The notes under the pieces were generated by a model, which had not been told where the DNA came from, ran no database searches, and was given only the letters and a program-made list of their open reading frames with translations. This document shows, one piece after another, positions 1 to 64,000 of a DNA stretch of 64,000 bases. Source of the stretch: Oscillospiraceae bacterium. Its GTDB lineage: Bacteria; Bacillota; Clostridia; Oscillospirales; Ruminococcaceae. Both the position numbers and the translations under genes were made by a program. Each line of letters starts with the position of its first letter. Within the stretch, counting starts at the first letter, position 1. Location of the stretch: assembly GCA_017465665.1 (NCBI GenBank), contig JAFTVU010000017.1:29380-93379 (forward strand), read 5' to 3'.

Positions 1-1079
1 TTGTAGTTACTTCGGTTATACTGCTTTTACTGCATTCAGCTAAATTTGAAACCGCTTCACAAGCAGTTGATAATATCAAGGTCGGCTGGAATTTAGGCAA
101 TACGCTTGAAAGTAACGGCGAGTGGATAGGTCTTTATTCAGACGGTAAGCCTGAAAATTACGAAACAGCATGGGGAAACCCTGTAACAAAACCTGAACTT
201 ATTGCCGCTGTAAAAGAGGCTGGCTTTAATGCGGTACGTATTCCCGTTACATGGTATGAGCATATTGATGAAAGCGGGAATATTGACCCTGAATGGCTTG
301 CAAGAGTACAGCAGGTGGTTGATTATGTTATTCAGCAGGATATGTACTGTGTGATAAACGTTCATCACGATGCAGGAGGCGGCTGGTTGCGTGCAACGCC
401 TGAATGTTATGAAAAGTATCACGATAAAGTATCGGCACTGTGGCATAATATTGCTGTCCATTTTAAGGATTACGGCGAAAAACTGATGTTTGAAGGGTTC
501 AACGAAATGCTGGACGGTGAAGGTCACTGGGGTGGTGCTGGCAGTCCTGAAGAATATAAAGCACACAATGATTTTAACCAGCTTTTTGTTGATGCAGTCC
601 GAGCAACAGGCGGTAATAATGCACAAAGAAATCTTATGGTGCAGATATATTCTGGGGCATGCGGCGATGGGGCATTTGAGAACTTCGTACTTCCGACAGA
701 CAGTACAAAGGGGCATCTTATTATCCAGGTACACAACTATGACCCACAGCCGTTCACATGGACTTCAGTTGATTATACTGAACCGACAGATCAATGGGGC
801 AGCGACAGTGAAAAAGAAGATATAAAAAATCTATTCAGTAAACTAGCAGCTTTTTCACAATTACATAATGTGCCTGTTATCGTCGGAGAATGTGGCGCTG
901 ATTTTAAAGGTAATGAAGATACAAGAAAAGCGTATGTGGAGCATTATTTCAGCAATGCTTCTGAATGTGGGATAAAATGTTTCTGGTGGGACACCGGTGA
1001 CATGGCTTTGTTTGACAGAAATACCTGCAATGAAAAGTATCCTGAGATTATCGATATTATTATGAACAACTGTGGTTAG
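1..1079 (+). CDS. GH5 endoglucanase (5' partial)
   Basis: Secreted glycoside hydrolase family 5 enzyme expected to cut beta-1,4-glucans outside the cell. The frame is open from base 3 and its start lies upstream of the window. The first residues, VVTSVILLLLHSA, look like the end of a signal peptide. GH5 landmarks appear in order: GWNLGNT, FNAVRIPVTW, VINVHHD, then the acid/base glutamate in FEGFNE, a substrate histidine in VHNYDP, the nucleophile glutamate in VPVIVGECGADF and FWWDTGD near the C-terminus. There is no dockerin or carbohydrate-binding module after the catalytic domain, so it is a single-domain enzyme as far as seen. A second GH5 gene follows on the same strand after about 200 bases. 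The family is certain; the exact substrate is inferred. Confidence 0.9.
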   Translation, partial: VVTSVILLLLHSAKFETASQAVDNIKVGWNLGNTLESNGEWIGLYSDGKPENYETAWGNPVTKPELIAAVKEAGFNAVRIPVTWYEHIDESGNIDPEWLARVQQVVDYVIQQDMYCVINVHHDAGGGWLRATPECYEKYHDKVSALWHNIAVHFKDYGEKLMFEGFNEMLDGEGHWGGAGSPEEYKAHNDFNQLFVDAVRATGGNNAQRNLMVQIYSGACGDGAFENFVLPTDSTKGHLIIQVHNYDPQPFTWTSVDYTEPTDQWGSDSEKEDIKNLFSKLAAFSQLHNVPVIVGECGADFKGNEDTRKAYVEHYFSNASECGIKCFWWDTGDMALFDRNTCNEKYPEIIDIIMNNCG

Positions 1080-1093
1080 AGCTAAAAAGCGTG

Positions 1094-1175
1094 TATATGG
1101 ATTGCCTGTTTCACACTTTGATGAGGTATGCGCCAGATGAACTGCGAACTACCGACGAAAGCGGGTCTCCATATA
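1094..1175. repeat. Imperfect palindromic element closed by TATATGGA/TCCATATA
   Basis: The gap between the two GH5 genes holds an 82-base segment whose ends are perfect 8-base complements, TATATGGA (1094-1101) and TCCATATA (1168-1175). Inside is a second stem, GGTA (1125-1128) with TACC (1150-1153), capped by CGC/GCG. The arrangement resembles a structured RNA leader or a small palindromic repeat. It does not match any riboswitch consensus I know, and it folds equally well on either strand. Confidence 0.4.
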
Positions 1176-1210
1176 GATGTAAATAGACGATTTTATAATA
1201 TAGTAATTTT

Positions 1211-1241
1211 GGTATTTACTTAATACCTTCTGCGCTATACT
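1211..1241 (+). promoter_or_regulatory. Possible operator dyad and -10 box of second GH5 gene
   Basis: A short dyad, GGTATT-N5-AATACC (1211-1227), lies just before a TATACT hexamer (1236-1241), about 45 bases ahead of the GH5 start. This placement suits an operator over the promoter, but no clear -35 box is visible and the regulator is unknown. Confidence 0.3.
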
Positions 1242-1283
1242 TAAATATATTCAGAAATAAATATAAACGAAAGGAAATTCGCA

Positions 1284-2723
1284 ATGAAAAAGAAACTTAC
1301 AGCTTTTCTCTTATGCATATCAATGCTTTTCACCGCTTGTTCTGCACCTGAAACAACCCCTGAAAGCTCATCGGAAAATAGCTCTGTCACTTCCTCTGTG
1401 ACCGAGGATGATATTGAAACAAGCTCCGCAGACGGCTCACAGTCGGAAATCGCTATACCTGATACTACAACAACCAAGGCGTCCGAAACTACAACGACCG
1501 CTGCACCTGAAACTACAACGACCGCGGTGTCTGATGCTACTACAACTGCGGTTCCTGAGACTACTACCGCAGTGCCAGAAACTACGACAATGGTTACCAC
1601 TACAGAATCTCAGACAGAAGTTCCCCAGCCTGAACTGGTTGTATTTCCTACGGCAAATGAAGTGGCAAAGGATATGGGACTGGGCATAAGTCTAGGCAAT
1701 ACAATGGAGGCTTATGAGGCTACCGACTGCGAAAAGATCACCTTTGAATGGATTCCTGTGGTAGGCAATAATACTCCCAAGGATTATGAGGTTTGCTGGG
1801 AATGTGTAGAAACGACACAGGAAGTAATAGACGGTATGAAGGCAGCTGGCTTCAATACCGTAAGGATCCCTGTTTTCTGGGGTAATATGATGGCGAATGA
1901 CGGCACATGGACTATCAATGCCGATTATATTGCAAGAGTAAAGGAAATCGTGGACTATTGTCAGAATGCAGGAGTTTACACAGTTATCAACATCCATCAC
2001 TTTGATGAATTTATCATCCGCAGAAATGACATAGATGAATGTGAAAAGATATTCACACATCTATGGACACAGATCGCGGAATATTTCAAGGATTACGGTC
2101 CTACTCTTGTATTCGAAGGCTACAATGAATACTTGGGAGGAAAACAGTTCAACGATAAAGGTGAGCTTGTAGAGTTATCGACGAGCGACGGCTACAAGAT
2201 GACCAACACAATGAATCAGTGCTTTGTAGATGCGGTTAGAAAGACCGGTGGCAACAATGCAGAGCGTGTGCTTATTGTATCAGGTTACTGGACAAATATA
2301 GACCTTACGACAGACAGCCAGTTCAGGATGCCCACTGATACCGTGTCTGACAGACTTATGGTATCTGTACACTATGTTGATAACAATATGTACTGGTGGA
2401 ACAGAATAGGCAGTCAGGACTGGATGAATTACATAGACGATCAGTGCGGTAAGCTGAAAAGAGCTTTTACAGACAAAGGAATTCCCGTGTTCATGGGAGA
2501 AACCACATCAAACTATCCTAAAGACAATATGGATGCCTCTGCAAAAAATAAAATGACCTCGACAGAATGCCTAAAGATCGTACTTGAGAGACTTCTTGAC
2601 GAAGGCTTTGTACCTGTATTATGGGACACCAACAGCCATTTCTATTCAAGAACAGATTATAAGATAAATAATGCAGATGATGCAGCGCTTATAAAGAGTT
2701 TATCCGAAAAGTCGGCGCAGTAA
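1284..2723 (+). CDS. GH5 glucanase lipoprotein with Thr/Pro linker
   Basis: Surface-anchored GH5 hydrolase of 479 aa. The signal peptide ends in a lipobox (LFTAC, Cys19), so it is probably lipid-anchored. Residues about 24-115 form a Thr/Ser/Glu/Pro-rich linker built from TTTT and PETTT units, typical of multidomain cellulases. The catalytic domain follows: GISLGNT, FNTVRIPVFW, VINIHH, acid/base Glu282 in FEGYNE, a histidine in VHYVD and nucleophile Glu406 in VFMGETT. The first GH5 protein has HHD where this one has HHF, so the subsites may differ. The ribosome-binding site is GAAAGGAAATTCGCA before ATG. A strong terminator follows. Substrate specificity cannot be read from the sequence. Confidence 0.9.
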   Translation: MKKKLTAFLLCISMLFTACSAPETTPESSSENSSVTSSVTEDDIETSSADGSQSEIAIPDTTTTKASETTTTAAPETTTTAVSDATTTAVPETTTAVPETTTMVTTTESQTEVPQPELVVFPTANEVAKDMGLGISLGNTMEAYEATDCEKITFEWIPVVGNNTPKDYEVCWECVETTQEVIDGMKAAGFNTVRIPVFWGNMMANDGTWTINADYIARVKEIVDYCQNAGVYTVINIHHFDEFIIRRNDIDECEKIFTHLWTQIAEYFKDYGPTLVFEGYNEYLGGKQFNDKGELVELSTSDGYKMTNTMNQCFVDAVRKTGGNNAERVLIVSGYWTNIDLTTDSQFRMPTDTVSDRLMVSVHYVDNNMYWWNRIGSQDWMNYIDDQCGKLKRAFTDKGIPVFMGETTSNYPKDNMDASAKNKMTSTECLKIVLERLLDEGFVPVLWDTNSHFYSRTDYKINNADDAALIKSLSEKSAQ

Positions 2724-2727
2724 GTTT

Positions 2728-2760
2728 AAAATGCCACAGCTTTGATGCTGTGGCATTTTG
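2728..2760 (+). terminator. Rho-independent terminator after GH5
   Basis: AAAATGCCACAGC and GCTGTGGCATTTT form a 13-base-pair stem around a six-base loop, with a T-run on the 3' side. It lies four bases after the GH5 stop codon. Confidence 0.85.
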
Positions 2761-3021
2761 TCGATAAGGTTAAAAATGGCTTTGAGCATACTGCACTATT
2801 GCTCCCACTCATTGCATAGACTTGCTCCTTAAAATAATTTTGTTTAGTAATTATTGCACTTGCTGTTCTGATTATTTTGATTATATAGCCACTAAGTAAA
2901 AAAACTTATACTGTAGTTGATACAAGCAGATATGGTGTTCCGCTGCTTTGGGAATAATAGACAAAAATATGTTTGCGTCTGTTGACCCAACAGTTTGAAT
3001 TTCAGCAATATTCTTGTTATT
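2761..3021. other. AT-rich gap with probable left boundary of mobile element
   Basis: No gene or RNA was recognised in this stretch. It separates the chromosomal GH5 gene from the element's relaxase, so the left attachment junction should lie here. A TTTGGGAA word at about 2948 also occurs near the right junction (about 10541), but flanking identity is too short to call attL. No 5' half of the truncated xre gene at 10519 is visible here. Confidence 0.3.
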
Positions 3022-3044
3022 AGGTGCGACACCGTGTCGCACCT
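3022..3044. repeat. Element palindrome, copy 1
   Basis: Perfect palindrome with the core GTGCGACACCGTGTCGCAC flanked by AG and CT. It sits 18 bases past the relaxase stop codon. It is not followed by a T-run in the relaxase direction, so it is not an ordinary terminator for that gene. Near-identical copies occur at 5018-5038, 6288-6312 and inside the relaxase gene. Confidence 0.85.
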
Positions 3045-3061
3045 ATATTTCTTTTCATCAA

Positions 3062-4249
3062 TCACATTCCTGATGTATTTTCTCTGTCTTGCTGCTCGTA
3101 GATCAAATCTCGGAGAGCCTCCTTACTCAGATCGCCTTTGCCGAATATTCTTCTGCCAATAGCGGACAGTTTACTCTCGCTGTCGTTCAGGGTGTTCCGC
3201 AGAATTGACAAAGCCTCTAGCAATAGCTGATCCATAGGCTTGTGAGGTTGCTGTCCGTACTCGGATTTCAGTTCACCTGTGATCACCTTGAGTATCGCAT
3301 TTCCCATATTACGCTTTATATCATCGTCCAGCCTATTCTGAAAACTAGCTGCTTTCAATCGACCGTAGCTTGTATCGGAGCTGTGCAGAGCCTCGTTGTA
3401 GAGCTGCCTGTTATCCATTATCTCGCAATATATAGAGTAAAGCTCGCTGCTGTTCTGAATGATGTAATCCGTAAGCTCGTCAAGCTGCTGCTTTACCGCT
3501 ACTGGCATATATCCATAAGCGAGTCTGCCGTTTTTGGGGAGATTAGCTGAAATATCAGTCATTAGGTGCGACACGGTGTCGCAGTCAGAGCTGGGTTGCG
3601 CTGCGTCCGTGCAGCACTTTGGCTCTGACCGCAACAACATCGTGTTGTCGCATCTAAGTTCGTCTACAAGTCCTTGTCGCAGTTTTGCAATCAACCTATC
3701 TTCCTCATTGTGCAGCTCGGTGAAATATTCCTTGTATGTGCTTTTTATTGCGGCAATACGTATATCGTCACATTTCAGAGGATCGACCTTGTTAATAGCT
3801 ATCTTCTGCTCAGTGTTCCAATACATAAAGTGAATATGCGGCTGCCCCTCCTTGAGATGTACTGCCGCATAATACTCAAAGCACCTAATAGGGATATTCA
3901 TAGCCTCGGCTATCTCGTAAGCCCGTAGCTTCGCCCAATCCTGCCAGTCCTTGCGTGTGCGAAGATAAGCCTCCTCCGCACTTTCGGATGTAAATGAATA
4001 TACGCAACGGAATATATCCCTGTTGGGAGCTGTCATTTTGGCTATATACGAAGAAGCCTGTGTCAGCTCCACATTTTCCAGAAACTCGCCGCCTAGCTGT
4101 CCGAAAAGTCCGTTGTCGGAGTTTTCTGTAAGAACTCCCTCACGGGTGCCTATGTACTGCAAGTGCTGGGCGTTTGCTCCGCTGGAGAATTGTCGCCCCG
4201 TTCCGCTGACACGGTGTCGCTGTTTGAAGATTATCTTTTCTGCACTCAT
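3062..4249 (-). CDS. MobP3-like relaxase
   Basis: Relaxase expected to nick and covalently hold the transferred strand at oriT during conjugative mobilization. The 395-aa protein has the metal-binding histidine cluster GQPHIHFMYWN (about residues 132-142), and a conserved N-terminal region with GLFG and a tyrosine-containing stretch typical of the MobP/MobL group. The C-terminal third is helical and poorly conserved. Its start codon overlaps the stop of the upstream ribbon-helix-helix gene by four bases (ATGA), which implies translational coupling. Two stretches of the coding sequence contain the element's palindrome, giving residues CDTVSH in mid-protein and RHRVS near the N-terminus. Assignment to MobP3 is from motif resemblance; relaxase function is well supported. 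Confidence 0.8.
   Translation of the reverse strand: MSAEKIIFKQRHRVSGTGRQFSSGANAQHLQYIGTREGVLTENSDNGLFGQLGGEFLENVELTQASSYIAKMTAPNRDIFRCVYSFTSESAEEAYLRTRKDWQDWAKLRAYEIAEAMNIPIRCFEYYAAVHLKEGQPHIHFMYWNTEQKIAINKVDPLKCDDIRIAAIKSTYKEYFTELHNEEDRLIAKLRQGLVDELRCDNTMLLRSEPKCCTDAAQPSSDCDTVSHLMTDISANLPKNGRLAYGYMPVAVKQQLDELTDYIIQNSSELYSIYCEIMDNRQLYNEALHSSDTSYGRLKAASFQNRLDDDIKRNMGNAILKVITGELKSEYGQQPHKPMDQLLLEALSILRNTLNDSESKLSAIGRRIFGKGDLSKEALRDLIYEQQDRENTSGM
3567..3583. repeat. Element palindrome embedded in relaxase gene
   Basis: On the minus strand the coding sequence reads TGCGACACCGTGTCGCACCT, matching 20 bases of the intergenic palindrome. It encodes Cys-Asp-Thr-Val-Ser-His and leaves the frame open. 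A related, shorter copy (GCGACACCGTGTC) is at 4208-4220, and an imperfect inverted repeat lies at about 3631-3652. Confidence 0.75.
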
Positions 4250-4695
4250 ATATCAGCCGCCTTTTTCCTGAGCTTAATATCTGCTTCGTCAAAATAATCG
4301 TGGCTTTCAGGACGGCGAATACCGATAAAGGTGTCGGCCTCCTCAAGCAGCGTTGCGAGTATCTGTGTCGTATCGTACTGATGATCGAAATACTCGTACA
4401 TCTCTTTCAGTAATCCTGTAACAGCTATTGCGGAATATCTGTTGGTCTTGGCACATATCGCTGCTATTCGCTCGATATACGGCTTCATTGCTGCAGTAAT
4501 CGAAACATCAACTGCACTGCGAATGTGACGGCTGATCTCCTCCTGTTGCTTGTCCGAATACTCTGTACTCAATCCCTGACCGATATATTCACGCAGCAGC
4601 TCGGATACGGTTATGTGTTTCTTCGCCGCTATCGTGTTCAATGCGTCCATAGTATCGCAGTCCAGCGTTACGGAACGCTTTACATTCTTGCTCAT
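4246..4695 (-). CDS. Ribbon-helix-helix mobilization accessory protein
   Basis: A 149-aa DNA-binding protein expected to bind oriT and help load the relaxase, like MobC-type accessory proteins. The N-terminus (about residues 3-45) has the ribbon-helix-helix pattern KRSVTLDCDTMDALNTIA followed by a TVSELLREYI helix. The rest is helical. The frame is open further upstream, but this start is chosen because GGAGG stands seven bases before it and the upstream part would read through hairpin-rich non-coding DNA. It forms a two-gene operon with the relaxase. Function is inferred from fold and position. Confidence 0.75.
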   Translation of the reverse strand: MSKNVKRSVTLDCDTMDALNTIAAKKHITVSELLREYIGQGLSTEYSDKQQEEISRHIRSAVDVSITAAMKPYIERIAAICAKTNRYSAIAVTGLLKEMYEYFDHQYDTTQILATLLEEADTFIGIRRPESHDYFDEADIKLRKKAADI

Positions 4696-4719
4696 AATTG
4701 CTATCCTCCTGTCATTTTT

Positions 4720-4830
4720 AGCGTCACCCAATCTGGGTGCTCTTTTTCTTTCGGTAACCCTGTGCAACGCCTTTGGCGGTGCGGTGTCAGGTAGCGGTGG
4801 GAACACCGCTATTCCTGCCATATAACAAAC
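4720..4830. other. Candidate origin of transfer (oriT)
   Basis: The stretch upstream of the mobilization operon contains three closely spaced hairpins: CACCC-AATCT-GGGTG (about 4726-4740), GCAACGCC-TTT-GGCGGTGC (about 4763-4782) and AGCGGTG-GGAA-CACCGCT (about 4793-4810). A nick region next to inverted repeats beside the mob genes is the usual oriT design. The nick site itself cannot be read from the sequence. Confidence 0.4.
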
Positions 4831-5017
4831 CCTTTGCACGAATGTCTCTGCATATAGAATACAACCTGCTTTCGGATTGATGAAAACAATATAGCACAGG
4901 ACTACCTCCGTGTTATTTGTGTACCTCATTATAAACCCAGTGGATAGCTTTGTCAATACAAAAATTGCATTTATGCAAGATTTTTGTTAAAAACATACGA
5001 AAATGTATAAGAATTTT

Positions 5018-5038
5018 GGTGCGACACCGTGTCGCACC
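5018..5038. repeat. Element palindrome, copy 2
   Basis: Perfect 21-base palindrome with the core GTGCGACACCGTGTCGCAC, extended by near-complementary AATTTT and AAAATT flanks. It lies between two divergent transcription units, the mob operon and merR, so it cannot be a terminator for either gene. Confidence 0.85.
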
Positions 5039-5076
5039 TCTCAAAATTATTTTTGAGCTTTATCATAAAAAACTCT

Positions 5077-5105
5077 TGACAGCCGATATCGGCCACTTTT
5101 ATAAT
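5077..5105 (+). promoter_or_regulatory. merR promoter with operator dyad in spacer
   Basis: TTGACA (5077-5082) and TATAAT (5100-5105) are 17 bases apart. The palindrome GCCGATATCGGC (5082-5093) occupies the spacer, the usual site of MerR-family operators. Autoregulation by the downstream MerR protein is likely. Confidence 0.7.
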
Positions 5106-5125
5106 ATAGAAAAGGAGGAAAATGC

Positions 5126-5884
5126 ATGAGTGAATATAAAACTATCGGGCAAGTATCAGAATTAACCGGAATTCCTAAACGAACATTGAAATATTATATT
5201 GAGCAAAAAATAGTCACGCTTTCGCAAAAGGACGAAAGCGGAAGATGGTTATATTGTAAAGCGGATATAGAGAAGATCCAACAAATTGCATTATTTCGTG
5301 AATTAGGTTATTCTGCTGATAAGATTAAAAAACTTCTTTCTGATCCGCAATTTGATTGGCGGAATGAACTTGATCAGCAAATACCTGTTATAAGAGAAAA
5401 GAAAAATCATCTTGAAAGCATTTTGTTCGCAGCAGAAGTTATGCGTCACATAAGTGATACAGATCAACAGCGTGCAAATTTTGATATTTCGTTTTTTGGT
5501 AACAACATTGATGCTATGACAAATACAATACGCTCAAACTTCTTTCTTCCTGAATCACTTTCGGAATTTGAAGAATCGATGACCGAAAAAGACGATATTG
5601 CAAAGCGAGAAAAAGCCAAAACTATTCTTGACGCATTTTCAAATATAAAAAAGCATTGGGATGATGGCCCGAATTCTCCTATTGTGCAAGAGGATATAAA
5701 AAATATATGTACTAATATATTTGTACAAATGCAGCCAAGTGAAATGCTGTTTTTGTGTCGCTTATTGCGTAATTTATCAGGTATTCACTTAGTCATAGAT
5801 GTCATATTAGGCAAAAACGGCGGTATAGAATTCATTGAGGAAGCTCTTCAGATATACTGCGACTCACTAAGCATAGAAGAATAA
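5126..5884 (+). CDS. MerR-family transcriptional regulator
   Basis: A 252-aa regulator with an N-terminal winged helix-turn-helix: TIGQVSELTGIPKRTLKYY (residues 6-24), then the wing (GRWLY) and IALFRELGYSADKIKKLL. A coiled dimerisation helix follows (about 85-110), and the remaining helical effector domain is not recognised. No cysteine cluster typical of metal sensors is visible, so a small-molecule or stress signal is more likely. The ribosome-binding site is AAAGGAGGAAAATGC. The gene is much more AT-rich than the flanking chromosome. It is followed after 22 bases by a small membrane-protein gene, probably its target and operon partner. The pair is bracketed by two copies of the element palindrome. 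Confidence 0.85.
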   Translation: MSEYKTIGQVSELTGIPKRTLKYYIEQKIVTLSQKDESGRWLYCKADIEKIQQIALFRELGYSADKIKKLLSDPQFDWRNELDQQIPVIREKKNHLESILFAAEVMRHISDTDQQRANFDISFFGNNIDAMTNTIRSNFFLPESLSEFEESMTEKDDIAKREKAKTILDAFSNIKKHWDDGPNSPIVQEDIKNICTNIFVQMQPSEMLFLCRLLRNLSGIHLVIDVILGKNGGIEFIEEALQIYCDSLSIEE

Positions 5885-5906
5885 ATAGCTAACTAGGAGG
5901 TAATTT

Positions 5907-6272
5907 ATGAATTACTTGTATGAGATTTTAACAGACCCACTCGGCTTACCTATTCACCCATTACTCGAATATTTAATATTATTTTTAATTGATGCAATAG
6001 CATATAGATTTGCATTTAAAAAAGTTGGAGAAATGTATTCTGATGATTTAATCGTAACCCGTGACGAAGGTTCTTTTTTTCACTGGCTTATCAGATTGAT
6101 TATATTCTTATTTTGGTGGGCAGTTGCACGATTAGTAATTTTCATATACAATTGCGTTATAGGATATTGGCAGCTCGCTATAGGTATTGTTATTGCTACC
6201 GTTGCTGTCATTGTAATAACCACAATTGCTTGGTTGCTTATTAAGAAAAATAACAATATTGAAAGCGTTTAA
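5907..6272 (+). CDS. Small membrane protein, cargo of element
   Basis: A 121-aa protein not recognised as any named family. It has about three hydrophobic segments, around residues 17-35 (LLEYLILFLIDAIAY), 54-80 (WLIRLIIFLFWWAVARLVIF) and 88-112 (a Val/Ile/Ala-rich stretch), and ends in a short basic tail. It has a good AGGAGG ribosome-binding site and follows merR closely, so it is probably co-transcribed and controlled by it. The AT-rich composition matches merR and suggests both arrived together. It could be a drug or peptide tolerance factor, but nothing in the sequence proves this. Confidence 0.6.
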   Translation: MNYLYEILTDPLGLPIHPLLEYLILFLIDAIAYRFAFKKVGEMYSDDLIVTRDEGSFFHWLIRLIIFLFWWAVARLVIFIYNCVIGYWQLAIGIVIATVAVIVITTIAWLLIKKNNNIESV

Positions 6273-6287
6273 TTCTAACTCAAAAAA

Positions 6288-6312
6288 GAGGTGCGACACC
6301 GTGTCGCACCTC
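6288..6312. repeat. Element palindrome, copy 3
   Basis: A 25-base perfect palindrome, the longest copy, with the same core GTGCGACACCGTGTCGCAC and GAG/CTC ends. It lies between the convergent 3' ends of the membrane-protein gene and the repressor gene. A preceding A-run and following T-rich stretch mean this copy could also work as a terminator. Confidence 0.85.
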
Positions 6313-6317
6313 TATCT

Positions 6318-7016
6318 TTATTCCTTGATCTCAAGCAGCTTATCAATCGCCGCCTGCAATTCAGTGTGCTCTCGGTAAGCAAGAGCAACCCGTATCTCCT
6401 TTTCGCTCAGCGAAGCTAACAGTTCAGCTTGTGCATTGAGGCGGTTTACCTGCTTCTGATCCCAGTTCATCAGCATATCCACATCGACACCGAGTCCGTC
6501 GCAGATCTTCTGTATCTCTTTCATAGAAAAGTCGATACTGCCGCCCTCTATGGCCTTTATTCTTTTAACAGACACCTTACTTGCCTTTGCAAGCTCGTCT
6601 ATCTCCATATTACGCTGTATACGCAGAGCTTTCAACCTTTTTGCCATACTCGATTCGCCGTATGTAGGCTCGGCATTGCGGTTTATATCTACCGCATTTT
6701 CATCGAATACCGCCTTTTTGTCCTTCCAATACTCACGCCCCATAGGCAGCAGCTTTTCCTTGATGCTCTGTACTGAATGAGGATCGTACAGCAGATTGTA
6801 ATCAACGGGATCATCAATAAGGCAGAGGATATACTGCGGTGTTGTCTGCAATATTTTTGCAAGAGCCTCCAGCCTTTCGCAGCGCATACTGCCGATATGT
6901 CCGCTCTCCCAGCGTGAAATAGTAGCCTCGGTTACCCCGACAGCCTCTGCAACCTCTTTCATCGTGAGATTAAGTCCCTGACGGAGCTGTTTAATTCTGG
7001 TCTTAGTATCACTCAT
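6318..7016 (-). CDS. Tandem-HTH Xre-family repressor
   Basis: A 232-aa regulator with two Cro/C1-type helix-turn-helix domains. The first is at about residues 3-60 (MKEVAEAVGVTEATISRWESG) and the second at about 122-180 (EIDELAKASKVSVKRIKAIEGG). Such two-headed repressors often control replication or excision genes of mobile elements. The start is placed at the second of two in-frame ATGs, because GGGAG stands about nine bases before it. It is divergent from the RepA-like gene across a 290-base region that contains three ACTTACGG repeats, so it probably represses that promoter. Confidence 0.8.
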   Translation of the reverse strand: MSDTKTRIKQLRQGLNLTMKEVAEAVGVTEATISRWESGHIGSMRCERLEALAKILQTTPQYILCLIDDPVDYNLLYDPHSVQSIKEKLLPMGREYWKDKKAVFDENAVDINRNAEPTYGESSMAKRLKALRIQRNMEIDELAKASKVSVKRIKAIEGGSIDFSMKEIQKICDGLGVDVDMLMNWDQKQVNRLNAQAELLASLSEKEIRVALAYREHTELQAAIDKLLEIKE

Positions 7017-7105
7017 CAATATCACTCCCATAAATGCTCATACTTTTATGAATCACTTATAGTATATCATACAACTTTCAAAAACGCAACAACTTTTACG
7101 AAAAA

Positions 7106-7269
7106 ACTTACGGAAAAGTATTGACTTTTCAAAATTGCTGTGATATAATCGACTTACGGGAACGCAACTTGCGCTTAGCTTTGCTTTGCCTGAATAAACA
7201 GAATTGCTGAATATAATAACACAACTGCAACAACTTGCAGCAGGGTATGCTAAATGCAACTTACGGAAA
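7106..7269 (+). promoter_or_regulatory. Promoter and ACTTACGG operator repeats
   Basis: TTGACT (7121-7126) and TATAAT (7144-7149), 17 bases apart, form a good promoter toward the RepA-like gene. The motif ACTTACGGRAA occurs at 7106-7116, 7152-7162 and 7259-7269, bracketing the promoter. The first copy touches the -35 side and the second covers the transcription start. This is the pattern of repressor operators, most likely for the divergent tandem-HTH protein. Confidence 0.6.
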
Positions 7270-7308
7270 CGCAATATAACAACAAGCTACGAAAGGGGAA
7301 TAAACAAA

Positions 7309-7371
7309 ATGAAACAATACAAGAAAACAGTATCTATCGGTGCAGGGCAATGCACAAGGAATACAGTATGA
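7309..7371 (+). CDS. 20-aa leader peptide coupled to RepA-like gene
   Basis: A short ORF, MKQYKKTVSIGAGQCTRNTV, with its own strong ribosome-binding site (GAAAGGGG, ten bases ahead). Its stop overlaps an in-frame ATG of the RepA-like gene as ATGA (7368-7371). The layout is typical of translational coupling that sets the level of a replication protein. It is too short for homology calls; the evidence is the ribosome-binding site and the overlap. Confidence 0.5.
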   Translation: MKQYKKTVSIGAGQCTRNTV

Positions 7372-8405
7372 TATGCCCGAACAGTATAAACGAGAAAGCT
7401 CTGCGCCTTCTCCAGAACGGTGTTACCCCTATAAATGTAATAACTATGGAGGAGCTTTACGACAACATCTACGCAGGCAGATCACCCGTAATAGAAAATC
7501 TGCTCTACACAGGCTTTTATGTATTTGCAGGAGCACCGAAAACAGGAAAATCCTTTCTTGCAGCCCAGCTTGCGTATCATATCAGCACGGGGGCAGAGCT
7601 GTGGGGACGAAAGGTCTATCAGGGGGCTGTGTTATATTTGGCTCTTGAGGATAATGAAAAGAGAATACAAGACAGAATGTTTCGTATGTTCGGCACAGAA
7701 GCCACCGATAAACTATTCTTTTCATTAACCGCAGAACCGCTTAACAACGGCTTTCACGAGCAGATACGGGAGTTCTTGAGGGAACACCCTGAAACCAAGC
7801 TGATAATCATTGATACCCTGCAAAAGGTACGCCCTGAAAAGAACGACAGCTACAGCTACTCAAACGATTATAAGGATATAGGGGAGCTGAAAAAGCTGGC
7901 TGACGAAAGCAATATCTGCATTATTGCGGTACACCACACACGAAAGCAGCTTGCCGAAGACGCATTTTCCATGATATCGGGAACTAACGGTATTCTCGGT
8001 GCTGCCGACGGAGCATTTGTACTACACAAAGAGAAAAGGACATCGCTTAATGCAGTGTTTGAAATATCAGGCAGAGATCAGCCTGACCAGCGTATTCACC
8101 TCTCCAAACATCCCGAAACGCTGATATGGGAGTTTGAGCGTATAGAGGAGGAATTATGGAATGAGCCTCCCGATGAGCTGCTGGAAGCAGTTGCGAATAT
8201 CGTGACCGCTGAAAGACCTCAATGGACAGGAACAGCCACCGAATTAGCATTAGCTTTATCTCTTGATATGCAGCCGAATACGCTGTCAATGCGGCTTAAT
8301 GTAAAGGCTTCTGTCCTGCTTACCGAATACGGAATACAATACACAAAAGCCCGCAATCACAACGGCAGAGTTATCTCATTGAAATTTATAGGAAAACAAG
8401 CGTGA
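7368..8405 (+). CDS. RepA-like AAA ATPase / replicative helicase
   Basis: A 345-aa RecA-fold ATPase of the RepA/AAA_25 type found in plasmids and mobilizable elements, expected to act in DNA unwinding or origin function. The Walker A motif is GAPKTGKS, Walker B is LIIIDTLQ, and VHHTRK is a sensor-like motif. The C-terminal part (about 265-345) looks like a winged helix (TATELALALSLDMQPNTLS). The frame is open up to 7254, but the chosen ATG overlaps the leader stop and has AAGGA seven bases ahead; an ATG at 7350 is a possible alternative. Iteron-like repeats begin at its stop codon. Confidence 0.8.
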   Translation: MICPNSINEKALRLLQNGVTPINVITMEELYDNIYAGRSPVIENLLYTGFYVFAGAPKTGKSFLAAQLAYHISTGAELWGRKVYQGAVLYLALEDNEKRIQDRMFRMFGTEATDKLFFSLTAEPLNNGFHEQIREFLREHPETKLIIIDTLQKVRPEKNDSYSYSNDYKDIGELKKLADESNICIIAVHHTRKQLAEDAFSMISGTNGILGAADGAFVLHKEKRTSLNAVFEISGRDQPDQRIHLSKHPETLIWEFERIEEELWNEPPDELLEAVANIVTAERPQWTGTATELALALSLDMQPNTLSMRLNVKASVLLTEYGIQYTKARNHNGRVISLKFIGKQA

Positions 8406-8518
8406 CGATGGTGACGATCTTTTAGCACCCGTAAATCATCGTCACACCGTCACAGAGGAGTTAGAAATGGCTTAAAATAAGGCTTTACGGCGTGACGATC
8501 TTTTGGGGAGATTGTCAC
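8402..8518. repeat. Iteron-like GTGACGAT repeats, possible replication origin
   Basis: Five copies of GTGACGAT or its complement occur in 117 bases: 8402-8409, 8411-8418, 8438-8445 (inverted), 8492-8499 and 8511-8518 (inverted, one mismatch). They begin at the stop of the RepA-like gene and fill the gap before the next gene. Repeats beside a Rep-type gene suggest an origin or a binding site array. Confidence 0.5.
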
Positions 8519-8541
8519 GCAATATAAGGAGGAGAATATAA

Positions 8542-8793
8542 ATGATCATACCCATCAGACTATATGTTTTTTTCAAGATATGCTTAATTGTTTTCAGCAG
8601 AAAAGGAGAATTAGACCTAAATGCTCATCTCATTACCAGCGAGGGGTTTTGTGTCAAAAACGATACACTATACTATGTGAATGGTAAGACTACTATAAAG
8701 ATAAAGGAGCATTTTTCTGAAAACAACATAACTGCTCTGGACTTACTGGAGAATGCAATTAAGTATGATATGAAAGCAAAGGCAGCAGTATGA
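8542..8793 (+). CDS. Small hypothetical protein before recombinase
   Basis: An 83-aa protein with an excellent ribosome-binding site (AAGGAGGAGAATATAA). The N-terminus is hydrophobic (IPIRLYVFFKICLIVF). It is followed by a short region rich in beta strands (GFCVKNDTLYYVNGKTTIKIKEHF) and a helix. No family is recognised. Small proteins of this kind are common directly upstream of large serine recombinases in clostridial elements and sometimes act as directionality factors, but that role is only a guess here. Confidence 0.5.
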   Translation: MIIPIRLYVFFKICLIVFSRKGELDLNAHLITSEGFCVKNDTLYYVNGKTTIKIKEHFSENNITALDLLENAIKYDMKAKAAV

Positions 8794-8897
8794 AATAATT
8801 TCCGAAAACAGTAGAATTTACACGCACATTATGTTATACTTTTAATGTAAGCAATGTGTTGTAATGCGGGTTGTTTCACAAAACGGGAGGTAAAAAT

Positions 8898-10517
8898 ATG
8901 AAACAACAATATAATACAGCACTTTATTTAAGACTCAGCCGTGACGATGAGCTTCAAGGCGAAAGCGGCAGTATATCCACGCAAAGAGATATGCTTACGC
9001 AGTACTGCAGGGAGCAGAATATGCGGATAGTCGGTGAATATGTGGACGATGGCTGGTCGGGAACTAACTTCGACAGACCGAGCTTTCAGCGTATGATAGA
9101 CGATATTGAGGACGGTAAGATAAACTGCGTTATCACAAAAGACCTGTCCCGTCTTGGCAGAAATTATATCCTTACAGGACAGTACACCGAGATATATTTT
9201 CCGTCAAAGGGAGTTCGTTACATAGCCCTCAACGACGGAGTTGACACCGAAAAGGGCGACAGCGAGATAGCACCGTTTCTGAATATCCTCAATGAGATGC
9301 ACGCCCGTCAGACAAGCAAAAAGGTCAAATCCGCTATGAAAACTCGTTTTCTTGGTGGAGCGCATTACGGAGCTTATGCACCTATCGGCTACAAAAAGCA
9401 CCCTGAGATCAAGGGCAAAATAATTCCCGACGAGGACACAAGGTGGATAGTCGAAAGGATATTTGACCTCGCTGCACACGGCGTTGGCGCAGGCAGGATA
9501 CGCAGTATGCTTGACAAGGAGAAAGTTCCTACTCCTGCTTGGCTGAATTATCAGAAATACGGCACCTTCGCTCATATCTTTGAGGGACAGCCTGAAAGCA
9601 AACGCTATCAATGGACTATATGCAACATCAAGGATATCCTTGCAAACGAGGTGTACATCGGCAACAGCGTCCACAACAAGCAAAGCACTATCTCCTTTAA
9701 GAATAAGAGGAAGGTACGCAAGCCAAAGGACGAGTGGCTGAGAGTTGAAAATACTCACGAGCCGATAATCTCGCTAGAGCTTTGGGAACAGGCACAGGCT
9801 CATATACAGAGCCGTAAACGCACTACAAAAAGCGGAGAAACGCAGATATTTGCAGGACTTCTGAAATGCGCTGACTGCGGCTGGGGACTGCGATATCTCC
9901 ACAATTATCCTACCGCCACACGCAAGGAAAAGCGTCACTATTTCTGTACCACCTACAGCGAATACGGTAAGGAGAAATGCTCTATCCATCATATTCGGTA
10001 TGATATTTTATACGCTGTGGTGCTGGGAAGATTGCAGTATTGGATAGCAGAGGCTCATCAGAAGAACGACAGCGAGCTGCTCCAACGGCTGCTCAAAAGC
10101 GGAGATAAGCAGCGGAATGCTGAGATATCTCACACCAAAAAGGAACTTGCAAAAGCCGAAAAGCGTCTTGCAGAGCTTGATAATCTCTTCGTCAAGATGT
10201 ACGAGGACAGAGCAAAAGAAGCAATCACCGAGCGAAATTTCGCTATGCTCTCGGCAAAATATCAGGAGGAGCAGGTTCAGCTTGAAGCCAAAAAACAGGA
10301 GCTTCAGGAAAGGCTCGACAAATCCGCACAGGACACCGACGGGGCTGAAAAGTGGCTCTACCTTGTGCGAAAGTACACCGAGCTGACAGAGCTTAATGCT
10401 CCGCTGCTGAACGAGCTTATAGACAAGATAGTAGTCCACGAAAAGGAACGGGACGAAAGCGGTGCGAAAACGCAGGAGGTTGAGATTTTCTACCGCTTTG
10501 TTGGCAAGATCGACTAA
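8898..10517 (+). CDS. Large serine recombinase (integrase)
   Basis: A 539-aa site-specific recombinase expected to integrate and excise the element. The N-terminal resolvase domain has the catalytic serine in LYLRLSRDD and the conserved arginines in ITKDLSRLGRNY. The recombinase domain follows (YGYKK-like IGYKKHPEIKGKIIPDE). Then comes a zinc ribbon (CADCGWGL and a second CxxxxxxxxC/H set around YFCTTYSEYGKEKCSIHH), a coiled coil (about 405-470) and a C-terminal DUF4368-like tail. The start is set by GGGAGG before ATG; an upstream in-frame ATG lacks a ribosome-binding site. The gene is intact and close to the usual 530-560 aa. Its 3' end abuts the truncated xre gene, so it lies at the right end of the element. 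Confidence 0.95.
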   Translation: MKQQYNTALYLRLSRDDELQGESGSISTQRDMLTQYCREQNMRIVGEYVDDGWSGTNFDRPSFQRMIDDIEDGKINCVITKDLSRLGRNYILTGQYTEIYFPSKGVRYIALNDGVDTEKGDSEIAPFLNILNEMHARQTSKKVKSAMKTRFLGGAHYGAYAPIGYKKHPEIKGKIIPDEDTRWIVERIFDLAAHGVGAGRIRSMLDKEKVPTPAWLNYQKYGTFAHIFEGQPESKRYQWTICNIKDILANEVYIGNSVHNKQSTISFKNKRKVRKPKDEWLRVENTHEPIISLELWEQAQAHIQSRKRTTKSGETQIFAGLLKCADCGWGLRYLHNYPTATRKEKRHYFCTTYSEYGKEKCSIHHIRYDILYAVVLGRLQYWIAEAHQKNDSELLQRLLKSGDKQRNAEISHTKKELAKAEKRLAELDNLFVKMYEDRAKEAITERNFAMLSAKYQEEQVQLEAKKQELQERLDKSAQDTDGAEKWLYLVRKYTELTELNAPLLNELIDKIVVHEKERDESGAKTQEVEIFYRFVGKID

Positions 10518-10518
10518 A

Positions 10519-10884
10519 TTTTATTCGTGGTATCCTTATGTTTGGGAAAACGGAAAATGTATGCCTGATTACTCTGTCGTTGAGCGATTGTGCAAGGTGT
10601 TAGGCATATCTGTCGGAGAGCTGCTTGCTGCCAAAGAAACTGATGGCGGCAGATCTTTCAGTGAAGAGGATATAGAATTACTGTTATATAAGATGGAAGA
10701 GCTGGAGAAGAAAAAAGGTCTTCGTTTCAACAGCTCAATGGATAAGACCGTAAAAACAGGAATAACAATGGGCTCTGCGTTGGCTATGATAATCAGCTAC
10801 ACCACATGGAGATCTATTGGCTGGGCTATCTTCCATGGATTGATGAGCTGGGGATATGTTGTTTATTTTTTGATCAGATACTGA
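10519..10884 (+). pseudogene. 5'-truncated xre regulator gene with C-terminal membrane segment
   Basis: The frame contains the second half of a Cro/C1 helix-turn-helix domain (VWENGKCMPDYSVVERLCKVLGISVGELL), then an acidic linker and a C-terminal hydrophobic segment. The first helices of the HTH are missing: the frame runs back into the end of the recombinase gene. Genes of this type usually begin with about 30 more residues (ELRKEKGLTQ-like). The simplest reading is that the element inserted into this gene and the junction lies just left of the WENGK codons. The missing 5' half was not found in the window. Confidence 0.7.
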
Positions 10885-10906
10885 GAAAATATACTTATTG
10901 GCATAT

Positions 10907-10949
10907 AAAAAACAACTCGCGAAGAAAATTCTTCACGAGTTGTTTTTTA
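10907..10949. terminator. Bidirectional terminator
   Basis: AAAAAACAACTCG and CGAGTTGTTTTTT form a long stem with an inner GAAGAA/TTCTTC extension and T-runs on both strands. It lies between the convergent xre remnant and the EAL gene and can serve both. Confidence 0.9.
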
Positions 10950-10971
10950 TATGTTGATATTTTGGTACCTG

Positions 10972-13900
10972 TTATTCGCCTTTTTGAGACATAAGCGCCT
11001 CAAAATCCAATACGGGCATTGGTTTATGGAAGTAGTAGCCCTGAATGGTATCGCAGCCTATCTCTCGCAGGAACTCTACCTGCTCATCGGTCTCAACGCC
11101 CTCAGATACGGTGTAGAGCTTCAGATTCTTTGCCATCTCCATTACGGAGGTGATAACCGCTTTGTTCTTTTCGGTCAGCTCATTCTTGAGGAAGAAGCCG
11201 CCGTCGATCTTCAGCGTATCGAACGGGAGCAGTGTGATGAGGTTCAGCGAGGAGTAGCCCGAACCGAAGTCGTCTACCGCAATGCGGAAGCCCGCCTCCT
11301 TGAGCTGAGTCATGATATCAAGCAGTTTGTTCATGTTCTGTGTAAGCATGCTTTCGGTTATTTCAAGCTCAAGCATATTATGGGGAACGCCAAGGGCATC
11401 TACGAGTGCACATATCTTGGCAGGGAAAGAATCATCCATCATGTGATGACGGGATATGTTAAGCGAGATAACGGGCGGAACGATCCCTGCACGCAGCCAG
11501 CGTCTCACATCCGCTATGGCGCGGCGGTATATTGCGAAATCCATATCCGCTATGAAGCCGTTCTGCTCGAATATCGGAATGAATTTTCCCGGGGAGATCA
11601 TTTCGCCGTTTGGTCTTATCCAGCGTACAAGAGCTTCTGCACCGACTATCTCTCCTGTCTGTGCATTTACCTGTGGCTGATAGAACACCTTGAATTCGTT
11701 GTTTTCCAGTGCGTCCATCATATGTGTTTCTATGTACTGACGAGTCTGGAGATCCTCCTGGAAATTCTTGTCGTAGAAGACGATCATATTGGAGCTGTAA
11801 TAAGCCTTGTCCTTTACAGTCTTCTGTGCAATGATAGCGCGGTCAAGGGATGCCATTATACCTATGTTTTCGCCGCTCATTTCAAATGCGCCTGCAACAA
11901 GGAAGATCTGCGTGCCGCATTTTTCCTCTACGCGCTTCTGGGCGCTCTGCAGTATCTGCTTCAGGCGCGGCAGCAGCTCGTCTGCGCTCTTGTTTCGGTA
12001 CAGTGCTACGAATCTTGCGCCCTCTGAGCGGCAGAGCAGCTCATCCTTTGAGAGCGAGCCTGAAAGAACATCCGAAACTGCGATAAGCACGGAGTTTCCG
12101 AATTCGTAGCTCATGTTTTCATTCAAGCGGCGGAAGTTTGCTATATTGATGACCGTGATAAAGCCGCAATCGGGATTTTGCGCGGTGATTCGCATTGCAT
12201 CAGCGGCAAAACGGTCAAAGCCCAGAACGCCTGTGAGAGTATCGTGGGTCTGTATTTTATCCAGTGTAGATGTGATATCTACCTTGCTTACGGCACAGCG
12301 TGCGCTGCCATCGGTGGTTTCCATGATGGATGCGGCAATGTTTTCCCAGCGGTTTTCAAAAGCGTTGTAGTGGGCGCAGGAGGCGGTGAGCTGACCTGCG
12401 TTTATCTGGTGCAGAGGACAATCCTCACAGGGAGAATCGAGCTCATACAGCCTTTTATAGCAGATATCGCCCTTGCGAAGTCCATGCTGAGATGCCATGT
12501 TATCCCCGGGATGATCTACTGTGAAAGTGGTCGGGTCAATGGTAAATGCTTCGATTCCCAGTCCGTTGACCACCGCACCTGTGAAGCCTGCGCGGCGCTT
12601 TGCACGTTCAGCGAGTATCTGTCTGCCTGCTATATAGCTCAGAGTCAGACTGATATTATCGATAAGCTCCACATCCGAAGCCTGCCATGTACGGGCGCTG
12701 TCGTTGACAAAGGACAACAGACCTATCATAGCTCCCTCTGCAAAGATCGGGGCTATCATCGAGCAGTAACCGCCATTTATGTGTTTCATGCCGTTACTGT
12801 GTGCGTCATCAGAGCGATCCTCGGAAATTGCGATATGTGCAGTTCCCTTTAATATGTCCGAAAGCGTCCCCTGACTTACTGCGGGGATTATAGCAGGCAG
12901 CTCGGGGGAGTATTCCTTTGCGCCGTCAGCGCTCCACAGCAGATGATGCTCGGAAACTCCGTTTTTGAATAATGTAACGTATGTACATGTGGAGGAGGTG
13001 TATTTGCCTGCCTGCTCTATTGCAAGCTTTATTAAGGCTTCGCAGCTGTTCTTATCTGTAACTGCGCGGTTGATAAGATGATATATCTTTTCTGCGCCTG
13101 CAGAGCCTGTTATTTCATTAAGGATATCCTCGTTTGTATCGGTCTTTCTGGGGGCAGACATCGAAGCGTTATATTGCAGATAGCCGTTGCCGCCCTTTTT
13201 CATCGCCGCGCCAAGTGCTGTAAGAGCTTCGTTGTATACCTGCTCGTAATTCTTCTTGTAGCCGAACAAGGATACGCCTGCGCTTATGGTTATTCTCTTT
13301 CCGCTTTCGGTGTCGATAAGTCTGAAATCATGGAAGCGGAATACAAGCCTTGCTGCAATAGCGTTCAGATTAGGAATATCGCTGAATTTCACATAAAATG
13401 CAAACAGACCGTCTTTAATGCGGGCATACAGGCTGCCCTGCTCTACTGCGCTCTGTGCATCGAGCACTTTGGCAAGAGAACGCTGGATATCATCGGTGTC
13501 ACAGTCGTTTGAAGCGTCCAGCTCCTCGTAACGGTCAATGCCGATGACTATAAGCGCGGAGCTTTTGAAGCTCTTTTCGGCGGCACGGCGCTCTGCCTTT
13601 TCAATAAAGCTGTCATACAGATAAGCGCCTGTCAGAAGATCGTGGATATTATCTGTTTCTACGCCTGTTCCGCCTTTTTCCTCGGTAACGTCAAGCGTTC
13701 TGCCGATTACGCGCAGAGGGGTGCCGTTATCATCATATATCGTTTTGCCTTCGTATCTGAACCATACGATATCGCTGTAATCATTGACTACGCGCACATC
13801 GCAGCTGATATCCTTGTCGCCGCGCTCCATGGCGTCACAGAAGCTGTGGAACACAGGGATATCGTCAACGTACACAGAGCCCCAGCCAATGATCGTATCG

Positions 13901-14136
13901 CGGAAATGTACTATGGGATCAAGGTCGTTTTCGTAAATTCCGTTGAGCTTTTTGTACTGATAGCAGATATCGTCTGCAATGTCGTATTCCCACAAGCCGA
14001 AGTTGCTGTATTCGGAGGCTATCCGCACTTTAAGATCCTCTGCACGGACAGCAAGCTTCAGTGCGTTTATTTCTCTGCGTGCTTCTTCAAGCTGCTTTTC
14101 AAGTATTTCAGCTTTGATGTCATACTGCCCGTCCAT
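10972..14136 (-). CDS. PAS-GGDEF-GAF-GGDEF-EAL c-di-GMP phosphodiesterase
   Basis: A 1054-aa cytoplasmic signalling protein expected to hydrolyse cyclic di-GMP. Order of domains: a coiled start (1-35), a PAS fold (about 45-155), a degenerate GGDEF (about 165-325, IKDGLF in place of the signature), a GAF domain (about 350-510), a second degenerate GGDEF (about 640-790, SEGARF) and an EAL domain (about 815-1050). The EAL site looks complete: EALVRW, ISLNISR, ELEITES, VDDFGSGYSS, LKID, SEGVET and QGYYFHKPMP. The GGDEF domains have probably become sensors or GTP-binding regulators. The ribosome-binding site is GGAGGTG. No membrane segment is seen. It lies near a second EAL protein. Confidence 0.9.
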   Translation of the reverse strand: MDGQYDIKAEILEKQLEEARREINALKLAVRAEDLKVRIASEYSNFGLWEYDIADDICYQYKKLNGIYENDLDPIVHFRDTIIGWGSVYVDDIPVFHSFCDAMERGDKDISCDVRVVNDYSDIVWFRYEGKTIYDDNGTPLRVIGRTLDVTEEKGGTGVETDNIHDLLTGAYLYDSFIEKAERRAAEKSFKSSALIVIGIDRYEELDASNDCDTDDIQRSLAKVLDAQSAVEQGSLYARIKDGLFAFYVKFSDIPNLNAIAARLVFRFHDFRLIDTESGKRITISAGVSLFGYKKNYEQVYNEALTALGAAMKKGGNGYLQYNASMSAPRKTDTNEDILNEITGSAGAEKIYHLINRAVTDKNSCEALIKLAIEQAGKYTSSTCTYVTLFKNGVSEHHLLWSADGAKEYSPELPAIIPAVSQGTLSDILKGTAHIAISEDRSDDAHSNGMKHINGGYCSMIAPIFAEGAMIGLLSFVNDSARTWQASDVELIDNISLTLSYIAGRQILAERAKRRAGFTGAVVNGLGIEAFTIDPTTFTVDHPGDNMASQHGLRKGDICYKRLYELDSPCEDCPLHQINAGQLTASCAHYNAFENRWENIAASIMETTDGSARCAVSKVDITSTLDKIQTHDTLTGVLGFDRFAADAMRITAQNPDCGFITVINIANFRRLNENMSYEFGNSVLIAVSDVLSGSLSKDELLCRSEGARFVALYRNKSADELLPRLKQILQSAQKRVEEKCGTQIFLVAGAFEMSGENIGIMASLDRAIIAQKTVKDKAYYSSNMIVFYDKNFQEDLQTRQYIETHMMDALENNEFKVFYQPQVNAQTGEIVGAEALVRWIRPNGEMISPGKFIPIFEQNGFIADMDFAIYRRAIADVRRWLRAGIVPPVISLNISRHHMMDDSFPAKICALVDALGVPHNMLELEITESMLTQNMNKLLDIMTQLKEAGFRIAVDDFGSGYSSLNLITLLPFDTLKIDGGFFLKNELTEKNKAVITSVMEMAKNLKLYTVSEGVETDEQVEFLREIGCDTIQGYYFHKPMPVLDFEALMSQKGE

Positions 14137-14260
14137 TCAGTTCACCTCCGATATGGTATAAATATCCCATATTATATTAGTATTGTTTTTATTATAACTA
14201 ATCACCAATAATTTGTCAATAGAAATGCACCATTTGTGTAAAAAGTATAGAAAAAGATTG

Positions 14261-15010
14261 TTACAATGTAACAAAAAACTCTGCAGCTGCATCAAGCGCC
14301 TGAGCCATGTGCTCTGCCACAGGCATACGGTGGGTGCAGCCTTTTATACAAAGAGAGCGTATCAGAGGATTGAGCCGCAGGAACTCTTCCGTATCGCGTG
14401 GTGATACCAGCTCATCGTTTTCGGCGTAGACAGTCAGTATCCTGCTGCTGTTCCATACATCTGAGGTGCGCAGGCAGCTCATAGGCATAAGCTCCTCATA
14501 AAAGCGGTAGGGGATATTATATTCTCTGCCGATCGTAACGCGGAAGCCCTTTTCTTTTGCTTTTTCAAGGGTGAGTGAGCTGTCCTGCCCCATGCTTATT
14601 GCCAGCAGAGCATCTGCCATGCTTACGGCGGGCACACGCAGGACTATTTTTCTGAAGCTGTCGGGCAGCTTTTCCATACGGTGCAGCAGGCACATCGCGC
14701 CGAAGCTTGTGGCAAATGCGTACATTTCTCCGATGAAATGTTCTTTGATGTATTCTTCGACAACAAGTATTTCTCTGATGCAGCCGCGAGGGTCAAGCTG
14801 CTCTGCACCACCGCCTCTTTCGCCATGAGCAGGCAGATCGAACGAAAGAACGTTAAGACCGTCGGCGGTCACTCTTTCCGCAAGACCTGCTATCGCGCCG
14901 CTTTCCTTGCTGCCGCCGAAGCCGTGGATCGCCAGAACAGTGCCGCGCGCGTTTTCGGCGGAGTACAGCTTTGCAGGTAATGTTCCGATGTTAAGATATG
15001 AAATGTTCAT
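14261..15010 (-). CDS. Alpha/beta hydrolase
   Basis: A 249-aa single-domain serine hydrolase. The oxyanion-hole motif HGFGG is at about residues 29-33. The nucleophile elbow reads ATSFGA, with alanine in place of the first glycine. The acid is in ENDELVS and the catalytic histidine in CTHRMP near the C-terminus. No signal peptide is present, so it acts in the cytoplasm, probably as an esterase or lysophospholipase-like enzyme; the substrate is unknown. A GAAAGGAAAG ribosome-binding site precedes the ATG. It lies between two c-di-GMP genes on the same strand and is separated from the upstream one by a terminator. Confidence 0.8.
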   Translation of the reverse strand: MNISYLNIGTLPAKLYSAENARGTVLAIHGFGGSKESGAIAGLAERVTADGLNVLSFDLPAHGERGGGAEQLDPRGCIREILVVEEYIKEHFIGEMYAFATSFGAMCLLHRMEKLPDSFRKIVLRVPAVSMADALLAISMGQDSSLTLEKAKEKGFRVTIGREYNIPYRFYEELMPMSCLRTSDVWNSSRILTVYAENDELVSPRDTEEFLRLNPLIRSLCIKGCTHRMPVAEHMAQALDAAAEFFVTL

Positions 15011-15027
15011 AGATGCTTTCCTTTCGC

Positions 15028-15063
15028 GAAAAACGCGGCAGAATTCATATCCGCCGCGTTTTA
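15028..15063 (-). terminator. Terminator of membrane EAL gene
   Basis: AACGCGGC and GCCGCGTT form an 8-base-pair GC-rich stem with a T-run on the minus-strand 3' side, seven bases after the EAL gene stop. Confidence 0.8.
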
Positions 15064-15069
15064 TTTGTA

Positions 15070-18021
15070 TTATTTCTGAGAATCTTCCTTGGCTGCGATA
15101 TCTTTATACCAGAGCTCCTCAAAGGCGGATATAGGCATAGGCTTTGCAAAATAGTAGCCCTGTACCATAGCGCAGTTTATTTCGGTGAGGAATTCCACCT
15201 GCTCCAGAGTTTCTACGCCCTCGGATATTACCTCCATATCCAGATTTTTGGCGAGATCCACAACAGTGGAGATCACCGCTCTGCCCTTTTCTGAGTTCAC
15301 TGTGCCATTGAAGAATTCACGGTCGATCTTGACTACATCCACAGGGATATCCTTGAGCATATTGAGCGAGGAATAACCGCTGCCGAAATCGTCCAGTGAA
15401 AGCTTGAAGCCGATATCGTGCAGCTTATGCATGATGGTGAGCAGCTTCTCCATGTTCTCTGTGAACACGCTTTCGGTAAGCTCAAGCTCGATGTACTCAT
15501 AAGGGATCTCGTATTTATCAACGATCTCTCTCAGGCGCCAGATATAGTCGTCATAATTCAGATGCAGACGCGACTGGTTTACGGATATCACTACAGGCTC
15601 TCTGCCATCGTCAAGCCAGCGGCGCATGGAGCGGCAGACCTCCTCCAGAATGAAGAAGTCAAGCTCTACTACAAAGCCGTTCTTTTCGCTCAGCGGGATA
15701 AACTCGTTGGGATATACAAAGCCGAATTCCTTGCTGTTCCAGCGGATAAGCGCCTCTGCACCCTCGATATGGCGTGATTTAAGCCCGTATTTCGGCTGGA
15801 GATAGCATTCAAATTCGTGCTGCTCAAGCGCTGTAGGCATGATATTTTCATAGTCCTTTTCGCGCAGTGCTTTGTCGCGTATCTTGCCATCATAGAATGC
15901 AATGGATGAATAGTGAAGTCCCTTGAGCGTTCTCTTGGCGATGGTACAGCGATCCAGCGCGGTGTTTATGTCGATATCTTTGCCCATATCCTTGCACTGA
16001 CCCAATCTGCATACACCTGCGCTGAATGCAACGGGGTATTTGACGAACAGGTTATTACGCCGCTCAAATTCGCTGAATATCGTGTTCATGCGGGTGGTAA
16101 GCTCGGCATCGTTTGCATTGCGTATGATGCAGGCAAAGTTGTCGTCTGACAGCCTTGCGAAGACCTCGTCATCCTCCATGTTATCGGAAACGGTCTTGTA
16201 CAGGCGTTCCAGCATCCTGTCGCCCTCTGCATATCCCAGTCGGTCGTTGACGAATTTGAATTTGTTGATATCAAAGAGGACGATCGCCCATTTATCGGCA
16301 GAGGATCTTTTGATGAGTTTTTTGGTATCCTCGATGAACTTTGTGCGGTTTCTGCCGCCTGTCAGCGGATCTATCTCGCTTGCACGTCTGGATCTGATAA
16401 GGCTCAGCACAACGAAGATCAGTGCCGAGATTATTACAAGCGCCAGCAGTGCGAGGCATATATACACTACGGTCTTTGAAACGGTATCGGATATCTGGTT
16501 TGCCGTAGAAAGACTCTTGTAGCGGCTTATCTCGTTTGAGTTTCCTGCAAAGCGTGAAAGGCATTTACCTATTACCATTGAAAGCTCCGCGGGTGCGTCG
16601 GGGGATATTGCGAAGCATTCTGTGTGAAGATCATTGCTGATATTTATTACCGCCATATCCTCGTATCCGTTGTTGATGAGGTATACGGTTTCGTAAGCGC
16701 CCGCACATACTGCGTCTGCCTCGCCATTGTGAACTGCGTTCATACATTCGCGGATATCTGCGTATATGAGCGGTGTTGCAGTGGGGTGATCTGCTGAAGT
16801 GTGCTTAGCCGCATCGTCATAAGTAAAAGGTATGGCGATCTTCATGTTAGAGCTAAGCGTGGAATCTGTCTTTGCGGCGAGTATTATCGGCGTGGAATCA
16901 TAGGCTGATGTAACGTTGAAGTTGCCGTAGGTCGCCATGCTGCTGGGGTTGACTCCGCCGCATATCGCGTCCACGCTGCCTTCGAGCAGCAGCTTTACAC
17001 ATTCCTCCAGATTATTGCAGGGGGTGATCCTGATGCTTAATCCCGAAAATTCTTCAAGGCTTTCCACCACAGAGCCTGTATAGCCGATGATAGTACCGCT
17101 TTTGCTGTCGTATTTCTCAAGGATGCTGCCCTGAAGATTGTATGCGATATTGAGCGTTGGGTGATCCTTGATATATGCTTTTTCTGAATTGCTGAAAGCA
17201 TATTTCTGAACGCCGTATTTTTCCATATACTTGTGGTACAGCGTTATCGCCATATCGCTGTTCGCCATATTTACAGCGTTCACTGCCAGGTTGAGCTGGT
17301 GTGAAAGCTGTTCATCCTTTCCCGAGACCATGAAGTAGCAATCCGCAGTTCCGTACTGATAAACGATCGTCTCGTCCTGCCATGTACGGAAGCATTCTTT
17401 AACAACTGCGTCTATCTTGCCGGAGTTGAAATCGGATCTCATCTGCTCTTCAGTGCTGTATTCCACAAAGCTTGCGTCATCGATATCTCCGCGCATGAAG
17501 AGTCCGTCACGGAAGTATTTTGTCCTGTTATCTTCAAGATAACCGATCGTCGAGCGGTTGAGCGCGTCATAATCAAAATAGCCTGCGCCGTTTTCGTTGT
17601 GGTCGCTTATATATACCGCGGTGAATTTCTTCATGAGCGATATAGTGGTAAGCTCAGGTATGACGGCATCGGCAGAGCGGCTCATCGATCCTGTGTAATA
17701 AGAAGTAAAACGCTGATATTCTTCGGAAGAAACACAGGGTATAACATCGATCAACCCTTCTGTCAGCATTTCTACGAGCTCTGCAGGCGCAGCCTCCACA
17801 TAGGTATATTTATGACCTGTATATTTCTGCATAGCGGTCAGATAATCGTAAGCGTAGCCGCTGTATTCGCTGCCGTTCTTGTATATTCCGAAATCAGGGC
17901 AGGCGCCTACGCGCACAGTTTCACCTTTTTCTGCGGCAAATGCGTTGAGCGGCAGTATGCATATCGTCATTACTGCACACAGCAGCAATGATATCATCCG
18001 TATCAGTTTTTTGCGTTTCAT
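15070..18021 (-). CDS. Membrane sensor with two SBP3 domains, GGDEF and EAL
   Basis: A 983-aa receptor for small extracellular solutes that controls c-di-GMP breakdown. It has a signal peptide (MKRKKLIRMISLLLCAVMTI), two periplasmic-binding-protein type 3 folds outside the membrane (about 35-265 and 275-510), one transmembrane helix (about 515-540), a GGDEF-fold domain and an EAL domain. The GGDEF signature is degenerate (LSDDNF). The EAL site is intact: EALIRW, ISVNQSR, ELTES, LDDFGSGYSS, VKID, SEGVET and QGYYFAKPMP. The start is the second ATG, with AGAGG before it. SBP3 domains usually bind amino acids, so an amino-acid signal is a reasonable inference. Confidence 0.9.
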   Translation of the reverse strand: MKRKKLIRMISLLLCAVMTICILPLNAFAAEKGETVRVGACPDFGIYKNGSEYSGYAYDYLTAMQKYTGHKYTYVEAAPAELVEMLTEGLIDVIPCVSSEEYQRFTSYYTGSMSRSADAVIPELTTISLMKKFTAVYISDHNENGAGYFDYDALNRSTIGYLEDNRTKYFRDGLFMRGDIDDASFVEYSTEEQMRSDFNSGKIDAVVKECFRTWQDETIVYQYGTADCYFMVSGKDEQLSHQLNLAVNAVNMANSDMAITLYHKYMEKYGVQKYAFSNSEKAYIKDHPTLNIAYNLQGSILEKYDSKSGTIIGYTGSVVESLEEFSGLSIRITPCNNLEECVKLLLEGSVDAICGGVNPSSMATYGNFNVTSAYDSTPIILAAKTDSTLSSNMKIAIPFTYDDAAKHTSADHPTATPLIYADIRECMNAVHNGEADAVCAGAYETVYLINNGYEDMAVINISNDLHTECFAISPDAPAELSMVIGKCLSRFAGNSNEISRYKSLSTANQISDTVSKTVVYICLALLALVIISALIFVVLSLIRSRRASEIDPLTGGRNRTKFIEDTKKLIKRSSADKWAIVLFDINKFKFVNDRLGYAEGDRMLERLYKTVSDNMEDDEVFARLSDDNFACIIRNANDAELTTRMNTIFSEFERRNNLFVKYPVAFSAGVCRLGQCKDMGKDIDINTALDRCTIAKRTLKGLHYSSIAFYDGKIRDKALREKDYENIMPTALEQHEFECYLQPKYGLKSRHIEGAEALIRWNSKEFGFVYPNEFIPLSEKNGFVVELDFFILEEVCRSMRRWLDDGREPVVISVNQSRLHLNYDDYIWRLREIVDKYEIPYEYIELELTESVFTENMEKLLTIMHKLHDIGFKLSLDDFGSGYSSLNMLKDIPVDVVKIDREFFNGTVNSEKGRAVISTVVDLAKNLDMEVISEGVETLEQVEFLTEINCAMVQGYYFAKPMPISAFEELWYKDIAAKEDSQK

Positions 18022-18188
18022 ATCATAATACCTCTTCGGGTCAGAGTGGTTAAAAAATAGCACAATTATCCTGTGCTTTTACTTATTTAATTATATCACT
18101 TAATAAAATATATTTCAATATAATTAGTTTAAAATCTCATATATGTGCAATAAATATCGGAGGCGTTTGGCGAAATTACACAAAAAAC

Positions 18189-18217
18189 TTGACTTTATAT
18201 GAGAAATGCTGTATAAT
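18189..18217 (+). promoter_or_regulatory. Promoter of GH13 gene
   Basis: TTGACT and TATAAT are 17 bases apart, about 65 bases upstream of the amylase start codon. Confidence 0.75.
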
Positions 18218-18280
18218 ATACAAAGATTGCTGCTTGTGTCGGCAGCATGGCGAATAACTTTTTAAGGAGTAATTTATTTT

Positions 18281-19603
18281 ATGAGTTGGTTTGAAAGTGC
18301 AGTATTTTATCACATATATCCCATTGGATATTTCGGCTGTGAGCGAGTGAACGATCAGCAGTCCGAGCCGTCCCATGCGATCCTGCGTCTTATTGACGAT
18401 ATCCCTCACATAAAGGAGCTTGGCTGCAACGCTATATATTTCGGCCCTGTGTTTGAGTCTGTGGCGCATGGCTACGACACTATCGACTACACTAAGATAG
18501 ACCGCCGCCTTGGCACAAATGAGGATTTCAAGAAAGTCTGTGACGCTCTGCATGAGAACGGCATAAGAGTGGTTCTGGATGGTGTGTTCAATCATGTCGG
18601 CAGGGATTTCGGCGCATTCCGTGATGTACGTGAGCATAAGCTGGGCAGCTATAAGAAAGACTGGTTCCATGTGCGCGAGGGCAATTCTCCCTATAATGAC
18701 GGCTTCTATTATGAGGGTTGGGAGGGTCATTATGAGCTTGTTAAGCTCAACCTTTACAATCCCGATGTTAAGAACTACATCAAGGAGTGTATCACAGGAT
18801 GGAAGAACGAGTTCGGTATAGATGGTCTGCGACTTGACGTGGCGTATTGTCTTGACCTCAACTTCCTCAAGGAGCTGCGCGGTCATTGCAAGTGGCTGAG
18901 CGAGGATTTCTTCCTGCTGGGCGAAACACTCCACGGTGATTACAACACATGGATGAACGATCAGATGCTGGACAGCGTTACCAACTACGAGTGCTATAAG
19001 GGCCTCTTCTCCAGCTTCAATGATCTTAATATGTTCGAGATATCCCATTCAATCAACCGTCAGTTCGGCAGCGAGAACTGGTGCATCTACAGAGGCAAGC
19101 ATCTGTTCACCTTTGTGGATAACCATGATGTTACCCGTATAGCGTCCATGCTTAAGGTCAAAGAGCATCTGCCGCTCATCTACACCATGATGTTCATGAT
19201 GCCCGGTATTCCTGCAGTGTACTATGGAAGTGAATTCGGTGTTCTCGGTGACAAGCGTGGCAACAGTGACGATATCCTCCGCCCTGAGTTCAATGCAGAG
19301 CGTATGAAGAATGAGGGTATCTGTGATCTGTGCGGACATATCCGCAGTCTTGCTGATATAGTAAAGGAGCACCGTGCGGTATCTTACGGTGATTATAACA
19401 TGGTGCAGCTTACCAACAGGCAGTATGCGTTCAGCAGAAGCTGTGACGGGGAGACTCTTATCACCGTCATCAACGCAGATGGTGCACCGTTCACATTCAA
19501 TCTCAACCGTGGCGGCAGAGCAACTGATCTGCTGACAGGCAACGAGGTGGAGCTTGGCGGACTTACTCTGCCTGCATACTCCAATATGGTGCTGAGGGTT
19601 TGA
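18281..19603 (+). CDS. GH13 alpha-amylase family enzyme
   Basis: A 440-aa cytoplasmic glycoside hydrolase family 13 enzyme acting on alpha-glucans or maltodextrins. All four conserved regions are present: region I DGVFNHVG, region II GLRLDVAYC with the nucleophile aspartate, region III LGETLHGD with the acid/base glutamate, and region IV FVDNHDVTR. A C-terminal beta domain ends in LPAYSNMVLRV. There is no signal peptide and no N-terminal starch-binding domain. The short length and absence of export favour processing of imported oligosaccharides. It is a single-gene unit with its own promoter and terminator. The exact specificity (alpha-amylase, neopullulanase or maltase type) cannot be told. 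Confidence 0.9.
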   Translation: MSWFESAVFYHIYPIGYFGCERVNDQQSEPSHAILRLIDDIPHIKELGCNAIYFGPVFESVAHGYDTIDYTKIDRRLGTNEDFKKVCDALHENGIRVVLDGVFNHVGRDFGAFRDVREHKLGSYKKDWFHVREGNSPYNDGFYYEGWEGHYELVKLNLYNPDVKNYIKECITGWKNEFGIDGLRLDVAYCLDLNFLKELRGHCKWLSEDFFLLGETLHGDYNTWMNDQMLDSVTNYECYKGLFSSFNDLNMFEISHSINRQFGSENWCIYRGKHLFTFVDNHDVTRIASMLKVKEHLPLIYTMMFMMPGIPAVYYGSEFGVLGDKRGNSDDILRPEFNAERMKNEGICDLCGHIRSLADIVKEHRAVSYGDYNMVQLTNRQYAFSRSCDGETLITVINADGAPFTFNLNRGGRATDLLTGNEVELGGLTLPAYSNMVLRV

Positions 19604-19647
19604 TCATGTGCTCCGTAGATAGGAGCGAGACGAAATATAGCTATTGT

Positions 19648-19686
19648 AAAGCCGCTTTTGATGTTTAGTCAAAGGCGGCTTTGTTT
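19648..19686 (+). terminator. Terminator after GH13
   Basis: AAAGCCGCTTTTGA pairs with TCAAAGGCGGCTTT around a short loop, followed by a T-rich stretch. It lies 45 bases after the amylase stop. Confidence 0.85.
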
Positions 19687-19695
19687 CCCTTGTCG

Positions 19696-19724
19696 TTGAC
19701 ATTTTGTCATGGCGATGTTATAAT
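19696..19724 (+). promoter_or_regulatory. Promoter of ABC-like gene
   Basis: TTGACA and TATAAT are 17 bases apart, about 35 bases before the start of the next gene. Both hexamers match the consensus fully. Confidence 0.8.
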
Positions 19725-19760
19725 TAACGCAACAAAAAATGAATTTTCAGGAGGAACAAA

Positions 19761-20477
19761 ATGCGGAATTTGTTTCAAGGACAGTTTTCTATAAAAGTCG
19801 ATACGTCAGCCTGTAAGTCCATTATAGCGGATTACGATATTAAATTAAATGACACTTGGTATTACAGCGATCAATCGTTTGAAAGCGGAAAAATCTATGG
19901 ATTAGTGAGTGAATATGGACAGGGCGGAATGTATCTATCGCATTTGCTTGGCGGAAAAGTTGACTTTCAAAATGTGAAAATATATTGTAACGATCATTTG
20001 CTTAGTCAGGATGAGCTGAATAATGCCGCATGGGATTTAGAGCCATATGGCACATCCTACGGCAATAAGACTGTAAGGAGATCCATAGAAAAAGCGTTAC
20101 TGCATAATTCATGTGAAGAAACGTTTCAGACTATCGCTGATAGATTTCTGTTGACTCCCGAAAGATATGACCGCAAATTCAAGTGGCTAAGCGGGGAAAG
20201 ATGGAGAGCCTCAGCGGCATTTGGTTATGCGCAAAACAAAAAAGTGTTTTATGCGCCATATAATCCGAGTAATTTTTACTATCAGATGTGTCAGTCGGGA
20301 CTGTTGAAAGCATTGAGAGAGTTGACTGATCACGGCGCAGTAGTAATTTTACCCACGGGAAGTGATGAGTTCATAAAGCATATAGCTGATGAGGTGATAT
20401 TTCTTAATCGTAAATATGATATGGAAAGTTTGCGGTTATTTTATTCACAGCAATATAATAGAGATTGGATTCGCTGA
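19761..20477 (+). CDS. Catalytically dead ABC-ATPase-like protein
   Basis: The 238-aa protein follows the plan of an ABC transporter ATPase but lacks the usual catalytic residues. Where Walker A should be (about 48-58) it has SEYGQGGMY, without the P-loop Lys-Ser/Thr. The signature motif is recognisable as LSGERWRASAAFGYA (about 143-157). The Walker B position reads VFYAPYN, with no Asp-Glu pair, and the H-loop position has ILPTG. Downstream ADEVIFLN matches the end of ABC domains. It therefore probably does not hydrolyse ATP and may be structural or regulatory. It has a strong promoter and an AGGAGG site, so it is expressed on purpose rather than being a decayed fragment. No membrane partner is adjacent. 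Confidence 0.65.
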   Translation: MRNLFQGQFSIKVDTSACKSIIADYDIKLNDTWYYSDQSFESGKIYGLVSEYGQGGMYLSHLLGGKVDFQNVKIYCNDHLLSQDELNNAAWDLEPYGTSYGNKTVRRSIEKALLHNSCEETFQTIADRFLLTPERYDRKFKWLSGERWRASAAFGYAQNKKVFYAPYNPSNFYYQMCQSGLLKALRELTDHGAVVILPTGSDEFIKHIADEVIFLNRKYDMESLRLFYSQQYNRDWIR

Positions 20478-20544
20478 AAAGCATATAAATCCCCCAGCTT
20501 ATATTTCGCACGGGGAAAGTCTTTCGCTGTCAGGAGGAATGAAT

Positions 20545-21744
20545 ATGACGAATGTTGAAGTGTGGCTATGGATACTTCTGGTTATGCTGCCGCATAACAG
20601 CAGGACTACAGAGCTTCTCAGCCGCTACCGCACAGGACTTGAAGCAGCTATAGCAATGCGTGACGGCAAGTGCGAGCTGTTGAATGCCGCGGAAAGACAG
20701 CGTGTTGAGCGTACCCGTACCCGTGAGGTAAAGGCACTTATCGCTCAGTGTGAGCATCTGGGAATACGCATGATCACACTGGATGATCCCGAATATCCGT
20801 CTCAGCTCAAGCGTATTGACGATCCCCCTATCGTGCTTTTTGTAAAGGGCGATATTTCTCAATTGAACAGGATGCCTGCTGTTGCGGTCGTAGGACCTCG
20901 TGTACCCTCCGATTACGGTATGCGTATCACAGATGTACTGTGCAATGAGCTTGCTGCAGGGGGAGTTGGTATAGTAAGCGGAATGGCTGTCGGCATCGAC
21001 GCACAGGCTCACAGAAGCGCAGTGGAGAACGGCGGCTATACAGTGGGAGTAATGGGCTGCGGACTTGAAGTGAATTATCCTGCTGAAAACGAGCAGCTGA
21101 AAAAAGATGTGATAGCAAAGGGCGGTGCTCTTGTTTCGGAGCTGCTGCCTTACTCATCTGCCAGTGTGCCGTATTTCAGGAGGCGCAACAGGATAATTGC
21201 AGGGCTTTCATCCGCTTCTGTGGTGATAGAGGCTTCCGCAAAGAGCGGTGCGCTCGTTACTGCAGGTATGACTCGCACACAAGGAAAGCCTGTGTTCTGC
21301 GTTCCGCCGCATGATATAACGGACGGCAGCTTCAACGGCTCGGTTTCCTTGCTGAGAGAGTATGCACTGCCCTTGTTTGGGATATCTGATATATTCACAG
21401 AGCTTTCGCGAAGAAGTGCAGACGGAGAGCATATCGTCCACATGGATAAGGTGAAGGAGCTTTCAAAGAAAAGTGTTGCTCCAAAACCTAAAAAGAGCGC
21501 CAAAGCCGTCCCAATGCTTGAGAGCACACATGAAGAACCGCGTGCCGTAGAATTTGTGGATGTATCTGAGCTCAGCCCTGAGGAAGCGGCAGTAATACTT
21601 CTGCTAAAAGAAAGACCGCTTACCATGGATGAGATCATCGAAAAAAGCGGTAAGCGGCATGATGAGATATGTTCGATCATACTGGGACTTGAGCTGATGG
21701 ATGCAGTGGAACGTCGTCAGGACGGCACGTTTATTCTGCCTTGA
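20545..21744 (+). CDS. dprA: DNA-processing protein DprA
   Basis: A 399-aa DprA/Smf protein that binds incoming single-stranded DNA and loads RecA during natural transformation. The N-terminal helical domain is followed by the Rossmann-like DprA core: VGPRVPSDYG, IVSGMAVGIDAQAHRSA, VMGCGLEVNYPAEN, RRRNRIIAGLS and SGALVTA. A C-terminal winged helix (about 340-399) starts at AAVILLLKERPLTMDEI. The start is chosen because AGGAGG stands seven bases before it; the frame extends further upstream without a ribosome-binding site. In many Firmicutes topA follows dprA, but not here. Confidence 0.95.
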   Translation: MTNVEVWLWILLVMLPHNSRTTELLSRYRTGLEAAIAMRDGKCELLNAAERQRVERTRTREVKALIAQCEHLGIRMITLDDPEYPSQLKRIDDPPIVLFVKGDISQLNRMPAVAVVGPRVPSDYGMRITDVLCNELAAGGVGIVSGMAVGIDAQAHRSAVENGGYTVGVMGCGLEVNYPAENEQLKKDVIAKGGALVSELLPYSSASVPYFRRRNRIIAGLSSASVVIEASAKSGALVTAGMTRTQGKPVFCVPPHDITDGSFNGSVSLLREYALPLFGISDIFTELSRRSADGEHIVHMDKVKELSKKSVAPKPKKSAKAVPMLESTHEEPRAVEFVDVSELSPEEAAVILLLKERPLTMDEIIEKSGKRHDEICSIILGLELMDAVERRQDGTFILP

Positions 21745-21777
21745 TGAATAACCGAGGCAGCGAGTGAATATGCTGTA

Positions 21778-21981
21778 TCATATGGAAGCGAAATGATCCT
21801 CTATGATATCTGCTGCGTGTACGGTCGAGACTTCAAGCTCGTTGAGTATCCTGAGGAAGTCTTCTGCTTCACTTTGAACCGAGGAGAAATCATGTACAAT
21901 ATACTCTCCGCATTTAAAACCGTATGCGGTATAATGTATGCCGTCCTCGTTCGTCAGTTCTTCGGTGATCATCTGCCACAT
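21778..21981 (-). CDS. Small DUF6514-like protein
   Basis: A 67-aa soluble protein. The pattern YTAYGFKCGEYIVHDFSSVQSEAEDFLRILNELEVSTVHAADIIEDHF resembles the small clostridial family DUF6514 in its YGxKCG start, the central helix and the IEDHF end. Its role is unknown. A GAGAGG motif lies about 11 bases before the ATG. It is convergent with dprA, and a possible promoter would lie in the AT-rich region beyond. Family assignment is from memory of the pattern. Confidence 0.6.
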   Translation of the reverse strand: MWQMITEELTNEDGIHYTAYGFKCGEYIVHDFSSVQSEAEDFLRILNELEVSTVHAADIIEDHFASI

Positions 21982-22009
21982 AATAGTTGTATCCTCTCTT
22001 TTTTGTCTT

Positions 22010-22585
22010 GATTTGATACATTTATTCTATCAGAAACTCTGTAAAATGTCTGTTAATATTCCGTTAAGAATTTGAAACAATGCCATCTTCTACATATCTG
22101 ACAAAATTCACAATTACAAAATGGATATTTTATGTGATGTATTACTGATTGTGTTAATTTTTCTTAACATCCGCTGTAGAATGGCTCTGTTAAAGGGTTT
22201 GTCCGTGGCGAAACGGCGGAAGAGGATGTTCAACAGTTTTTCACGGATTCAACATTGTTTTCAACCGCGAAAAATGAAAATAGTGGGATAACAATGCCGT
22301 TTTAGAGGGCGTCATGTTGAAAACCTCCCCAAAACAGTTAACATTTCAACGTTTTCAACAGCGTTATCAACATTTTTCCACGTTGAAAATGTTGAAAAAA
22401 TTTTGCATGAAGCACACGAAAAAACTTGCATTTTGCTGACTGCAGAATGCCGCTTTGCAGCGATTTTCTTTTGTGAAAATGCAACAAATACAAACGTGAA
22501 AAACATACATTTTGCCATCTTGACAGCCGTTTTTTGCTCTGCTATGCGCTTTTTATACACTCTTAAACTAATTTTGTGACGATAA
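22010..22585. other. Non-coding AT-rich region with DnaA-box-like words
   Basis: No convincing gene lies in this stretch. Between about 22225 and 22400 the words TTTTCAAC, GTTGAAAA, TTATCAACA, TTTTTCCACG and TTTTTCACGG recur on both strands. Several are one or two mismatches from the DnaA box TTATCCACA. The densest cluster is 22345-22400. Confidence 0.4.
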
Positions 22586-22588
22586 ATG

Positions 22589-22626
22589 AAAAACCTCCGA
22601 AAAGAATGTCCTTTTTCGGAGGTTTT
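22589..22626 (-). terminator. Terminator of NERD gene
   Basis: AAAACCTCCGAAAA and CTTTTCGGAGGTTTTT on the minus strand form a strong hairpin with a T-run, about 18 bases past the NERD gene stop. Confidence 0.85.
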
Positions 22627-22643
22627 AGTATTATCGGGGCATA

Positions 22644-23384
22644 TCATGCATCCTCGGAGGCAGTTTTGAGTATTTCGGCGATCTTCTGCATACGGGACAT
22701 TGAAAGAGTTTCTCCGCCCTTGTATTCATCAAGGAAATTCATCAGCTCAGCGTCGCTTGAACAGAGGTAGTCATTTTCTCTCAGCGAAAGCCTGAGCTTT
22801 ACGTTGGGCGAGGAAAAATACAGAACTGTATCGATCCAGACGTCTTCGCCCGCAGCACTGAGGATACTCTTAACGATATCACGCTGTCTTCGCATCTGCT
22901 TGATGGGGTTGTCCATTTCCTGTGTGGTGGTCTTGCCGTCGCGGTAGAATTTGCGCTGAGTCCATTTATCGGACTTCCAGTTGCCTGAGATTGTTCCCGA
23001 GTGGTTCTTGACTTCTACTATAATAATACCGCTGTGGCTGATTATAAGCAGGTCAAGCTCTGAGCGGCCTCTCTTATACCGAACAGGAAGATTGCGGAAT
23101 ATGATGTTGTTTCCTTTTAGCTTTTTGGCTGCGCGGTACAGCTGCTTTTCGCCTTTTACGCCCGAATACAGTACATTGTATTTGTGTGCGAGGATAGAGT
23201 AGGTTACGTTGCAGGCAAATATCAGCAGTATGAACACCGCTGCAAGAATAGTGGTGTTATACAGCTTGAACATTACGAATGCGATGAGAAGCAGCACGGG
23301 CATAACGCCTGTGATGACCTGAGCGACAAACAGCGCAATTACCTTATGATTATTGGTATTGCGTCCACGGATGACTTTATTCAT
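22644..23384 (-). CDS. NERD-domain membrane protein
   Basis: A 246-aa protein with two N-terminal transmembrane helices (about 14-35 and 42-62) and a NERD nuclease-related domain (about 75-190). The conserved NERD positions are visible: GVKGEKQLY, SELDLLIISHSGIIIVEVKNHSG and NPIKQMRRQ. The Asp, Glu and Lys of the restriction-like core (LDLL, EVK) are kept, so nuclease activity is possible. NERD proteins are linked to DNA processing, but most are uncharacterised. It is transcribed as a single gene with its own terminator. Confidence 0.85.
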   Translation of the reverse strand: MNKVIRGRNTNNHKVIALFVAQVITGVMPVLLLIAFVMFKLYNTTILAAVFILLIFACNVTYSILAHKYNVLYSGVKGEKQLYRAAKKLKGNNIIFRNLPVRYKRGRSELDLLIISHSGIIIVEVKNHSGTISGNWKSDKWTQRKFYRDGKTTTQEMDNPIKQMRRQRDIVKSILSAAGEDVWIDTVLYFSSPNVKLRLSLRENDYLCSSDAELMNFLDEYKGGETLSMSRMQKIAEILKTASEDA

Positions 23385-23430
23385 TGGTTACCTCAGATAT
23401 ACTGCCGCTGAAGGGCAGTCGGGGCTGATG

Positions 23431-24525
23431 TTATACATTGAAACGGAACAGGGTAACATCTCCGTCTTTCATTACATATTCCTTGCCTTCAAGACGTACC
23501 AGACCCTTTTCCTTTGCACCTGCCATGCCTCCACAGGCAACAAGGTCGTCAAATGCTACGATCTCAGCACGGATAAAGCCTTTTTCAAAATCGGTGTGGA
23601 TCTTACCCGCAGCCTGCGGCGCCTTTGTGCCGTTGGTGATCGTCCATGCGCGTACCTCCTGGGGGCCTGCGGTGAGGTAGGAAATAAGACCAAGCAGACG
23701 GTAGCCTGTCTTGATTATTCTTGCAAGGCCGGATTGCTCCAGATTGAGGTCGGAAAGGAACATAGCCTTATCCTCATCGTCCATATCGGATATCTCAGCT
23801 TCTATCTGCGCGCAGATAGGGAGGACTTCAGCGTGCTCCTCCTCTGCGATGGCACAGACTGCTTTGTATTCCTTATTGTTATTGATATCGCCTGTGAAAT
23901 CCGCCTCGGAAAGATTTGCCGCGTAGATGACAGGCTTGTTGGAAAGCAGCGGAGATGTCTTGATGATATCGCGCTCGTCATCGCTGTAATCATAGCTGCG
24001 TGCGGATTTGCCGTTGCTGAGGTGCTCGATGAGGGATTCTAAGAAGTCTACCTCTTTCTGCAGACTCTTATCGCCCTTCATGAGCTTTTTGGTGCGGTCA
24101 AGACGACGTTCAAGTATCTCGATATCGGAGAAGATGAGTTCAAGATTAATGGTCTCGATATCGCGTGCAGCGCCGATGCTGCCGTCAACATGGATGATGT
24201 TGTCGTCATTGAAGCAGCGTACAACGTGAACGATAGCGTCTACCTCGCGGATGTTGGAAAGAAACTTGTTTCCGAGACCCTCGCCCTTGGATGCGCCCTT
24301 TACAAGGCCTGCGATATCCACGAACTCCAGCGTTGCGGGAGTGAACTTTTCGGGATTATACATCTTTGCGAGAACGTCAAGACGCTCATCGGGAACGGAT
24401 ACGATGCCCACATTTGGTTCTATCGTGCAGAACGGATAGTTCGCGGATTCTGCACCTGCGTTTGTCAGTGCATTAAAAAGTGTGCTCTTGCCGACATTCG
24501 GCAGACCTACCATGCCTAATTTCAT
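23431..24525 (-). CDS. ychF: Ribosome-associated ATPase YchF
   Basis: A 364-aa OBG-family P-loop protein that in characterised cases binds ATP rather than GTP and associates with ribosomes in translation and stress control. G1 is GLPNVGKS. G2/G3 are seen in YPFCTIEPN and DIAGLVKGASKGEGLGN. The specificity motif region carries NLSEAD in place of NKxD, typical of YchF. The C-terminal TGS domain ends in KEYVMKDGDVTLFRFNV. The length matches the family. A GAGG ribosome-binding site precedes the ATG, and it appears monocistronic. Confidence 0.97.
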   Translation of the reverse strand: MKLGMVGLPNVGKSTLFNALTNAGAESANYPFCTIEPNVGIVSVPDERLDVLAKMYNPEKFTPATLEFVDIAGLVKGASKGEGLGNKFLSNIREVDAIVHVVRCFNDDNIIHVDGSIGAARDIETINLELIFSDIEILERRLDRTKKLMKGDKSLQKEVDFLESLIEHLSNGKSARSYDYSDDERDIIKTSPLLSNKPVIYAANLSEADFTGDINNNKEYKAVCAIAEEEHAEVLPICAQIEAEISDMDDEDKAMFLSDLNLEQSGLARIIKTGYRLLGLISYLTAGPQEVRAWTITNGTKAPQAAGKIHTDFEKGFIRAEIVAFDDLVACGGMAGAKEKGLVRLEGKEYVMKDGDVTLFRFNV

Positions 24526-24857
24526 TTCAAAACCTCTTCCTTTTATTATAAGTATAATTTAACATTATATATTCTAGCATCTTTTGATGTTTTTTTCAAG
24601 CCCTATTTACTATGCTTATACAAGCGTCTGTGAAGTAATCGTTTTCTTGCCGTTTAATTAACAGACGCACCTAAAAAATCGCCTAAATTAGGTAAATTTA
24701 ATCTTTTAGTCTGTGCGATATTGCACAAAAAACATCTGTGAATACTGTATGAAATAAATATTGCAATTGTCGCAGAATTACGGTATAATAGATATTGACC
24801 TAATCGGATCTATATTCGAGTAACACAAAAACTAAAATTACTTTATGGAGGTACACC
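24526..24857 (+). promoter_or_regulatory. Gap with promoter of sugar-binding lipoprotein
   Basis: No gene is seen in this 330-base gap. TTGCAA (24761-24766) and TATAAT (24784-24789), 17 bases apart, form the likely promoter of the downstream binding protein. A weak dyad, CCTAAATTAGG, lies at about 24683 and could be an operator. Confidence 0.55.
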
Positions 24858-26366
24858 ATGAGAAAACTCAAGGCAATCTTCTCCGGTATGCTGGCAGCAG
24901 CTACTATCCTCTCCCTCACAGGCTGTGATGAGAGCGGTACAGTTTCCGGCAACGCTTCCGGAGCAGGCCCCGGAGTAACAAGCAACGTTGCTCCCCAGAC
25001 AAGTGCAACAACAACCACATTCGCTGAGAACAGCGGCGTTAACAGCGCTGTTGACGCTATCGATGTTACTACACTTGACAACCCCGATCTCGAAGTTACA
25101 GACAGAATCGAGTGGATGGCTTGGTGGGATATCGATGAGACAACTCCCGCTGCTATTCTGTTCAAGAATACATACGGCGTTCCTACAACAGGTAAGGATC
25201 CCGAGCGTGACGGCAGAATCTTCGACTACACTGTAGTATCCTACGGCGAGCGTTATGACAAGCTGGCTACAGCTATTTCTTCCGGTGATTCTCCCGACTT
25301 CTTCCCCTTTGAGATCCTCGACTTCCCCTACGGCGTTCTGAAGGGCAGATACCAGCCTATCGACGAGGTAGTTAACCTTGATAACGGTAAGTGGGACGGC
25401 GCTAAGGATATGATGGAGCAGTTCAAGCTCGGCGGCAGATACTATGCTGCATTCTATGAGATCTCCCTCAACAACGTTATGTACTATCGTACAAGCGTTA
25501 TCGACGGCGCAGGTCTGGATGATCCCAGAACTCTGTTTGAGAACGGCGAGTGGACATGGGATACATTCCTTGATATGTCCCGTGCATTCCAGAACAGCGG
25601 TGAGGGCAAGTACTGCCTCGACGGTTACAATCCCGAGAACGATCTGATGATCTCCACAGGTACTCCTATGATCGGTAACGTTGACGGTATTATCGTTAAT
25701 AACCTGCACGATCCTAACGTTGAGCGCGCAGAGGAAAATATGCTGACAGTTCTCCAGAGAGAGAATCTGCGTTACCCCAGACATGAGCTGAACAGCTGGA
25801 ACGTTAACCCCATGGCTTGGGCTAAGGGTGACATCCTGTTCTACGCTGACGGCGGTACATGGGTATATGAGTCCACACTCGGCAAGTACAAGGATAGATT
25901 TGCTTGGGCTGACGATGAAGTTAAGTGCGTTCCTTTCCCCAGAGATCCTCAGGCTGACGCTCACTATGTAGTAGCTAAGCAGGATGCTATGATGTGGGTA
26001 AAGGGCTCTGACAATGCTGCAGGTGTTGCTGCATGGCTGGATTGCTCCGTAACAGCAGCTCAGGATCCCTCCGTAAGAGAGGCTGCTAAGGCTCAGCAGA
26101 AGGAGAACTACGGCTGGTCTGATTACAACCTCGACGCTTACTACAGCTGGACAGACCTCAACACAACTCCTCTGACTCCTATCTTCGACTTCAAGGGCGG
26201 TCTTGGTGAGGTTTCCGATGGTTCCGCTACAGAGAACCCCATCCAGTCTCTGACTAACCTGGTTTACCTGACAGGTGACCAGTCCTACACTCAGCTGCGT
26301 GAGCAGCACGAGCCCGCTATCCAGCAGGCTATCGATGAGATCAACGAGTACATCGCTAAGCTGTAA
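24858..26366 (+). CDS. ABC transporter sugar-binding lipoprotein (orphan)
   Basis: A 502-aa extracellular solute-binding protein of the family 1 (MalE-like) type, expected to capture oligosaccharides at the cell surface. The signal peptide ends in a lipobox (LSLTGC, Cys23). A short Ser/Thr/Gly linker follows, then the two-lobed domain with family-1-like segments (AISSGDSPDFFPFEI, NGEWTWDTFLDM). Codon use is strikingly uniform (GCT, AAC, GGC), as in highly expressed genes. No permease or ATPase genes are adjacent, and a terminator follows directly, so it must work with a transporter encoded elsewhere. The ligand is unknown; cello- or xylo-oligosaccharides would fit the two GH5 enzymes. Confidence 0.85.
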   Translation: MRKLKAIFSGMLAAATILSLTGCDESGTVSGNASGAGPGVTSNVAPQTSATTTTFAENSGVNSAVDAIDVTTLDNPDLEVTDRIEWMAWWDIDETTPAAILFKNTYGVPTTGKDPERDGRIFDYTVVSYGERYDKLATAISSGDSPDFFPFEILDFPYGVLKGRYQPIDEVVNLDNGKWDGAKDMMEQFKLGGRYYAAFYEISLNNVMYYRTSVIDGAGLDDPRTLFENGEWTWDTFLDMSRAFQNSGEGKYCLDGYNPENDLMISTGTPMIGNVDGIIVNNLHDPNVERAEENMLTVLQRENLRYPRHELNSWNVNPMAWAKGDILFYADGGTWVYESTLGKYKDRFAWADDEVKCVPFPRDPQADAHYVVAKQDAMMWVKGSDNAAGVAAWLDCSVTAAQDPSVREAAKAQQKENYGWSDYNLDAYYSWTDLNTTPLTPIFDFKGGLGEVSDGSATENPIQSLTNLVYLTGDQSYTQLREQHEPAIQQAIDEINEYIAKL

Positions 26367-26385
26367 TTCATATCTCATATAACTC

Positions 26386-26416
26386 ATCCCCCATCCGCAA
26401 GGATGGGGGATATTTG
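26386..26416 (+). terminator. Terminator after binding protein
   Basis: CCCCCATCC-GCAA-GGATGGGGG with a following T-rich stretch, 20 bases after the stop codon. Confidence 0.9.
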
Positions 26417-26424
26417 TATAGCAA

Positions 26425-26463
26425 TAAAACACCTGAGAAGACAGATCATCCTCTCAGGTGTTG
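26425..26463 (-). terminator. Terminator of htpG
   Basis: AACACCTGAGA and TCTCAGGTGTT form an 11-base-pair stem, followed by TTTT on the minus strand. It lies about 20 bases past the htpG stop. Confidence 0.85.
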
Positions 26464-26481
26464 TGCTTTGGTGTTAAAAGG

Positions 26482-28368
26482 TTATTTCGCCATGATCTCA
26501 CACAGCTTGTTTGTAAATTCAACGGGGTTTTCTATAGGCATGCCCTCAATCAGCAGCGCCTGAGAATACAGTATCTCAGCGTAATCCGCAAGAGCGTCCT
26601 TGTTTGTTTCGTACAGAGACTTCAGCTTTGTAAAGATGGGGTGCTCTGCATTTATTTCCAGTATCTTCTGAGCCTTTGCAGCCTGTGACTGCTCATCGGG
26701 CATAGCGGAAAGGACCTTTTCCATCTCTACAGAGAGCATACCCTCGCTGGTGATGCAGACAGGATGCGTCTTCAGGCGCTGCGAGAGCTTTACAGCCTTT
26801 ACCTTGCCGCCGAGCTTTTCTGTCATGAGCTCAAACAGCTCCTTGTTCTCCTCAGCGGCCTTTTTGATCTCTTCCTTTTCGGCTTCGGTCTCCAGACCAA
26901 GATCATCAGCAGATACAGACTTGAACTCCTTGCCGTTGAAATCGTGCATCATCTGTACGGTAAACTCGTCAACATGATCGGTGAAGTAAAGTATCTCATA
27001 GCCCTTGTCCTTGAGCAGCTCGGTCTGAGGCAGGCTCTCGATGCGCGCAACGGAGGAGCCGCTTGCAAAGTAGATGTACTTCTGATCCTCTTTCATACGG
27101 GAAACGTATTCCTCAAGAGTTACATATCCGCCTGTGAAGCTGCTCTTGTACAGCAGCAGATCCTGCAGATTTTCCTTGTTTGCGCCGAAGCTCTCGTAGA
27201 TGCCGTACTTGATCTGAGTGCCGAAAGCTTCCCAGAACTTCTCATACTTTTCTCGCTCGTTATTGCGTAGCTTCTTCAGCTCGTTGCGGATGGATTTTTC
27301 CAGGCTCTTTGCGATGAGCTTGAGCTGTCTGTCGTGCTGGAGCATTTCACGGGAGATGTTCAGCGAGAGATCCTCACTGTCCACCAGACCTCTTACAAAG
27401 CCGAAGTAATCGGGCAGCAGGTCGCCGCACTTATCCATTATCATAACGCCGCTGGAATACAGCTGCAGACCCTTTTCAAAGTTCTTGGAGTAGTAGTCGT
27501 AGGGAGCCTTTGCGGGGATGTACATAAGGGCGGTGTAGGTAGCTGTACCCTCAGTCTTTGTGTGGATATGAGTGAGAGGCTCATCGTAATCGTAGTACTT
27601 GTCCTTATAGAAGCTGTTGTAATCCTCGTCCTTGAGTTCGGTCTTGGATTTCTTCCAGATGGGAGTCATGCTGTTGAGGGTCTCGGTTACGATCTCCTTT
27701 TCGTACTCGTTTTCGCTTCCCTCCTTGAGCTTCTCGTGCTCGCTGTCCATAAGGATAGGATAACGGATATAATCGGAATACTTTCTGATAAGGGACTTTA
27801 TCTTGTAGGGCTGGAGGAATTCGTCATAATTTTCCTCTTCTGCGTTGTCCTTGATCTCAAGGATTATCTGTGTGCCGTGAGCGTCCTTGTTGGCTTCCTG
27901 GATAGTGTAGCCGTCAACGCCCTCGCTCTGCCACATGAATGCCTCATCGCTGCCGTATGCCTTTGAGATGACAGTGACTTTCTTTGCTACCATGAAAGCG
28001 GAGTAGAAGCCTACGCCGAACTGACCGATGATATCCACATCCTCGGTCTTTTCGTTCTCGGTCTTGAATGCGAGAGAGCCGCTCTTTGCGATAGTGCCGA
28101 GGTTGTTTTCCAGCTCCTCCTTGGTCATGCCGATACCGTTATCGGTGATGATGAGCTTTCTGTCCTCCTTGTCCGCTTCTATGCGGATAGCCATATCGGA
28201 ACGCGTAAGACCGATGTTCTCGCTCATGGATTTGAAATACAGCTTGTCCATAGCGTCGCTGGCGTTGGAGATGAGCTCACGCAGGAAGATTTCCTTGTGG
28301 GTATAGATAGAATTGATCATCATCTCAAGCAGGCGCTTGGATTCAGCCTTGAATTGTTTTGTTCTCAT
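26482..28368 (-). CDS. htpG: Hsp90 chaperone HtpG
   Basis: A 628-aa ATP-dependent chaperone of the Hsp90 family. The N-terminal GHKL ATPase domain shows [26 protein letters not shown] and [14 protein letters not shown]. The middle domain carries the NISREMLQ region with the catalytic arginine. A C-terminal dimerisation domain follows. The length matches bacterial HtpG. AAGGAGCTGATTTCA precedes the ATG. Its promoter overlaps a perfect CIRCE element, so HrcA control is expected; in Bacillus subtilis htpG is not HrcA-controlled. Confidence 0.98.
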
Positions 28369-28427
28369 TGAAATCAGCTCCTTGATGTTCTTTATTTCGC
28401 GGTTTTAAGCCGTGTTGTTTGATCTTT

Positions 28428-28454
28428 TTAGCACTCTCTGAATAAGAGTGCTAA
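28428..28454 (-). promoter_or_regulatory. CIRCE element (HrcA operator) of htpG
   Basis: TTAGCACTC-N9-GAGTGCTAA is a perfect match to the CIRCE consensus. It lies just downstream of the htpG promoter, whose -35 TTGATT (28481-28486) and -10 TATAAT (28459-28464) are read on the minus strand with 16 bases between them. Confidence 0.95.
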
Positions 28455-28578
28455 AACTATTATATCACGTTTTCGTGAAAAATCAAGGGGTTATATTGAA
28501 ATTTAAGTGAAAAAGTAGTATAATTATGCTGCATAATATAGATATTAAAATATACCATAACGCGAAAGGACAAAAGAA

Positions 28579-29544
28579 ATGGATTCCGCACTTATCATCG
28601 CATTCCAGGCAGCGGTAATGTTTATACTGCTGTTCGTGGGTTATTTCCTGTACAAAGCTAAAATGATGTCTGATGATACTACAAGGCAGATATCTTCCAT
28701 AGTGCTTACAGTGGTAAATCCCGTTATAATCTTCAATTCCTATATGATAGATTTCAATACTGAGCTGCTGGCAGGACTTGGTATTGCTCTGCTGCTGAGC
28801 CTTGCGGCACATATCGTGCTGATACTTGCCGCAAACATTGCCGTACGCAAGGGCAGAGCCAATTATGAGATAGACCGCTTTGCAATGATATACTGCAACT
28901 GCGGCTTTATGGGAATACCGCTCATCGATGCTACCTTTGGCAGCGAGGGTGTGTTCTATCTCACCAGCTTCATTACCATGTTCAATCTGTTCATGTGGAC
29001 TCACGGCACTCTGCTCATGAGCGGTCAGAAGACACAGAGCTTCAGAGATACCGCAAAAGCATTCGGAAAGGTGCTGCTCTCCCCTGCGATACTGGCTATA
29101 TTTATAGGTCTGGTGTTCTTTTTTACGGGGCTTCGTCTGCCATCCATCATTACTACACCGCTCGAATATATCGGAAGTATGAATACTCCGCTTGCAATGC
29201 TGGTATCGGGCGCGACTATCGCCAAGGCGGGACTTCTGCGTGGTTTTAAATGCGGCAGAAATTATTATATCCAGCTTATGAAGCTGCTTGTTGTTCCTGC
29301 GGTGCTTACGCTTGCATTCGTGCCTCTGGCAAAGCTCGGCGTTCCTATGATGCTGATAAATACCGTGCTCATTGCTGCTGCTGCGCCTACTGCGTCTGCG
29401 ACTATAATGTTCTCCTACCGCCATGGCAGGGATGAGGACTATGCTTCGGGCCATTTTGCTTTATCCACCATCGCAAGTATGCTGACCATGCCGCTTATAC
29501 TGATGCTCTCCGCTGTGTATGCGGGAATGCTGGGTGTGGCATAA
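28579..29544 (+). CDS. AEC-family membrane transporter
   Basis: A 321-aa inner-membrane protein of the auxin efflux carrier family, thought to move small organic anions or amino-acid-like compounds. About ten hydrophobic segments are spread evenly. Typical features are SSIVLTVVNPVIIFNSY in the first half, CGFMGIPLIDATFG in the centre, and MLVSGATIAKAGL and TASATIMFSYRHGRDEDYASGHFALSTIASMLTMPL at the end. The ribosome-binding site is GAAAGGACAAAAGAA. It appears to be a single-gene unit. The substrate cannot be inferred. Confidence 0.88.
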   Translation: MDSALIIAFQAAVMFILLFVGYFLYKAKMMSDDTTRQISSIVLTVVNPVIIFNSYMIDFNTELLAGLGIALLLSLAAHIVLILAANIAVRKGRANYEIDRFAMIYCNCGFMGIPLIDATFGSEGVFYLTSFITMFNLFMWTHGTLLMSGQKTQSFRDTAKAFGKVLLSPAILAIFIGLVFFFTGLRLPSIITTPLEYIGSMNTPLAMLVSGATIAKAGLLRGFKCGRNYYIQLMKLLVVPAVLTLAFVPLAKLGVPMMLINTVLIAAAAPTASATIMFSYRHGRDEDYASGHFALSTIASMLTMPLILMLSAVYAGMLGVA

Positions 29545-29601
29545 CAGTGCGCTTGCACAAAATAGCTAATTTCAACAATAGAAATTTGGTTGTTTTGTGC
29601 G

Positions 29602-29630
29602 TTGAAAAAAGGCTTGTGAAATGCTATAAT
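29602..29630 (+). promoter_or_regulatory. Promoter of possible small RNA
   Basis: TTGAAA and TATAAT, 17 bases apart, stand in a gene-free gap. The transcript would begin near 29637 and meet a strong terminator about 120 bases later. Confidence 0.6.
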
Positions 29631-29636
29631 TAAAGT

Positions 29637-29792
29637 GTAATAAATTTGCAAGACAGTATAGTAGCTGAATGGCTAACATACTTCTTAATATATTTTCCCC
29701 AATTATTTTGCCGTACATAAACCGCTTTTCCCCAAGCGGACGGCGCATTGTTTGAGTTACCGCAGACACCCCCTTGTCTGCGGAATTTTTTT
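29637..29792 (+). ncRNA. Candidate small RNA or tiny-peptide transcript
   Basis: The segment between the promoter and the terminator would give a transcript of about 155 bases. It contains a hairpin, CCGCTT-TTCCCC-AAGCGG, and the terminator CCGCAGACA/TGTCTGCGG. An ORF at 29669-29755 would encode MANILLNIFSPIILPYINRF and eight more residues, a hydrophobic peptide with a basic end, but its ribosome-binding site is weak. Whether the product is RNA or peptide cannot be decided. Confidence 0.4.
29760..29792 (+). terminator. Terminator in gap before xre gene
   Basis: CCGCAGACA-CCCCCT-TGTCTGCGG followed by AATTTTTTT. It belongs to a transcript that begins in the gap, since the previous gene ends more than 200 bases earlier. 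Confidence 0.85.
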
Positions 29793-29921
29793 ACCCTGTA
29801 CGCCTCAGCAAAGCCATTTTTTCGCAGATGTAACATACTTTTGCGTTGATGTAAAGAACTTGTGCTGGACATTTTTCGCACGATATCGTACCATAGATAT
29901 ATCACGAAAAGGAGGTATATC

Positions 29922-30356
29922 ATGCGTTTTGAAGAAAAGCTGATACAATTACGAAAAGCAAATGCGCTCACACAGGAGCAGCTTGCGGAAAAGCTGAATG
30001 TTTCCCGTCAGGCGGTGAGCCGCTGGGAATCGGGCGACTCCGCGCCTGATATGTACAATCTCTCCGCGATATGCAGGTGCTTCGGAGTTTCCTCGGATTA
30101 TCTTATAAATGATGATTTCACAAGCGACGAGGATACTCCAATAGCGCAGAAAAAGAATGACGAGATCAGTTCTGTAAAAGAAAAACGCAGAAAGCTGCAT
30201 CTTGTTTCGGGAATATGCTTTGTTATAGCTTGGATGTGCGCTGTGTACGGTATCGTCAATGCGGAAATAGGTGTACAACTGTGGTTGTCTGCCATCACAT
30301 GTATGCTCACAGCTATTTCTGCAATATTCCAATTCGTATGCTTTTTCAGAAAATAA
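29922..30356 (+). CDS. Xre-family regulator with membrane anchor
   Basis: A 144-aa protein. The N-terminal Cro/C1 helix-turn-helix (about residues 3-60) reads LRKANALTQEQLAEKLNVSRQAVSRWESGDSAPDMYNL. The C-terminal half has two hydrophobic helices (about 92-110 and 117-140), so it is probably a membrane-tied regulator. AAAGGAGG stands seven bases before the chosen ATG. Clostridia carry many such HTH/two-helix proteins, often next to the gene they control. The targets here are unknown; the downstream vWA lipoprotein operon on the same strand is a candidate. Confidence 0.85.
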   Translation: MRFEEKLIQLRKANALTQEQLAEKLNVSRQAVSRWESGDSAPDMYNLSAICRCFGVSSDYLINDDFTSDEDTPIAQKKNDEISSVKEKRRKLHLVSGICFVIAWMCAVYGIVNAEIGVQLWLSAITCMLTAISAIFQFVCFFRK

Positions 30357-30479
30357 CAAAAATTTTCCTTTGCCGTGCAACCTTTTTGCGCGGCACTTTG
30401 TTTTATTAGCAGAATGAAGACTTCACGAACACTTAAAAGCGCTTTTTGAAATTCCATAAATTCAGAAAGGGGTATTATC

Positions 30480-31886
30480 ATGAAAAAGTATATGTCTGTA
30501 TTAATGGCAGCGATAGTTCTTACTTCAATGGCAGGCTGTTCGGGCAGAGGGTCCGATCTTCCTCTGACAGAGGTGGTCGATGTTGATGACGGCTCGTCCG
30601 CAACAACTGCACCTGATGCAGGAAAAACCAACGTTGGTAAGGATATCGTGGATGACGGAGAGGGCGGTACTACGCGTATAGATATCAGTGCGGAGAAAGA
30701 ATACAGCGCTGCGGATGAAGATGGCGGCATATTTGATTTCTTCGGCTTTGCTGACGCGGCAGACGAGGCTGTTGAATTTTCGGCAGACTACGCAGTTGCT
30801 GAATCTCCTACAGCTGCGGCGGCAGGCGGCGCGATGGACAGTATCGGCGGCTGTGTCGTGGATACCGATGAGTGGATAGAGCCCGAAGTGATCCAGCCGC
30901 AGGCAGGTCTGCTGACAGGCGGAGAATGGAACGACAACGATAACTGGCATGATTGGGTATCTCTCTACCAGACCCACGAGGACTGGAATGAGTACCGCGA
31001 GCTGTGGCGTGTAGAGTTTGACGGACGTATCGCGGTAAAGGTCACCACGGATGACGGCACACCGGTTGAGGGCGCGGCAGTGCTCAGCGAGGAGTTTGCG
31101 GCTGTTACAGATAACAAGGGTATGGCGTATATCTTCTTTGATGACGAGAACGCGCCTGAGAGCGTGACAGTCACTTATAAGGACATTGAAAAGGTGCTGG
31201 ACGCTTCGGTTGATACAGAGCTTGAATGCACTCTCGGCAACCTTGCACTCAGCAATGAAAAGTTTCTTGATCTTCTGCTTATGGTGGATACAACAGGCTC
31301 TATGTCGGACGAGCTGATGTATCTGCAGACGGAGCTGCGTGATGTGGTGGAGCGAGTTTCTGCGGAGAATGCAAATCTCCCTATAAGATTGAGCGTGAAT
31401 TTTTACCGCGATGTAGGTGACGAGTACATCGTGCGCGAGTATCCTTTTACATTCAATCTGGATGATTCGGTGGATTTCATAATGGCGCAGGATGCAAACG
31501 GCGGCGGTGATACTCCCGAGGCTGTGCATACCGCTCTTGACAGTGCGATAAAGGGCCATGACTGGGATGACAGCGCAGTTAAGTTGATGTTCCTTGTTCT
31601 GGATGCACCTCCCCACGCTGACGAGCAGATAATCGACGAGGTAAACTCCCTTACAGCGCTTGCGGCAGAGCAGGGAATACGCATTATCCCTGTGGCTTCC
31701 AGCGGAGTAGATAAGGCTACTGAATATCTTCTCAGAACCATGGCGTTCACTACAGGCGGAACATATACGTTCCTTACAGACCACAGCGGTATCGGCAATT
31801 CTCATATCGAGCCTACTATCGGTGATTATGAGGTGGAAAAGCTCAACGATATGATGGTGCGTATCATAGGCGGATATCTGGAGTAA
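30480..31886 (+). CDS. von Willebrand factor A lipoprotein
   Basis: A 468-aa surface lipoprotein (signal peptide ending MAGC, Cys20). An acidic low-complexity region comes first (about 25-125). A short beta-sandwich of the carboxypeptidase regulatory type is at about 175-245 (VKVTTDDGTPVEGAAVLSE). The vWA domain is at about 258-468. The metal-ion site reads MVDTTGSMSDE, with TGS in place of the usual SGS, then GGDTPEA for the conserved threonine and VLDAPPH for the late aspartate. It probably binds a protein partner at the cell surface in a metal-dependent way. A second lipoprotein gene begins three bases after it. Confidence 0.85.
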   Translation: MKKYMSVLMAAIVLTSMAGCSGRGSDLPLTEVVDVDDGSSATTAPDAGKTNVGKDIVDDGEGGTTRIDISAEKEYSAADEDGGIFDFFGFADAADEAVEFSADYAVAESPTAAAAGGAMDSIGGCVVDTDEWIEPEVIQPQAGLLTGGEWNDNDNWHDWVSLYQTHEDWNEYRELWRVEFDGRIAVKVTTDDGTPVEGAAVLSEEFAAVTDNKGMAYIFFDDENAPESVTVTYKDIEKVLDASVDTELECTLGNLALSNEKFLDLLLMVDTTGSMSDELMYLQTELRDVVERVSAENANLPIRLSVNFYRDVGDEYIVREYPFTFNLDDSVDFIMAQDANGGGDTPEAVHTALDSAIKGHDWDDSAVKLMFLVLDAPPHADEQIIDEVNSLTALAAEQGIRIIPVASSGVDKATEYLLRTMAFTTGGTYTFLTDHSGIGNSHIEPTIGDYEVEKLNDMMVRIIGGYLE

Positions 31887-31889
31887 GCC

Positions 31890-32393
31890 GTGAAAAAAGT
31901 AACAGCATTTTTGCTAGGCATATTTCTGCTGACCGGTTGCGGAGGAGAAACGCTGTATCAGGTAGAGCCGCCTCCGATAGCGGTTGAGGGTGAACTTCTC
32001 GGGGCGCACGGCATTGTGCTGGAGGGTAAAGCTATAGTGCAAAAGCCCTTTGAAAGCGGTGTTTATACCTCTGAAAAGGAGTGGCTCAGTGCGGTGGAGG
32101 AATGCGGTATCAGCGAGCTTGAAAGTGTCGCCGGCAGATACGACGAGAGCTTTTTCCAGTTTAATTCTCTCTGTTGTCTTGCGACCTGCTCCTCGGGCGG
32201 AAAGGATTACAGGATCACCGATGTAGAGCTTGCAATAACAGAGCATGGTGCGGAGCTGGTGATAAATGCTTCGTACAGCCCTGCGGCTATGGTCAACAGC
32301 CTTTCGGGATATTATTTTTTGGTTCAGCTGAACAAGGCTGAATGCTCCTCCGCAGATACTATATCCCTCAGCGAACATCCAAGGTTGATATAA
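31890..32393 (+). CDS. Small lipoprotein, operon partner of vWA protein
   Basis: A 167-aa lipoprotein with GTG start, signal peptide and lipobox (LLTGC, Cys17). The mature part is a predicted beta-rich domain with two cysteines (LCCLATC) and no recognised family. It starts three bases after the vWA gene stop, with GGAG serving as ribosome-binding site inside the end of that gene, so the two are translated together. It may be an assembly or regulatory partner of the vWA lipoprotein; this is inferred from position only. Confidence 0.75.
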   Translation: MKKVTAFLLGIFLLTGCGGETLYQVEPPPIAVEGELLGAHGIVLEGKAIVQKPFESGVYTSEKEWLSAVEECGISELESVAGRYDESFFQFNSLCCLATCSSGGKDYRITDVELAITEHGAELVINASYSPAAMVNSLSGYYFLVQLNKAECSSADTISLSEHPRLI

Positions 32394-32395
32394 GC

Positions 32396-32430
32396 ATATC
32401 CGTCTGCTGTTATGCAGGCGGATATTTTTC
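32396..32430 (+). terminator. Terminator of vWA operon
   Basis: ATATCCGTCTGC and GCAGGCGGATAT form a stem with a T-run, directly after the lipoprotein stop. Confidence 0.85.
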
Positions 32431-32473
32431 TGCAACATTTCCATAAAATTTCACAATACGGGTGGATTTTCAG

Positions 32474-32502
32474 TTGAAATCCAGTACAGAATATGGTATA
32501 CT
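32474..32502 (+). promoter_or_regulatory. Promoter of zinc/membrane protein and glycosyltransferase genes
   Basis: TTGAAA and TATACT are 17 bases apart, 75 bases before the first gene of the following same-strand run. Confidence 0.65.
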
Positions 32503-32577
32503 TAATAATGTATATGTATGTCCACAAGTATACTCATTCAGATAAAACATAAAGTGCCAAAACAGAAAGGAAAGGAA

Positions 32578-33528
32578 ATGTCAAGATTTACGGATAAGCT
32601 CTGCCCTGTATGCAGGGTGCGGTTCACCGATAATTCGGATATCGTAGTCTGCCCCGAGTGCGGTACTCCCCATCACAGAGCCTGCTATGTAAAGACAGGC
32701 AGCTGTGCTGTAGGCGGATATCATGCAGAGGGCTTCGTATGGAACGGAATGCTCCCCGATGAGATGGAAAGCTCCATTCCGCGCAGCGAGCCGAAGGATA
32801 CCTACGATCCGCACAGGGCCGAGTATCCTCACGGATATAATTCAAATACAGGCAGTGACAGATTGAATATCCCCGAAATGGAAGGCATGGAGCAGATGCC
32901 TAACCAGTACTTCGAGTTTTACCGACAGATACGCAGCGTGACCGATGATGAGGAACGCGGCGCAGACGGCGTTTCGGGCAAGGAGCTGTGCCATTTCGCA
33001 GGAAAGTCGATAGTTCATTATTCGCAGGCGTTTGCGGCATTCCGCAAGGGAGTCCTCAAAGGCGGCACAAGGCAGCCTGTCAAGGTGTTCCTGAATTTCT
33101 GCGCGGGCTTTTTCATGCCGATACATCAGTTCTACCGTAGGATGGACGCGCTCGGAATTGCGCTGCTGGTGCTCTCTGCTGTGACTGCGCTGCCCGAGAT
33201 ATTACTGTACTATGACGCAGAGTATGCCTCTGTTGAATTTGCCGCATCAACAACAGCTATGCTGAACGCATTCGCTATACTGGCAAATCTCATCAATTTC
33301 GCGGCTACTATGCTGCTGTGCGTGTTCGGAGATTATATTTACTACAAATTCTGCGTCGGCAGGATAAAAAAGATACGCGCACGCTTTGACGATGGTAGAG
33401 CTGAGGGCTATTACATGGCTCTTACCGAAAGCGGAGCGCCATCGAAGCTGAGAGCGGTCATCGGCATACTTGCTGTTCTGCTGGTAGCTCAGCTTGTTGC
33501 CCGCATCCCAGGACAGCTGCTCATGTAA
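32578..33528 (+). CDS. RING-like zinc-finger membrane protein
   Basis: A 316-aa protein with an N-terminal prokaryotic RING-type zinc domain: CPVC at about 9-12, CPEC at about 27-30, HHRACY and a later Cys-Gly-His pattern (residues 9-50). A polar region follows, and then three or four transmembrane helices in the second half (about 180-205, 222-245, 250-270 and 295-315). The start is the second in-frame ATG, with AAGGAAAGG before it. Prok-RING proteins fused to membrane segments are common in clostridia and unstudied. It heads a same-strand run of glycosyltransferase genes, 34 bases upstream of the first, so it may be co-transcribed. Confidence 0.75.
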   Translation: MSRFTDKLCPVCRVRFTDNSDIVVCPECGTPHHRACYVKTGSCAVGGYHAEGFVWNGMLPDEMESSIPRSEPKDTYDPHRAEYPHGYNSNTGSDRLNIPEMEGMEQMPNQYFEFYRQIRSVTDDEERGADGVSGKELCHFAGKSIVHYSQAFAAFRKGVLKGGTRQPVKVFLNFCAGFFMPIHQFYRRMDALGIALLVLSAVTALPEILLYYDAEYASVEFAASTTAMLNAFAILANLINFAATMLLCVFGDYIYYKFCVGRIKKIRARFDDGRAEGYYMALTESGAPSKLRAVIGILAVLLVAQLVARIPGQLLM

Positions 33529-33562
33529 CGAAACTAAATAACACAAAGGACGGATAATATAA

Positions 33563-34558
33563 ATGAAGCTCATTATTCAGATACCCTGCTATAACGAGGC
33601 GGAGACCCTCGATGTTACGATCAACGATCTTCCCCGTCACATTGACGGAATAGACGAGATAGAATATCTAATTATAAATGACGGCAGTACAGATGCTACC
33701 GTGGAGCGTGCAAAGGAGCTCGGCGTACACCACATCGTAAGCTTTGTGCATAACCGTGGACTTGCAAAGGGCTTTATGGCAGGTATCGATGCTTGTTTAA
33801 GACTGGGTGCTGATATCATCGTCAACACCGATGCGGATAACCAGTACAGCGGTCACGATATCGAAAAGCTGGTGCGTCCTCTGCTGGAGGGCAAGGCGAC
33901 CATGGTAATCGGCAACCGCCGTACAGACTCTATCGAGCATTTCTCGCCCCTGAAGAAGAAGCTCCAGAAGCTAGGCAGCAGCGTTGTGCGTAAGGCGAGT
34001 GGCACGGATGTTGTGGATACCACCAGCGGCTTCCGCTCTTATACAAGAGAGGCGGCAATGCACCTTAATGTCCTTTCCGATTACACATATACCCTTGAAA
34101 CGATAATAACCGCAGGCGCTGACAGAACAAAGATCATGTCTGTGGATATCAATACAAATCCCGAGCTCAGAAAGAGCCGCCTGTTCAAGTCCATGTGGGG
34201 CTACATCAAGCGCTCCAGCGGCACTATCATACGCAACTATGTAATGAGAAAGCCGCTCAAGACCTTTCTCGGTATCGCTTCGGTATTCGTTATACTGGCT
34301 CTGGTGCTCGGTATACGCTTTATCGTATATATGTGTCTCGGTGACGGCGGCGGACATATCCAGTCCCTGGTGCTGATGGCAGTGCTGGCTATCGTTGGAA
34401 TACAGATAGGAATATTCGGTCTGGTGGCGGACGCGATCTCAGGCTGCCGCAAGGTAATGGATGAAACTCTCTTCCATGTAAAGCGTATCGAATACAACAA
34501 CACAGACTGCAGAAATTATAATGTTTGCAGCTACTCAAAAGAGGAAATCAACAAATAA
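33563..34558 (+). CDS. GT2 glycosyltransferase (polyprenyl-phosphate sugar synthase type)
   Basis: A 331-aa family 2 glycosyltransferase of the DPM1-like group, expected to load a sugar onto polyprenyl phosphate at the inner face of the membrane. The GT-A fold shows IIQIPCYNEAETL, LIINDGSTDAT, VNTDADNQYSGHD (the metal-binding DxD-like motif) and TSGFRSYTREA. Two C-terminal transmembrane helices (about 233-257 and 272-295) anchor it. The stop codon overlaps the next gene's ATG by one base (TAATG). The two downstream genes encode GT-C enzymes that use polyprenyl-linked sugars, so this enzyme probably supplies their donor. Confidence 0.88.
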   Translation: MKLIIQIPCYNEAETLDVTINDLPRHIDGIDEIEYLIINDGSTDATVERAKELGVHHIVSFVHNRGLAKGFMAGIDACLRLGADIIVNTDADNQYSGHDIEKLVRPLLEGKATMVIGNRRTDSIEHFSPLKKKLQKLGSSVVRKASGTDVVDTTSGFRSYTREAAMHLNVLSDYTYTLETIITAGADRTKIMSVDINTNPELRKSRLFKSMWGYIKRSSGTIIRNYVMRKPLKTFLGIASVFVILALVLGIRFIVYMCLGDGGGHIQSLVLMAVLAIVGIQIGIFGLVADAISGCRKVMDETLFHVKRIEYNNTDCRNYNVCSYSKEEINK

Positions 34559-36417
34559 TGAAAGAAAAGCTGGAACGATTTTATTCCACCTTTGGCGACA
34601 GAGGTGTGATGTTCATTTTGTTCGCATTCTCGGTGGTGATACATGCGCTGTTGTCGCTCAATATGGAGCTGCCTGCGGTAAACCCCGATGAGATAGGCGT
34701 TGCAAGTATCGCGGCGTTCTATGCGGGCAAGGACTGGTCTGGCCTGATGTATGCCATCGGATACTATTACGGCTATGTGCAGGCTATATTCTATCTGCCG
34801 CTGTTTCTGGTGTTCTCATCACCGTATGCATTGTATAAGGCGATGCTGGTGATGAATGGCGTGCTGATAAGCTTTATTCCCATGATAGCTTATCATCTGG
34901 CAGCAAAGATAGGAGTGCCCAAGGTCTGGCAGAAGTCCGTTATTGCGCTGTGCTGCGGATTTTATGTGACATACATAGCCCATTCCAAGTTTATCTGGAA
35001 CGAGGCTATATCAAGCCTGCTGCCGTGGGCGCTGATATGGTGCGTGTACATGGCATGGGACAGAAAGAACCGCTATTCAAAGTTTACCTTTTCTATGCTT
35101 ACGGGCTTCATCTGTGCACTGAGCTTCGGTGCTCATTCAAGGCTGATAGCTGTTGTTATCGCACTTTCGCTGACGATGCTTATCGCACGTTTCATGTTCA
35201 AGGAGAAGATACTCAATCTCCCTGCGTTCTTTATCACGATGATAATATCATTTGTGACGGAGCATTTTTTCCGTGTGATGGTGCAGACATTCGTATGGCG
35301 AGGCGAGCCCGCGGGCAATACAGTGGAGGGTGGTATAGAACGTATAGGCGGTCTGTTTGAGCAGGGCGGCTTCGGTCGATTTGTTGCAACGCTGTTCGGA
35401 CATCTGTATACTTTCTGCACTTCTACACTGGGAATCGGTACTATCGCAGTAACGGTATTTGTACTGATGTGCTTCTCCCGTCTGAGCGAATACTACACCA
35501 ACAAAAAGAGTGTGCGTATCGAAAACGGCACAAAGGTATACGAGCCTACAAAGCACCGTTTCAGTCTCAGACTGGTGGTGTTCGGCATCTACGGCTTTCT
35601 TGCCATAGGCGGATCTATGCTGCTTTCTGTACTTTATAAGTTCAATTCCTCCCAGTTCGGTGATGTAAAGGATCTTGTAATGTTCGGCAGGTATACGGAT
35701 AACGTAGCGCCGCTGGCGATATTCCTTGTGCTGGCATTTATATATATGTACGGCTTCAGTATAAAGCTGACAGCGTCCAGTGCGGCAATATACGCTTATG
35801 TGTGCTTTGGTTTCTTCACGGTCTCGTATCCGCGTGTGATGGATGCTGCAGGCTACCGCGAATCGCCTGTGCTGGGTCTGATGCCGTGGAGGATAGGCGA
35901 GGATATCGCGGAAAGCTTCACTCCGCTGAGCTTCGTTATAATGACTTCGGCGGTATTTACTCTGTTTGCTGCGCTGATAGTGTGTCTAAGCTGTACGCGA
36001 AGATTCAAGCCGCAGTTCATTTCTGTGGTATTCTGCGGAATATTCACATATACCACGCTGTTTTCGGCGTTTGATTATCTGCCGATGAGAGCAGAGGAAA
36101 ATCTCGAAAAAACGGCTCCGATCAAGGAGATATGCGAGTTTCTTTATAACGATCCTGAATCGCCGCAGATAATTGCTTATCAGACCAATACGCGCACTGC
36201 CGCACTGGTGCAGTTCCTTAATCCCAGAACGGAGGTCAGCCTGATACGAAAGGCGAAGAATCTTCCCGAAAACGGACTTGTTATTCTGGAGAACGGCACG
36301 GAGATACCCTATAGTCCCGATGAATATGATGTGGTTGGAACTACCGCTGATTTCACGGTGCTGGCCTGCGGTCAGTATGCGAGGGACTATATCAAATATA
36401 AGAACACGGCGGGCTGA
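34558..36417 (+). CDS. GT-C membrane glycosyltransferase (GT39-like), first copy
   Basis: A 619-aa multispanning protein with about 11-12 hydrophobic helices, typical of dolichol/polyprenyl-phosphate-sugar-dependent transferases. The first outer loop carries the catalytic acidic motif NPDEIGVASIA, followed by a conserved YYYGYVQAIFYLPLF. A soluble C-terminal tail faces outside. The start overlaps the stop of the GT2 gene. The next gene is a diverged paralog with the same loop pattern. It could glycosylate a secreted polymer or protein; the acceptor is unknown. Confidence 0.8.
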   Translation: MKEKLERFYSTFGDRGVMFILFAFSVVIHALLSLNMELPAVNPDEIGVASIAAFYAGKDWSGLMYAIGYYYGYVQAIFYLPLFLVFSSPYALYKAMLVMNGVLISFIPMIAYHLAAKIGVPKVWQKSVIALCCGFYVTYIAHSKFIWNEAISSLLPWALIWCVYMAWDRKNRYSKFTFSMLTGFICALSFGAHSRLIAVVIALSLTMLIARFMFKEKILNLPAFFITMIISFVTEHFFRVMVQTFVWRGEPAGNTVEGGIERIGGLFEQGGFGRFVATLFGHLYTFCTSTLGIGTIAVTVFVLMCFSRLSEYYTNKKSVRIENGTKVYEPTKHRFSLRLVVFGIYGFLAIGGSMLLSVLYKFNSSQFGDVKDLVMFGRYTDNVAPLAIFLVLAFIYMYGFSIKLTASSAAIYAYVCFGFFTVSYPRVMDAAGYRESPVLGLMPWRIGEDIAESFTPLSFVIMTSAVFTLFAALIVCLSCTRRFKPQFISVVFCGIFTYTTLFSAFDYLPMRAEENLEKTAPIKEICEFLYNDPESPQIIAYQTNTRTAALVQFLNPRTEVSLIRKAKNLPENGLVILENGTEIPYSPDEYDVVGTTADFTVLACGQYARDYIKYKNTAG

Positions 36418-36441
36418 TAACAGGTTGTCGGGAGGGATTAT

Positions 36442-38718
36442 ATGAAAGATACCAATACAAAAACAAGCTTTTTAAAAACGGATGCATTCGTGATGATATG
36501 TATGTATTTTGCAGTGCTGCTGATACATGTGCTTATGTCTGTGTGTGTTACGATATTCAATCTCACGCCCGATGAGTACAGTGTTACGGCGATCGCGGCA
36601 TATCTGAACGGGTACGATTGGTCGTCCACCGTATCCACAGGCGGCTATTACGGATATTTTCAGGGGCTTTTCTACACACCTGTATTTCTGCTGACAGATG
36701 ATCCGTATATTCAGTACAAGCTGATGATAGGAATAAACAGCGTATTTATGAGCTTTGCGCCTGTGATAATATACTATCTCAGCCGCAGGGTATTCGATAT
36801 CGGCAAGGCGCCTGCGATACTTTTCTCTGCAATATGCGGTCTGTATCCCTGCTATATGCTGCTGACAAAGTATACATGGAACGAGACCCTTTGCAATATC
36901 ATGCCATGGGTATTCCTGCTTATAATGTACAAGGCTATGGAGTGTAATTCTGCTGTGAAAAAGCAGATATTATCAGTTCTTGGCGGACTTACGCTGGTAG
37001 CAGGCTATGCCACACACGGACGTATGCTGGCGCTGCTGGCAGGCGGTATAGTAACCGTTCTGCTGGTATTCTTCCTCATGAAAAAGAAGATATTTGCTTT
37101 TACCGGCTTTTTTGCAAGTATAGCGGTGGGCTTTGTAGGCGATACCCTGCTGAAGGATTTCTTCCAGGATAAGCTCTGGCTGGTAAACCAGCTTGATAAA
37201 ACTCCCACTAATACCATTGAAAAAATGCTTTCCCGTATCTTTGAGATGGACGGAGAGACTATCGCTAACTTTTTCCGTGCGCTGATAGGACATTTCTTCT
37301 ATTTCATCTCCTCCACATGGGGCTTCGGCGCGATCTGCGTTATACTGATAATTTCTGCTATCGTGATGTATTTCAAGAGAAACGCACAGATAAAGAAGAC
37401 GCCCGAAAAGGAGCTTACTGCGTATATAGCGGATAACGAGGCTATACTTTCGATATTTGCTTTCCTTGTGATGGGAGCTGTGTTTGTTGTCAGCGTAGCG
37501 TTCAAGGCTACTTCCACAGTCCTTGACGAAAGAATGGATACGCTCATCTACGGAAGATATACCGAAGTGTTCTATCCTATCGCTATATACACTGCGTTTC
37601 TGCTTATCTATCGCTGCAAGCTGACTACGGCGCATACGTTCGGTGCACTGGCCTTTGCGGCGGTCATCAATATTCTCACAAACCTGTTCGTTGCACCTAA
37701 GGTGGTAGCTGGTGAGCGCATGGTATCCGCAATGATAATGGGTATCGCGCCCATGCGTTACGGCGAGGCCATCAAGGATCTGCCCACGGATCAGACTTTC
37801 CTGAAGCTCATCATCACAAATATGTCCATGCTTTTCATTTTTGTGATAATCCAGCTTATACTGAAAGACCGCAGCAAGCTGTACCGCTTTTTCTGCTTCC
37901 CTCTGGCGGCACTGCTGCTGTATACCAATATCTACGGCTACACTAATTATACCGTACCTCAGGCAAAAAATGCCGCGGTGGGTGCGAGATATATGGACGA
38001 GGCGCTTTCTATGATGGATGGCGCGGCTGATTCGGTGGTATGCTATGCGATCGCAAAGGAGCGTTATGTAAAGGCGCAGTTCCTTTATCCTGAGCTTGAA
38101 TTTATTCTGGCGAGCAACCTTTCCGCCATCAATAAGCTGGAGGAGCGTCCGCACTTTATCGTGGCTGACAGAGAGGATAATCTTCAGCTCTGGGCGGAGG
38201 ATGTGTATCTTGTCGGCAGTATCAATAACAACACACATCTTTATGCTTGTACAGCAGAGGCGTGTGAATGGGCGGTAGCTCATGGATATGAGCTTTCCGA
38301 TAACGGAGAGGCATATTACAGCGGAGCAGTTATACCTGCAACCTCTGCTGTGACAAGAGACGGCGATGCGGCTGTAATGCCTGATAATTCCGCTGTATAT
38401 ACGAATTATTTCACTGTATTCAGGGGCGGCAAGTATTACTTCACCTGCATGGGCGATAACATTGATGATGAGGATATCACCATCACGCTTACATCGGAAA
38501 AGGGAAGCGTTGAGCTTCATCCTAGCGATGTGAAGCGTTCTGAGGGTATGCTCGTGATCGAGCTGACGACCGAAGAAAAGCTGGCGAATGTCAGACTAAA
38601 GCTCTCCAACAATACGGATGAAGAGGTTCGCCTGGACAGCATGACGATATCAAGAGCAGAGGGCTCGGCGGCTTACTCGGTTGCAAAGGGTGTAGAATAT
38701 AATAAGCCCATAGTCTGA
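36442..38718 (+). CDS. GT-C membrane glycosyltransferase, second copy with extra C-terminal domain
   Basis: A 758-aa paralog of the preceding gene. It shares TPDEYSVTAIAAYLNG and YYGYFQGLFYTPVF in the first loop, and about 11 transmembrane segments up to about residue 500. It has an additional extracellular beta-rich domain (about 640-758, from TNYFTVFRGGKYYFTC onward) that resembles a carbohydrate-binding or Ig-like module and is absent from the first copy. It follows 24 bases after the first copy with GGGAGG as ribosome-binding site. The two copies probably act on the same polymer at different steps. Confidence 0.8.
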   Translation: MKDTNTKTSFLKTDAFVMICMYFAVLLIHVLMSVCVTIFNLTPDEYSVTAIAAYLNGYDWSSTVSTGGYYGYFQGLFYTPVFLLTDDPYIQYKLMIGINSVFMSFAPVIIYYLSRRVFDIGKAPAILFSAICGLYPCYMLLTKYTWNETLCNIMPWVFLLIMYKAMECNSAVKKQILSVLGGLTLVAGYATHGRMLALLAGGIVTVLLVFFLMKKKIFAFTGFFASIAVGFVGDTLLKDFFQDKLWLVNQLDKTPTNTIEKMLSRIFEMDGETIANFFRALIGHFFYFISSTWGFGAICVILIISAIVMYFKRNAQIKKTPEKELTAYIADNEAILSIFAFLVMGAVFVVSVAFKATSTVLDERMDTLIYGRYTEVFYPIAIYTAFLLIYRCKLTTAHTFGALAFAAVINILTNLFVAPKVVAGERMVSAMIMGIAPMRYGEAIKDLPTDQTFLKLIITNMSMLFIFVIIQLILKDRSKLYRFFCFPLAALLLYTNIYGYTNYTVPQAKNAAVGARYMDEALSMMDGAADSVVCYAIAKERYVKAQFLYPELEFILASNLSAINKLEERPHFIVADREDNLQLWAEDVYLVGSINNNTHLYACTAEACEWAVAHGYELSDNGEAYYSGAVIPATSAVTRDGDAAVMPDNSAVYTNYFTVFRGGKYYFTCMGDNIDDEDITITLTSEKGSVELHPSDVKRSEGMLVIELTTEEKLANVRLKLSNNTDEEVRLDSMTISRAEGSAAYSVAKGVEYNKPIV

Positions 38719-38730
38719 CAGGAGGACAGT

Positions 38731-40095
38731 ATGCCCGTCATAAATAAAACAGAAAAGCGCTTTTCTCCTGCACAGACGCTGGTGGTAGGCTTTCTGCTCA
38801 TCATTGCTGTGGGCACACTGCTGCTGTGTCTGCCGTTTGCTGCGAGCACGGGAAATGCCACACCGTTGTTTGATTGCCTGTACACGGCTACTTCGGCTAC
38901 CTGTGTTATTGGTCTTACGGCGGTGGATACCCTCAGTCACTGGAGCGTATTTGGTCAGATAGTCATTGCTCTTCTTATACAGATAGGCGGACTTGGCTTC
39001 GTGACGATCATAACCTTTTTCAATATCGCGGCAGGAAAGAAGCTGGGCTACCGCACCATGGCGAATGCTGCGGATGGTCTGACCGAGAGCAATTTCGAGG
39101 GCGGACGCAATATCTTTATAAGTATAATGAAATATTCGCTCATCTTCGAGCTGTGCGGAGCATTATTGCTGTCTGTCAGATTCGTTCCCAAGTACGGCGC
39201 TTATGGCATCTGGGTTAGTATATTCACAAGCATATCTGCTTTCTGCAACGCAGGCTTTGATCTTACGAGCACTGATGGTGCGGGTAGTCTGATAGGCTTC
39301 AATGACGAGCCGTTGGTGCTGTTTACAGTAGCGCTGCTTGCTATCGTTGGCGGTCTTGGCTTTGTGGTGTGGGAGAATTTCATCAACATCCGCAAGGTAA
39401 AAAAGCTTAGCCTGCATACAAGAGTAGTGCTGGTAATGACAGCGATACTGCTTGCGGGAGGAACGCTGTTCTTTCTGCTTTCGGAATGGAGCAATCCTGC
39501 CACTATCGGAGATATGGGCTTCGGGCAGAAGCTGATGAATGCATTCTTTTGCAGCACTACCGCAAGAAGCGTTGGATTTAACAGCGTCCCCGTTTCGGAG
39601 ATGACGGATTTCTCGCTTCTCGGAACGATACTGCTGATGTTCATAGGCCCTGCGCCTGCATCCACAGGCGGCGGTATCAAGGTCACGACGATCATGGTGA
39701 TGGTAATGACAGTGGTATCCTACATACAGGGTAAGAATGATGTGGAGATATTCCACCACAAGATAGATAAGCAGATAGTATACCGTACATTGGTCGTAAC
39801 AGTACTGTGTATGACTGCGGTGTCCTTGTGCTTTACGGGATTGTATTGTACAATGCCCGATCTCAGCGATGCGCCTGACGCGCTCAGCTGCCTGTTTGAC
39901 GCTGTTGCGGTGTTCTCTACGGCAGGACTTACAACAGGCGCGGCGGGTTTTGCTGGATATGCAGGAAAATGCTTGCTGCTTGTAACTATGTTCGCGGGAA
40001 GAGTCGGACCTGTTTCGCTCATAATGTCGCTGACGATGAATACCACCAAGCGTAAAAATGTCGTTGTACCCGACGGACAGATTTTTATCGGATAA
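38731..40095 (+). CDS. TrkH/KtrB-type potassium channel subunit
   Basis: A 454-aa membrane subunit of a Trk/Ktr potassium uptake system. It has the four M1-P-M2 repeats with selectivity-filter segments: SATCVIGLTAVD, AFCNAGFDL, TTARSVGFNSV and FSTAGLTTGAAGFAG. PASTGGGIKVTT is the conserved loop after the third repeat. The gating subunit (TrkA/KtrA) gene that usually follows is missing here, so it must be encoded elsewhere. An AGGAGG site precedes the ATG, 12 bases after the GT-C gene. Confidence 0.92.
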   Translation: MPVINKTEKRFSPAQTLVVGFLLIIAVGTLLLCLPFAASTGNATPLFDCLYTATSATCVIGLTAVDTLSHWSVFGQIVIALLIQIGGLGFVTIITFFNIAAGKKLGYRTMANAADGLTESNFEGGRNIFISIMKYSLIFELCGALLLSVRFVPKYGAYGIWVSIFTSISAFCNAGFDLTSTDGAGSLIGFNDEPLVLFTVALLAIVGGLGFVVWENFINIRKVKKLSLHTRVVLVMTAILLAGGTLFFLLSEWSNPATIGDMGFGQKLMNAFFCSTTARSVGFNSVPVSEMTDFSLLGTILLMFIGPAPASTGGGIKVTTIMVMVMTVVSYIQGKNDVEIFHHKIDKQIVYRTLVVTVLCMTAVSLCFTGLYCTMPDLSDAPDALSCLFDAVAVFSTAGLTTGAAGFAGYAGKCLLLVTMFAGRVGPVSLIMSLTMNTTKRKNVVVPDGQIFIG

Positions 40096-40119
40096 AACAC
40101 CTACAGAAAGGATCAATAT

Positions 40120-40833
40120 ATGGAAAACCTCGAAACCTTTGCACTTGGAAAGCTTACTATGTATGTATCGGACGATCACCGCTTCGGCACGGATGCATTT
40201 CTGCTTGCTTATTATGCGAATGTGCGTCCCGACAGCGTAGTGTGCGATCTGTGCACGGGCTGCGGAATAATTCCGCTCATCTTCTGCAAGAACGTAATGC
40301 CGCACCTTGTTTATGCGGTGGATATTCAGGAGGAGGCTATCATGCTTCTGCGCCGTTCTGTGGAGAAGAATCATCTGGAGAACGTTGTACAGCCTGTGCT
40401 GACAGATCTCAGAACACTTTCGCAGGATGTTCTTGCTTTTGAATCTGTGGATATAGTTACAGCAAATCCCCCTTATATGACCAGCGGCAGCGGATTTGAG
40501 AAGCTTTCAAGGCCTCAGGCTATTGCAAGACATGAGCTGATGTGTACTGTTGACGATGTCTGCAAGGCGGCAGGCAAGCTGCTGAAATACGGTGGTCTGT
40601 TGAAGATGTGCCACCGTCCCGAGCGACTTTCGGATGTTATCAACGCCATGCGCGAAAATAAGATAGAGCCAAAGAGCATAACATTCGTACATAACAGTAT
40701 CCTTGACAGACCCTGGCTGTTCCTTATCACAGGAAAGAAAGGCGCAAAGTCAGGCATGGTAGTGGAAAAGCCCATGATACTGCGTAATGATGATAAGTCC
40801 TACACAGAGGAGTATTCAAGATTATATGAGTGA
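40120..40833 (+). CDS. tRNA1(Val) N6-adenine methyltransferase-like (YfiC/YabB)
   Basis: A 237-aa S-adenosylmethionine-dependent N6-adenine methyltransferase. It shows DDHRFGTDAFLLA, the SAM site VCDLCTGCGIIPLIF, and the catalytic NPPY (about residue 118) followed by MTSGSG. Family members modify an adenine in tRNA. It overlaps rsmI by eight bases (ATGAGTGA), the same pairing seen in Bacillus (yabB with yabC). The length matches the family. The exact tRNA target is inferred. Confidence 0.9.
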   Translation: MENLETFALGKLTMYVSDDHRFGTDAFLLAYYANVRPDSVVCDLCTGCGIIPLIFCKNVMPHLVYAVDIQEEAIMLLRRSVEKNHLENVVQPVLTDLRTLSQDVLAFESVDIVTANPPYMTSGSGFEKLSRPQAIARHELMCTVDDVCKAAGKLLKYGGLLKMCHRPERLSDVINAMRENKIEPKSITFVHNSILDRPWLFLITGKKGAKSGMVVEKPMILRNDDKSYTEEYSRLYE

Positions 40834-41662
40834 TACAGGAAAGCTGTATGTGGTGGGCACGCCGATAGGTAATCTCTCGGATTTCAGTCCGCGTGGTATA
40901 GAAACGCTGGAGAGTGTGGATTATATCGCCGCGGAGGATACAAGAGTATCGCTGAGGCTGCTGACGCATTTCGGTATAAAAAAGCCCATGCTGAGCTATT
41001 ACAAGCCGCATGAGGCAGAAAAGAGCGCAAAGATACTGGAGCTGCTTGCCGATGGCAACAATGTCGCTCTTGTTTCGGATGCGGGTATGCCATGCATTTC
41101 CGATCCCGGTGTATATCTGGTGCAGAAGTGCTATGAAACAGGTATCGCGGTGGAGGTCATACCGTCCTGCAATGCGGCGGTGGCGGCTGTGGCGATAAGC
41201 GGAATAGATACCATGCGCTTTGCGTTTGAGGGATTTCTCCCTGTGAATAAAAAGGAACGCTCCGAGCGTCTGGCGGAGATAAGATCACTTCCGCATACGC
41301 TGATATTCTATGAAGCCCCTCATAAGCTGAGGAAAACTCTTGAGGATATGGCGGAGGCTTTCGGTGGCGACAGATCCTGTGCTCTGTGCCGCGAGCTTAC
41401 TAAGATACATGAGGAAGTCATACGCGGTACGCTTTCAGAGCTGTGCGACTATTACAAGGAGCTTGACCCACGCGGCGAATATGTCGTCGTTGTGGAGGGA
41501 GCGAAGCCCTGTGAAGCACAGGAGTTTACGCTTGAGCAGGCTGCCGAGCTTGCACGTCAGCTTGCGGCAGGCGGAGAGAAGCTCTCCGATGCCTGCAAGA
41601 AAGCGGCAAAGCAGACGGGTTTCTCAAAGCAGGAGATATACAAGCTGGCACTGGAGGAATGA
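40826..41662 (+). CDS. rsmI: 16S rRNA 2'-O-methyltransferase RsmI
   Basis: A 278-aa enzyme that methylates C1402 of 16S rRNA. The N-terminal signature is LYVVGTPIGNLSD, followed by AAEDTRVSLRLL, VSDAGMPCISDPG and SCNAAVAAVAISG, then FYEAPHKLRKTL and RELTKIHEE. The start is the ATG inside the end of the methyltransferase gene; the longer frame upstream has no ribosome-binding site. It is followed directly by a lipoprotein gene whose ribosome-binding site lies in its last codons. Confidence 0.96.
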   Translation: MSDTGKLYVVGTPIGNLSDFSPRGIETLESVDYIAAEDTRVSLRLLTHFGIKKPMLSYYKPHEAEKSAKILELLADGNNVALVSDAGMPCISDPGVYLVQKCYETGIAVEVIPSCNAAVAAVAISGIDTMRFAFEGFLPVNKKERSERLAEIRSLPHTLIFYEAPHKLRKTLEDMAEAFGGDRSCALCRELTKIHEEVIRGTLSELCDYYKELDPRGEYVVVVEGAKPCEAQEFTLEQAAELARQLAAGGEKLSDACKKAAKQTGFSKQEIYKLALEE

Positions 41663-41664
41663 CT

Positions 41665-42258
41665 ATGAAAAAGATGTTTTGTGGTTTGCTGGCGGCCGTT
41701 ACTTTGCTGACAGGGTGTTCAGCGAAATCATCACCCGAAGGAAGCTTATTGGGACGTGGCGAAAGCTACACACGCGGCGCGGTCTCCTTTAGCACAGAGC
41801 TGTATGTGAGCGAGAATCTTCGCAGCACCCATATAAGTGACAAGGCTTATGATGGCAGCTTCGCAGTTTACTGTGAGGAATATGCTGCCGAGGATATCCC
41901 GTCCTTTCAGGAGCAGTATCAGGGACTTATAAACAACTACATGGATTTTGACGGCTATCAGGAGGGCTGGACGGCGGACTACACGCTGGAGGAGAAGACC
42001 GTGATGATAGACGGGCAAGAAGCTGAGGCAATGACGCTTGTTATCGAAGTTTATCGTCCTGAGTACGGACGTTCATGGTATTTCGCGGAGGAGGCACGTT
42101 TGTTCATCGACAGTGAGTTCTACGCAGTGCAGTATATCTACGATACCATGCGTGACGATCTTGCCTATACCTATGACCCTGAGCGTGACGATACCGATAT
42201 CGAAGAGATAAAACAGCGCGCATTGACCATGTACGATTGGATAACAATAAACGAATAA
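41665..42258 (+). CDS. Lipoprotein of unknown function
   Basis: A 197-aa protein with signal peptide and lipobox (LLTGC, Cys17 or 18). The mature part is a beta-rich domain with several aromatic residues (YQEGWTADYTLEEK, YGRSWYFAEEARLF), of a shape similar to PsbP/LpqN-like small lipoproteins, but no family is certain. GGAGG stands seven bases before the chosen ATG; an ATG two codons earlier overlaps the rsmI stop but is too close to the GGAGG. It is probably translated together with rsmI. Confidence 0.75.
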   Translation: MKKMFCGLLAAVTLLTGCSAKSSPEGSLLGRGESYTRGAVSFSTELYVSENLRSTHISDKAYDGSFAVYCEEYAAEDIPSFQEQYQGLINNYMDFDGYQEGWTADYTLEEKTVMIDGQEAEAMTLVIEVYRPEYGRSWYFAEEARLFIDSEFYAVQYIYDTMRDDLAYTYDPERDDTDIEEIKQRALTMYDWITINE

Positions 42259-42290
42259 ACACAAATTCAAACATGAAAGGAAGTATACCT

Positions 42291-42449
42291 ATGAACGAAA
42301 AGAACAACCAGTTTGTAAAGACTCTGCTGCCCATTATCGGTGCAGTTCTGGTGGTTGCGGGCGCTATTGCCTACATCTGCCTCAAGCTCGCAGACGAGCT
42401 GAAGTACAAGGAGAAGTGGAAGGATTACGACGAGTGCGGATGGCACTGA
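42291..42449 (+). CDS. 52-aa single-span membrane protein
   Basis: A short protein: a polar start (MNEKNNQFVK), one transmembrane helix (about residues 11-31, LLPIIGAVLVVAGAIAYICL) and a charged tail ending in CGWH. GGAAG lies ten bases before the ATG; an in-frame ATG six codons earlier is possible. It lies 32 bases after the lipoprotein gene and before a terminator, so it is the last gene of that transcript. No family is recognised. Confidence 0.65.
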   Translation: MNEKNNQFVKTLLPIIGAVLVVAGAIAYICLKLADELKYKEKWKDYDECGWH

Positions 42450-42469
42450 GCTGATCTTGAAACAATATT

Positions 42470-42510
42470 AGCCGTGTAGTAGGAAGCTTACCTGCTGTGC
42501 GGCTTTTTTG
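42470..42510 (+). terminator. Terminator after small membrane protein
   Basis: AGCCGTGTAGTAGG pairs imperfectly with ACCTGCTGTGCGGCT, followed by TTTTTT. Confidence 0.85.
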
Positions 42511-42520
42511 TTTCCTTTCA

Positions 42521-42549
42521 TTGACAGAAAGCAGTATTTGTGATACAAT
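42521..42549 (+). promoter_or_regulatory. Promoter of Sel1/TerY-C/kinase operon
   Basis: TTGACA and TACAAT, 17 bases apart, lie 40 bases before the first gene and directly after the previous terminator. The operon is thus an independent transcription unit. Confidence 0.75.
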
Positions 42550-42588
42550 AATAATATATATCAACTTTTAAAATGGGAGGTGTGCGGT

Positions 42589-43872
42589 ATGCAGTGCGGA
42601 AGATGCGGACGTGAATTTGATTACGGCAGGCAGGACTTCTGCGGTTACTGCAAGACCGTCCATACCCCTGAGGGAGAACCGATACGCGATATCATCGGTG
42701 TTGTGGGATATATCGCACAGCGATTTGGTCCTGAGGTGCTGCTGAATGTACGAAGAACGGACGCGCTGGTTGCCGATATCTTCCCAAAGGAGAACGCCAT
42801 CCGCCGTCAGATATTCGTGGCACTGTATGATGGCTGTGCAAAGAAGCTTGTCGGAGTAAAGGGAAAGCCTTTTGAGGTGCGCTGTGCCGCAGCGGCAAGG
42901 TGCGTGAAGTCCCTGCGAGATGAGGTAGGTCTGAAAGGCAAATATGCTGCTGATGCTGTGGAGGCTATAGGTCAGGCATTGGGCTGTGAGATAGCGTTCA
43001 AGCGCCCTGAGGAAACACCTGTTTCCGTCACCGAGGAAAAGAAAAACATCACGGATGCCGCAGAGCAGTATAGCTTAGGCAGACATTTTGACAGAATAAA
43101 GGATTATGACAGAGCGCTCTACTGGTTTGAGCAGTCTGCGCTTCAGGATTGCGGAGAGGCTCAGTATTATGTAGGCTTCTATCGTCTTGAGGGCAGAGGC
43201 GGCGCTCAGAATGTGGAGCAGGCATGGGAATGGTTCCTGCGTGGAGCGGAAAACGGCATTCCTGCGGCTCAGCACATGGCGGCGCAGTTTCTGGCAGAGG
43301 GAATCTCCTGCGAAAGAGATGAAGCGGCAGCGTTCAACTGGTTTATGGAAGCTGCAAGAGCAGGCTATGATGAAGCGATAAATGTTATTGCTCTGTGTTA
43401 TGAGAATGGCGTATATGTTTCTCAGAATGCTGAGATAGCCCGCAAATGGCGCGATGGCACTATACATACGGACGAATACACCGAGGAGCAGAGCGAGCAG
43501 CCCCAGCCTCTTTCCGATGACGGAGAGGAGCTGTATCAATCCGCAAGGCGTTGTCTTTCGGAGCAGGATTTTGAGGGCGCAGCGATGTTTTACAAACGCG
43601 CGGCTGAGCTGGGTCATGCGAGAGCGCAGTGCAGCTACGGAAAGTGTCTGTATCTTGGCAGCGGAGTGGCTATCAATCATGCGGCGGCGTTTGCATGGTT
43701 CACAAAGGCGGCGGAGCAGAATCTGGATATAGCCCAGTATAATCTCGGAATAATGTACCTCAAGGGTACTTACGTTGAAAAGAACATGAATGAAGCAAGG
43801 AAGTATTTCTCACTCGCTGCAAAGAACGGCCACGAGGAAGCGGAAAAGATCCTTGCGAAACTGAATAGATAA
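42589..43872 (+). CDS. Zinc-ribbon and Sel1-repeat protein
   Basis: A 427-aa scaffold protein, first gene of a three-gene operon. It starts with a four-cysteine zinc ribbon (CGRC at 3-6, CGYC at about 18-21). A helical domain with the pattern LVADIFPKENAIRRQIFVALYDGCAKKL follows (about 35-140), a motif I associate with clostridial Hsp70/TerY-linked proteins. At least six Sel1-like (SLR) repeats come next, for example ALYWFEQSALQDCGEAQYYVG, AWEWFLRGAENGIPAAQHMA and AFAWFTKAAEQNLDIAQYNLG. Sel1 repeats mediate protein contacts. The start is set by GGGAGG eight bases ahead. Together with the TerY-C protein and kinase it probably forms a phosphorylation complex. Confidence 0.8.
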   Translation: MQCGRCGREFDYGRQDFCGYCKTVHTPEGEPIRDIIGVVGYIAQRFGPEVLLNVRRTDALVADIFPKENAIRRQIFVALYDGCAKKLVGVKGKPFEVRCAAAARCVKSLRDEVGLKGKYAADAVEAIGQALGCEIAFKRPEETPVSVTEEKKNITDAAEQYSLGRHFDRIKDYDRALYWFEQSALQDCGEAQYYVGFYRLEGRGGAQNVEQAWEWFLRGAENGIPAAQHMAAQFLAEGISCERDEAAAFNWFMEAARAGYDEAINVIALCYENGVYVSQNAEIARKWRDGTIHTDEYTEEQSEQPQPLSDDGEELYQSARRCLSEQDFEGAAMFYKRAAELGHARAQCSYGKCLYLGSGVAINHAAAFAWFTKAAEQNLDIAQYNLGIMYLKGTYVEKNMNEARKYFSLAAKNGHEEAEKILAKLNR

Positions 43873-43887
43873 CGGAGGTAAACATCA

Positions 43888-44241
43888 ATGTTGACAGCAG
43901 CAGTAATCCTTACAAAGTGCAGACAGTCCCACAACCTTTTCGGTATCCGTACCGAGCAGCGCGAGGATGGCGCATGGTATGCAACATGGGCGTTCAAGGT
44001 TTCCGAGGGCACGGCGGCACGCGAGAAGTTCGGTGATACGAAGATCAGCGGTAACATCTATGTTACTACTGAATACCCCACCTGTCCCTATTGCGGAGCA
44101 AAGGGCTTCTTCCAGTGTGCGGACTGCGGAAAGACAAGCTGCTGGAACGGCGAAAATGAGACTGTATGCGAATGGTGCGGTAATTCCGCTGAGACCGCCG
44201 CAGAAGAGAAGTTTGACTCCATCACCGGAGGCGGCTTCTGA
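43888..44241 (+). CDS. Stand-alone TerY-C zinc-binding domain protein
   Basis: A 117-aa protein consisting of a beta-rich N-terminal part (residues 1-62) and a TerY-C type zinc module (about 63-98) with cysteines in CPYC, CADC, TSC and CEWC. In TerY proteins this module follows a vWA domain; here no vWA domain is present, so the zinc module stands alone. It lies 15 bases after the Sel1 gene (GGAGG site) and its stop overlaps the kinase start (TGATG). The domain identity is from pattern recognition. Its job is probably to bind the kinase or its substrate. Confidence 0.75.
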   Translation: MLTAAVILTKCRQSHNLFGIRTEQREDGAWYATWAFKVSEGTAAREKFGDTKISGNIYVTTEYPTCPYCGAKGFFQCADCGKTSCWNGENETVCEWCGNSAETAAEEKFDSITGGGF

Positions 44242-45521
44242 TGATAAAGGTCGGAGATAAGATACCACTGGAGCTGGGCGGCTATGCCGAGGTAAAGGCG
44301 GTTCTCGGTTCAGGTGGACAGGGTACGGTATACCGTGCTCTTTACCGTGATAAGGAATACGCGCTGAAGATGTACTTCACAAACAAGCTGAAGCGCCCTG
44401 AGCTTTTCAGAGAAAATCTGGCGGCTCTTGCGGATGGCAGCATGGAGTGCGGTTATTTCGTAATGCCTTTACTGCTGACCGAAAACACAAAGGACGGATT
44501 CGGCTTTTTGATGGATCTCATTCCTGAGGGCTATGCGCCATTTTCGGATATCCTCAATGCGCGGGTGAGATTTTCCGGTCTGTATTCCATAGTCAATGCC
44601 GCAATACGAATTACAATGGCTTTCCGCGAGCTGCATAACAGCGGAAAGAGCTATCAGGATCTGAACGATGGCGGATTTTTTATACGTCCGTCTGATGGCG
44701 ATATCAGAATATGTGACTGCGACAACATCGCACCCTACGGCGAGCATCTCGGTATCGCGGGCAAGCCTGGATATATGGCTCCTGAGATAGTTCGTGGCGA
44801 AAAGGCACCCGATAAGCTGACAGACCGTTATTCTCTTGCGGTGCTGCTGTTCCGTCTGCTGCTCAGAGGAGATCCTCTGGAGGGCGGCAGAGTTCTGAAG
44901 AGCGTGTGTCTTACCGAGGAAGCAGAGCGCCGTCACTATGGATTCGAGCCGATGTTCGTGTATGATCCGGAGGATGATTCCAATCGCCCTGTGCGCGGAG
45001 TTCATAACAACATAATCAAATTCTGGCGTATAATGCCTGATTATATCCGCGATGCGTTTACCCACTCCTTTACTGTGGGTCTTCATCAGCCCGAAAAGCG
45101 ACTCATTGAAAAGCAGTGGCTTGATCTGCTGATAAGACTGCGTAATGATATCTGCGCCTGCTCCTGCGGTGCTCAGAGCTTCCGTCAGTCTTTTGAGTCT
45201 GACGATGCAGGCAAGCTGATATGCCCCTGCGGTACGCATTTCGCACCGCCGCTTCAACTTACAGACGGCAGAACCCGTGTTCTGCTTTCGGATGGAACGA
45301 AGCTGTTCGGAGAGGACCTTTCCGTTACAGCGGAGGTAGTACGCAATAAGCTCAACCCCTCGCTGTGGGGACTAAAAAACCACACTGCTGAGGAATGGGG
45401 CTGTACACTTCCCAACGGACAGGATAAGCCTGTACCCGCAGGCTCGGCAGCGCCGATATTTGTAGGGACAAAGATCGTAATGAACGGAATTTCGTTTGAA
45501 ATAAGCGAAAGCGCCGAATAA
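44241..45521 (+). CDS. Divergent Ser/Thr protein kinase of TerY-P type
   Basis: A 426-aa protein with an eukaryotic-like kinase domain (about 10-270), soluble. The glycine loop is GSGGQGTV (23-30) and the ATP lysine is Lys43. The HRD motif is changed to YQD (138-140) with Asn142 kept. The DFG site is DCD (159-161) and APE is kept at 180-182. The YQDLN pattern is one I associate with kinases of tellurium-resistance-type phosphorylation triads. After the kinase comes a zinc ribbon (CSCGAQSF and CPCGTHF, about 310-335) and a C-terminal part (about 342-426) whose strand pattern suggests an FHA-like fold. Its start overlaps the TerY-C gene. Confidence 0.85.
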   Translation: MIKVGDKIPLELGGYAEVKAVLGSGGQGTVYRALYRDKEYALKMYFTNKLKRPELFRENLAALADGSMECGYFVMPLLLTENTKDGFGFLMDLIPEGYAPFSDILNARVRFSGLYSIVNAAIRITMAFRELHNSGKSYQDLNDGGFFIRPSDGDIRICDCDNIAPYGEHLGIAGKPGYMAPEIVRGEKAPDKLTDRYSLAVLLFRLLLRGDPLEGGRVLKSVCLTEEAERRHYGFEPMFVYDPEDDSNRPVRGVHNNIIKFWRIMPDYIRDAFTHSFTVGLHQPEKRLIEKQWLDLLIRLRNDICACSCGAQSFRQSFESDDAGKLICPCGTHFAPPLQLTDGRTRVLLSDGTKLFGEDLSVTAEVVRNKLNPSLWGLKNHTAEEWGCTLPNGQDKPVPAGSAAPIFVGTKIVMNGISFEISESAE

Positions 45522-45533
45522 CAACAAACAGAA

Positions 45534-45570
45534 CGCCCCGAGAAGAAATATATCTTCTCGGGGCATTTTT
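45534..45570. terminator. Bidirectional terminator
   Basis: GCCCCGAGAAGA-AATATA-TCTTCTCGGGGC with T-rich ends lies between the convergent kinase and APH-like genes. Confidence 0.9.
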
Positions 45571-46246
45571 ATGCTGTTGTTTCAACCTCTGCCACGATCC
45601 TTAGTATATCCATATCGATATTTTCTCTGCCGTAAATATCCAGGAAAAGCTCTGTGTATTTATCTGTCTTAAGATTATAATTCAGCGACCAGAGTGCCCA
45701 GTAGATATCTATATGCTTGTCTCCGACACCTGCAAGTCCCAGATCGATAAACGTGCTGAATTTCCAATCATCAAGTATTATATTGGGCAGGCAGAAATCG
45801 CCGTGTATAAAGGTGTCCTGTTTCAGATATTTGTCTTTTTCGAGCTGTGCGTAGGTTTCTATACAAGGTGACACAGGGATGTTATCAATTGGTCTGCTGT
45901 GCAGGAATTTCATCGTTTCGGCAAGCACCCTGCACAGCCGCTCGGGATCATCAAGATAATGCAGGGCATCCTCGCCTTTGGCAGGCAACGTGACCATGTA
46001 CTCCCTGTCAGCTGATATGTAATGTACGACCTTAACTCCCAGTCCGTTGCGGTCAAGCGTTTCGGTCAGCTCAGCTTCCTTTCGCAGCATATCCTTTTCG
46101 GCAATCTTGACATAATAGCCAAGCTCGCTGTAAAGTACTGTCATGGTAGGATGCGAGCTGCTGTCGTACACCTTTGTATCTTTAAATATATAATGAAGCT
46201 CCTCGGGGAATTCTTCAATATTAATTGTGATCTCTTTCTTTTGCAT
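45569..46246 (-). CDS. APH-family phosphotransferase
   Basis: A 225-aa small-molecule kinase of the aminoglycoside phosphotransferase fold. The Brenner-type motif FIHGDFCLPNIILDDWKFSTFIDLG contains the catalytic Asp and Asn and the metal-binding Asp. It is very like the APH(3') pattern HGDxCLPNIIL. The downstream GVGDKHIDIYWALWSL also follows APH(3') in part. The protein is about 40 residues shorter than known APH(3') enzymes, mainly at the N-terminus, and the C-terminus ends early. It may be a housekeeping relative, not a resistance enzyme. A GGAGAA ribosome-binding site is present, 13 bases after the next upstream gene. Confidence 0.8.
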   Translation of the reverse strand: MQKKEITINIEEFPEELHYIFKDTKVYDSSSHPTMTVLYSELGYYVKIAEKDMLRKEAELTETLDRNGLGVKVVHYISADREYMVTLPAKGEDALHYLDDPERLCRVLAETMKFLHSRPIDNIPVSPCIETYAQLEKDKYLKQDTFIHGDFCLPNIILDDWKFSTFIDLGLAGVGDKHIDIYWALWSLNYNLKTDKYTELFLDIYGRENIDMDILRIVAEVETTA

Positions 46247-46259
46247 AGTATGTTCTCCG

Positions 46260-47279
46260 TTATGTCTGAGGCTTTCTGGCGTATAACTCGACTATCGCAC
46301 CGCTGTCGATATCGGAGAGAATAAAGAGCTGTGTATCGCCCGACATCATCAATATACAAGTAACACGCTCCAGACCGAGAGCCGTGCGTATCTCATCCTC
46401 GGCATTCTCGTATCTGTCGGGATCGCCCAGAGGCGGTATCGGCATTCGCCAACTGTTATCCGAAAGTATCTTCATAGCATCTGAAAGATCTGTTCCTATC
46501 GTGAGATCGCCTATCTCCACTTCTGATATCGGCACTTCCACATATATTATCTCTGTTTCGGCAGGCTCGTTCTGCGAGGAAGTCTGTGTGACATCATGCA
46601 CGATAGGTGTACCGTCAGGGAGGACTATTGTTCTGCCATCCAGATGTATCTGTATCTGCGAAAGCGTTTTAGTTTTTGGGTAATACACTACCGTGATATC
46701 AGGCGAGCTTTCGCGGATGATATTACGCACATCCTCCCTCATCACATCTCCGTATACTGTAAATGAAACTATTTTAGAGCCGTCACGCCCTTTCAGATAA
46801 TACGGGCGGCGCGCCAGCCTTGATGCATTGTTATGACCTGTATTGGTGCGCGCTTGTATCTGAGTATTTGTAAGGGTGACGCTTACAGTGCCGTTTTTTA
46901 GATCTTCCATATCCGAGGATATGCCTACCAGTGAGAAGATCACCAGTATCACAGCGATAACAATACCAAAGGTAATGCTTACGCGGTTGCTGTCAAAGGC
47001 GCGTTCAAACTCTGCTGTTGCGCTGTTATCCTGCTCATGACGCTCTGCTTTTATACTTTTCGTATCTTTGTTATGCTGTATTACTTTGCGTATAACGTGA
47101 TATGCCACCAGACACACGCTGAGCACCATTACGATGACACCTTTGATGATACTGTATCTCAGCGCTTCTTCGCCCATGCGCGGCATAGCTGACATCAGCA
47201 GGAACAAGCCTGCCATTACAGCTATATAAATGATCGTTACTGCGTTCTGCGATAAAAATTTCTTTGCATTGCCATTCAT
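46260..47279 (-). CDS. Membrane protein of unknown function
   Basis: A 339-aa protein with three transmembrane segments (about 12-30, 41-63 and 98-118) and a large C-terminal extracellular or cytoplasmic domain of beta and helix mix. Short parts repeat the DISVVYYPK and EVEIGDLTIG style of strands. No family is recognised. It lies between the APH-like gene and a small membrane-protein gene on the same strand with short gaps, so the three may be co-transcribed. Confidence 0.7.
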   Translation of the reverse strand: MNGNAKKFLSQNAVTIIYIAVMAGLFLLMSAMPRMGEEALRYSIIKGVIVMVLSVCLVAYHVIRKVIQHNKDTKSIKAERHEQDNSATAEFERAFDSNRVSITFGIVIAVILVIFSLVGISSDMEDLKNGTVSVTLTNTQIQARTNTGHNNASRLARRPYYLKGRDGSKIVSFTVYGDVMREDVRNIIRESSPDITVVYYPKTKTLSQIQIHLDGRTIVLPDGTPIVHDVTQTSSQNEPAETEIIYVEVPISEVEIGDLTIGTDLSDAMKILSDNSWRMPIPPLGDPDRYENAEDEIRTALGLERVTCILMMSGDTQLFILSDIDSGAIVELYARKPQT

Positions 47280-47301
47280 TGATCCATCCTCCGAGTTCCG
47301 G

Positions 47302-47712
47302 TTAAGTCATTGGCAGCTTTTCATCAAATCCGATATTTGCGGCGTACCATTCCAGCATGGCTACTATAAGGATAAAATGCAGGCACGGATTTACTGCCAT
47401 CAACGCTATACCCTCGCGCACGTTCTGACAGACTATGATGCATAGTCCTATTGAGGCAACGATAGCAAGAAACTCGATCAGCAGCCAAAATTGTGATACC
47501 GTAACGACCAATATTGTTGTTACGATCGCAAGCGCCCACATTAACAGCAGGTTTTTATATAAAGCGGCAAGGTTGGTCTTGAACACCCATACCATCACCA
47601 GCGCCACGGTATTGCATACAGCGACAGGAATTCCGAATATTCCGAGATACAATGAGCCTATCATAATAATGAGCGGATAGACTGATGAATACGCCTTTCG
47701 TTCCGTTGTCAT
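47302..47712 (-). CDS. Small four-span membrane protein
   Basis: A 136-aa hydrophobic protein with about four transmembrane helices (residues about 10-38, 50-68, 70-92 and 100-122). No conserved charged motif is visible inside the helices. A GAGG site precedes the ATG. It is the first gene of a three-gene minus-strand run with the next membrane protein and the APH-like kinase. The family is not recognised. Confidence 0.65.
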   Translation of the reverse strand: MTTERKAYSSVYPLIIMIGSLYLGIFGIPVAVCNTVALVMVWVFKTNLAALYKNLLLMWALAIVTTILVVTVSQFWLLIEFLAIVASIGLCIIVCQNVREGIALMAVNPCLHFILIVAMLEWYAANIGFDEKLPMT

Positions 47713-47723
47713 AAATCACCTCG

Positions 47724-47751
47724 AAAAAAAACTCCCGCCTTGCGGCGGGAG
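47724..47751 (-). terminator. Terminator of BMP lipoprotein gene
   Basis: CTCCCGCC-TTGC-GGCGGGAG followed by eight T on the minus strand, ten bases after the gene's stop. Confidence 0.9.
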
Positions 47752-47761
47752 ATCGGTTATT

Positions 47762-48946
47762 TTACTGCATGATCTCCAGATCGTTCTGTTCAAGATCCTG
47801 CTTTGGTACTACAAAGTTCGGCAGAGTATTCACACCCAGCACATACCAGTCCATGGTGTATACCTCAGCAGGCTCAAGAATACCGCCCTGCTGTATCATT
47901 ATATTGCCATAGACGTTCTTCATTTCGCCGCTGAAGATATATGCGTCGCCGCTCGTCACCTTGGGGATAAGTGCGTCGATTATATGCTGTGTGCCATCGC
48001 GTGCACAGTCAAGTGCGGAGGAGACATTAACGACTCCGTTGGCGAGAGTTCCCACGTATTCTTCTGGCTCCCATGTATCCATCTGCATAGATTTGAACTG
48101 AGCGAGATACAGGCTGTCGTGATCGGTATAGAAATACATAAGCAGATTTTCGTAATCAGCCGCCGTTTTGCTGTAATCCAGATTACCTATCACCTTTATA
48201 CCGTTGCTTTCGCAATATTCAACGGTCTCGGGGGATTCCGTATAGCTGATGATAACATCGCAGCCCTCATCGCTAAGAGCGTCAACAGCGCTGTGTATCT
48301 CACCATCCTGAGTAGCAAAGGCAACGAAAGTTTCCGCGTTCTGGTAGACTATCCTGCTTCCGAGGGCAACTGCGTTTATAACAGGCTTTGTGTACATCAT
48401 GTTGGGATCTACAACTATGCCTATCTTTTCGTTATCGGTGTTATATGCAGCAGCCATTCCTGCGATATAAGCGCCCTCGTAGATGTGATCGGTATAAGCG
48501 TAGACATTCACTGTTCTTGCACGGGCGCCGTAGCTGATGAAATTCACATCCATGTTTTTTCCCGCAACGTCTGTAAGTACATTAGTATACAGCCAGCTGC
48601 CTGATACTATGTAATCGCAGCCCTCGTCCACCAGCTTGTCCACTGCTGCGGAGAAATCGCTGATATTGACGTTATCGATGTAGCAGGATTCGATATCGGT
48701 ATATGCGGAAGCTGCCAGGCGATCTGTGTTTACTCCTGCGGAATAGCCTCCGTTCTCGCATTCGCCGTTGAAAATAAATCCAACCTTAATGGTATCTTCA
48801 GCCTCGGCGGTACCCTCTCCCGATTCGGAAGTGCCTTCTGCTGTCTCGCTGTCCCCGCTGTTGTTATCGGTGCAGCCTGTTAAGCCGCCGAGCATTACAC
48901 AGAGTGCGAGCAGCACGGATATTTTCTTTATCCAGCTTAAGCTCAT
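47762..48946 (-). CDS. BMP-family substrate-binding lipoprotein
   Basis: A 394-aa lipoprotein of the basic membrane protein (PnrA/Bmp/TmpC) family; known members bind nucleosides for ABC import. The signal peptide has a lipobox (GLTGC, Cys25), followed by an acidic Gly/Ser/Thr linker. The domain begins at IKVGFIFNGECENGGYS and shows DEGCDYIVSGSW, EGAYIAGMAAA and KIGIVV. No transporter genes are adjacent. AGGAGG precedes the ATG and a terminator follows, so it stands alone. The ligand is inferred from the family, not proven. Confidence 0.87.
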   Translation of the reverse strand: MSLSWIKKISVLLALCVMLGGLTGCTDNNSGDSETAEGTSESGEGTAEAEDTIKVGFIFNGECENGGYSAGVNTDRLAASAYTDIESCYIDNVNISDFSAAVDKLVDEGCDYIVSGSWLYTNVLTDVAGKNMDVNFISYGARARTVNVYAYTDHIYEGAYIAGMAAAYNTDNEKIGIVVDPNMMYTKPVINAVALGSRIVYQNAETFVAFATQDGEIHSAVDALSDEGCDVIISYTESPETVEYCESNGIKVIGNLDYSKTAADYENLLMYFYTDHDSLYLAQFKSMQMDTWEPEEYVGTLANGVVNVSSALDCARDGTQHIIDALIPKVTSGDAYIFSGEMKNVYGNIMIQQGGILEPAEVYTMDWYVLGVNTLPNFVVPKQDLEQNDLEIMQ

Positions 48947-49226
48947 GTTGGATTACCTCCTGGTATAATTTCTGATAAAAATACAAAATGTATTAAAGTG
49001 CGCAATTATCTTTCACGAAATACGGGTATAATTGCCTTTATATACTTCATTATAACATACTTTGAAAAAAAAAACATCACTTTTTCAGAAATATTTCAAA
49101 CTATATTCAAAATTTCTGTTTCTTTTTACAAAAGAATGTGTTATAATGATATATGTATAATTGGATAAGTGCGCCTGTGCATTCAGGCTGCAATATATGT
49201 TTTATCCCTGAAAAGAAAGGAAAACC

Positions 49227-50546
49227 ATGAAACTCAGAAGAATTTTAAGTCTCGCCGCGGCAGCGGCAATTGCAGTATCTGTTTCGGGATGCTCTGTAAA
49301 GGTCAATACCAATGATTTTGAATCTGTCATTACTTCGATGAAGATGAGTGACGATGATGTTATAGCAAACCCCTCCGGTGAAGCCTATAAGGACAGCGAG
49401 GCGCTGGCGATCGATTACCTGGATTTCAAGAAAGAGTATCTCTACTGGCTGAAATCATATGAAGTGACAGATGACTCAGACGAGACCTGGGCGGATAAGT
49501 GCGCTGCTCAGAGAGAGTCCATTATCACCTATCTTATTAACGAGCGTATCATAAACGACAAGGCTCACGAGCTGGGGCTGGATAATTTCACCGAGGAGGA
49601 GCTTGCTCAGCTGGAGGCTGATTATCAGGCGAATCTGAAGGAGCAGTACGAATACTTCGGCACATATGCTGATTATGGCACTCTTGCAGCAGACGAGACC
49701 ATCGGTGAAGCCCTGCTGCTGGAGCGCGGCGAGCAGGAGTTTGATAAGTACCTTGCCGATTGCCTGCTTACAAAGGATGATCTTCTTATGTGGCAGCGCA
49801 ATGCTCTTATTGTTGAGAAGATCCGAAGTGAGATAACAAAGGATGTTGTGATAGAGGATTCCGAGGCGCAGGATGTTCTGGACGGATATCTTGAAACGAT
49901 AAAGGAGATGTATGAAACAGATCCCGTAAAGTATGAAACAGGCGGACAGTATATGTCTTTCTGGCTGCCTGAGGGCACGCGAAAGGTAAAGCACATCCTT
50001 ATTGCCATGGATGAAATAGATTCCGATGAGATCGCATATATGCGCGAAAGCGGAGATATCGAGGGGGCTGATGCTCTCAGGGCGGAAAAGCTTGCTCCGC
50101 TTGAGCAGCAGGCCACCGAGATCATCAATATGCTGGATAACGGCGCTGATTTCGATGAGCTGATAAAGGAGTACAGCGCGGACGCCGCAGGCTCTGCCAT
50201 GTATCCTGACGGATACACCGTCATCCCTGACAGCGTGGGCTATGTGCAGGAATTTGTTGAAGCCGCTTATGCAATAGAGAGCAAGGGCGATTATATCCTT
50301 GCTGCTACAGATTACGGCTGGCATATCGTGATGTATGCGGATGACGCGGAGATCTCTCAGGAAACTCTTGATATGTATAAGGGATATGTAATGGAAACGC
50401 TTGTGGATACAGCAAAGGCCGAGAAATTCAACAGCACTCTGTTTCAGTGGCAGCAGGAATACGGCTACGAGATAGATTACGAGGCGCTGGCGCTTCCCGA
50501 GCCTGTTGATACGGCGGAAGCAGCTACTGCCGAAGCAGCAGAATAA
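49227..50546 (+). CDS. Parvulin-like foldase lipoprotein (PrsA/SurA type), first copy
   Basis: A 439-aa exported lipoprotein (lipobox VSGC, Cys22) expected to help fold secreted proteins outside the membrane. The N-terminal SurA/PrsA-like helical part runs to about residue 240 (ESIITYLINERIINDKAHELGL). A parvulin domain follows with RKVKHILIAMDE, a long charged insertion (about 275-305), FDELIKEYSADA and ATDYGWHIVMY. It ends in an Ala/Glu-rich tail. A TATAAT box lies at about 49142. It is followed after 13 bases by a paralog of similar length, so the two form an operon. Confidence 0.85.
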   Translation: MKLRRILSLAAAAAIAVSVSGCSVKVNTNDFESVITSMKMSDDDVIANPSGEAYKDSEALAIDYLDFKKEYLYWLKSYEVTDDSDETWADKCAAQRESIITYLINERIINDKAHELGLDNFTEEELAQLEADYQANLKEQYEYFGTYADYGTLAADETIGEALLLERGEQEFDKYLADCLLTKDDLLMWQRNALIVEKIRSEITKDVVIEDSEAQDVLDGYLETIKEMYETDPVKYETGGQYMSFWLPEGTRKVKHILIAMDEIDSDEIAYMRESGDIEGADALRAEKLAPLEQQATEIINMLDNGADFDELIKEYSADAAGSAMYPDGYTVIPDSVGYVQEFVEAAYAIESKGDYILAATDYGWHIVMYADDAEISQETLDMYKGYVMETLVDTAKAEKFNSTLFQWQQEYGYEIDYEALALPEPVDTAEAATAEAAE

Positions 50547-50559
50547 GGGAGGTGCGGAT

Positions 50560-51864
50560 ATGAACAGAAGATTAGCAGCTATTGCGGCGGCGGCTGTGAT
50601 GATAATGACAGCTACGGCGTGCTCGGGCGGCGATGACAGCTCCGCTTCGGGCGGCACTTCTGACGCAGGCGGCACGGCAACTCCGAGCTCTCCGTCTCAG
50701 GTGGTCACTCAGGGGCTTTCCGTTCTTTCTTCGGGAACTGCACTTGATACGGTGGTGGTCACTGTTGACGGACAAGAGGACATGAACGTTACCTTTGGCG
50801 ATTTCCTCAAGGAATACAAGTACCGCCTTGCGGGCTATCAGATCACCGATGATACTACGGAAATGTATGCTTCCGTCCTGCAGGAGGAAAGGGAATACAT
50901 TATAAACTATCTTGTAAACGAAAGAATAATGTACAGGAAGTTTGAGGAGCTGGGTTTTGCTCTTACCGATGAAGACAATGCTCAGATAGACGCAGACACC
51001 GCAGCGGGAATAGAGGGTATCAAGGCAAGCCTCAGGCAGAGGATAAAGGATACGGAGCTGCTTTCCGAGGAGGAGCTTGACAAGCGCACCGAGGAGGAAT
51101 ACGATAAGCTGATGGCAGAGTGCGGTCTTACCTATGACGATATCCGCAACTGGCAGAAAGCGATAGTAGTACAGGAAAAGCTGACGGAATATGTCAATAC
51201 CGAATATGCGTATGATCCAACCTCGACCGACCAGCAGGTGGAGATGCTGATAGAGAGTGCTAAAGAAAGCTACGAAAAGGATCCTGCAAATTATGACGCG
51301 GCATCTATGGCGAGCCTGTGGATACCTGAGGATTCGCGTAATATAAAGCATATCCTGCTGAAGTTTGATGACGAAGCAATGGCTGAGATAAATACCCTGC
51401 GTGAGGAGGGAAAGAACGCTGAGGCTGACGCGCTCAGAGAGGAAAAGCTCGGAGAGATGTCCGCGAAAATAGACGAAGTCAAGGGAAAGGTCGAAGCAGG
51501 TGATGATTTCGATCTGCTAATGAGCACCTACAGCGATGATGGCGATACCACGATGTCCTATATCATCACGCCCGGCACTCAGCTTTATATGGACGGCTTT
51601 GCAGAGACCGCCTTTGCTATTCCTGAGATAGGCGGCACAGAGGAATGCGTCACCGATTACGGCTGGCACATGATAAAGTACACTGAGGACGCTGTCGTTA
51701 CAGAGGATGAGCTTCAGGCGTACAAGGAATCACTTCACAAATATATGGAGGAGCAGTATCTCTCCCAGAACTACGGCAATGCAATGAAAAAATGGCGCAC
51801 AGAGTACACTTTCGAGATAGACCGCGATATCCTTATGCTTGCCGATGAGACCGCAGAAGCATAA
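50560..51864 (+). CDS. Parvulin-like foldase lipoprotein, second copy
   Basis: A 434-aa paralog of the previous gene: lipobox TATAC (Cys21), a Gly/Ser/Thr linker, an N-terminal helical domain (EREYIINYLVNERIMYRKFEELGF) and a parvulin domain with RNIKHILLKFDD, a charged insertion, FDLLMSTYSDDGD and CVTDYGWHMIKY. The start is set by GGGAGG before ATG inside a longer open frame. The paired copies differ widely in sequence, which suggests an old duplication and possibly different client proteins or heterodimers. Confidence 0.85.
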   Translation: MNRRLAAIAAAAVMIMTATACSGGDDSSASGGTSDAGGTATPSSPSQVVTQGLSVLSSGTALDTVVVTVDGQEDMNVTFGDFLKEYKYRLAGYQITDDTTEMYASVLQEEREYIINYLVNERIMYRKFEELGFALTDEDNAQIDADTAAGIEGIKASLRQRIKDTELLSEEELDKRTEEEYDKLMAECGLTYDDIRNWQKAIVVQEKLTEYVNTEYAYDPTSTDQQVEMLIESAKESYEKDPANYDAASMASLWIPEDSRNIKHILLKFDDEAMAEINTLREEGKNAEADALREEKLGEMSAKIDEVKGKVEAGDDFDLLMSTYSDDGDTTMSYIITPGTQLYMDGFAETAFAIPEIGGTEECVTDYGWHMIKYTEDAVVTEDELQAYKESLHKYMEEQYLSQNYGNAMKKWRTEYTFEIDRDILMLADETAEA

Positions 51865-51908
51865 CTACCCCGCATAGAACTCAAATAAATGATAACGGAG
51901 TAATGATC

Positions 51909-53198
51909 ATGAACACACCAATTTCTGATTTTCTGGAAAAGTACACCACGAGCGGCGCGCTCAGACTTCATATGCCCGGTCATAACGGCGCTATCCCTCA
52001 TGATATCACCGAGATAGATGGCGCTGACAGCCTGTACGAGACCGATCACACCAAGAGCATAATCGGCTTCAGCGAAAAGAACGCAGCAGAGCTGTTCGGA
52101 TCGGATCGCACCTGCTATTCCTGCGGCGGCAGTACGCTGTCCATTCAGGCGGCGCTTGCCATTCTTAAGGCACAGGGCTGCAGAACGATAGCTGCGTCAC
52201 GCTATTCCCACAAGAGCCTGCTTCAGGCGGCTATCCTGCTTCACATGAACATCAAGTGGCTGTATCCCGAGGAATATCTCAGCGCGGATGTCGATTACAG
52301 TGGCGATGCGCTGAACGGCGCGGACGCGGTATTTATGACGAATATCGATTATCTCGGCGGCAGCTGCCGTCTGCCCCAGACAGATCTACCCGTTGTGTGC
52401 GATAATGCTCATGGCGCGTATCTGAAATTCATCGATAAGGATATGTTCGGCGGCAGATATCTGCACCCTTCCGAGTTCGGTTTCCCTGTAATAAGCGCGG
52501 AATCCGCTCATAAGACGCTTCCTGTTATGACAGGCGGCGCATATCTGCATTTCTATGGCGGCGCTGATCACAGCCGCGCCAAGGAGATGATGTCTCTGTT
52601 TGGTTCATCCAGCCCCTCATATCTCATGCTGGAGAGTCTGGATAAATTCAATAAGTTCATAACAGAGCGCCCCGATGCGGTAGGCTACGCCTGCGAGGCG
52701 GTAGCAAATTTAAAGGAAAAGCTTCAGGGCTTTGAGATACCCCTTAAGGAATCCGATCCTCTGCGTGTTGTTGTGAAAGCCTATGAATATGGTTACAACG
52801 GCTTCAATTACGCAGATAAGCTGCGCGCAAACGGTGTAGAGTGCGAGATGTCCGACAGGAACCACGCAGTGCTGCTCTTTTCTGCCGCAACAACTCACAG
52901 AGACTGCCAGCGTGCGCTGACAGCAATGTCGCTCATTCCAAAGAAGAAGCCTATACCCAAGGCGGAGTATCCCGTGCTGAAGCCTAAGGCTGCACTTCCC
53001 ATTGCAGACGCTGTGTTCATGCCTCAGACAACCGTACCGCTGGCAAAGGCTATCGGCTTTGTCTGCGGCGGCATAAATACGCCTTGTCCTCCCTGCATCC
53101 CGCTGGTGATGCCGGGTGAGATAATCAGCGACGAGGCTGCGGAGGCTCTGCGCCTGTACAACGTAAAGGAAGTTTCCGTTATTACAAAGGTGCGCTGA
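51909..53198 (+). CDS. Orn/Lys/Arg decarboxylase-like PLP enzyme
   Basis: A 429-aa PLP-dependent fold type I decarboxylase of the Orn/Lys/Arg family that makes a polyamine precursor. It shows LRLHMPGHNG at the start, FMTNIDYLGG, DNAHGAYL and the PLP lysine in SAESAHKTLPVMTGG. The C-terminal domain ends in TPCPPCIPLVMPGE. It is shorter than Bacillus SpeA-type enzymes (about 480 aa). Arginine, lysine or ornithine could be the substrate. GGAG stands nine bases before the chosen ATG. Its end overlaps the convergent PH-domain gene by 17 bases. Confidence 0.88.
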   Translation: MNTPISDFLEKYTTSGALRLHMPGHNGAIPHDITEIDGADSLYETDHTKSIIGFSEKNAAELFGSDRTCYSCGGSTLSIQAALAILKAQGCRTIAASRYSHKSLLQAAILLHMNIKWLYPEEYLSADVDYSGDALNGADAVFMTNIDYLGGSCRLPQTDLPVVCDNAHGAYLKFIDKDMFGGRYLHPSEFGFPVISAESAHKTLPVMTGGAYLHFYGGADHSRAKEMMSLFGSSSPSYLMLESLDKFNKFITERPDAVGYACEAVANLKEKLQGFEIPLKESDPLRVVVKAYEYGYNGFNYADKLRANGVECEMSDRNHAVLLFSAATTHRDCQRALTAMSLIPKKKPIPKAEYPVLKPKAALPIADAVFMPQTTVPLAKAIGFVCGGINTPCPPCIPLVMPGEIISDEAAEALRLYNVKEVSVITKVR

Positions 53199-54384
53199 TA
53201 TCCTTTGCATATACATTCCTCAGGCGCACTCTTTTCGTGCCGCGGGAATATACGCGCAGATCACACATACCTGTACGGCGTTGGAAAGGATTGCTGTCCA
53301 GTCTGATATAAGCAAGAGCTTTTCGTGGTATGGCTGCCGTGAGAAGCTCTGTTCCGTGTCTTGCAGTGATGAGCGTATAACTATCGCCTGAGAAATATCC
53401 CGAGCGGCGCATATATACTGCGTAAAGGATACAGAACCATGCGCTTATCAGCAGTGCTGTCCATAAGACGGTACGCAGCACAGGATCCGAGCCTGTCAGA
53501 TGTGTGAGGATAAGCAGTGCGGCGGCAGAAGCGCCCCACCCCAATGGGACTGCGAGGTGTCCGAACAGGGCTTTCGGCGGAGGGACAGTACACGAATGCT
53601 CTTGTGTAGTCATGTGCATTATCCGCATAGCCTTGCGGCGTTTGTCAGAATGCAGAGGCGGCAGCACCAACGCTCCCGCAATATAAACGGGGGCTGCGCC
53701 TGTCAGCAGGGTGGCTGCGGTGTCGCGTTGTATTATAGGAACATCGTCATTTAGTACGAGCAGAGTTTCATACAATGTTATCACGCCGTGACTGGTTCTG
53801 AGAATATTCCGCGAGGGGTATATACGAAAACAGCTGAAGCAGAGAAGATTTCGCAGGAACGCAAATATCCAAGCTGCCGCAACAAAAACGGCGAGTATCG
53901 TGGTAATGCGCGGCACTGCTATCCTGAGGGTGCTCAGAAGATCTTCAAGACCTTGTGCCGTACCCTTTATAAGCTCGGAAAGGACATCGTAATATCCGCT
54001 GCCGAGGACGCTCCCTGTTCTGATCAGCGCGATGGAAAATACGATAGTACCGCCCAATGCTTTTGTGCGTGAGAACGCTCCTGCCAGAACAGAGGAGAAG
54101 CGCGGCTTTATTGTACTATAGCCTTTGCTGACGGAGAACAGGGGGAGCGGCTCGTTGCGATGAAGATAGAAAGTTATTTTGCCTGCGAATGTGTACAGGA
54201 TGACTTTTTTTCCGCGAAGCAGCCGTAAGAGCGGAGCGCGGCGGATATCCGCGCGGATGACTGAGCTTTTCGGTATGCGGTAATTCCGCTGAAAAAGCAG
54301 GCCCTTCCGCAAACAGATCACATCCCTTTCAGCGGATAGATTTACAAAATAACGGCGAAATAAATAAAACAATATAAATTCCAT
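53182..54384 (-). CDS. Bacterial PH-domain membrane protein
   Basis: A 400-aa protein with repeated bacterial pleckstrin-homology (bPH2/YdbT-like) segments. The first is at about 12-75 (DVICLRKGLLFQRNYRIPKSSVIRADI) and the last at about 335-400 (YTLITARHGTELLTAAIPRKALAYIRL). Four hydrophobic helices lie between (about 105-125, 165-185, 285-305 and 310-330). YdbS/YdbT pairs in Bacillus affect envelope stress tolerance; only one gene is present here. No good ribosome-binding site precedes the first ATG, so the start may lie a few codons further in. It is divergent from glmU. Confidence 0.75.
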   Translation of the reverse strand: MEFILFYLFRRYFVNLSAERDVICLRKGLLFQRNYRIPKSSVIRADIRRAPLLRLLRGKKVILYTFAGKITFYLHRNEPLPLFSVSKGYSTIKPRFSSVLAGAFSRTKALGGTIVFSIALIRTGSVLGSGYYDVLSELIKGTAQGLEDLLSTLRIAVPRITTILAVFVAAAWIFAFLRNLLCFSCFRIYPSRNILRTSHGVITLYETLLVLNDDVPIIQRDTAATLLTGAAPVYIAGALVLPPLHSDKRRKAMRIMHMTTQEHSCTVPPPKALFGHLAVPLGWGASAAALLILTHLTGSDPVLRTVLWTALLISAWFCILYAVYMRRSGYFSGDSYTLITARHGTELLTAAIPRKALAYIRLDSNPFQRRTGMCDLRVYSRGTKRVRLRNVYAKDISAPL

Positions 54385-54410
54385 ATTATCAGAGAGGTTG
54401 GTATAGCTTA

Positions 54411-55775
54411 ATGAAAACGGGTTGTATTATTCTTGCAGGTGGCGCGGGCAAGCGCATGAAGTCTGAACGTCCAAAGGTGCTGGCAGAGGTTCTTTGTAAG
54501 CCTATGCTAGGCTGGGTGTTGGATGCAGTAGGCGGTTTCCCTTTTGATGGGGTGGCTGTAGTAACAGGCTACAGAGCCGATCTTACAGATGCTTATGTTA
54601 TGAGCCGTGGTGAGAGTATAGTCACTTATCTGCAAAAGGAGCAGAAAGGCACGGGCGACGCAGTAAAGAGCGCTGAGCAAATGATAAGGGCAATGGACTG
54701 CGTGTGCGTCCTTAACGGTGATGCGCCTTTTATTGACAGCGATACGATAAAGGCATCCCTGGAATATCATCTCGAAAAGAAAGCGGATGTGACAGTTATT
54801 ACTGCTGAAATATCAGATCCTACAGGCTACGGTAGAATAATTCGTTCTGATGGCGAGTTTTCCGCAATACGCGAACAAAAGGATTGTTCCCCTGAAGAGG
54901 CTGAAATATCCGAGGTGAACAGCGGCGCGTACTGGTTTGACGCTGCGAGACTTATGAGTATGCTGCCAAGGCTCTCAACAAATAATGCGGCAGGCGAATA
55001 CTACCTGACAGACTGCATTGAGCTTACCAAAAAATGTGCAGCGTTCAAGTCTGCTAATCCTGAGATCGTTCTGGGCGCAAATACAAGAAAAGCCCTTTAT
55101 GAATTGAATACGATTGCAAGAAACAATATAATCGAGCAGCACATGGCAAACGGAGTGAGCTTTGTCGCGCTGGATGGGATCGTCATCGGCAAGGATGTAA
55201 AGATAGGCTGCGACACTACCGTTATGCCAAACACAGTTATCCTCGGTAATACCGAGATTGGCTGCGGCTGCAATATCGGAGCTAACTGCCATATCGAAAA
55301 CTGTAAGATCGCAGATAACGTTACGCTTGACAATGTGCAGGCTTATGACTCGGTGATCGAGGAAAATGTAAAGATCGGACCGTTTGCACAGCTGCGTCCC
55401 GGTTCTGTTATCCGTACAGGCGTAAAGATAGGCAACTTCGTTGAGATCAAGAATTCCGATATCGGCATGAACACCTGTGCGGCTCACCTTACATATATCG
55501 GTGACAGTGATGTGGGCAGAGGAGTAAACTTCGGCTGCGGCAGCATTACTGCAAACTATGACGGAATAAACAAATATCGCACGAAGATAGGAGATCACGC
55601 ATTCATCGGCTCTAATACTAATCTTATCGCTCCTGTGGAGGTAGGCGCGAATGCTACTACTGCGGCAGGTTCAACTGTAACTAAGAACGTGCCTGAAAAT
55701 GCGCTGTTCGTAGAGCGCGGCACTACCCGTGTAAAGGAGAACTGGGAGAAGAACTTCAAACGCAAGAAGAAATAA
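54411..55775 (+). CDS. glmU: Bifunctional GlmU (UDP-GlcNAc synthesis)
   Basis: A 454-aa bifunctional enzyme of UDP-N-acetylglucosamine synthesis. The N-terminal uridyltransferase domain shows LAGGAGKRMKSERPKVL (the LxxGxGxRMxSxxPK motif) and LNGDAPF. The left-handed beta-helix acetyltransferase domain has many hexapeptide repeats, FVEIKNSDIG, HLTYIGDSDVG and NFGCGSITANYDG. The length equals typical GlmU. A GAGG site lies about 12 bases before ATG. It feeds peptidoglycan synthesis. Confidence 0.97.
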   Translation: MKTGCIILAGGAGKRMKSERPKVLAEVLCKPMLGWVLDAVGGFPFDGVAVVTGYRADLTDAYVMSRGESIVTYLQKEQKGTGDAVKSAEQMIRAMDCVCVLNGDAPFIDSDTIKASLEYHLEKKADVTVITAEISDPTGYGRIIRSDGEFSAIREQKDCSPEEAEISEVNSGAYWFDAARLMSMLPRLSTNNAAGEYYLTDCIELTKKCAAFKSANPEIVLGANTRKALYELNTIARNNIIEQHMANGVSFVALDGIVIGKDVKIGCDTTVMPNTVILGNTEIGCGCNIGANCHIENCKIADNVTLDNVQAYDSVIEENVKIGPFAQLRPGSVIRTGVKIGNFVEIKNSDIGMNTCAAHLTYIGDSDVGRGVNFGCGSITANYDGINKYRTKIGDHAFIGSNTNLIAPVEVGANATTAAGSTVTKNVPENALFVERGTTRVKENWEKNFKRKKK

Positions 55776-55797
55776 ACGGACATTAAGAGGTAATAAT

Positions 55798-56316
55798 ATG
55801 AAAGCACTTATCGTAGTTGATTATCAGGTGGATTTCGTGTGTGGCTCTCTCGGGTTTGAGGGAGCGGAAAGGCTGGAGGATATCATCATCGGCAAGATAG
55901 AGCAGTGCCGCAGAGATGGCGGTCAGGTGATATTCACGCTGGATACTCACGGTGAGGATTATCTTGATACTGCTGAGGGCAGAAAGCTCCCTGTCGTTCA
56001 CTGCGTTGACGGTACTGAGGGGCATAGGCTCTACGGTAAGGTCGCTGATGCGGTGCAGGATGGCGATATCGTAATAAAGAAGCCCTCCTTTGGCTCGATG
56101 GAGCTTGCAGATCTGCTCGCAAAATGTCGTTTTGATGAGGTGGAGCTGTGCGGTCTGGTAACAGATATCTGTGTGCTTTCAAATGCTGTTATAGCAAAGG
56201 CTGCTCTGCCTGAGGCGAGGATAGTAGTCGATGGATCTGCCTGCGGTACGGCTGACACTGAGGCTCATAAACGTGCTCTGGACAGTATGCGTGGGGTGCA
56301 GATAGATATCGTATGA
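55798..56316 (+). CDS. pncA: Nicotinamidase
   Basis: A 172-aa isochorismatase-fold cysteine hydrolase that converts nicotinamide to nicotinate. The catalytic triad is visible: Asp in VVDYQVDF, Lys in IKKPSFGS and Cys in LVTDICVLSNA. The metal ligands are seen in FTLDTHGEDY and in VVHCVDGTEGH. It is 22 bases after glmU (GAGGTAATAT) and followed by pncB, which uses its product. The pairing supports the nicotinamidase call over other members of the fold. Confidence 0.9.
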   Translation: MKALIVVDYQVDFVCGSLGFEGAERLEDIIIGKIEQCRRDGGQVIFTLDTHGEDYLDTAEGRKLPVVHCVDGTEGHRLYGKVADAVQDGDIVIKKPSFGSMELADLLAKCRFDEVELCGLVTDICVLSNAVIAKAALPEARIVVDGSACGTADTEAHKRALDSMRGVQIDIV

Positions 56317-56347
56317 TACATAACATCTACAAATATAGAGGTGTGAT

Positions 56348-57796
56348 ATGATAAACGAACAGAATTATACCATGCTCTGCGATTTCTACCAGCTCACTAT
56401 GGGCAATGGATATTATCGCTCCAAGCATGCGGAGCGTATCGCGTATTTTGATATGTTCTTCCGCCGTGTTCCTGATGGCGGTGGCTACGCTATCGCAGCA
56501 GGACTTGAGCAGGTGATAGAATACATCAACGCCCTGCATTTTTCCGAGGAGGATATCAGCTTTCTGCGCGGTAAGGGTATATTTGACGAGGGCTTTCTGG
56601 AATATCTGAGGAATTTCAGCTTTACAGGCGATATATGGGCTGTTCCCGAGGGTACGCCTGTGTTCCCGCATGAGCCTATACTCACTGTAAGAGCACCCTC
56701 GATACAGGCGCAGCTTATTGAGACTATGGTACTGCTTCTGCTCAATCATCAGTCGCTCATTGCCACAAAGGCAAGCCGTATCGTTCATGCGGCACAGGGA
56801 AGAGCGGTATCTGAGTTTGGCTCAAGACGTGCACAGGGCGCGAGCGGTGCTCTTCTGGGCGCAAGAGCTGCTTATATTGCAGGCTGTGACGGTACGGCGT
56901 GCGTTCTGGCGGACGAGCTGTACGGAGTGCCTGCAACAGGTACGATGGCTCATTCCTGGGTGCAGATGTTTGATACAGAGCTTGAGGCTTTCGAGCAGTA
57001 TTGCCGCACCTATCCGAACAGCACGACACTGCTGGTGGATACTTATAATGTGCTGAAAAGCGGTGTTCCCAATGCGATAAAGGCGTTTGATACGGTGCTG
57101 AAGCCACTGGGTGCACGCCCTAAGGGAATCCGTCTTGATTCAGGCGATATCGCGTATCTTTCCATAGAAGCGAGAAAGATGCTGGACGAAGCAGGATATT
57201 CCGATTGCAAGATAGTAGCCTCCAACAGTCTTGATGAATATATCATAGCCGATCTGTTAAGGCAGGGCGCACAGATAGATATCTTCGGCGTGGGAGAGCG
57301 ACTTATCACCGCAAAGAGCGAGCCTGTTTTCGGAGGCGTGTACAAGCTTGTTGCCACCGAAGAGAATGACGTGGTCATTCCCAAGATAAAGATATCTGAG
57401 AATGTGGAAAAGATAACAAATCCGCACTTCAAGAAGCTGTACAGGCTCTATGACAACAAGACAGGCAAGGCTATCGCAGATCAGATATGCGTATATGATG
57501 AATCGATCGATGATACAAAGCCGCTGACGATATTCCATCCTGAGCACACATGGAAGAAAAAGACTGTGACGGATTTCACCGCGCGCGAGCTTCAGGTGCC
57601 TGTGTTCAGGAACGGAAAACAGGTGTATCAGCCGCCGCATATAAAGGATGTGCGCAGCTACTGCATGGCTCAGCTGGATACGCTCTGGGATGAAATGAGA
57701 CGCCTTGAAAACCCCCACAAGTATTATGTCGATCTTTCACAGAAACTGTGGGATATCAAACACGGTCTGCTTGACCGCAGAGGGGAGAGCTTCTGA
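56348..57796 (+). CDS. pncB: Nicotinate phosphoribosyltransferase
   Basis: A 482-aa enzyme of the Preiss-Handler NAD salvage pathway that makes nicotinate mononucleotide. The N-terminal MLCDFYQLTMGNGYY is typical. It also shows FGSRRAQGASGALLGARAAYIAG, GTMAHSWVQMF (with the phosphorylated-type histidine), LVDTYNVL, GIRLDSGD and DIFGVGERL. The length matches the clostridial branch. It forms an operon with pncA upstream (31-base gap) and overlaps the next gene by one base (TGATG). Confidence 0.96.
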   Translation: MINEQNYTMLCDFYQLTMGNGYYRSKHAERIAYFDMFFRRVPDGGGYAIAAGLEQVIEYINALHFSEEDISFLRGKGIFDEGFLEYLRNFSFTGDIWAVPEGTPVFPHEPILTVRAPSIQAQLIETMVLLLLNHQSLIATKASRIVHAAQGRAVSEFGSRRAQGASGALLGARAAYIAGCDGTACVLADELYGVPATGTMAHSWVQMFDTELEAFEQYCRTYPNSTTLLVDTYNVLKSGVPNAIKAFDTVLKPLGARPKGIRLDSGDIAYLSIEARKMLDEAGYSDCKIVASNSLDEYIIADLLRQGAQIDIFGVGERLITAKSEPVFGGVYKLVATEENDVVIPKIKISENVEKITNPHFKKLYRLYDNKTGKAIADQICVYDESIDDTKPLTIFHPEHTWKKKTVTDFTARELQVPVFRNGKQVYQPPHIKDVRSYCMAQLDTLWDEMRRLENPHKYYVDLSQKLWDIKHGLLDRRGESF

Positions 57797-59034
57797 TGCT
57801 GGAAACCGTAAATGACTTTGGCAGAAAGGTCACTGCACTGTTTGAGGCGGGGCAGTATTGTGCCTTTGCGCCGCCTGAAAAGACACTGGGAGTGATAGAT
57901 ACTTCCGCGTGCAGGGATGGCAGCCGCGGCATTGCATTTTTATGTGATGAGATACGCACCTGCTTTGACGGTACTGTCATGAGGGCAGGCTATCGGGATA
58001 TTTGCTCTGTAACGATCATCAGGAGCTTTGAGACTACCTTTGATGATGAGCTCCAGATAGACGCTCCCACGGGCTGTATAAGAATAACTGATTGCTCGCT
58101 GAACAAATTCTTTCTGAAGCAGATGATAAATTCCCTGTGCCGTATCTATTATACAATGCGCGAGGATGTTCGCAATGCAATGTATGATAGTTGTTCTGCG
58201 GCGGCTATGGAGCATTTCGCGGGAGAGATACCCGCGGTGCAGGTAGAGCCTGCGGCAGCCGAAGCGCCGAAGCTGCCGGAGCCGCAGCCGGAGATAGTTC
58301 CTGCTGAGATCCCCGATGGAAAGATAGAGTGGCTTTCAGGTGAAAAGAAAGCCGTCGCACGGGAAGAAGAACTCACTGCATCGGAGCTTCCCGAGGATAT
58401 GAGCCGCGACGAAGCGATGACATATCTCCTTGACAGCATAAATGAGATAAATTCCGACGACGAGGATGAAATAGACGAGATCGAGGCTATTGCCGATGAG
58501 GAGCTTATTGCCGATACTCAGGACGAGCCTTTGACGACAGAAGCTTCCGCACAGGAACAGGGGACTCCCGAAGCTGCTCCTGACGAGCTGCCGACAGAGC
58601 CTGCCATCGATATATCAGAAGCGCTTGGTCTTACAAAAGAACCCGATTCTGACGATATCTACATAAAGGCGAGCCGCAGGCTGAGAGAATTCTGCGTTGA
58701 GGGTCGTCTCACCATGGAGCAGATGGAAAGTGCAGTAAAGGAGAATATGGTCAATACGGCTGAGATGTATTCCGAGCTCACTGCCGATAATGAGATACCC
58801 GAGATAATCGCTGCGCGTGTGGAGATGCTCAAGGATGCCACAGAGCGGCTTTCGGATTACTTTGCAATGGGCGAGGATATCGCTGCACGTGTAATGTTCT
58901 TTATGCTGTATCAGATGCTTTCCTATTCTGACAGGATCATCGAACAGGAAGATACCAAGGAGCGTCTGAACGACTTTTTCCGCCGTTATGGCCCTGCGGG
59001 TCTGGCGCTCTCGCTGATAGACAGCGGAATTTAA
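57796..59034 (+). CDS. Acidic protein of unknown function coupled to pncB
   Basis: A 412-aa soluble protein. The N-terminal domain (1-125) is of mixed fold and contains ALFEAGQYCAFAPPEK and DICSVTIIRSFETTFDDELQIDAP. A highly acidic, Glu/Asp/Pro/Ala-rich disordered middle follows (about 145-285), then a helical C-terminal domain (about 290-412, ASRRLREFCVEGRLTMEQM). No family is recognised. The ATG overlaps the pncB stop (TGATG), so it is co-translated with an NAD-salvage gene, but nothing in its sequence points to NAD chemistry. Confidence 0.7.
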   Translation: MLETVNDFGRKVTALFEAGQYCAFAPPEKTLGVIDTSACRDGSRGIAFLCDEIRTCFDGTVMRAGYRDICSVTIIRSFETTFDDELQIDAPTGCIRITDCSLNKFFLKQMINSLCRIYYTMREDVRNAMYDSCSAAAMEHFAGEIPAVQVEPAAAEAPKLPEPQPEIVPAEIPDGKIEWLSGEKKAVAREEELTASELPEDMSRDEAMTYLLDSINEINSDDEDEIDEIEAIADEELIADTQDEPLTTEASAQEQGTPEAAPDELPTEPAIDISEALGLTKEPDSDDIYIKASRRLREFCVEGRLTMEQMESAVKENMVNTAEMYSELTADNEIPEIIAARVEMLKDATERLSDYFAMGEDIAARVMFFMLYQMLSYSDRIIEQEDTKERLNDFFRRYGPAGLALSLIDSGI

Positions 59035-59057
59035 ACAGAATTTATTGAGGTGATGAC

Positions 59058-60029
59058 ATGCTTCCCAGACTTATCATAGTTGTTCCCTGTTATAACGAGC
59101 AGGAGGTGCTTCCTGTTACTGCACCGTTGTTTAGGGAGAAGCTTATTTCTCTTGCGGATGCGGGCAAGATATCCGCAGACAGCCGTGTTATGTTCGTGAA
59201 TGACGGCAGCAAGGACAGTACATGGGAGATAATCGAAAGGCTTTCCAAGGAGGATGAGCACTATATCGGAATATCCCAGAGCCGCAACCGCGGACATCAG
59301 AATGCAGTGCTTGCAGGTCTGATGGAGGCTAAGGATATGTGCGATATCACCATCAGCATAGACTGTGACGGACAGGATGATATCAACGCCATGGATAAGA
59401 TGGTTGAAGAATATCTGAACGGCTGCGAGATAGTTTACGGTGTCCGCTCAGCACGTAAGACTGATACGTTTTTCAAGCGTAATACTGCCCGCGGCTTTTA
59501 TAAGCTGCTGAATTTCATGGGTGCAGAGGTGGTATATGACCACGCAGATTATCGCCTTGTAAGCAGCAGAGTGCTTCAGGAGTTTGCGAATTTCAAGGAG
59601 GTCAATCTGTTCCTGCGTGGAATGTTTCCGCTGGTGGGCTTCAAGAGCACTTCCGTTTATTACGAGCGCAGTGAGCGTCTTGCAGGCAAGAGCCACTATC
59701 CGCTGAGCAAGATGCTGAATCTTGCTTTTGACGGAATAACAAGCCTTTCTATAAAGCCTATTAAGATGATACTGGGGCTTGGTATGATAATAGCGGTGCT
59801 GAGCTTTGTGGGAGTTATATGGGCAGTGGTGCAGCATTTCCTGGGCAACACCATAACAGGCTGGGCGTCTACTGTATGCATACTCTGCTTTTTCAGTGGC
59901 GTGCAGCTTATCTCCATCGGTGTTATCGGTGAGTATATCGGTAAGATATACATGGAGGTAAAGCAGAGGCCGAGGTATATCATCAGCGACCGCACCTATG
60001 ACAAGCAGGAGAATGCTGATAATGAGTGA
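59058..60029 (+). CDS. GtrB-like GT2 glycosyltransferase
   Basis: A 323-aa membrane-bound family 2 glycosyltransferase that probably transfers glucose or a similar sugar to undecaprenyl phosphate. It shows IVVPCYNEQEVLP, MFVNDGSKDSTWE, SRNRGHQNAVLAGL, SIDCDGQDD (the metal site), VYGVRSARKTDTFFKR and YERSERLAGKSHYPL. Two C-terminal transmembrane helices lie at about 230-255 and 265-290. It differs from the GT2 at 33563 and is closer to the GtrB/ArnC branch. It overlaps the MazG-like gene by eight bases. Confidence 0.92.
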   Translation: MLPRLIIVVPCYNEQEVLPVTAPLFREKLISLADAGKISADSRVMFVNDGSKDSTWEIIERLSKEDEHYIGISQSRNRGHQNAVLAGLMEAKDMCDITISIDCDGQDDINAMDKMVEEYLNGCEIVYGVRSARKTDTFFKRNTARGFYKLLNFMGAEVVYDHADYRLVSSRVLQEFANFKEVNLFLRGMFPLVGFKSTSVYYERSERLAGKSHYPLSKMLNLAFDGITSLSIKPIKMILGLGMIIAVLSFVGVIWAVVQHFLGNTITGWASTVCILCFFSGVQLISIGVIGEYIGKIYMEVKQRPRYIISDRTYDKQENADNE

Positions 60030-60348
60030 TTTTGGTATAAATGAAATGTGCTCCATGCAGGAGCAGCTTCAGGAGAAATACAAGGATAAGTGGGAGCATA
60101 TCTCTCCCGAAGTCGGCAAGAATAAGCTGCTGTGGATGATCGGAGAGATAGGCGAGGTCATAGATATCGTCAAGAAGAACGGCGGCACAAGGGCGTGTGA
60201 AAACAGCGAGACGCGGAAAGAGCTCGTTGAGGAGCTGGCGGATGTGCTGATGTATTATAATGATGTTCTGCTCTGCTACGGAATTACGGCAGAGGAGCTT
60301 AAACAGGCTTATACCGAGAAGTTTGAGAAGAATATGAAAAGATGGTAA
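60022..60348 (+). CDS. MazG-like nucleotide pyrophosphohydrolase
   Basis: A 108-aa all-helical protein of the MazG/dUTPase-like superfamily, expected to hydrolyse (d)NTPs to monophosphates in house-cleaning. The metal-binding acidic residues are seen in WMIGEIGEVIDIVKK and ELVEELADVLMYYNDV, matching the ExxE-12-ExxD pattern. It is a single short MazG domain. The chosen start overlaps the end of the glycosyltransferase gene (ATGAGTGA). Translational coupling is likely. Confidence 0.87.
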   Translation: MSDFGINEMCSMQEQLQEKYKDKWEHISPEVGKNKLLWMIGEIGEVIDIVKKNGGTRACENSETRKELVEELADVLMYYNDVLLCYGITAEELKQAYTEKFEKNMKRW

Positions 60349-60367
60349 GATGGGCAGGAGAAAAGCC

Positions 60368-60673
60368 ATGATCGATGTAAGATTTTATCCCGAATATTTC
60401 TGCACCTCGCTTCAGCTGAAGAAGGATATATTTCTTCCGACCGAATATAAAAATCTGCCGTTATCGGAACAGCTGATATCCGAGCTCGAAAAGCTTGACG
60501 AGGAGATCATGAATGTTATAGACTGGGGTGACCCCGGCGGAGAAAGCCCGATGTCTTTTGAAGAAAGAGAAAGACTTTATGAATTTGCCAAGGAGCTATG
60601 TCATAAGGTAGAAAATGAATTGGGCGAAAATTACAATGTCATTGATTGCAGCGATTGGCTGAAGCCCGAATGA
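60368..60673 (+). CDS. Small hypothetical protein
   Basis: A 101-aa acidic soluble protein, MIDVRFYPEYFCTSLQL onward, with a helical middle (LSEQLISELEKLDEEI) and ending in CSDWLKPE. No family is recognised. GCAGGAG lies seven to eight bases before the chosen ATG; an ATG 18 bases earlier is in frame but overlaps the ribosome-binding site. It is 19 bases after the MazG-like gene and ends the operon before a strong terminator. Confidence 0.6.
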   Translation: MIDVRFYPEYFCTSLQLKKDIFLPTEYKNLPLSEQLISELEKLDEEIMNVIDWGDPGGESPMSFEERERLYEFAKELCHKVENELGENYNVIDCSDWLKPE

Positions 60674-60690
60674 CCGATGCGTATATAAAA

Positions 60691-60727
60691 AAATCCCCAC
60701 AAAGGTAAATTTGTGGGGATATTTTTA
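60691..60727 (+). terminator. Terminator of the GT2/MazG operon
   Basis: ATCCCCACAAA-GGTAAA-TTTGTGGGGAT with A-run before and T-run after. It may also terminate the convergent RNase P RNA transcript on the other strand. Confidence 0.9.
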
Positions 60728-60734
60728 TTCAAAG

Positions 60735-61087
60735 CTGTGACTCCATCGATAAGCCGAGTTCTGTCGTGTATGACCATCTATCTAGCCCTATTGTCGCCAA
60801 TAGGATCAAGCCACCTTACAACGGGGCGCGCCGAGCAGACGCGTTATCCCCCGCACCAATCGGTGTTGCATCGGATAGGGTTTACATAGCTGCATAGTCT
60901 CCTATGCACTGGTGAGCTCTTACCTCGCCTTTCCACCCTTACAGGAGCCGTGAACACTCCTGCGGTATATCTCTGTTGCACTAGCCCTGAGGTCGCCCTC
61001 GGCTGACGTTATCAGCTACCCTGCTCTGTGATGCTCGGACTTTCCTCATTACCCTTGCGGGTCCCGCGGTCATATAATGAAGTCACG
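60735..61087 (-). ncRNA. rnpB: RNase P RNA, bacterial type
   Basis: Catalytic RNA of ribonuclease P. On the minus strand it has the universal 5' motif GAGGAAAGTCCGAGC, a 3' conserved block ending in ACAGAACTCGGCTTAT, and the P4-forming segments between. Helix P1 closes the molecule: GTGACTTCAT (5' end) pairs with ATGGAGTCAC (3' end) with one G-U wobble. The length of about 353 bases is normal. A minus-strand promoter, TTGATT-18-TATACT, lies at about 61093-61122. Confidence 0.95.
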
Positions 61088-61260
61088 AAGATTAGTATAG
61101 CACGATTTGCGGAAAAAATCAAGCGGTTTGTTGACATAAAGTCAAGGCGCCGATCCCTTTTTGCCGTATACAAGCAGTATATTGCAGCAATAATAAACTA
61201 TATGTCTTGGAGATGAGCCGAAAAATACAGAAAACGCTGTCAAAAAAGCTTTCTACCCCC

Positions 61261-61289
61261 TTGACAAATGCTTTAAAGCGTTGTATAAT
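61261..61289 (+). promoter_or_regulatory. Perfect consensus promoter of T-box leader
   Basis: TTGACA (61261-61266) and TATAAT (61284-61289) both match the consensus exactly with a 17-base spacer. Transcription should start near 61296. Confidence 0.9.
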
Positions 61290-61295
61290 GAAAGC

Positions 61296-61550
61296 GTAAA
61301 CTTATAAATGCGTTGATGGGTGCGGTATATCCGCCGTGTATTCGACCACCCTTTTCAGAGAGCTGCCGTCTGGTGCGAGGCAGTAAGGACCGTGTGCATG
61401 ATCCACCCGAAGCAGACCTTCCGAAATCTTGGCGAAAGTAGGGAGATACGGATTTCCACCGTTACAGGGAAGTGCATTGCTGGATGTACAGAGGCTTAGT
61501 TTATCTGATATTAACGCCCTCTTTCCATCGTGATAAAGAGGGCTTTTTTA
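61296..61550 (+). promoter_or_regulatory. T-box-like leader lacking a visible T-box sequence
   Basis: The leader has T-box landmarks in order: a K-turn-like GATGGGTG base, AGAGAG followed by the apical hairpin CTGCC-GTCTGGTGCGA-GGCAG with the GGTGnnAG motif, CACCCGAA closing Stem I, GTAGG, an ACGG/CCGT Stem III followed by TTACAG, and a hairpin GTGCAT/ATGTAC. After this the canonical 14-base antiterminator (AGGGTGGNACCGCG) should follow but is not seen. The sequence goes from AGAGG directly toward the terminator GCCCTCTTT/AAAGAGGGC. The specifier could be TGC or ATG, but this is uncertain. Confidence 0.6.
61516..61549 (+). terminator. Terminator of T-box-like leader
   Basis: GCCCTCTTT and AAAGAGGGC form a 9-base-pair stem, followed by TTTTTT. 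It stands 28 bases before the next start codon, in the position of a regulatory terminator. Confidence 0.9.
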
Positions 61551-61577
61551 CACTGAATATCCCGAAAGGAGCTTATC

Positions 61578-62141
61578 ATGGACTATAACATTAAAGAAGT
61601 ATCCGACAGACTGCGTGCCTGTCGTGAGGCAATGGAGGTCACACCCGAATACATGGCGGAACGTACACAGGTATCGGTAGAGGATTATCTCGCGCACGAA
61701 AACGGCGAGCGCGATCTTTCCCTGTCCTTCATGAACAACTGTGCCGAGGCTCTCGGTATGGAGCTTATCGCGCTGCTTACGGGTCAGTCGCCCAGACTCA
61801 CGAAGTATTCCATCGTAAGAAACGGCGAGGGACTTCAGATAGAGCGCCGTGAGCGTTTCGAGTACCATCACCTCGCGTATATGTTCAAGAACAAGTGCCT
61901 TGAGCCCATGCTGGTAACAGCTCCCTATCTTGAGGAGCAGCAGAATGCTCCCATCAAGATGTCCTCCCACGAGGGTCAGGAGTTCGATTATATCCTTTCG
62001 GGACAGATGAAGTTCATCATCAACGGTCATGTGGAGATACTGGGCCCCGGTGACGCTCTTTATCTTGACTCCACCAACCCTCATGGCATGATCGCAGTGG
62101 GCGGCGAGGACTGCACCTTTATAGCAATACTGGTATCTTAA
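61578..62141 (+). CDS. Xre-cupin transcriptional regulator
   Basis: A 187-aa regulator with an N-terminal Cro/C1 helix-turn-helix (about 5-65, CREAMEVTPEYMAERTQVSVEDYLAHENG) and a C-terminal cupin barrel (about 105-187). The cupin motif region reads SSHEGQEFDYILSGQMKF and LGPGDALYLDSTNPHG, which could bind a small ligand or metal. The family often controls the enzyme gene next to it, here the acyl-CoA ligase 35 bases downstream. AAAGGAGC precedes the ATG. Control by the leader terminator is likely. Confidence 0.9.
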   Translation: MDYNIKEVSDRLRACREAMEVTPEYMAERTQVSVEDYLAHENGERDLSLSFMNNCAEALGMELIALLTGQSPRLTKYSIVRNGEGLQIERRERFEYHHLAYMFKNKCLEPMLVTAPYLEEQQNAPIKMSSHEGQEFDYILSGQMKFIINGHVEILGPGDALYLDSTNPHGMIAVGGEDCTFIAILVS

Positions 62142-62176
62142 AATACATATAAATATACAGGAAAGGAAATACAACA

Positions 62177-63856
62177 ATGGATGTAGCATCTTATCATCTC
62201 AATTTCGTAGAAGAGGGCTTCGACGAAAACGGATTGCTGAACAAGTTTGAGATAAAATACCCTGAAAACTTCAATTTCAGCTATGATATCATCGACAAGT
62301 ACGCTGAATTAGAGCCTGACCGCCGCGCGCTGATGTGGGTGGACCTTGAAGGCAACGAGCGCACCTTTACCTTCGGTGACCTGTCCAGACTTTCCACAAA
62401 GGCTGCGAACATGTTCAAGGCTATGGGTATCAAGAAGGGCGACCATGTAATGCTGGTGCTGAAGAGAAATTATCAGTTCTGGTATGTTATCATGGCCCTG
62501 CTGAAGATCGGCGCTATCGCTATCCCCGCAACTCACCTGCTGACAACGAAGGATTTCGTATACCGCTTCGAGGCTGCTGATGTAAAGGCTGTCATCGCGA
62601 CCAGCCATGCGGATGTTTCCCACTATGTCGAGGAGGCTGACGAGAAGCTGGGCGGATGTCTTAACGCGAAGTACATCGTAAACGGCACCCGTGAGGGCTG
62701 GACGAGCTTCGACGAGGAGATAGAAAAGTATCCCGATACCATGGAGCGTATCGATACCAGATGGGACGAGACCTTCCTGCTGTACTTCACATCGGGCACA
62801 ACAGGCTATCCCAAGATGGTCATTCACGACCATACCTATGCACTGGCTCATGTCCAGACAGCAAAGCACTGGCACAACGTTGACCCTGACGGCATCCACC
62901 TCACCATCTCCGATACGGGCTGGGGCAAGGCTGCATGGGGCAAGCTGTACGGTCAGCTCATCATGGGCACATGTGTATTCGTATATGACTTTGACAAGTT
63001 CATTCCCGAGAATATGCTGGCTATCATGGAGAAGTATAAGATCACCACATTCTGCGCTCCTCCTACCATGTTCCGTTTCTTTATCAAGACAGGTATCGGC
63101 AATTACGACCTTTCCAGCCTGAAGTACTGCACAATTGCAGGCGAGGCGCTCAATCCCGAGGTTTACAACAAGTGGCTTGAGTTCACAGGCATTAAGCTGA
63201 TGGAGGGCTTCGGTCAGACGGAATCCGCGCTGATCCTTGCAAACACCCTCGGAATGACTCCCAAGCCCGGCTCTATGGGCAGACCCACACCGCTCTATGA
63301 CGTGGTTCTGGTTGACTCTGACGGCGAACCTGTTCCCACAGGAGAAACGGGCGAGATATGCATCCGCGGTGAATACTGCAACACCCGCGGTCTCTGCCGT
63401 GGCTACTACCGCAACAAGGAGGTCACCGACGAGACCTGGTATAACGGTCTCTATCACACAGGTGATACCGCATGGATGGATGAGGACGGCTACTACTGGT
63501 ATGTCGGCAGAAACGACGATGTTATCAAGGCGAGCGGCTACCGCATCGGTCCGTTCGAGATAGAGAGCGTGCTGATAGCTCACCCCGCAGTTCTGGAGTG
63601 TGCGGTAACAGGTGCTCCCCACCCCATCAGAGGCATGGTCGTAAAGGCTACTGTCGTTCTGACAAAGGGCTACACCGCAAGTGACGAGCTGGTGAAGGAG
63701 CTTCAGGATCACGTCAAGAGGAGCACCGCTCCCTACAAGTATCCCAGAATAGTTGAATTTGTGGACGAGCTCCCCAAGACCATAAGCGGCAAGATCAAGC
63801 GCACCGAGATAAGAAAGCGCGATATAGAAAAGTATAATGCGGAAAATCCGCTGTAA
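62177..63856 (+). CDS. AMP-forming acyl-CoA ligase
   Basis: A 559-aa adenylate-forming enzyme joining a carboxylic acid to CoA, most like medium-chain or acetyl-type acyl-CoA synthetases. The P-loop is YFTSGTTGYPKMV. It also shows GWGKAAWG, EGFGQTES, WYNGLYHTGDTAWMDEDGYYWYVGRNDDVIKASGYRIGP with the hinge Asp-Asp, and the catalytic lysine in PKTISGKIKR near the C-terminus. The length matches the family. It is co-transcribed with the Xre-cupin regulator. The acyl substrate is not known. Confidence 0.92.
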   Translation: MDVASYHLNFVEEGFDENGLLNKFEIKYPENFNFSYDIIDKYAELEPDRRALMWVDLEGNERTFTFGDLSRLSTKAANMFKAMGIKKGDHVMLVLKRNYQFWYVIMALLKIGAIAIPATHLLTTKDFVYRFEAADVKAVIATSHADVSHYVEEADEKLGGCLNAKYIVNGTREGWTSFDEEIEKYPDTMERIDTRWDETFLLYFTSGTTGYPKMVIHDHTYALAHVQTAKHWHNVDPDGIHLTISDTGWGKAAWGKLYGQLIMGTCVFVYDFDKFIPENMLAIMEKYKITTFCAPPTMFRFFIKTGIGNYDLSSLKYCTIAGEALNPEVYNKWLEFTGIKLMEGFGQTESALILANTLGMTPKPGSMGRPTPLYDVVLVDSDGEPVPTGETGEICIRGEYCNTRGLCRGYYRNKEVTDETWYNGLYHTGDTAWMDEDGYYWYVGRNDDVIKASGYRIGPFEIESVLIAHPAVLECAVTGAPHPIRGMVVKATVVLTKGYTASDELVKELQDHVKRSTAPYKYPRIVEFVDELPKTISGKIKRTEIRKRDIEKYNAENPL

Positions 63857-63872
63857 AAAAGGAGAATAAAAA

Positions 63873-64000
63873 ATGGTAGTAATCGAACTTGAAAACGGAA
63901 AGAAGAGAAAGCTGGAGCTGTACGCAGATAAGGCTCCCATCACTGTTGAGAATTTTCTGAAGCTGGTCGGTGAGGGCTTCTCTGACGGTCTGATATTCCA
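63873..64000 (+). CDS. Cyclophilin-type peptidyl-prolyl isomerase (3' partial)
   Basis: The start of a cyclophilin: MVVIELENGKKRKLELY followed by KAPITVENFLKLVGEGFSDGLIF, the canonical beginning of bacterial peptidyl-prolyl cis-trans isomerase B. It continues past the window edge after 42 codons, before the catalytic residues. AAGGAG lies seven bases ahead of ATG and the gap to the acyl-CoA ligase is 16 bases, so they may be co-transcribed. No signal peptide is visible, so it is cytoplasmic. Confidence 0.9.
   Translation, partial: MVVIELENGKKRKLELYADKAPITVENFLKLVGEGFSDGLIF

Follow-up and report, generated by a model that had tools for sequence, protein, structure and literature searches.

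The three-gene operon at positions 42589-45521 of the window, a stretch of 64,000 nucleotides from an Oscillospiraceae bacterium, represents a known kind of system in an unusual arrangement, rather than a minimal system of a new type. From sequence comparison we infer that it probably makes up one half (kinase, TerY-C and scaffold) of a TerY-P-like switch whose genes, in this genus, are divided between two transcription units. The vWA protein and PP2C phosphatase that form the second half would be the vWA-PP2C pair found elsewhere in the genome, and the two halves would act jointly. Gene content, motifs, co-occurrence, tree congruence and promoter-like sites at both loci were observed directly. 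As described in PMC11090510, the TerY-P triad, which is credited there to Anantharaman et al. 2012, comprises the TerY vWA protein, a PP2C phosphatase and a Ser/Thr kinase with a C-terminal zinc ribbon. One hypothesis sees the triad as a switch that senses metal and depends on phosphorylation, and modules related to it are described as antiphage systems (PMC11090510 and PMC7699616).

Organization of the operon

The source assembly comprises 2.87 Mb in 155 contigs, and the window covers positions 29380-93379 of contig C48 of this genome (G000). Three ORFs lie on one strand in the order sel1A, terYC and kin, with the following features:

42521..42549, + strand: promoter-like site TTGACA-17-TACAAT, with TG before the second hexamer (11/12 consensus)
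42589..43872, + strand: sel1A, a zinc-ribbon/helical N-domain followed by Sel1 repeats (Pfam Sel1 5.8e-38, 6 stretches)
42589..42984, + strand: N-domain of sel1A, about 130 aa (C3, C6, C18, C21 and D63 invariant in 23 aligned relatives)
43888..44241, + strand: terYC, a stand-alone TerY-C protein of 117 aa with 8 Cys (PF15616 3.6e-9)
44241..45521, + strand: kin, an atypical Ser/Thr kinase of 426 aa (Pfam Pkinase 9.1e-15, residues 17-216)
44652..44681, + strand: catalytic loop of kin, YQDLNDGGFF, with Gly at the position of the canonical Asn
44709..44726, + strand: ICDCDN of kin, with DCD at the DFG position
45159..45230, + strand: C-terminal zinc ribbon of kin, CxC...CxC (invariant in 40 aligned kinases)
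45258..45506, + strand: C-terminal tail of kin, called FHA-like in the preliminary description (conserved in 40 kinases)
45532..45567, both strands: two-way terminator-like hairpin, common to the operon and a convergent APH-family gene

The sel1A gene starts with ATG, and an in-frame GTG at 42580 is a possible alternative. A gap of 15 bases separates sel1A from terYC, the stop of terYC overlaps the start of kin, and a second hairpin (42470-42504) ends the gene preceding sel1A. The preliminary description, made from the sequence alone, had proposed a transcription unit of its own encoding a zinc-ribbon/Sel1 protein, a stand-alone TerY-C protein and a divergent kinase. Its ORFs were placed correctly and agree with Pfam, and the separate transcription unit, set between a near-consensus promoter-like site and a terminator-like hairpin, was upheld. 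The TerY-C assignment was also confirmed: terYC scored 37.2 bits with PF15616 against a cut-off of 28.4, with only profile positions 72-121 of 129 covered, and 8/8 relatives matched PF15616 as well.

The number of promoter-like sites in the region was not above chance (4 found, against a shuffle mean of 3.4). Upstream of sel1A, the best promoter match had 10 or 11 of 12 positions in eight of ten genus regions and 9 in the other two, and in the upstream alignment the site was absent from one additional species, L086. Upstream of vWA, a TTGACA/TATAAT-like match of 11 or 12 of 12 was found at 9/11 loci. The scans give raw best matches without a null, and L070 and L071 are near-duplicates. The near-consensus sites upstream of both genes suggest that each half owns a strong promoter. 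No RNA elements were found at gathering scores in 41600-46300, and a Pfam scan of five flanking ORFs revealed no Ter or DNA-processing families.

Conservation of the operon within the genus

Relatives of TerY-C (E≤0.001) were present in 41/43 genus genomes and in 13/396 genomes of the family sample, seven of the 13 being genus members. Counts at genus loci cover 40 named loci (L084-L123). The sel1A gene lies upstream of TerY-C on the same strand at 38 of these and on the opposite strand at two (L118 and L119); the conservation of gene order, which the preliminary description had set as its own check, is largely borne out within the genus. The kinase is present at 36/40 loci. Among the loci without it, the contigs of L085, L110 and L111 stop within 1.3 kb of TerY-C, and the kinase of L102 (genome G413) is on a separate contig. 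At L122, the kinase is broken, and its beginning is read in frame with TerY-C. In some species additional genes occur inside the operon, encoding a HAD hydrolase (10/40) or a NapH-like ferredoxin protein (3/40), and a GNAT gene follows the kinase at 25/40 loci. An Fe-hydrogenase-like gene lies near 9/13 related operons, though not at a fixed position, and further homologues occur elsewhere in the genus; it is a doubtful candidate for a fixed partner.

Of 13 comparisons, nine had unsaturated dS, and in these dN/dS was 0.02-0.09; the values are rough, since dS exceeded 1 in all nine. Together with TerY-C in nearly all genus genomes, these low ratios indicate that the operon is more than a chance arrangement.

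A vWA-PP2C pair at a second locus

When the vWA and PP2C proteins of a complete triad (L022) were used as queries, an adjacent vWA-PP2C pair was found in the same genome, on contig C24 (Pfam VWA 2.5e-8 and PP2C_2 7.7e-35), its vWA protein being 50% identical to that of a complete triad. With the kinase on C48 and this pair on C24, the triad genes do not lie together. The preliminary description had spoken of a system without vWA or phosphatase, which is accurate for the operon but not for the genome. The pair is often followed by an SseB-domain gene.

Matches to vWA above 100 bits were obtained in 39/43 genus genomes, and 37/43 have both TerY-C and such a match. Four genomes have TerY-C and no strong vWA match, namely G397, G401 and G416 (each 73% complete) and G425 (93%); in G401 a cut vWA match lies beside a PP2C match at a contig edge. 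The reverse, vWA without TerY-C, was seen in G404 and G415, and G404 (90% complete) also lacks the kinase. PP2C matches (E≤0.001) occur in 42/43 genomes, a count that includes the more distant Ter-type PP2C. The vWA MIDAS motifs are intact at all 11 second loci examined. The PP2C motifs DGHG and DDIS are likewise present in 11/11, and LSSDG in 10/11, being not found in L079.

The distance between the halves varies. In two species the pair precedes sel1A in the same orientation, 3.6 kb (L070/L093, G429) or 4.2 kb (L071/L094, G424) upstream and separated from it by other genes, which is the closest spacing among the loci examined. In G431 and G180 the halves share one contig, 29 kb and 111 kb apart, respectively. 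The genome under study also carries a second triad, complete and Ter-linked, on contig C15, which could act as a partner or confuse the assignment of components.

Co-occurrence and history of the halves

With the window kinase and a genus vWA as queries (both E≤1e-25), the identical 64 of 396 family genomes were matched. Outside the genus, the best kinase and vWA matches lie within 1.5 kb of each other in 54 of 57 genomes. The three unlinked cases are G260, with both loci well inside contigs; G122, with the kinase inside a contig and vWA near a contig start; and G213, with the kinase at a contig end. Since co-occurrence is trivial in linked genomes and the genus members are not independent, few split cases are informative. 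The kinase, vWA-PP2C pair and TerY-C of G260 are on three contigs. In G305 the parts are similarly scattered, roughly 23 kb separating vWA-PP2C from TerY-C on a shared contig, and a complete linked triad is present as well. From the dispersal in these two genomes, the module was probably split more than once.

The genus forms one clade in the trees of the kinase (SH-aLRT 100), vWA (99) and PP2C (100), and this clade groups with complete triads (SH-aLRT 94, 92 and 94, respectively). These are quick trees with SH-aLRT support only and no bootstrap, and they include long rows, such as L024 and L069, that are placed unsurely. In the vWA tree, the branching order inside the group of the genus and complete triads is not settled.

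The N-domain/Sel1 scaffold

When iterated with proteins from outside the genus only (44 sequences), a profile of the N-domain matched the Sel1 protein of the window at 9.6e-14 among 6213 genus ORFs, and the Sel1 protein at 39/40 genus loci; the one missed, L108, is a cut ORF. A profile built from three seeds found genus proteins weakly (L089, L019, L114 and L085 at E 0.005-0.01, L019 and L114 being one genome) and did not list the window protein, so the strong result required the iterated profile, the three seeds performing much worse. Pfam gave zinc-ribbon type matches at the start of the N-domain only, and the PDB nothing better than 0.0075. The full-length N-domain occurs once in the genome under study; nine other matches are to the zinc ribbon only.

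At 46 loci with kinase, vWA and PP2C, the N-domain protein was found in 31 and TerY-C in 33, which leaves 15 complete triads with no N-domain protein found and 13 without TerY-C; the two-kinase layout is present in 12 of those 15. The loci were sampled via TerY-C or kinase matches and include near-duplicates, and hence the counts are not natural frequencies. The repeats joined to the N-domain vary, being Sel1 in L134 and L137 and LRR in L186.

These loci bear on the proposal of the preliminary description that the operon is a self-sufficient minimal system, in which the Sel1 scaffold replaces vWA and the kinase needs no phosphatase. Consistent with this proposal, the operon is bounded by a promoter-like site and hairpins, the halves lie on different contigs here and far apart in G180, and G397, G416 and G425 have TerY-C with no strong vWA match. 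However, G397 and G416 are no more than 73% complete, vWA and PP2C are retained in nearly all genus genomes, and Sel1-bearing N-domain proteins stand beside vWA in L134 and L137. Because the same type of scaffold coexists with vWA elsewhere, it cannot be taken for a vWA substitute; that part of the proposal was rejected, and we regard a self-sufficient system as a whole as very improbable.

The active site and tail of the kinase

The kinase retains its Gly loop and beta-3 Lys, as well as the YQD Asp (at the HRD position) and the first Asp of DCD (at the DFG position). With its Pkinase domain and a CxC...CxC ribbon that is invariant in the 40 relatives, it fits a Ser/Thr kinase with a C-terminal zinc ribbon, and the YQD, DCD and zinc-ribbon motifs reported earlier are all present. 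Of the features that mark an active Hanks-type kinase, the beta-3 Lys and the Asp residues at the HRD and DFG positions are present; the metal-binding catalytic-loop Asn is absent from the genus kinases scored. Gly at the Asn position is combined with DCD in each of the 36 scored kinases of the genus and in 26 further kinases; in another 22, Asn is combined with DND or DTD. This count excludes known same-genome loci and kinases below 250 bits, which drops the Ter-type kinases, which have Asn; four sequences that did not show both motifs were also set aside, among them L189, which has the Gly loop. According to PMC4718504, the replaced Asn (Asn171 of PKA) belongs to a set of six conserved kinase residues and is a ligand of the cations that accompany ATP. 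The change is not a result of phosphatase loss: complete triads of the sister group have Gly too, and it is thus not tied to the split.

The FHA-like character assigned earlier to the tail was not supported, as none of 40 kinases had a Pfam FHA match at E≤5 in a HMMER search whose filters drop most weak matches. A sequence search of the PDB with the last 132 residues of the kinase gave no relative at E≤5.

It is possible, if doubtful, that the protein is a pseudokinase, i.e., an ATP-binding switch or scaffold without phosphotransfer. The Gly/DCD combination across the genus and beyond, the loss of a conserved cation ligand and the lack of an invariant acidic residue where helix C is expected argue for it; the four retained catalytic elements and the PP2C kept in the same genomes argue against it. 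A pseudokinase is compatible with a split module, so its likelihood does not compete with that of the split. A more speculative and less likely reading is that a large clostridial clade of TerY-P-like kinases has changed Asn to Gly together with DND to DCD, which would make the protein either a kinase of atypical metal use or a pseudokinase switch with bound ATP. In the same reading, these kinases and an undescribed zinc-ribbon/helical adaptor domain with interchangeable repeats (Sel1, LRR and others) would together form a client-presenting device, and this genus would run the whole from two loci.

A proposed split phosphorylation switch

Under our preferred reading of a TerY-P-like switch split in two, the kinase, or its ATP-bound state, would act on an assembly of vWA, TerY-C and the N-domain/Sel1 scaffold. 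PP2C would oppose the kinase, both setting the state of this assembly. Sensing and docking would probably fall to the metal site of vWA together with the zinc domains, and the Sel1 repeats would hold or present a client protein. Joint working of the halves in trans is thus a prediction, as are their physical association, phosphotransfer and the client.

Alternatively, the kinase operon and the vWA-PP2C pair may descend from one module and now serve in different pathways. The halves are physically separated across the genus, their additional genes differ (HAD, GNAT or ferredoxin at the kinase locus, SseB at the vWA-PP2C locus), and G404 has vWA with neither kinase nor TerY-C, all of which speaks for such a parting. 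We nevertheless consider it unlikely: both halves are retained in 37/43 genus genomes and in each of the seven family-sample genomes that belong to the genus, and the vWA and PP2C motifs are intact.

TerY-P modules are recognised by gene clustering. With the parts at two sites in almost the entire genus, a neighbourhood search would score this operon as incomplete. The N-domain of the adaptor, common to split and complete modules and joined to different repeats, points to the read-out step, and the Gly/DCD active site makes the question of whether these proteins are real kinases directly testable.

Comparison with known systems

In a PADLOC search, no known defence system accounted for the operon. 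The search returned kinase models (MAD6, PD-T4-6 and C3a189), a weak PtuA match for the Sel1 protein (0.0067) and nothing for TerY-C, and none of the present observations points to a defence role. The best matches of the kinase domain were the defence kinases MAD6 (3.4e-11) and PD-T4-6 (1.6e-10), but the similarity is that of kinase domains in general, and the NCBIfam MAD6 score was 22.9 against a cut-off of 460. A phage or plasmid origin was also rejected: no kinase relative was found at E≤1e-5 in 50,697 phage records, and distant relatives, all below 60% identity, occur in 11/72,556 plasmid records. Kinases with 36-46% identity are present on five viral contigs; three of these, L214, L215 and L217, encode kinase, vWA and PP2C, and the first two also encode TerY-C.

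The kinship with TerY-P that the preliminary description had recognised was upheld. Like the TerY-P triad, the operon combines a zinc-ribbon kinase with TerY-C, and vWA with MIDAS and PP2C are encoded in the same genome. Unlike it, vWA and PP2C are at another locus, an N-domain/Sel1 protein is added, and no Ter or DNA-processing family occurs in the five flanking ORFs. The operon is therefore filed as a split variant of the TerY-P-like type, which departs from it in that the genes do not lie together and, as far as the five flanking ORFs, in the Ter/DNA-processing association. Our searches of open-licence literature, which omits most subscription papers, gave no paper recognised as a description of a split TerY-P module. 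Incomplete TerY-P clusters with disrupted genes are described for Helicobacter pylori (PMC4978471), whereas no gene in the window is disrupted.

The C15 operon of the same cell (vWA-PP2C-kinase-TerD-YceG-TelA, L069) has the same component classes, but it is complete and lies beside TerD and TelA, and its kinase is 29% identical and keeps the Asn (HSDLSCNNVL). Complete operons of the type kin-vWA-PP2C(-TerY-C), from Oscillospiraceae, Lachnospiraceae and other groups (among them L022, L130, L147 and L184), have a homologous kinase, vWA and PP2C, many of them with TerY-C and the N-domain. They differ from the operon studied here in that their genes lie together, their N-domain is joined to LRR or other repeats, and a second kinase-like protein is often present.

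Possible partners of TerY-C

The association of TerY-C with vWA was hinted at by a single ORF of locus L024 (9547-10335), in which the first half of a TerY-C-like protein is fused to a VWA domain; judging from this fusion, the two may work together. Within the stretches examined, no kinase, vWA or PP2C gene was found beside the stand-alone TerY-C of L020, L021, L128, L129, L149 and L151, all of which belong to Ruminococcus-type genomes. Two stand-alone-TerY-C genomes (G260 and G305) encode the partners elsewhere.

Lachnospiraceae-type triads (kinase, vWA and PP2C genes together) also carry a second kinase-like protein:

L127, 4726-5976
L131, 7163-8344
L147, 7198-8391

No Gly loop, Lys or HRD motif could be recognised in this protein, and the Pkinase match in L127 (1.2e-5) was under the cut-off. 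From its sequence, it is likely a paired pseudokinase.

Neighbouring genes and related operons

The three-gene operon shares a terminator-like hairpin with a convergent gene:

window 45572-46246, (-), APH-family phosphotransferase (PF01636, 1.5e-15)

A [Fe] hydrogenase-like 4Fe-4S protein (PF02906) is encoded close to the N-domain/kinase/vWA/PP2C operon in 9 of the 13 related loci, and lies directly upstream of it in two:

L184, 4508-6199
L190, 4636-6324

TerY-C, kinase, vWA and PP2C stand in one row on two putative viral contigs of the viral_contigs collection (L214 and L215). The genome that holds the window also has a complete Ter-type operon (L069, 1601-9590, contig C15 of G000), with vWA, PP2C, kinase, TerD, YceG_bac and TelA genes.
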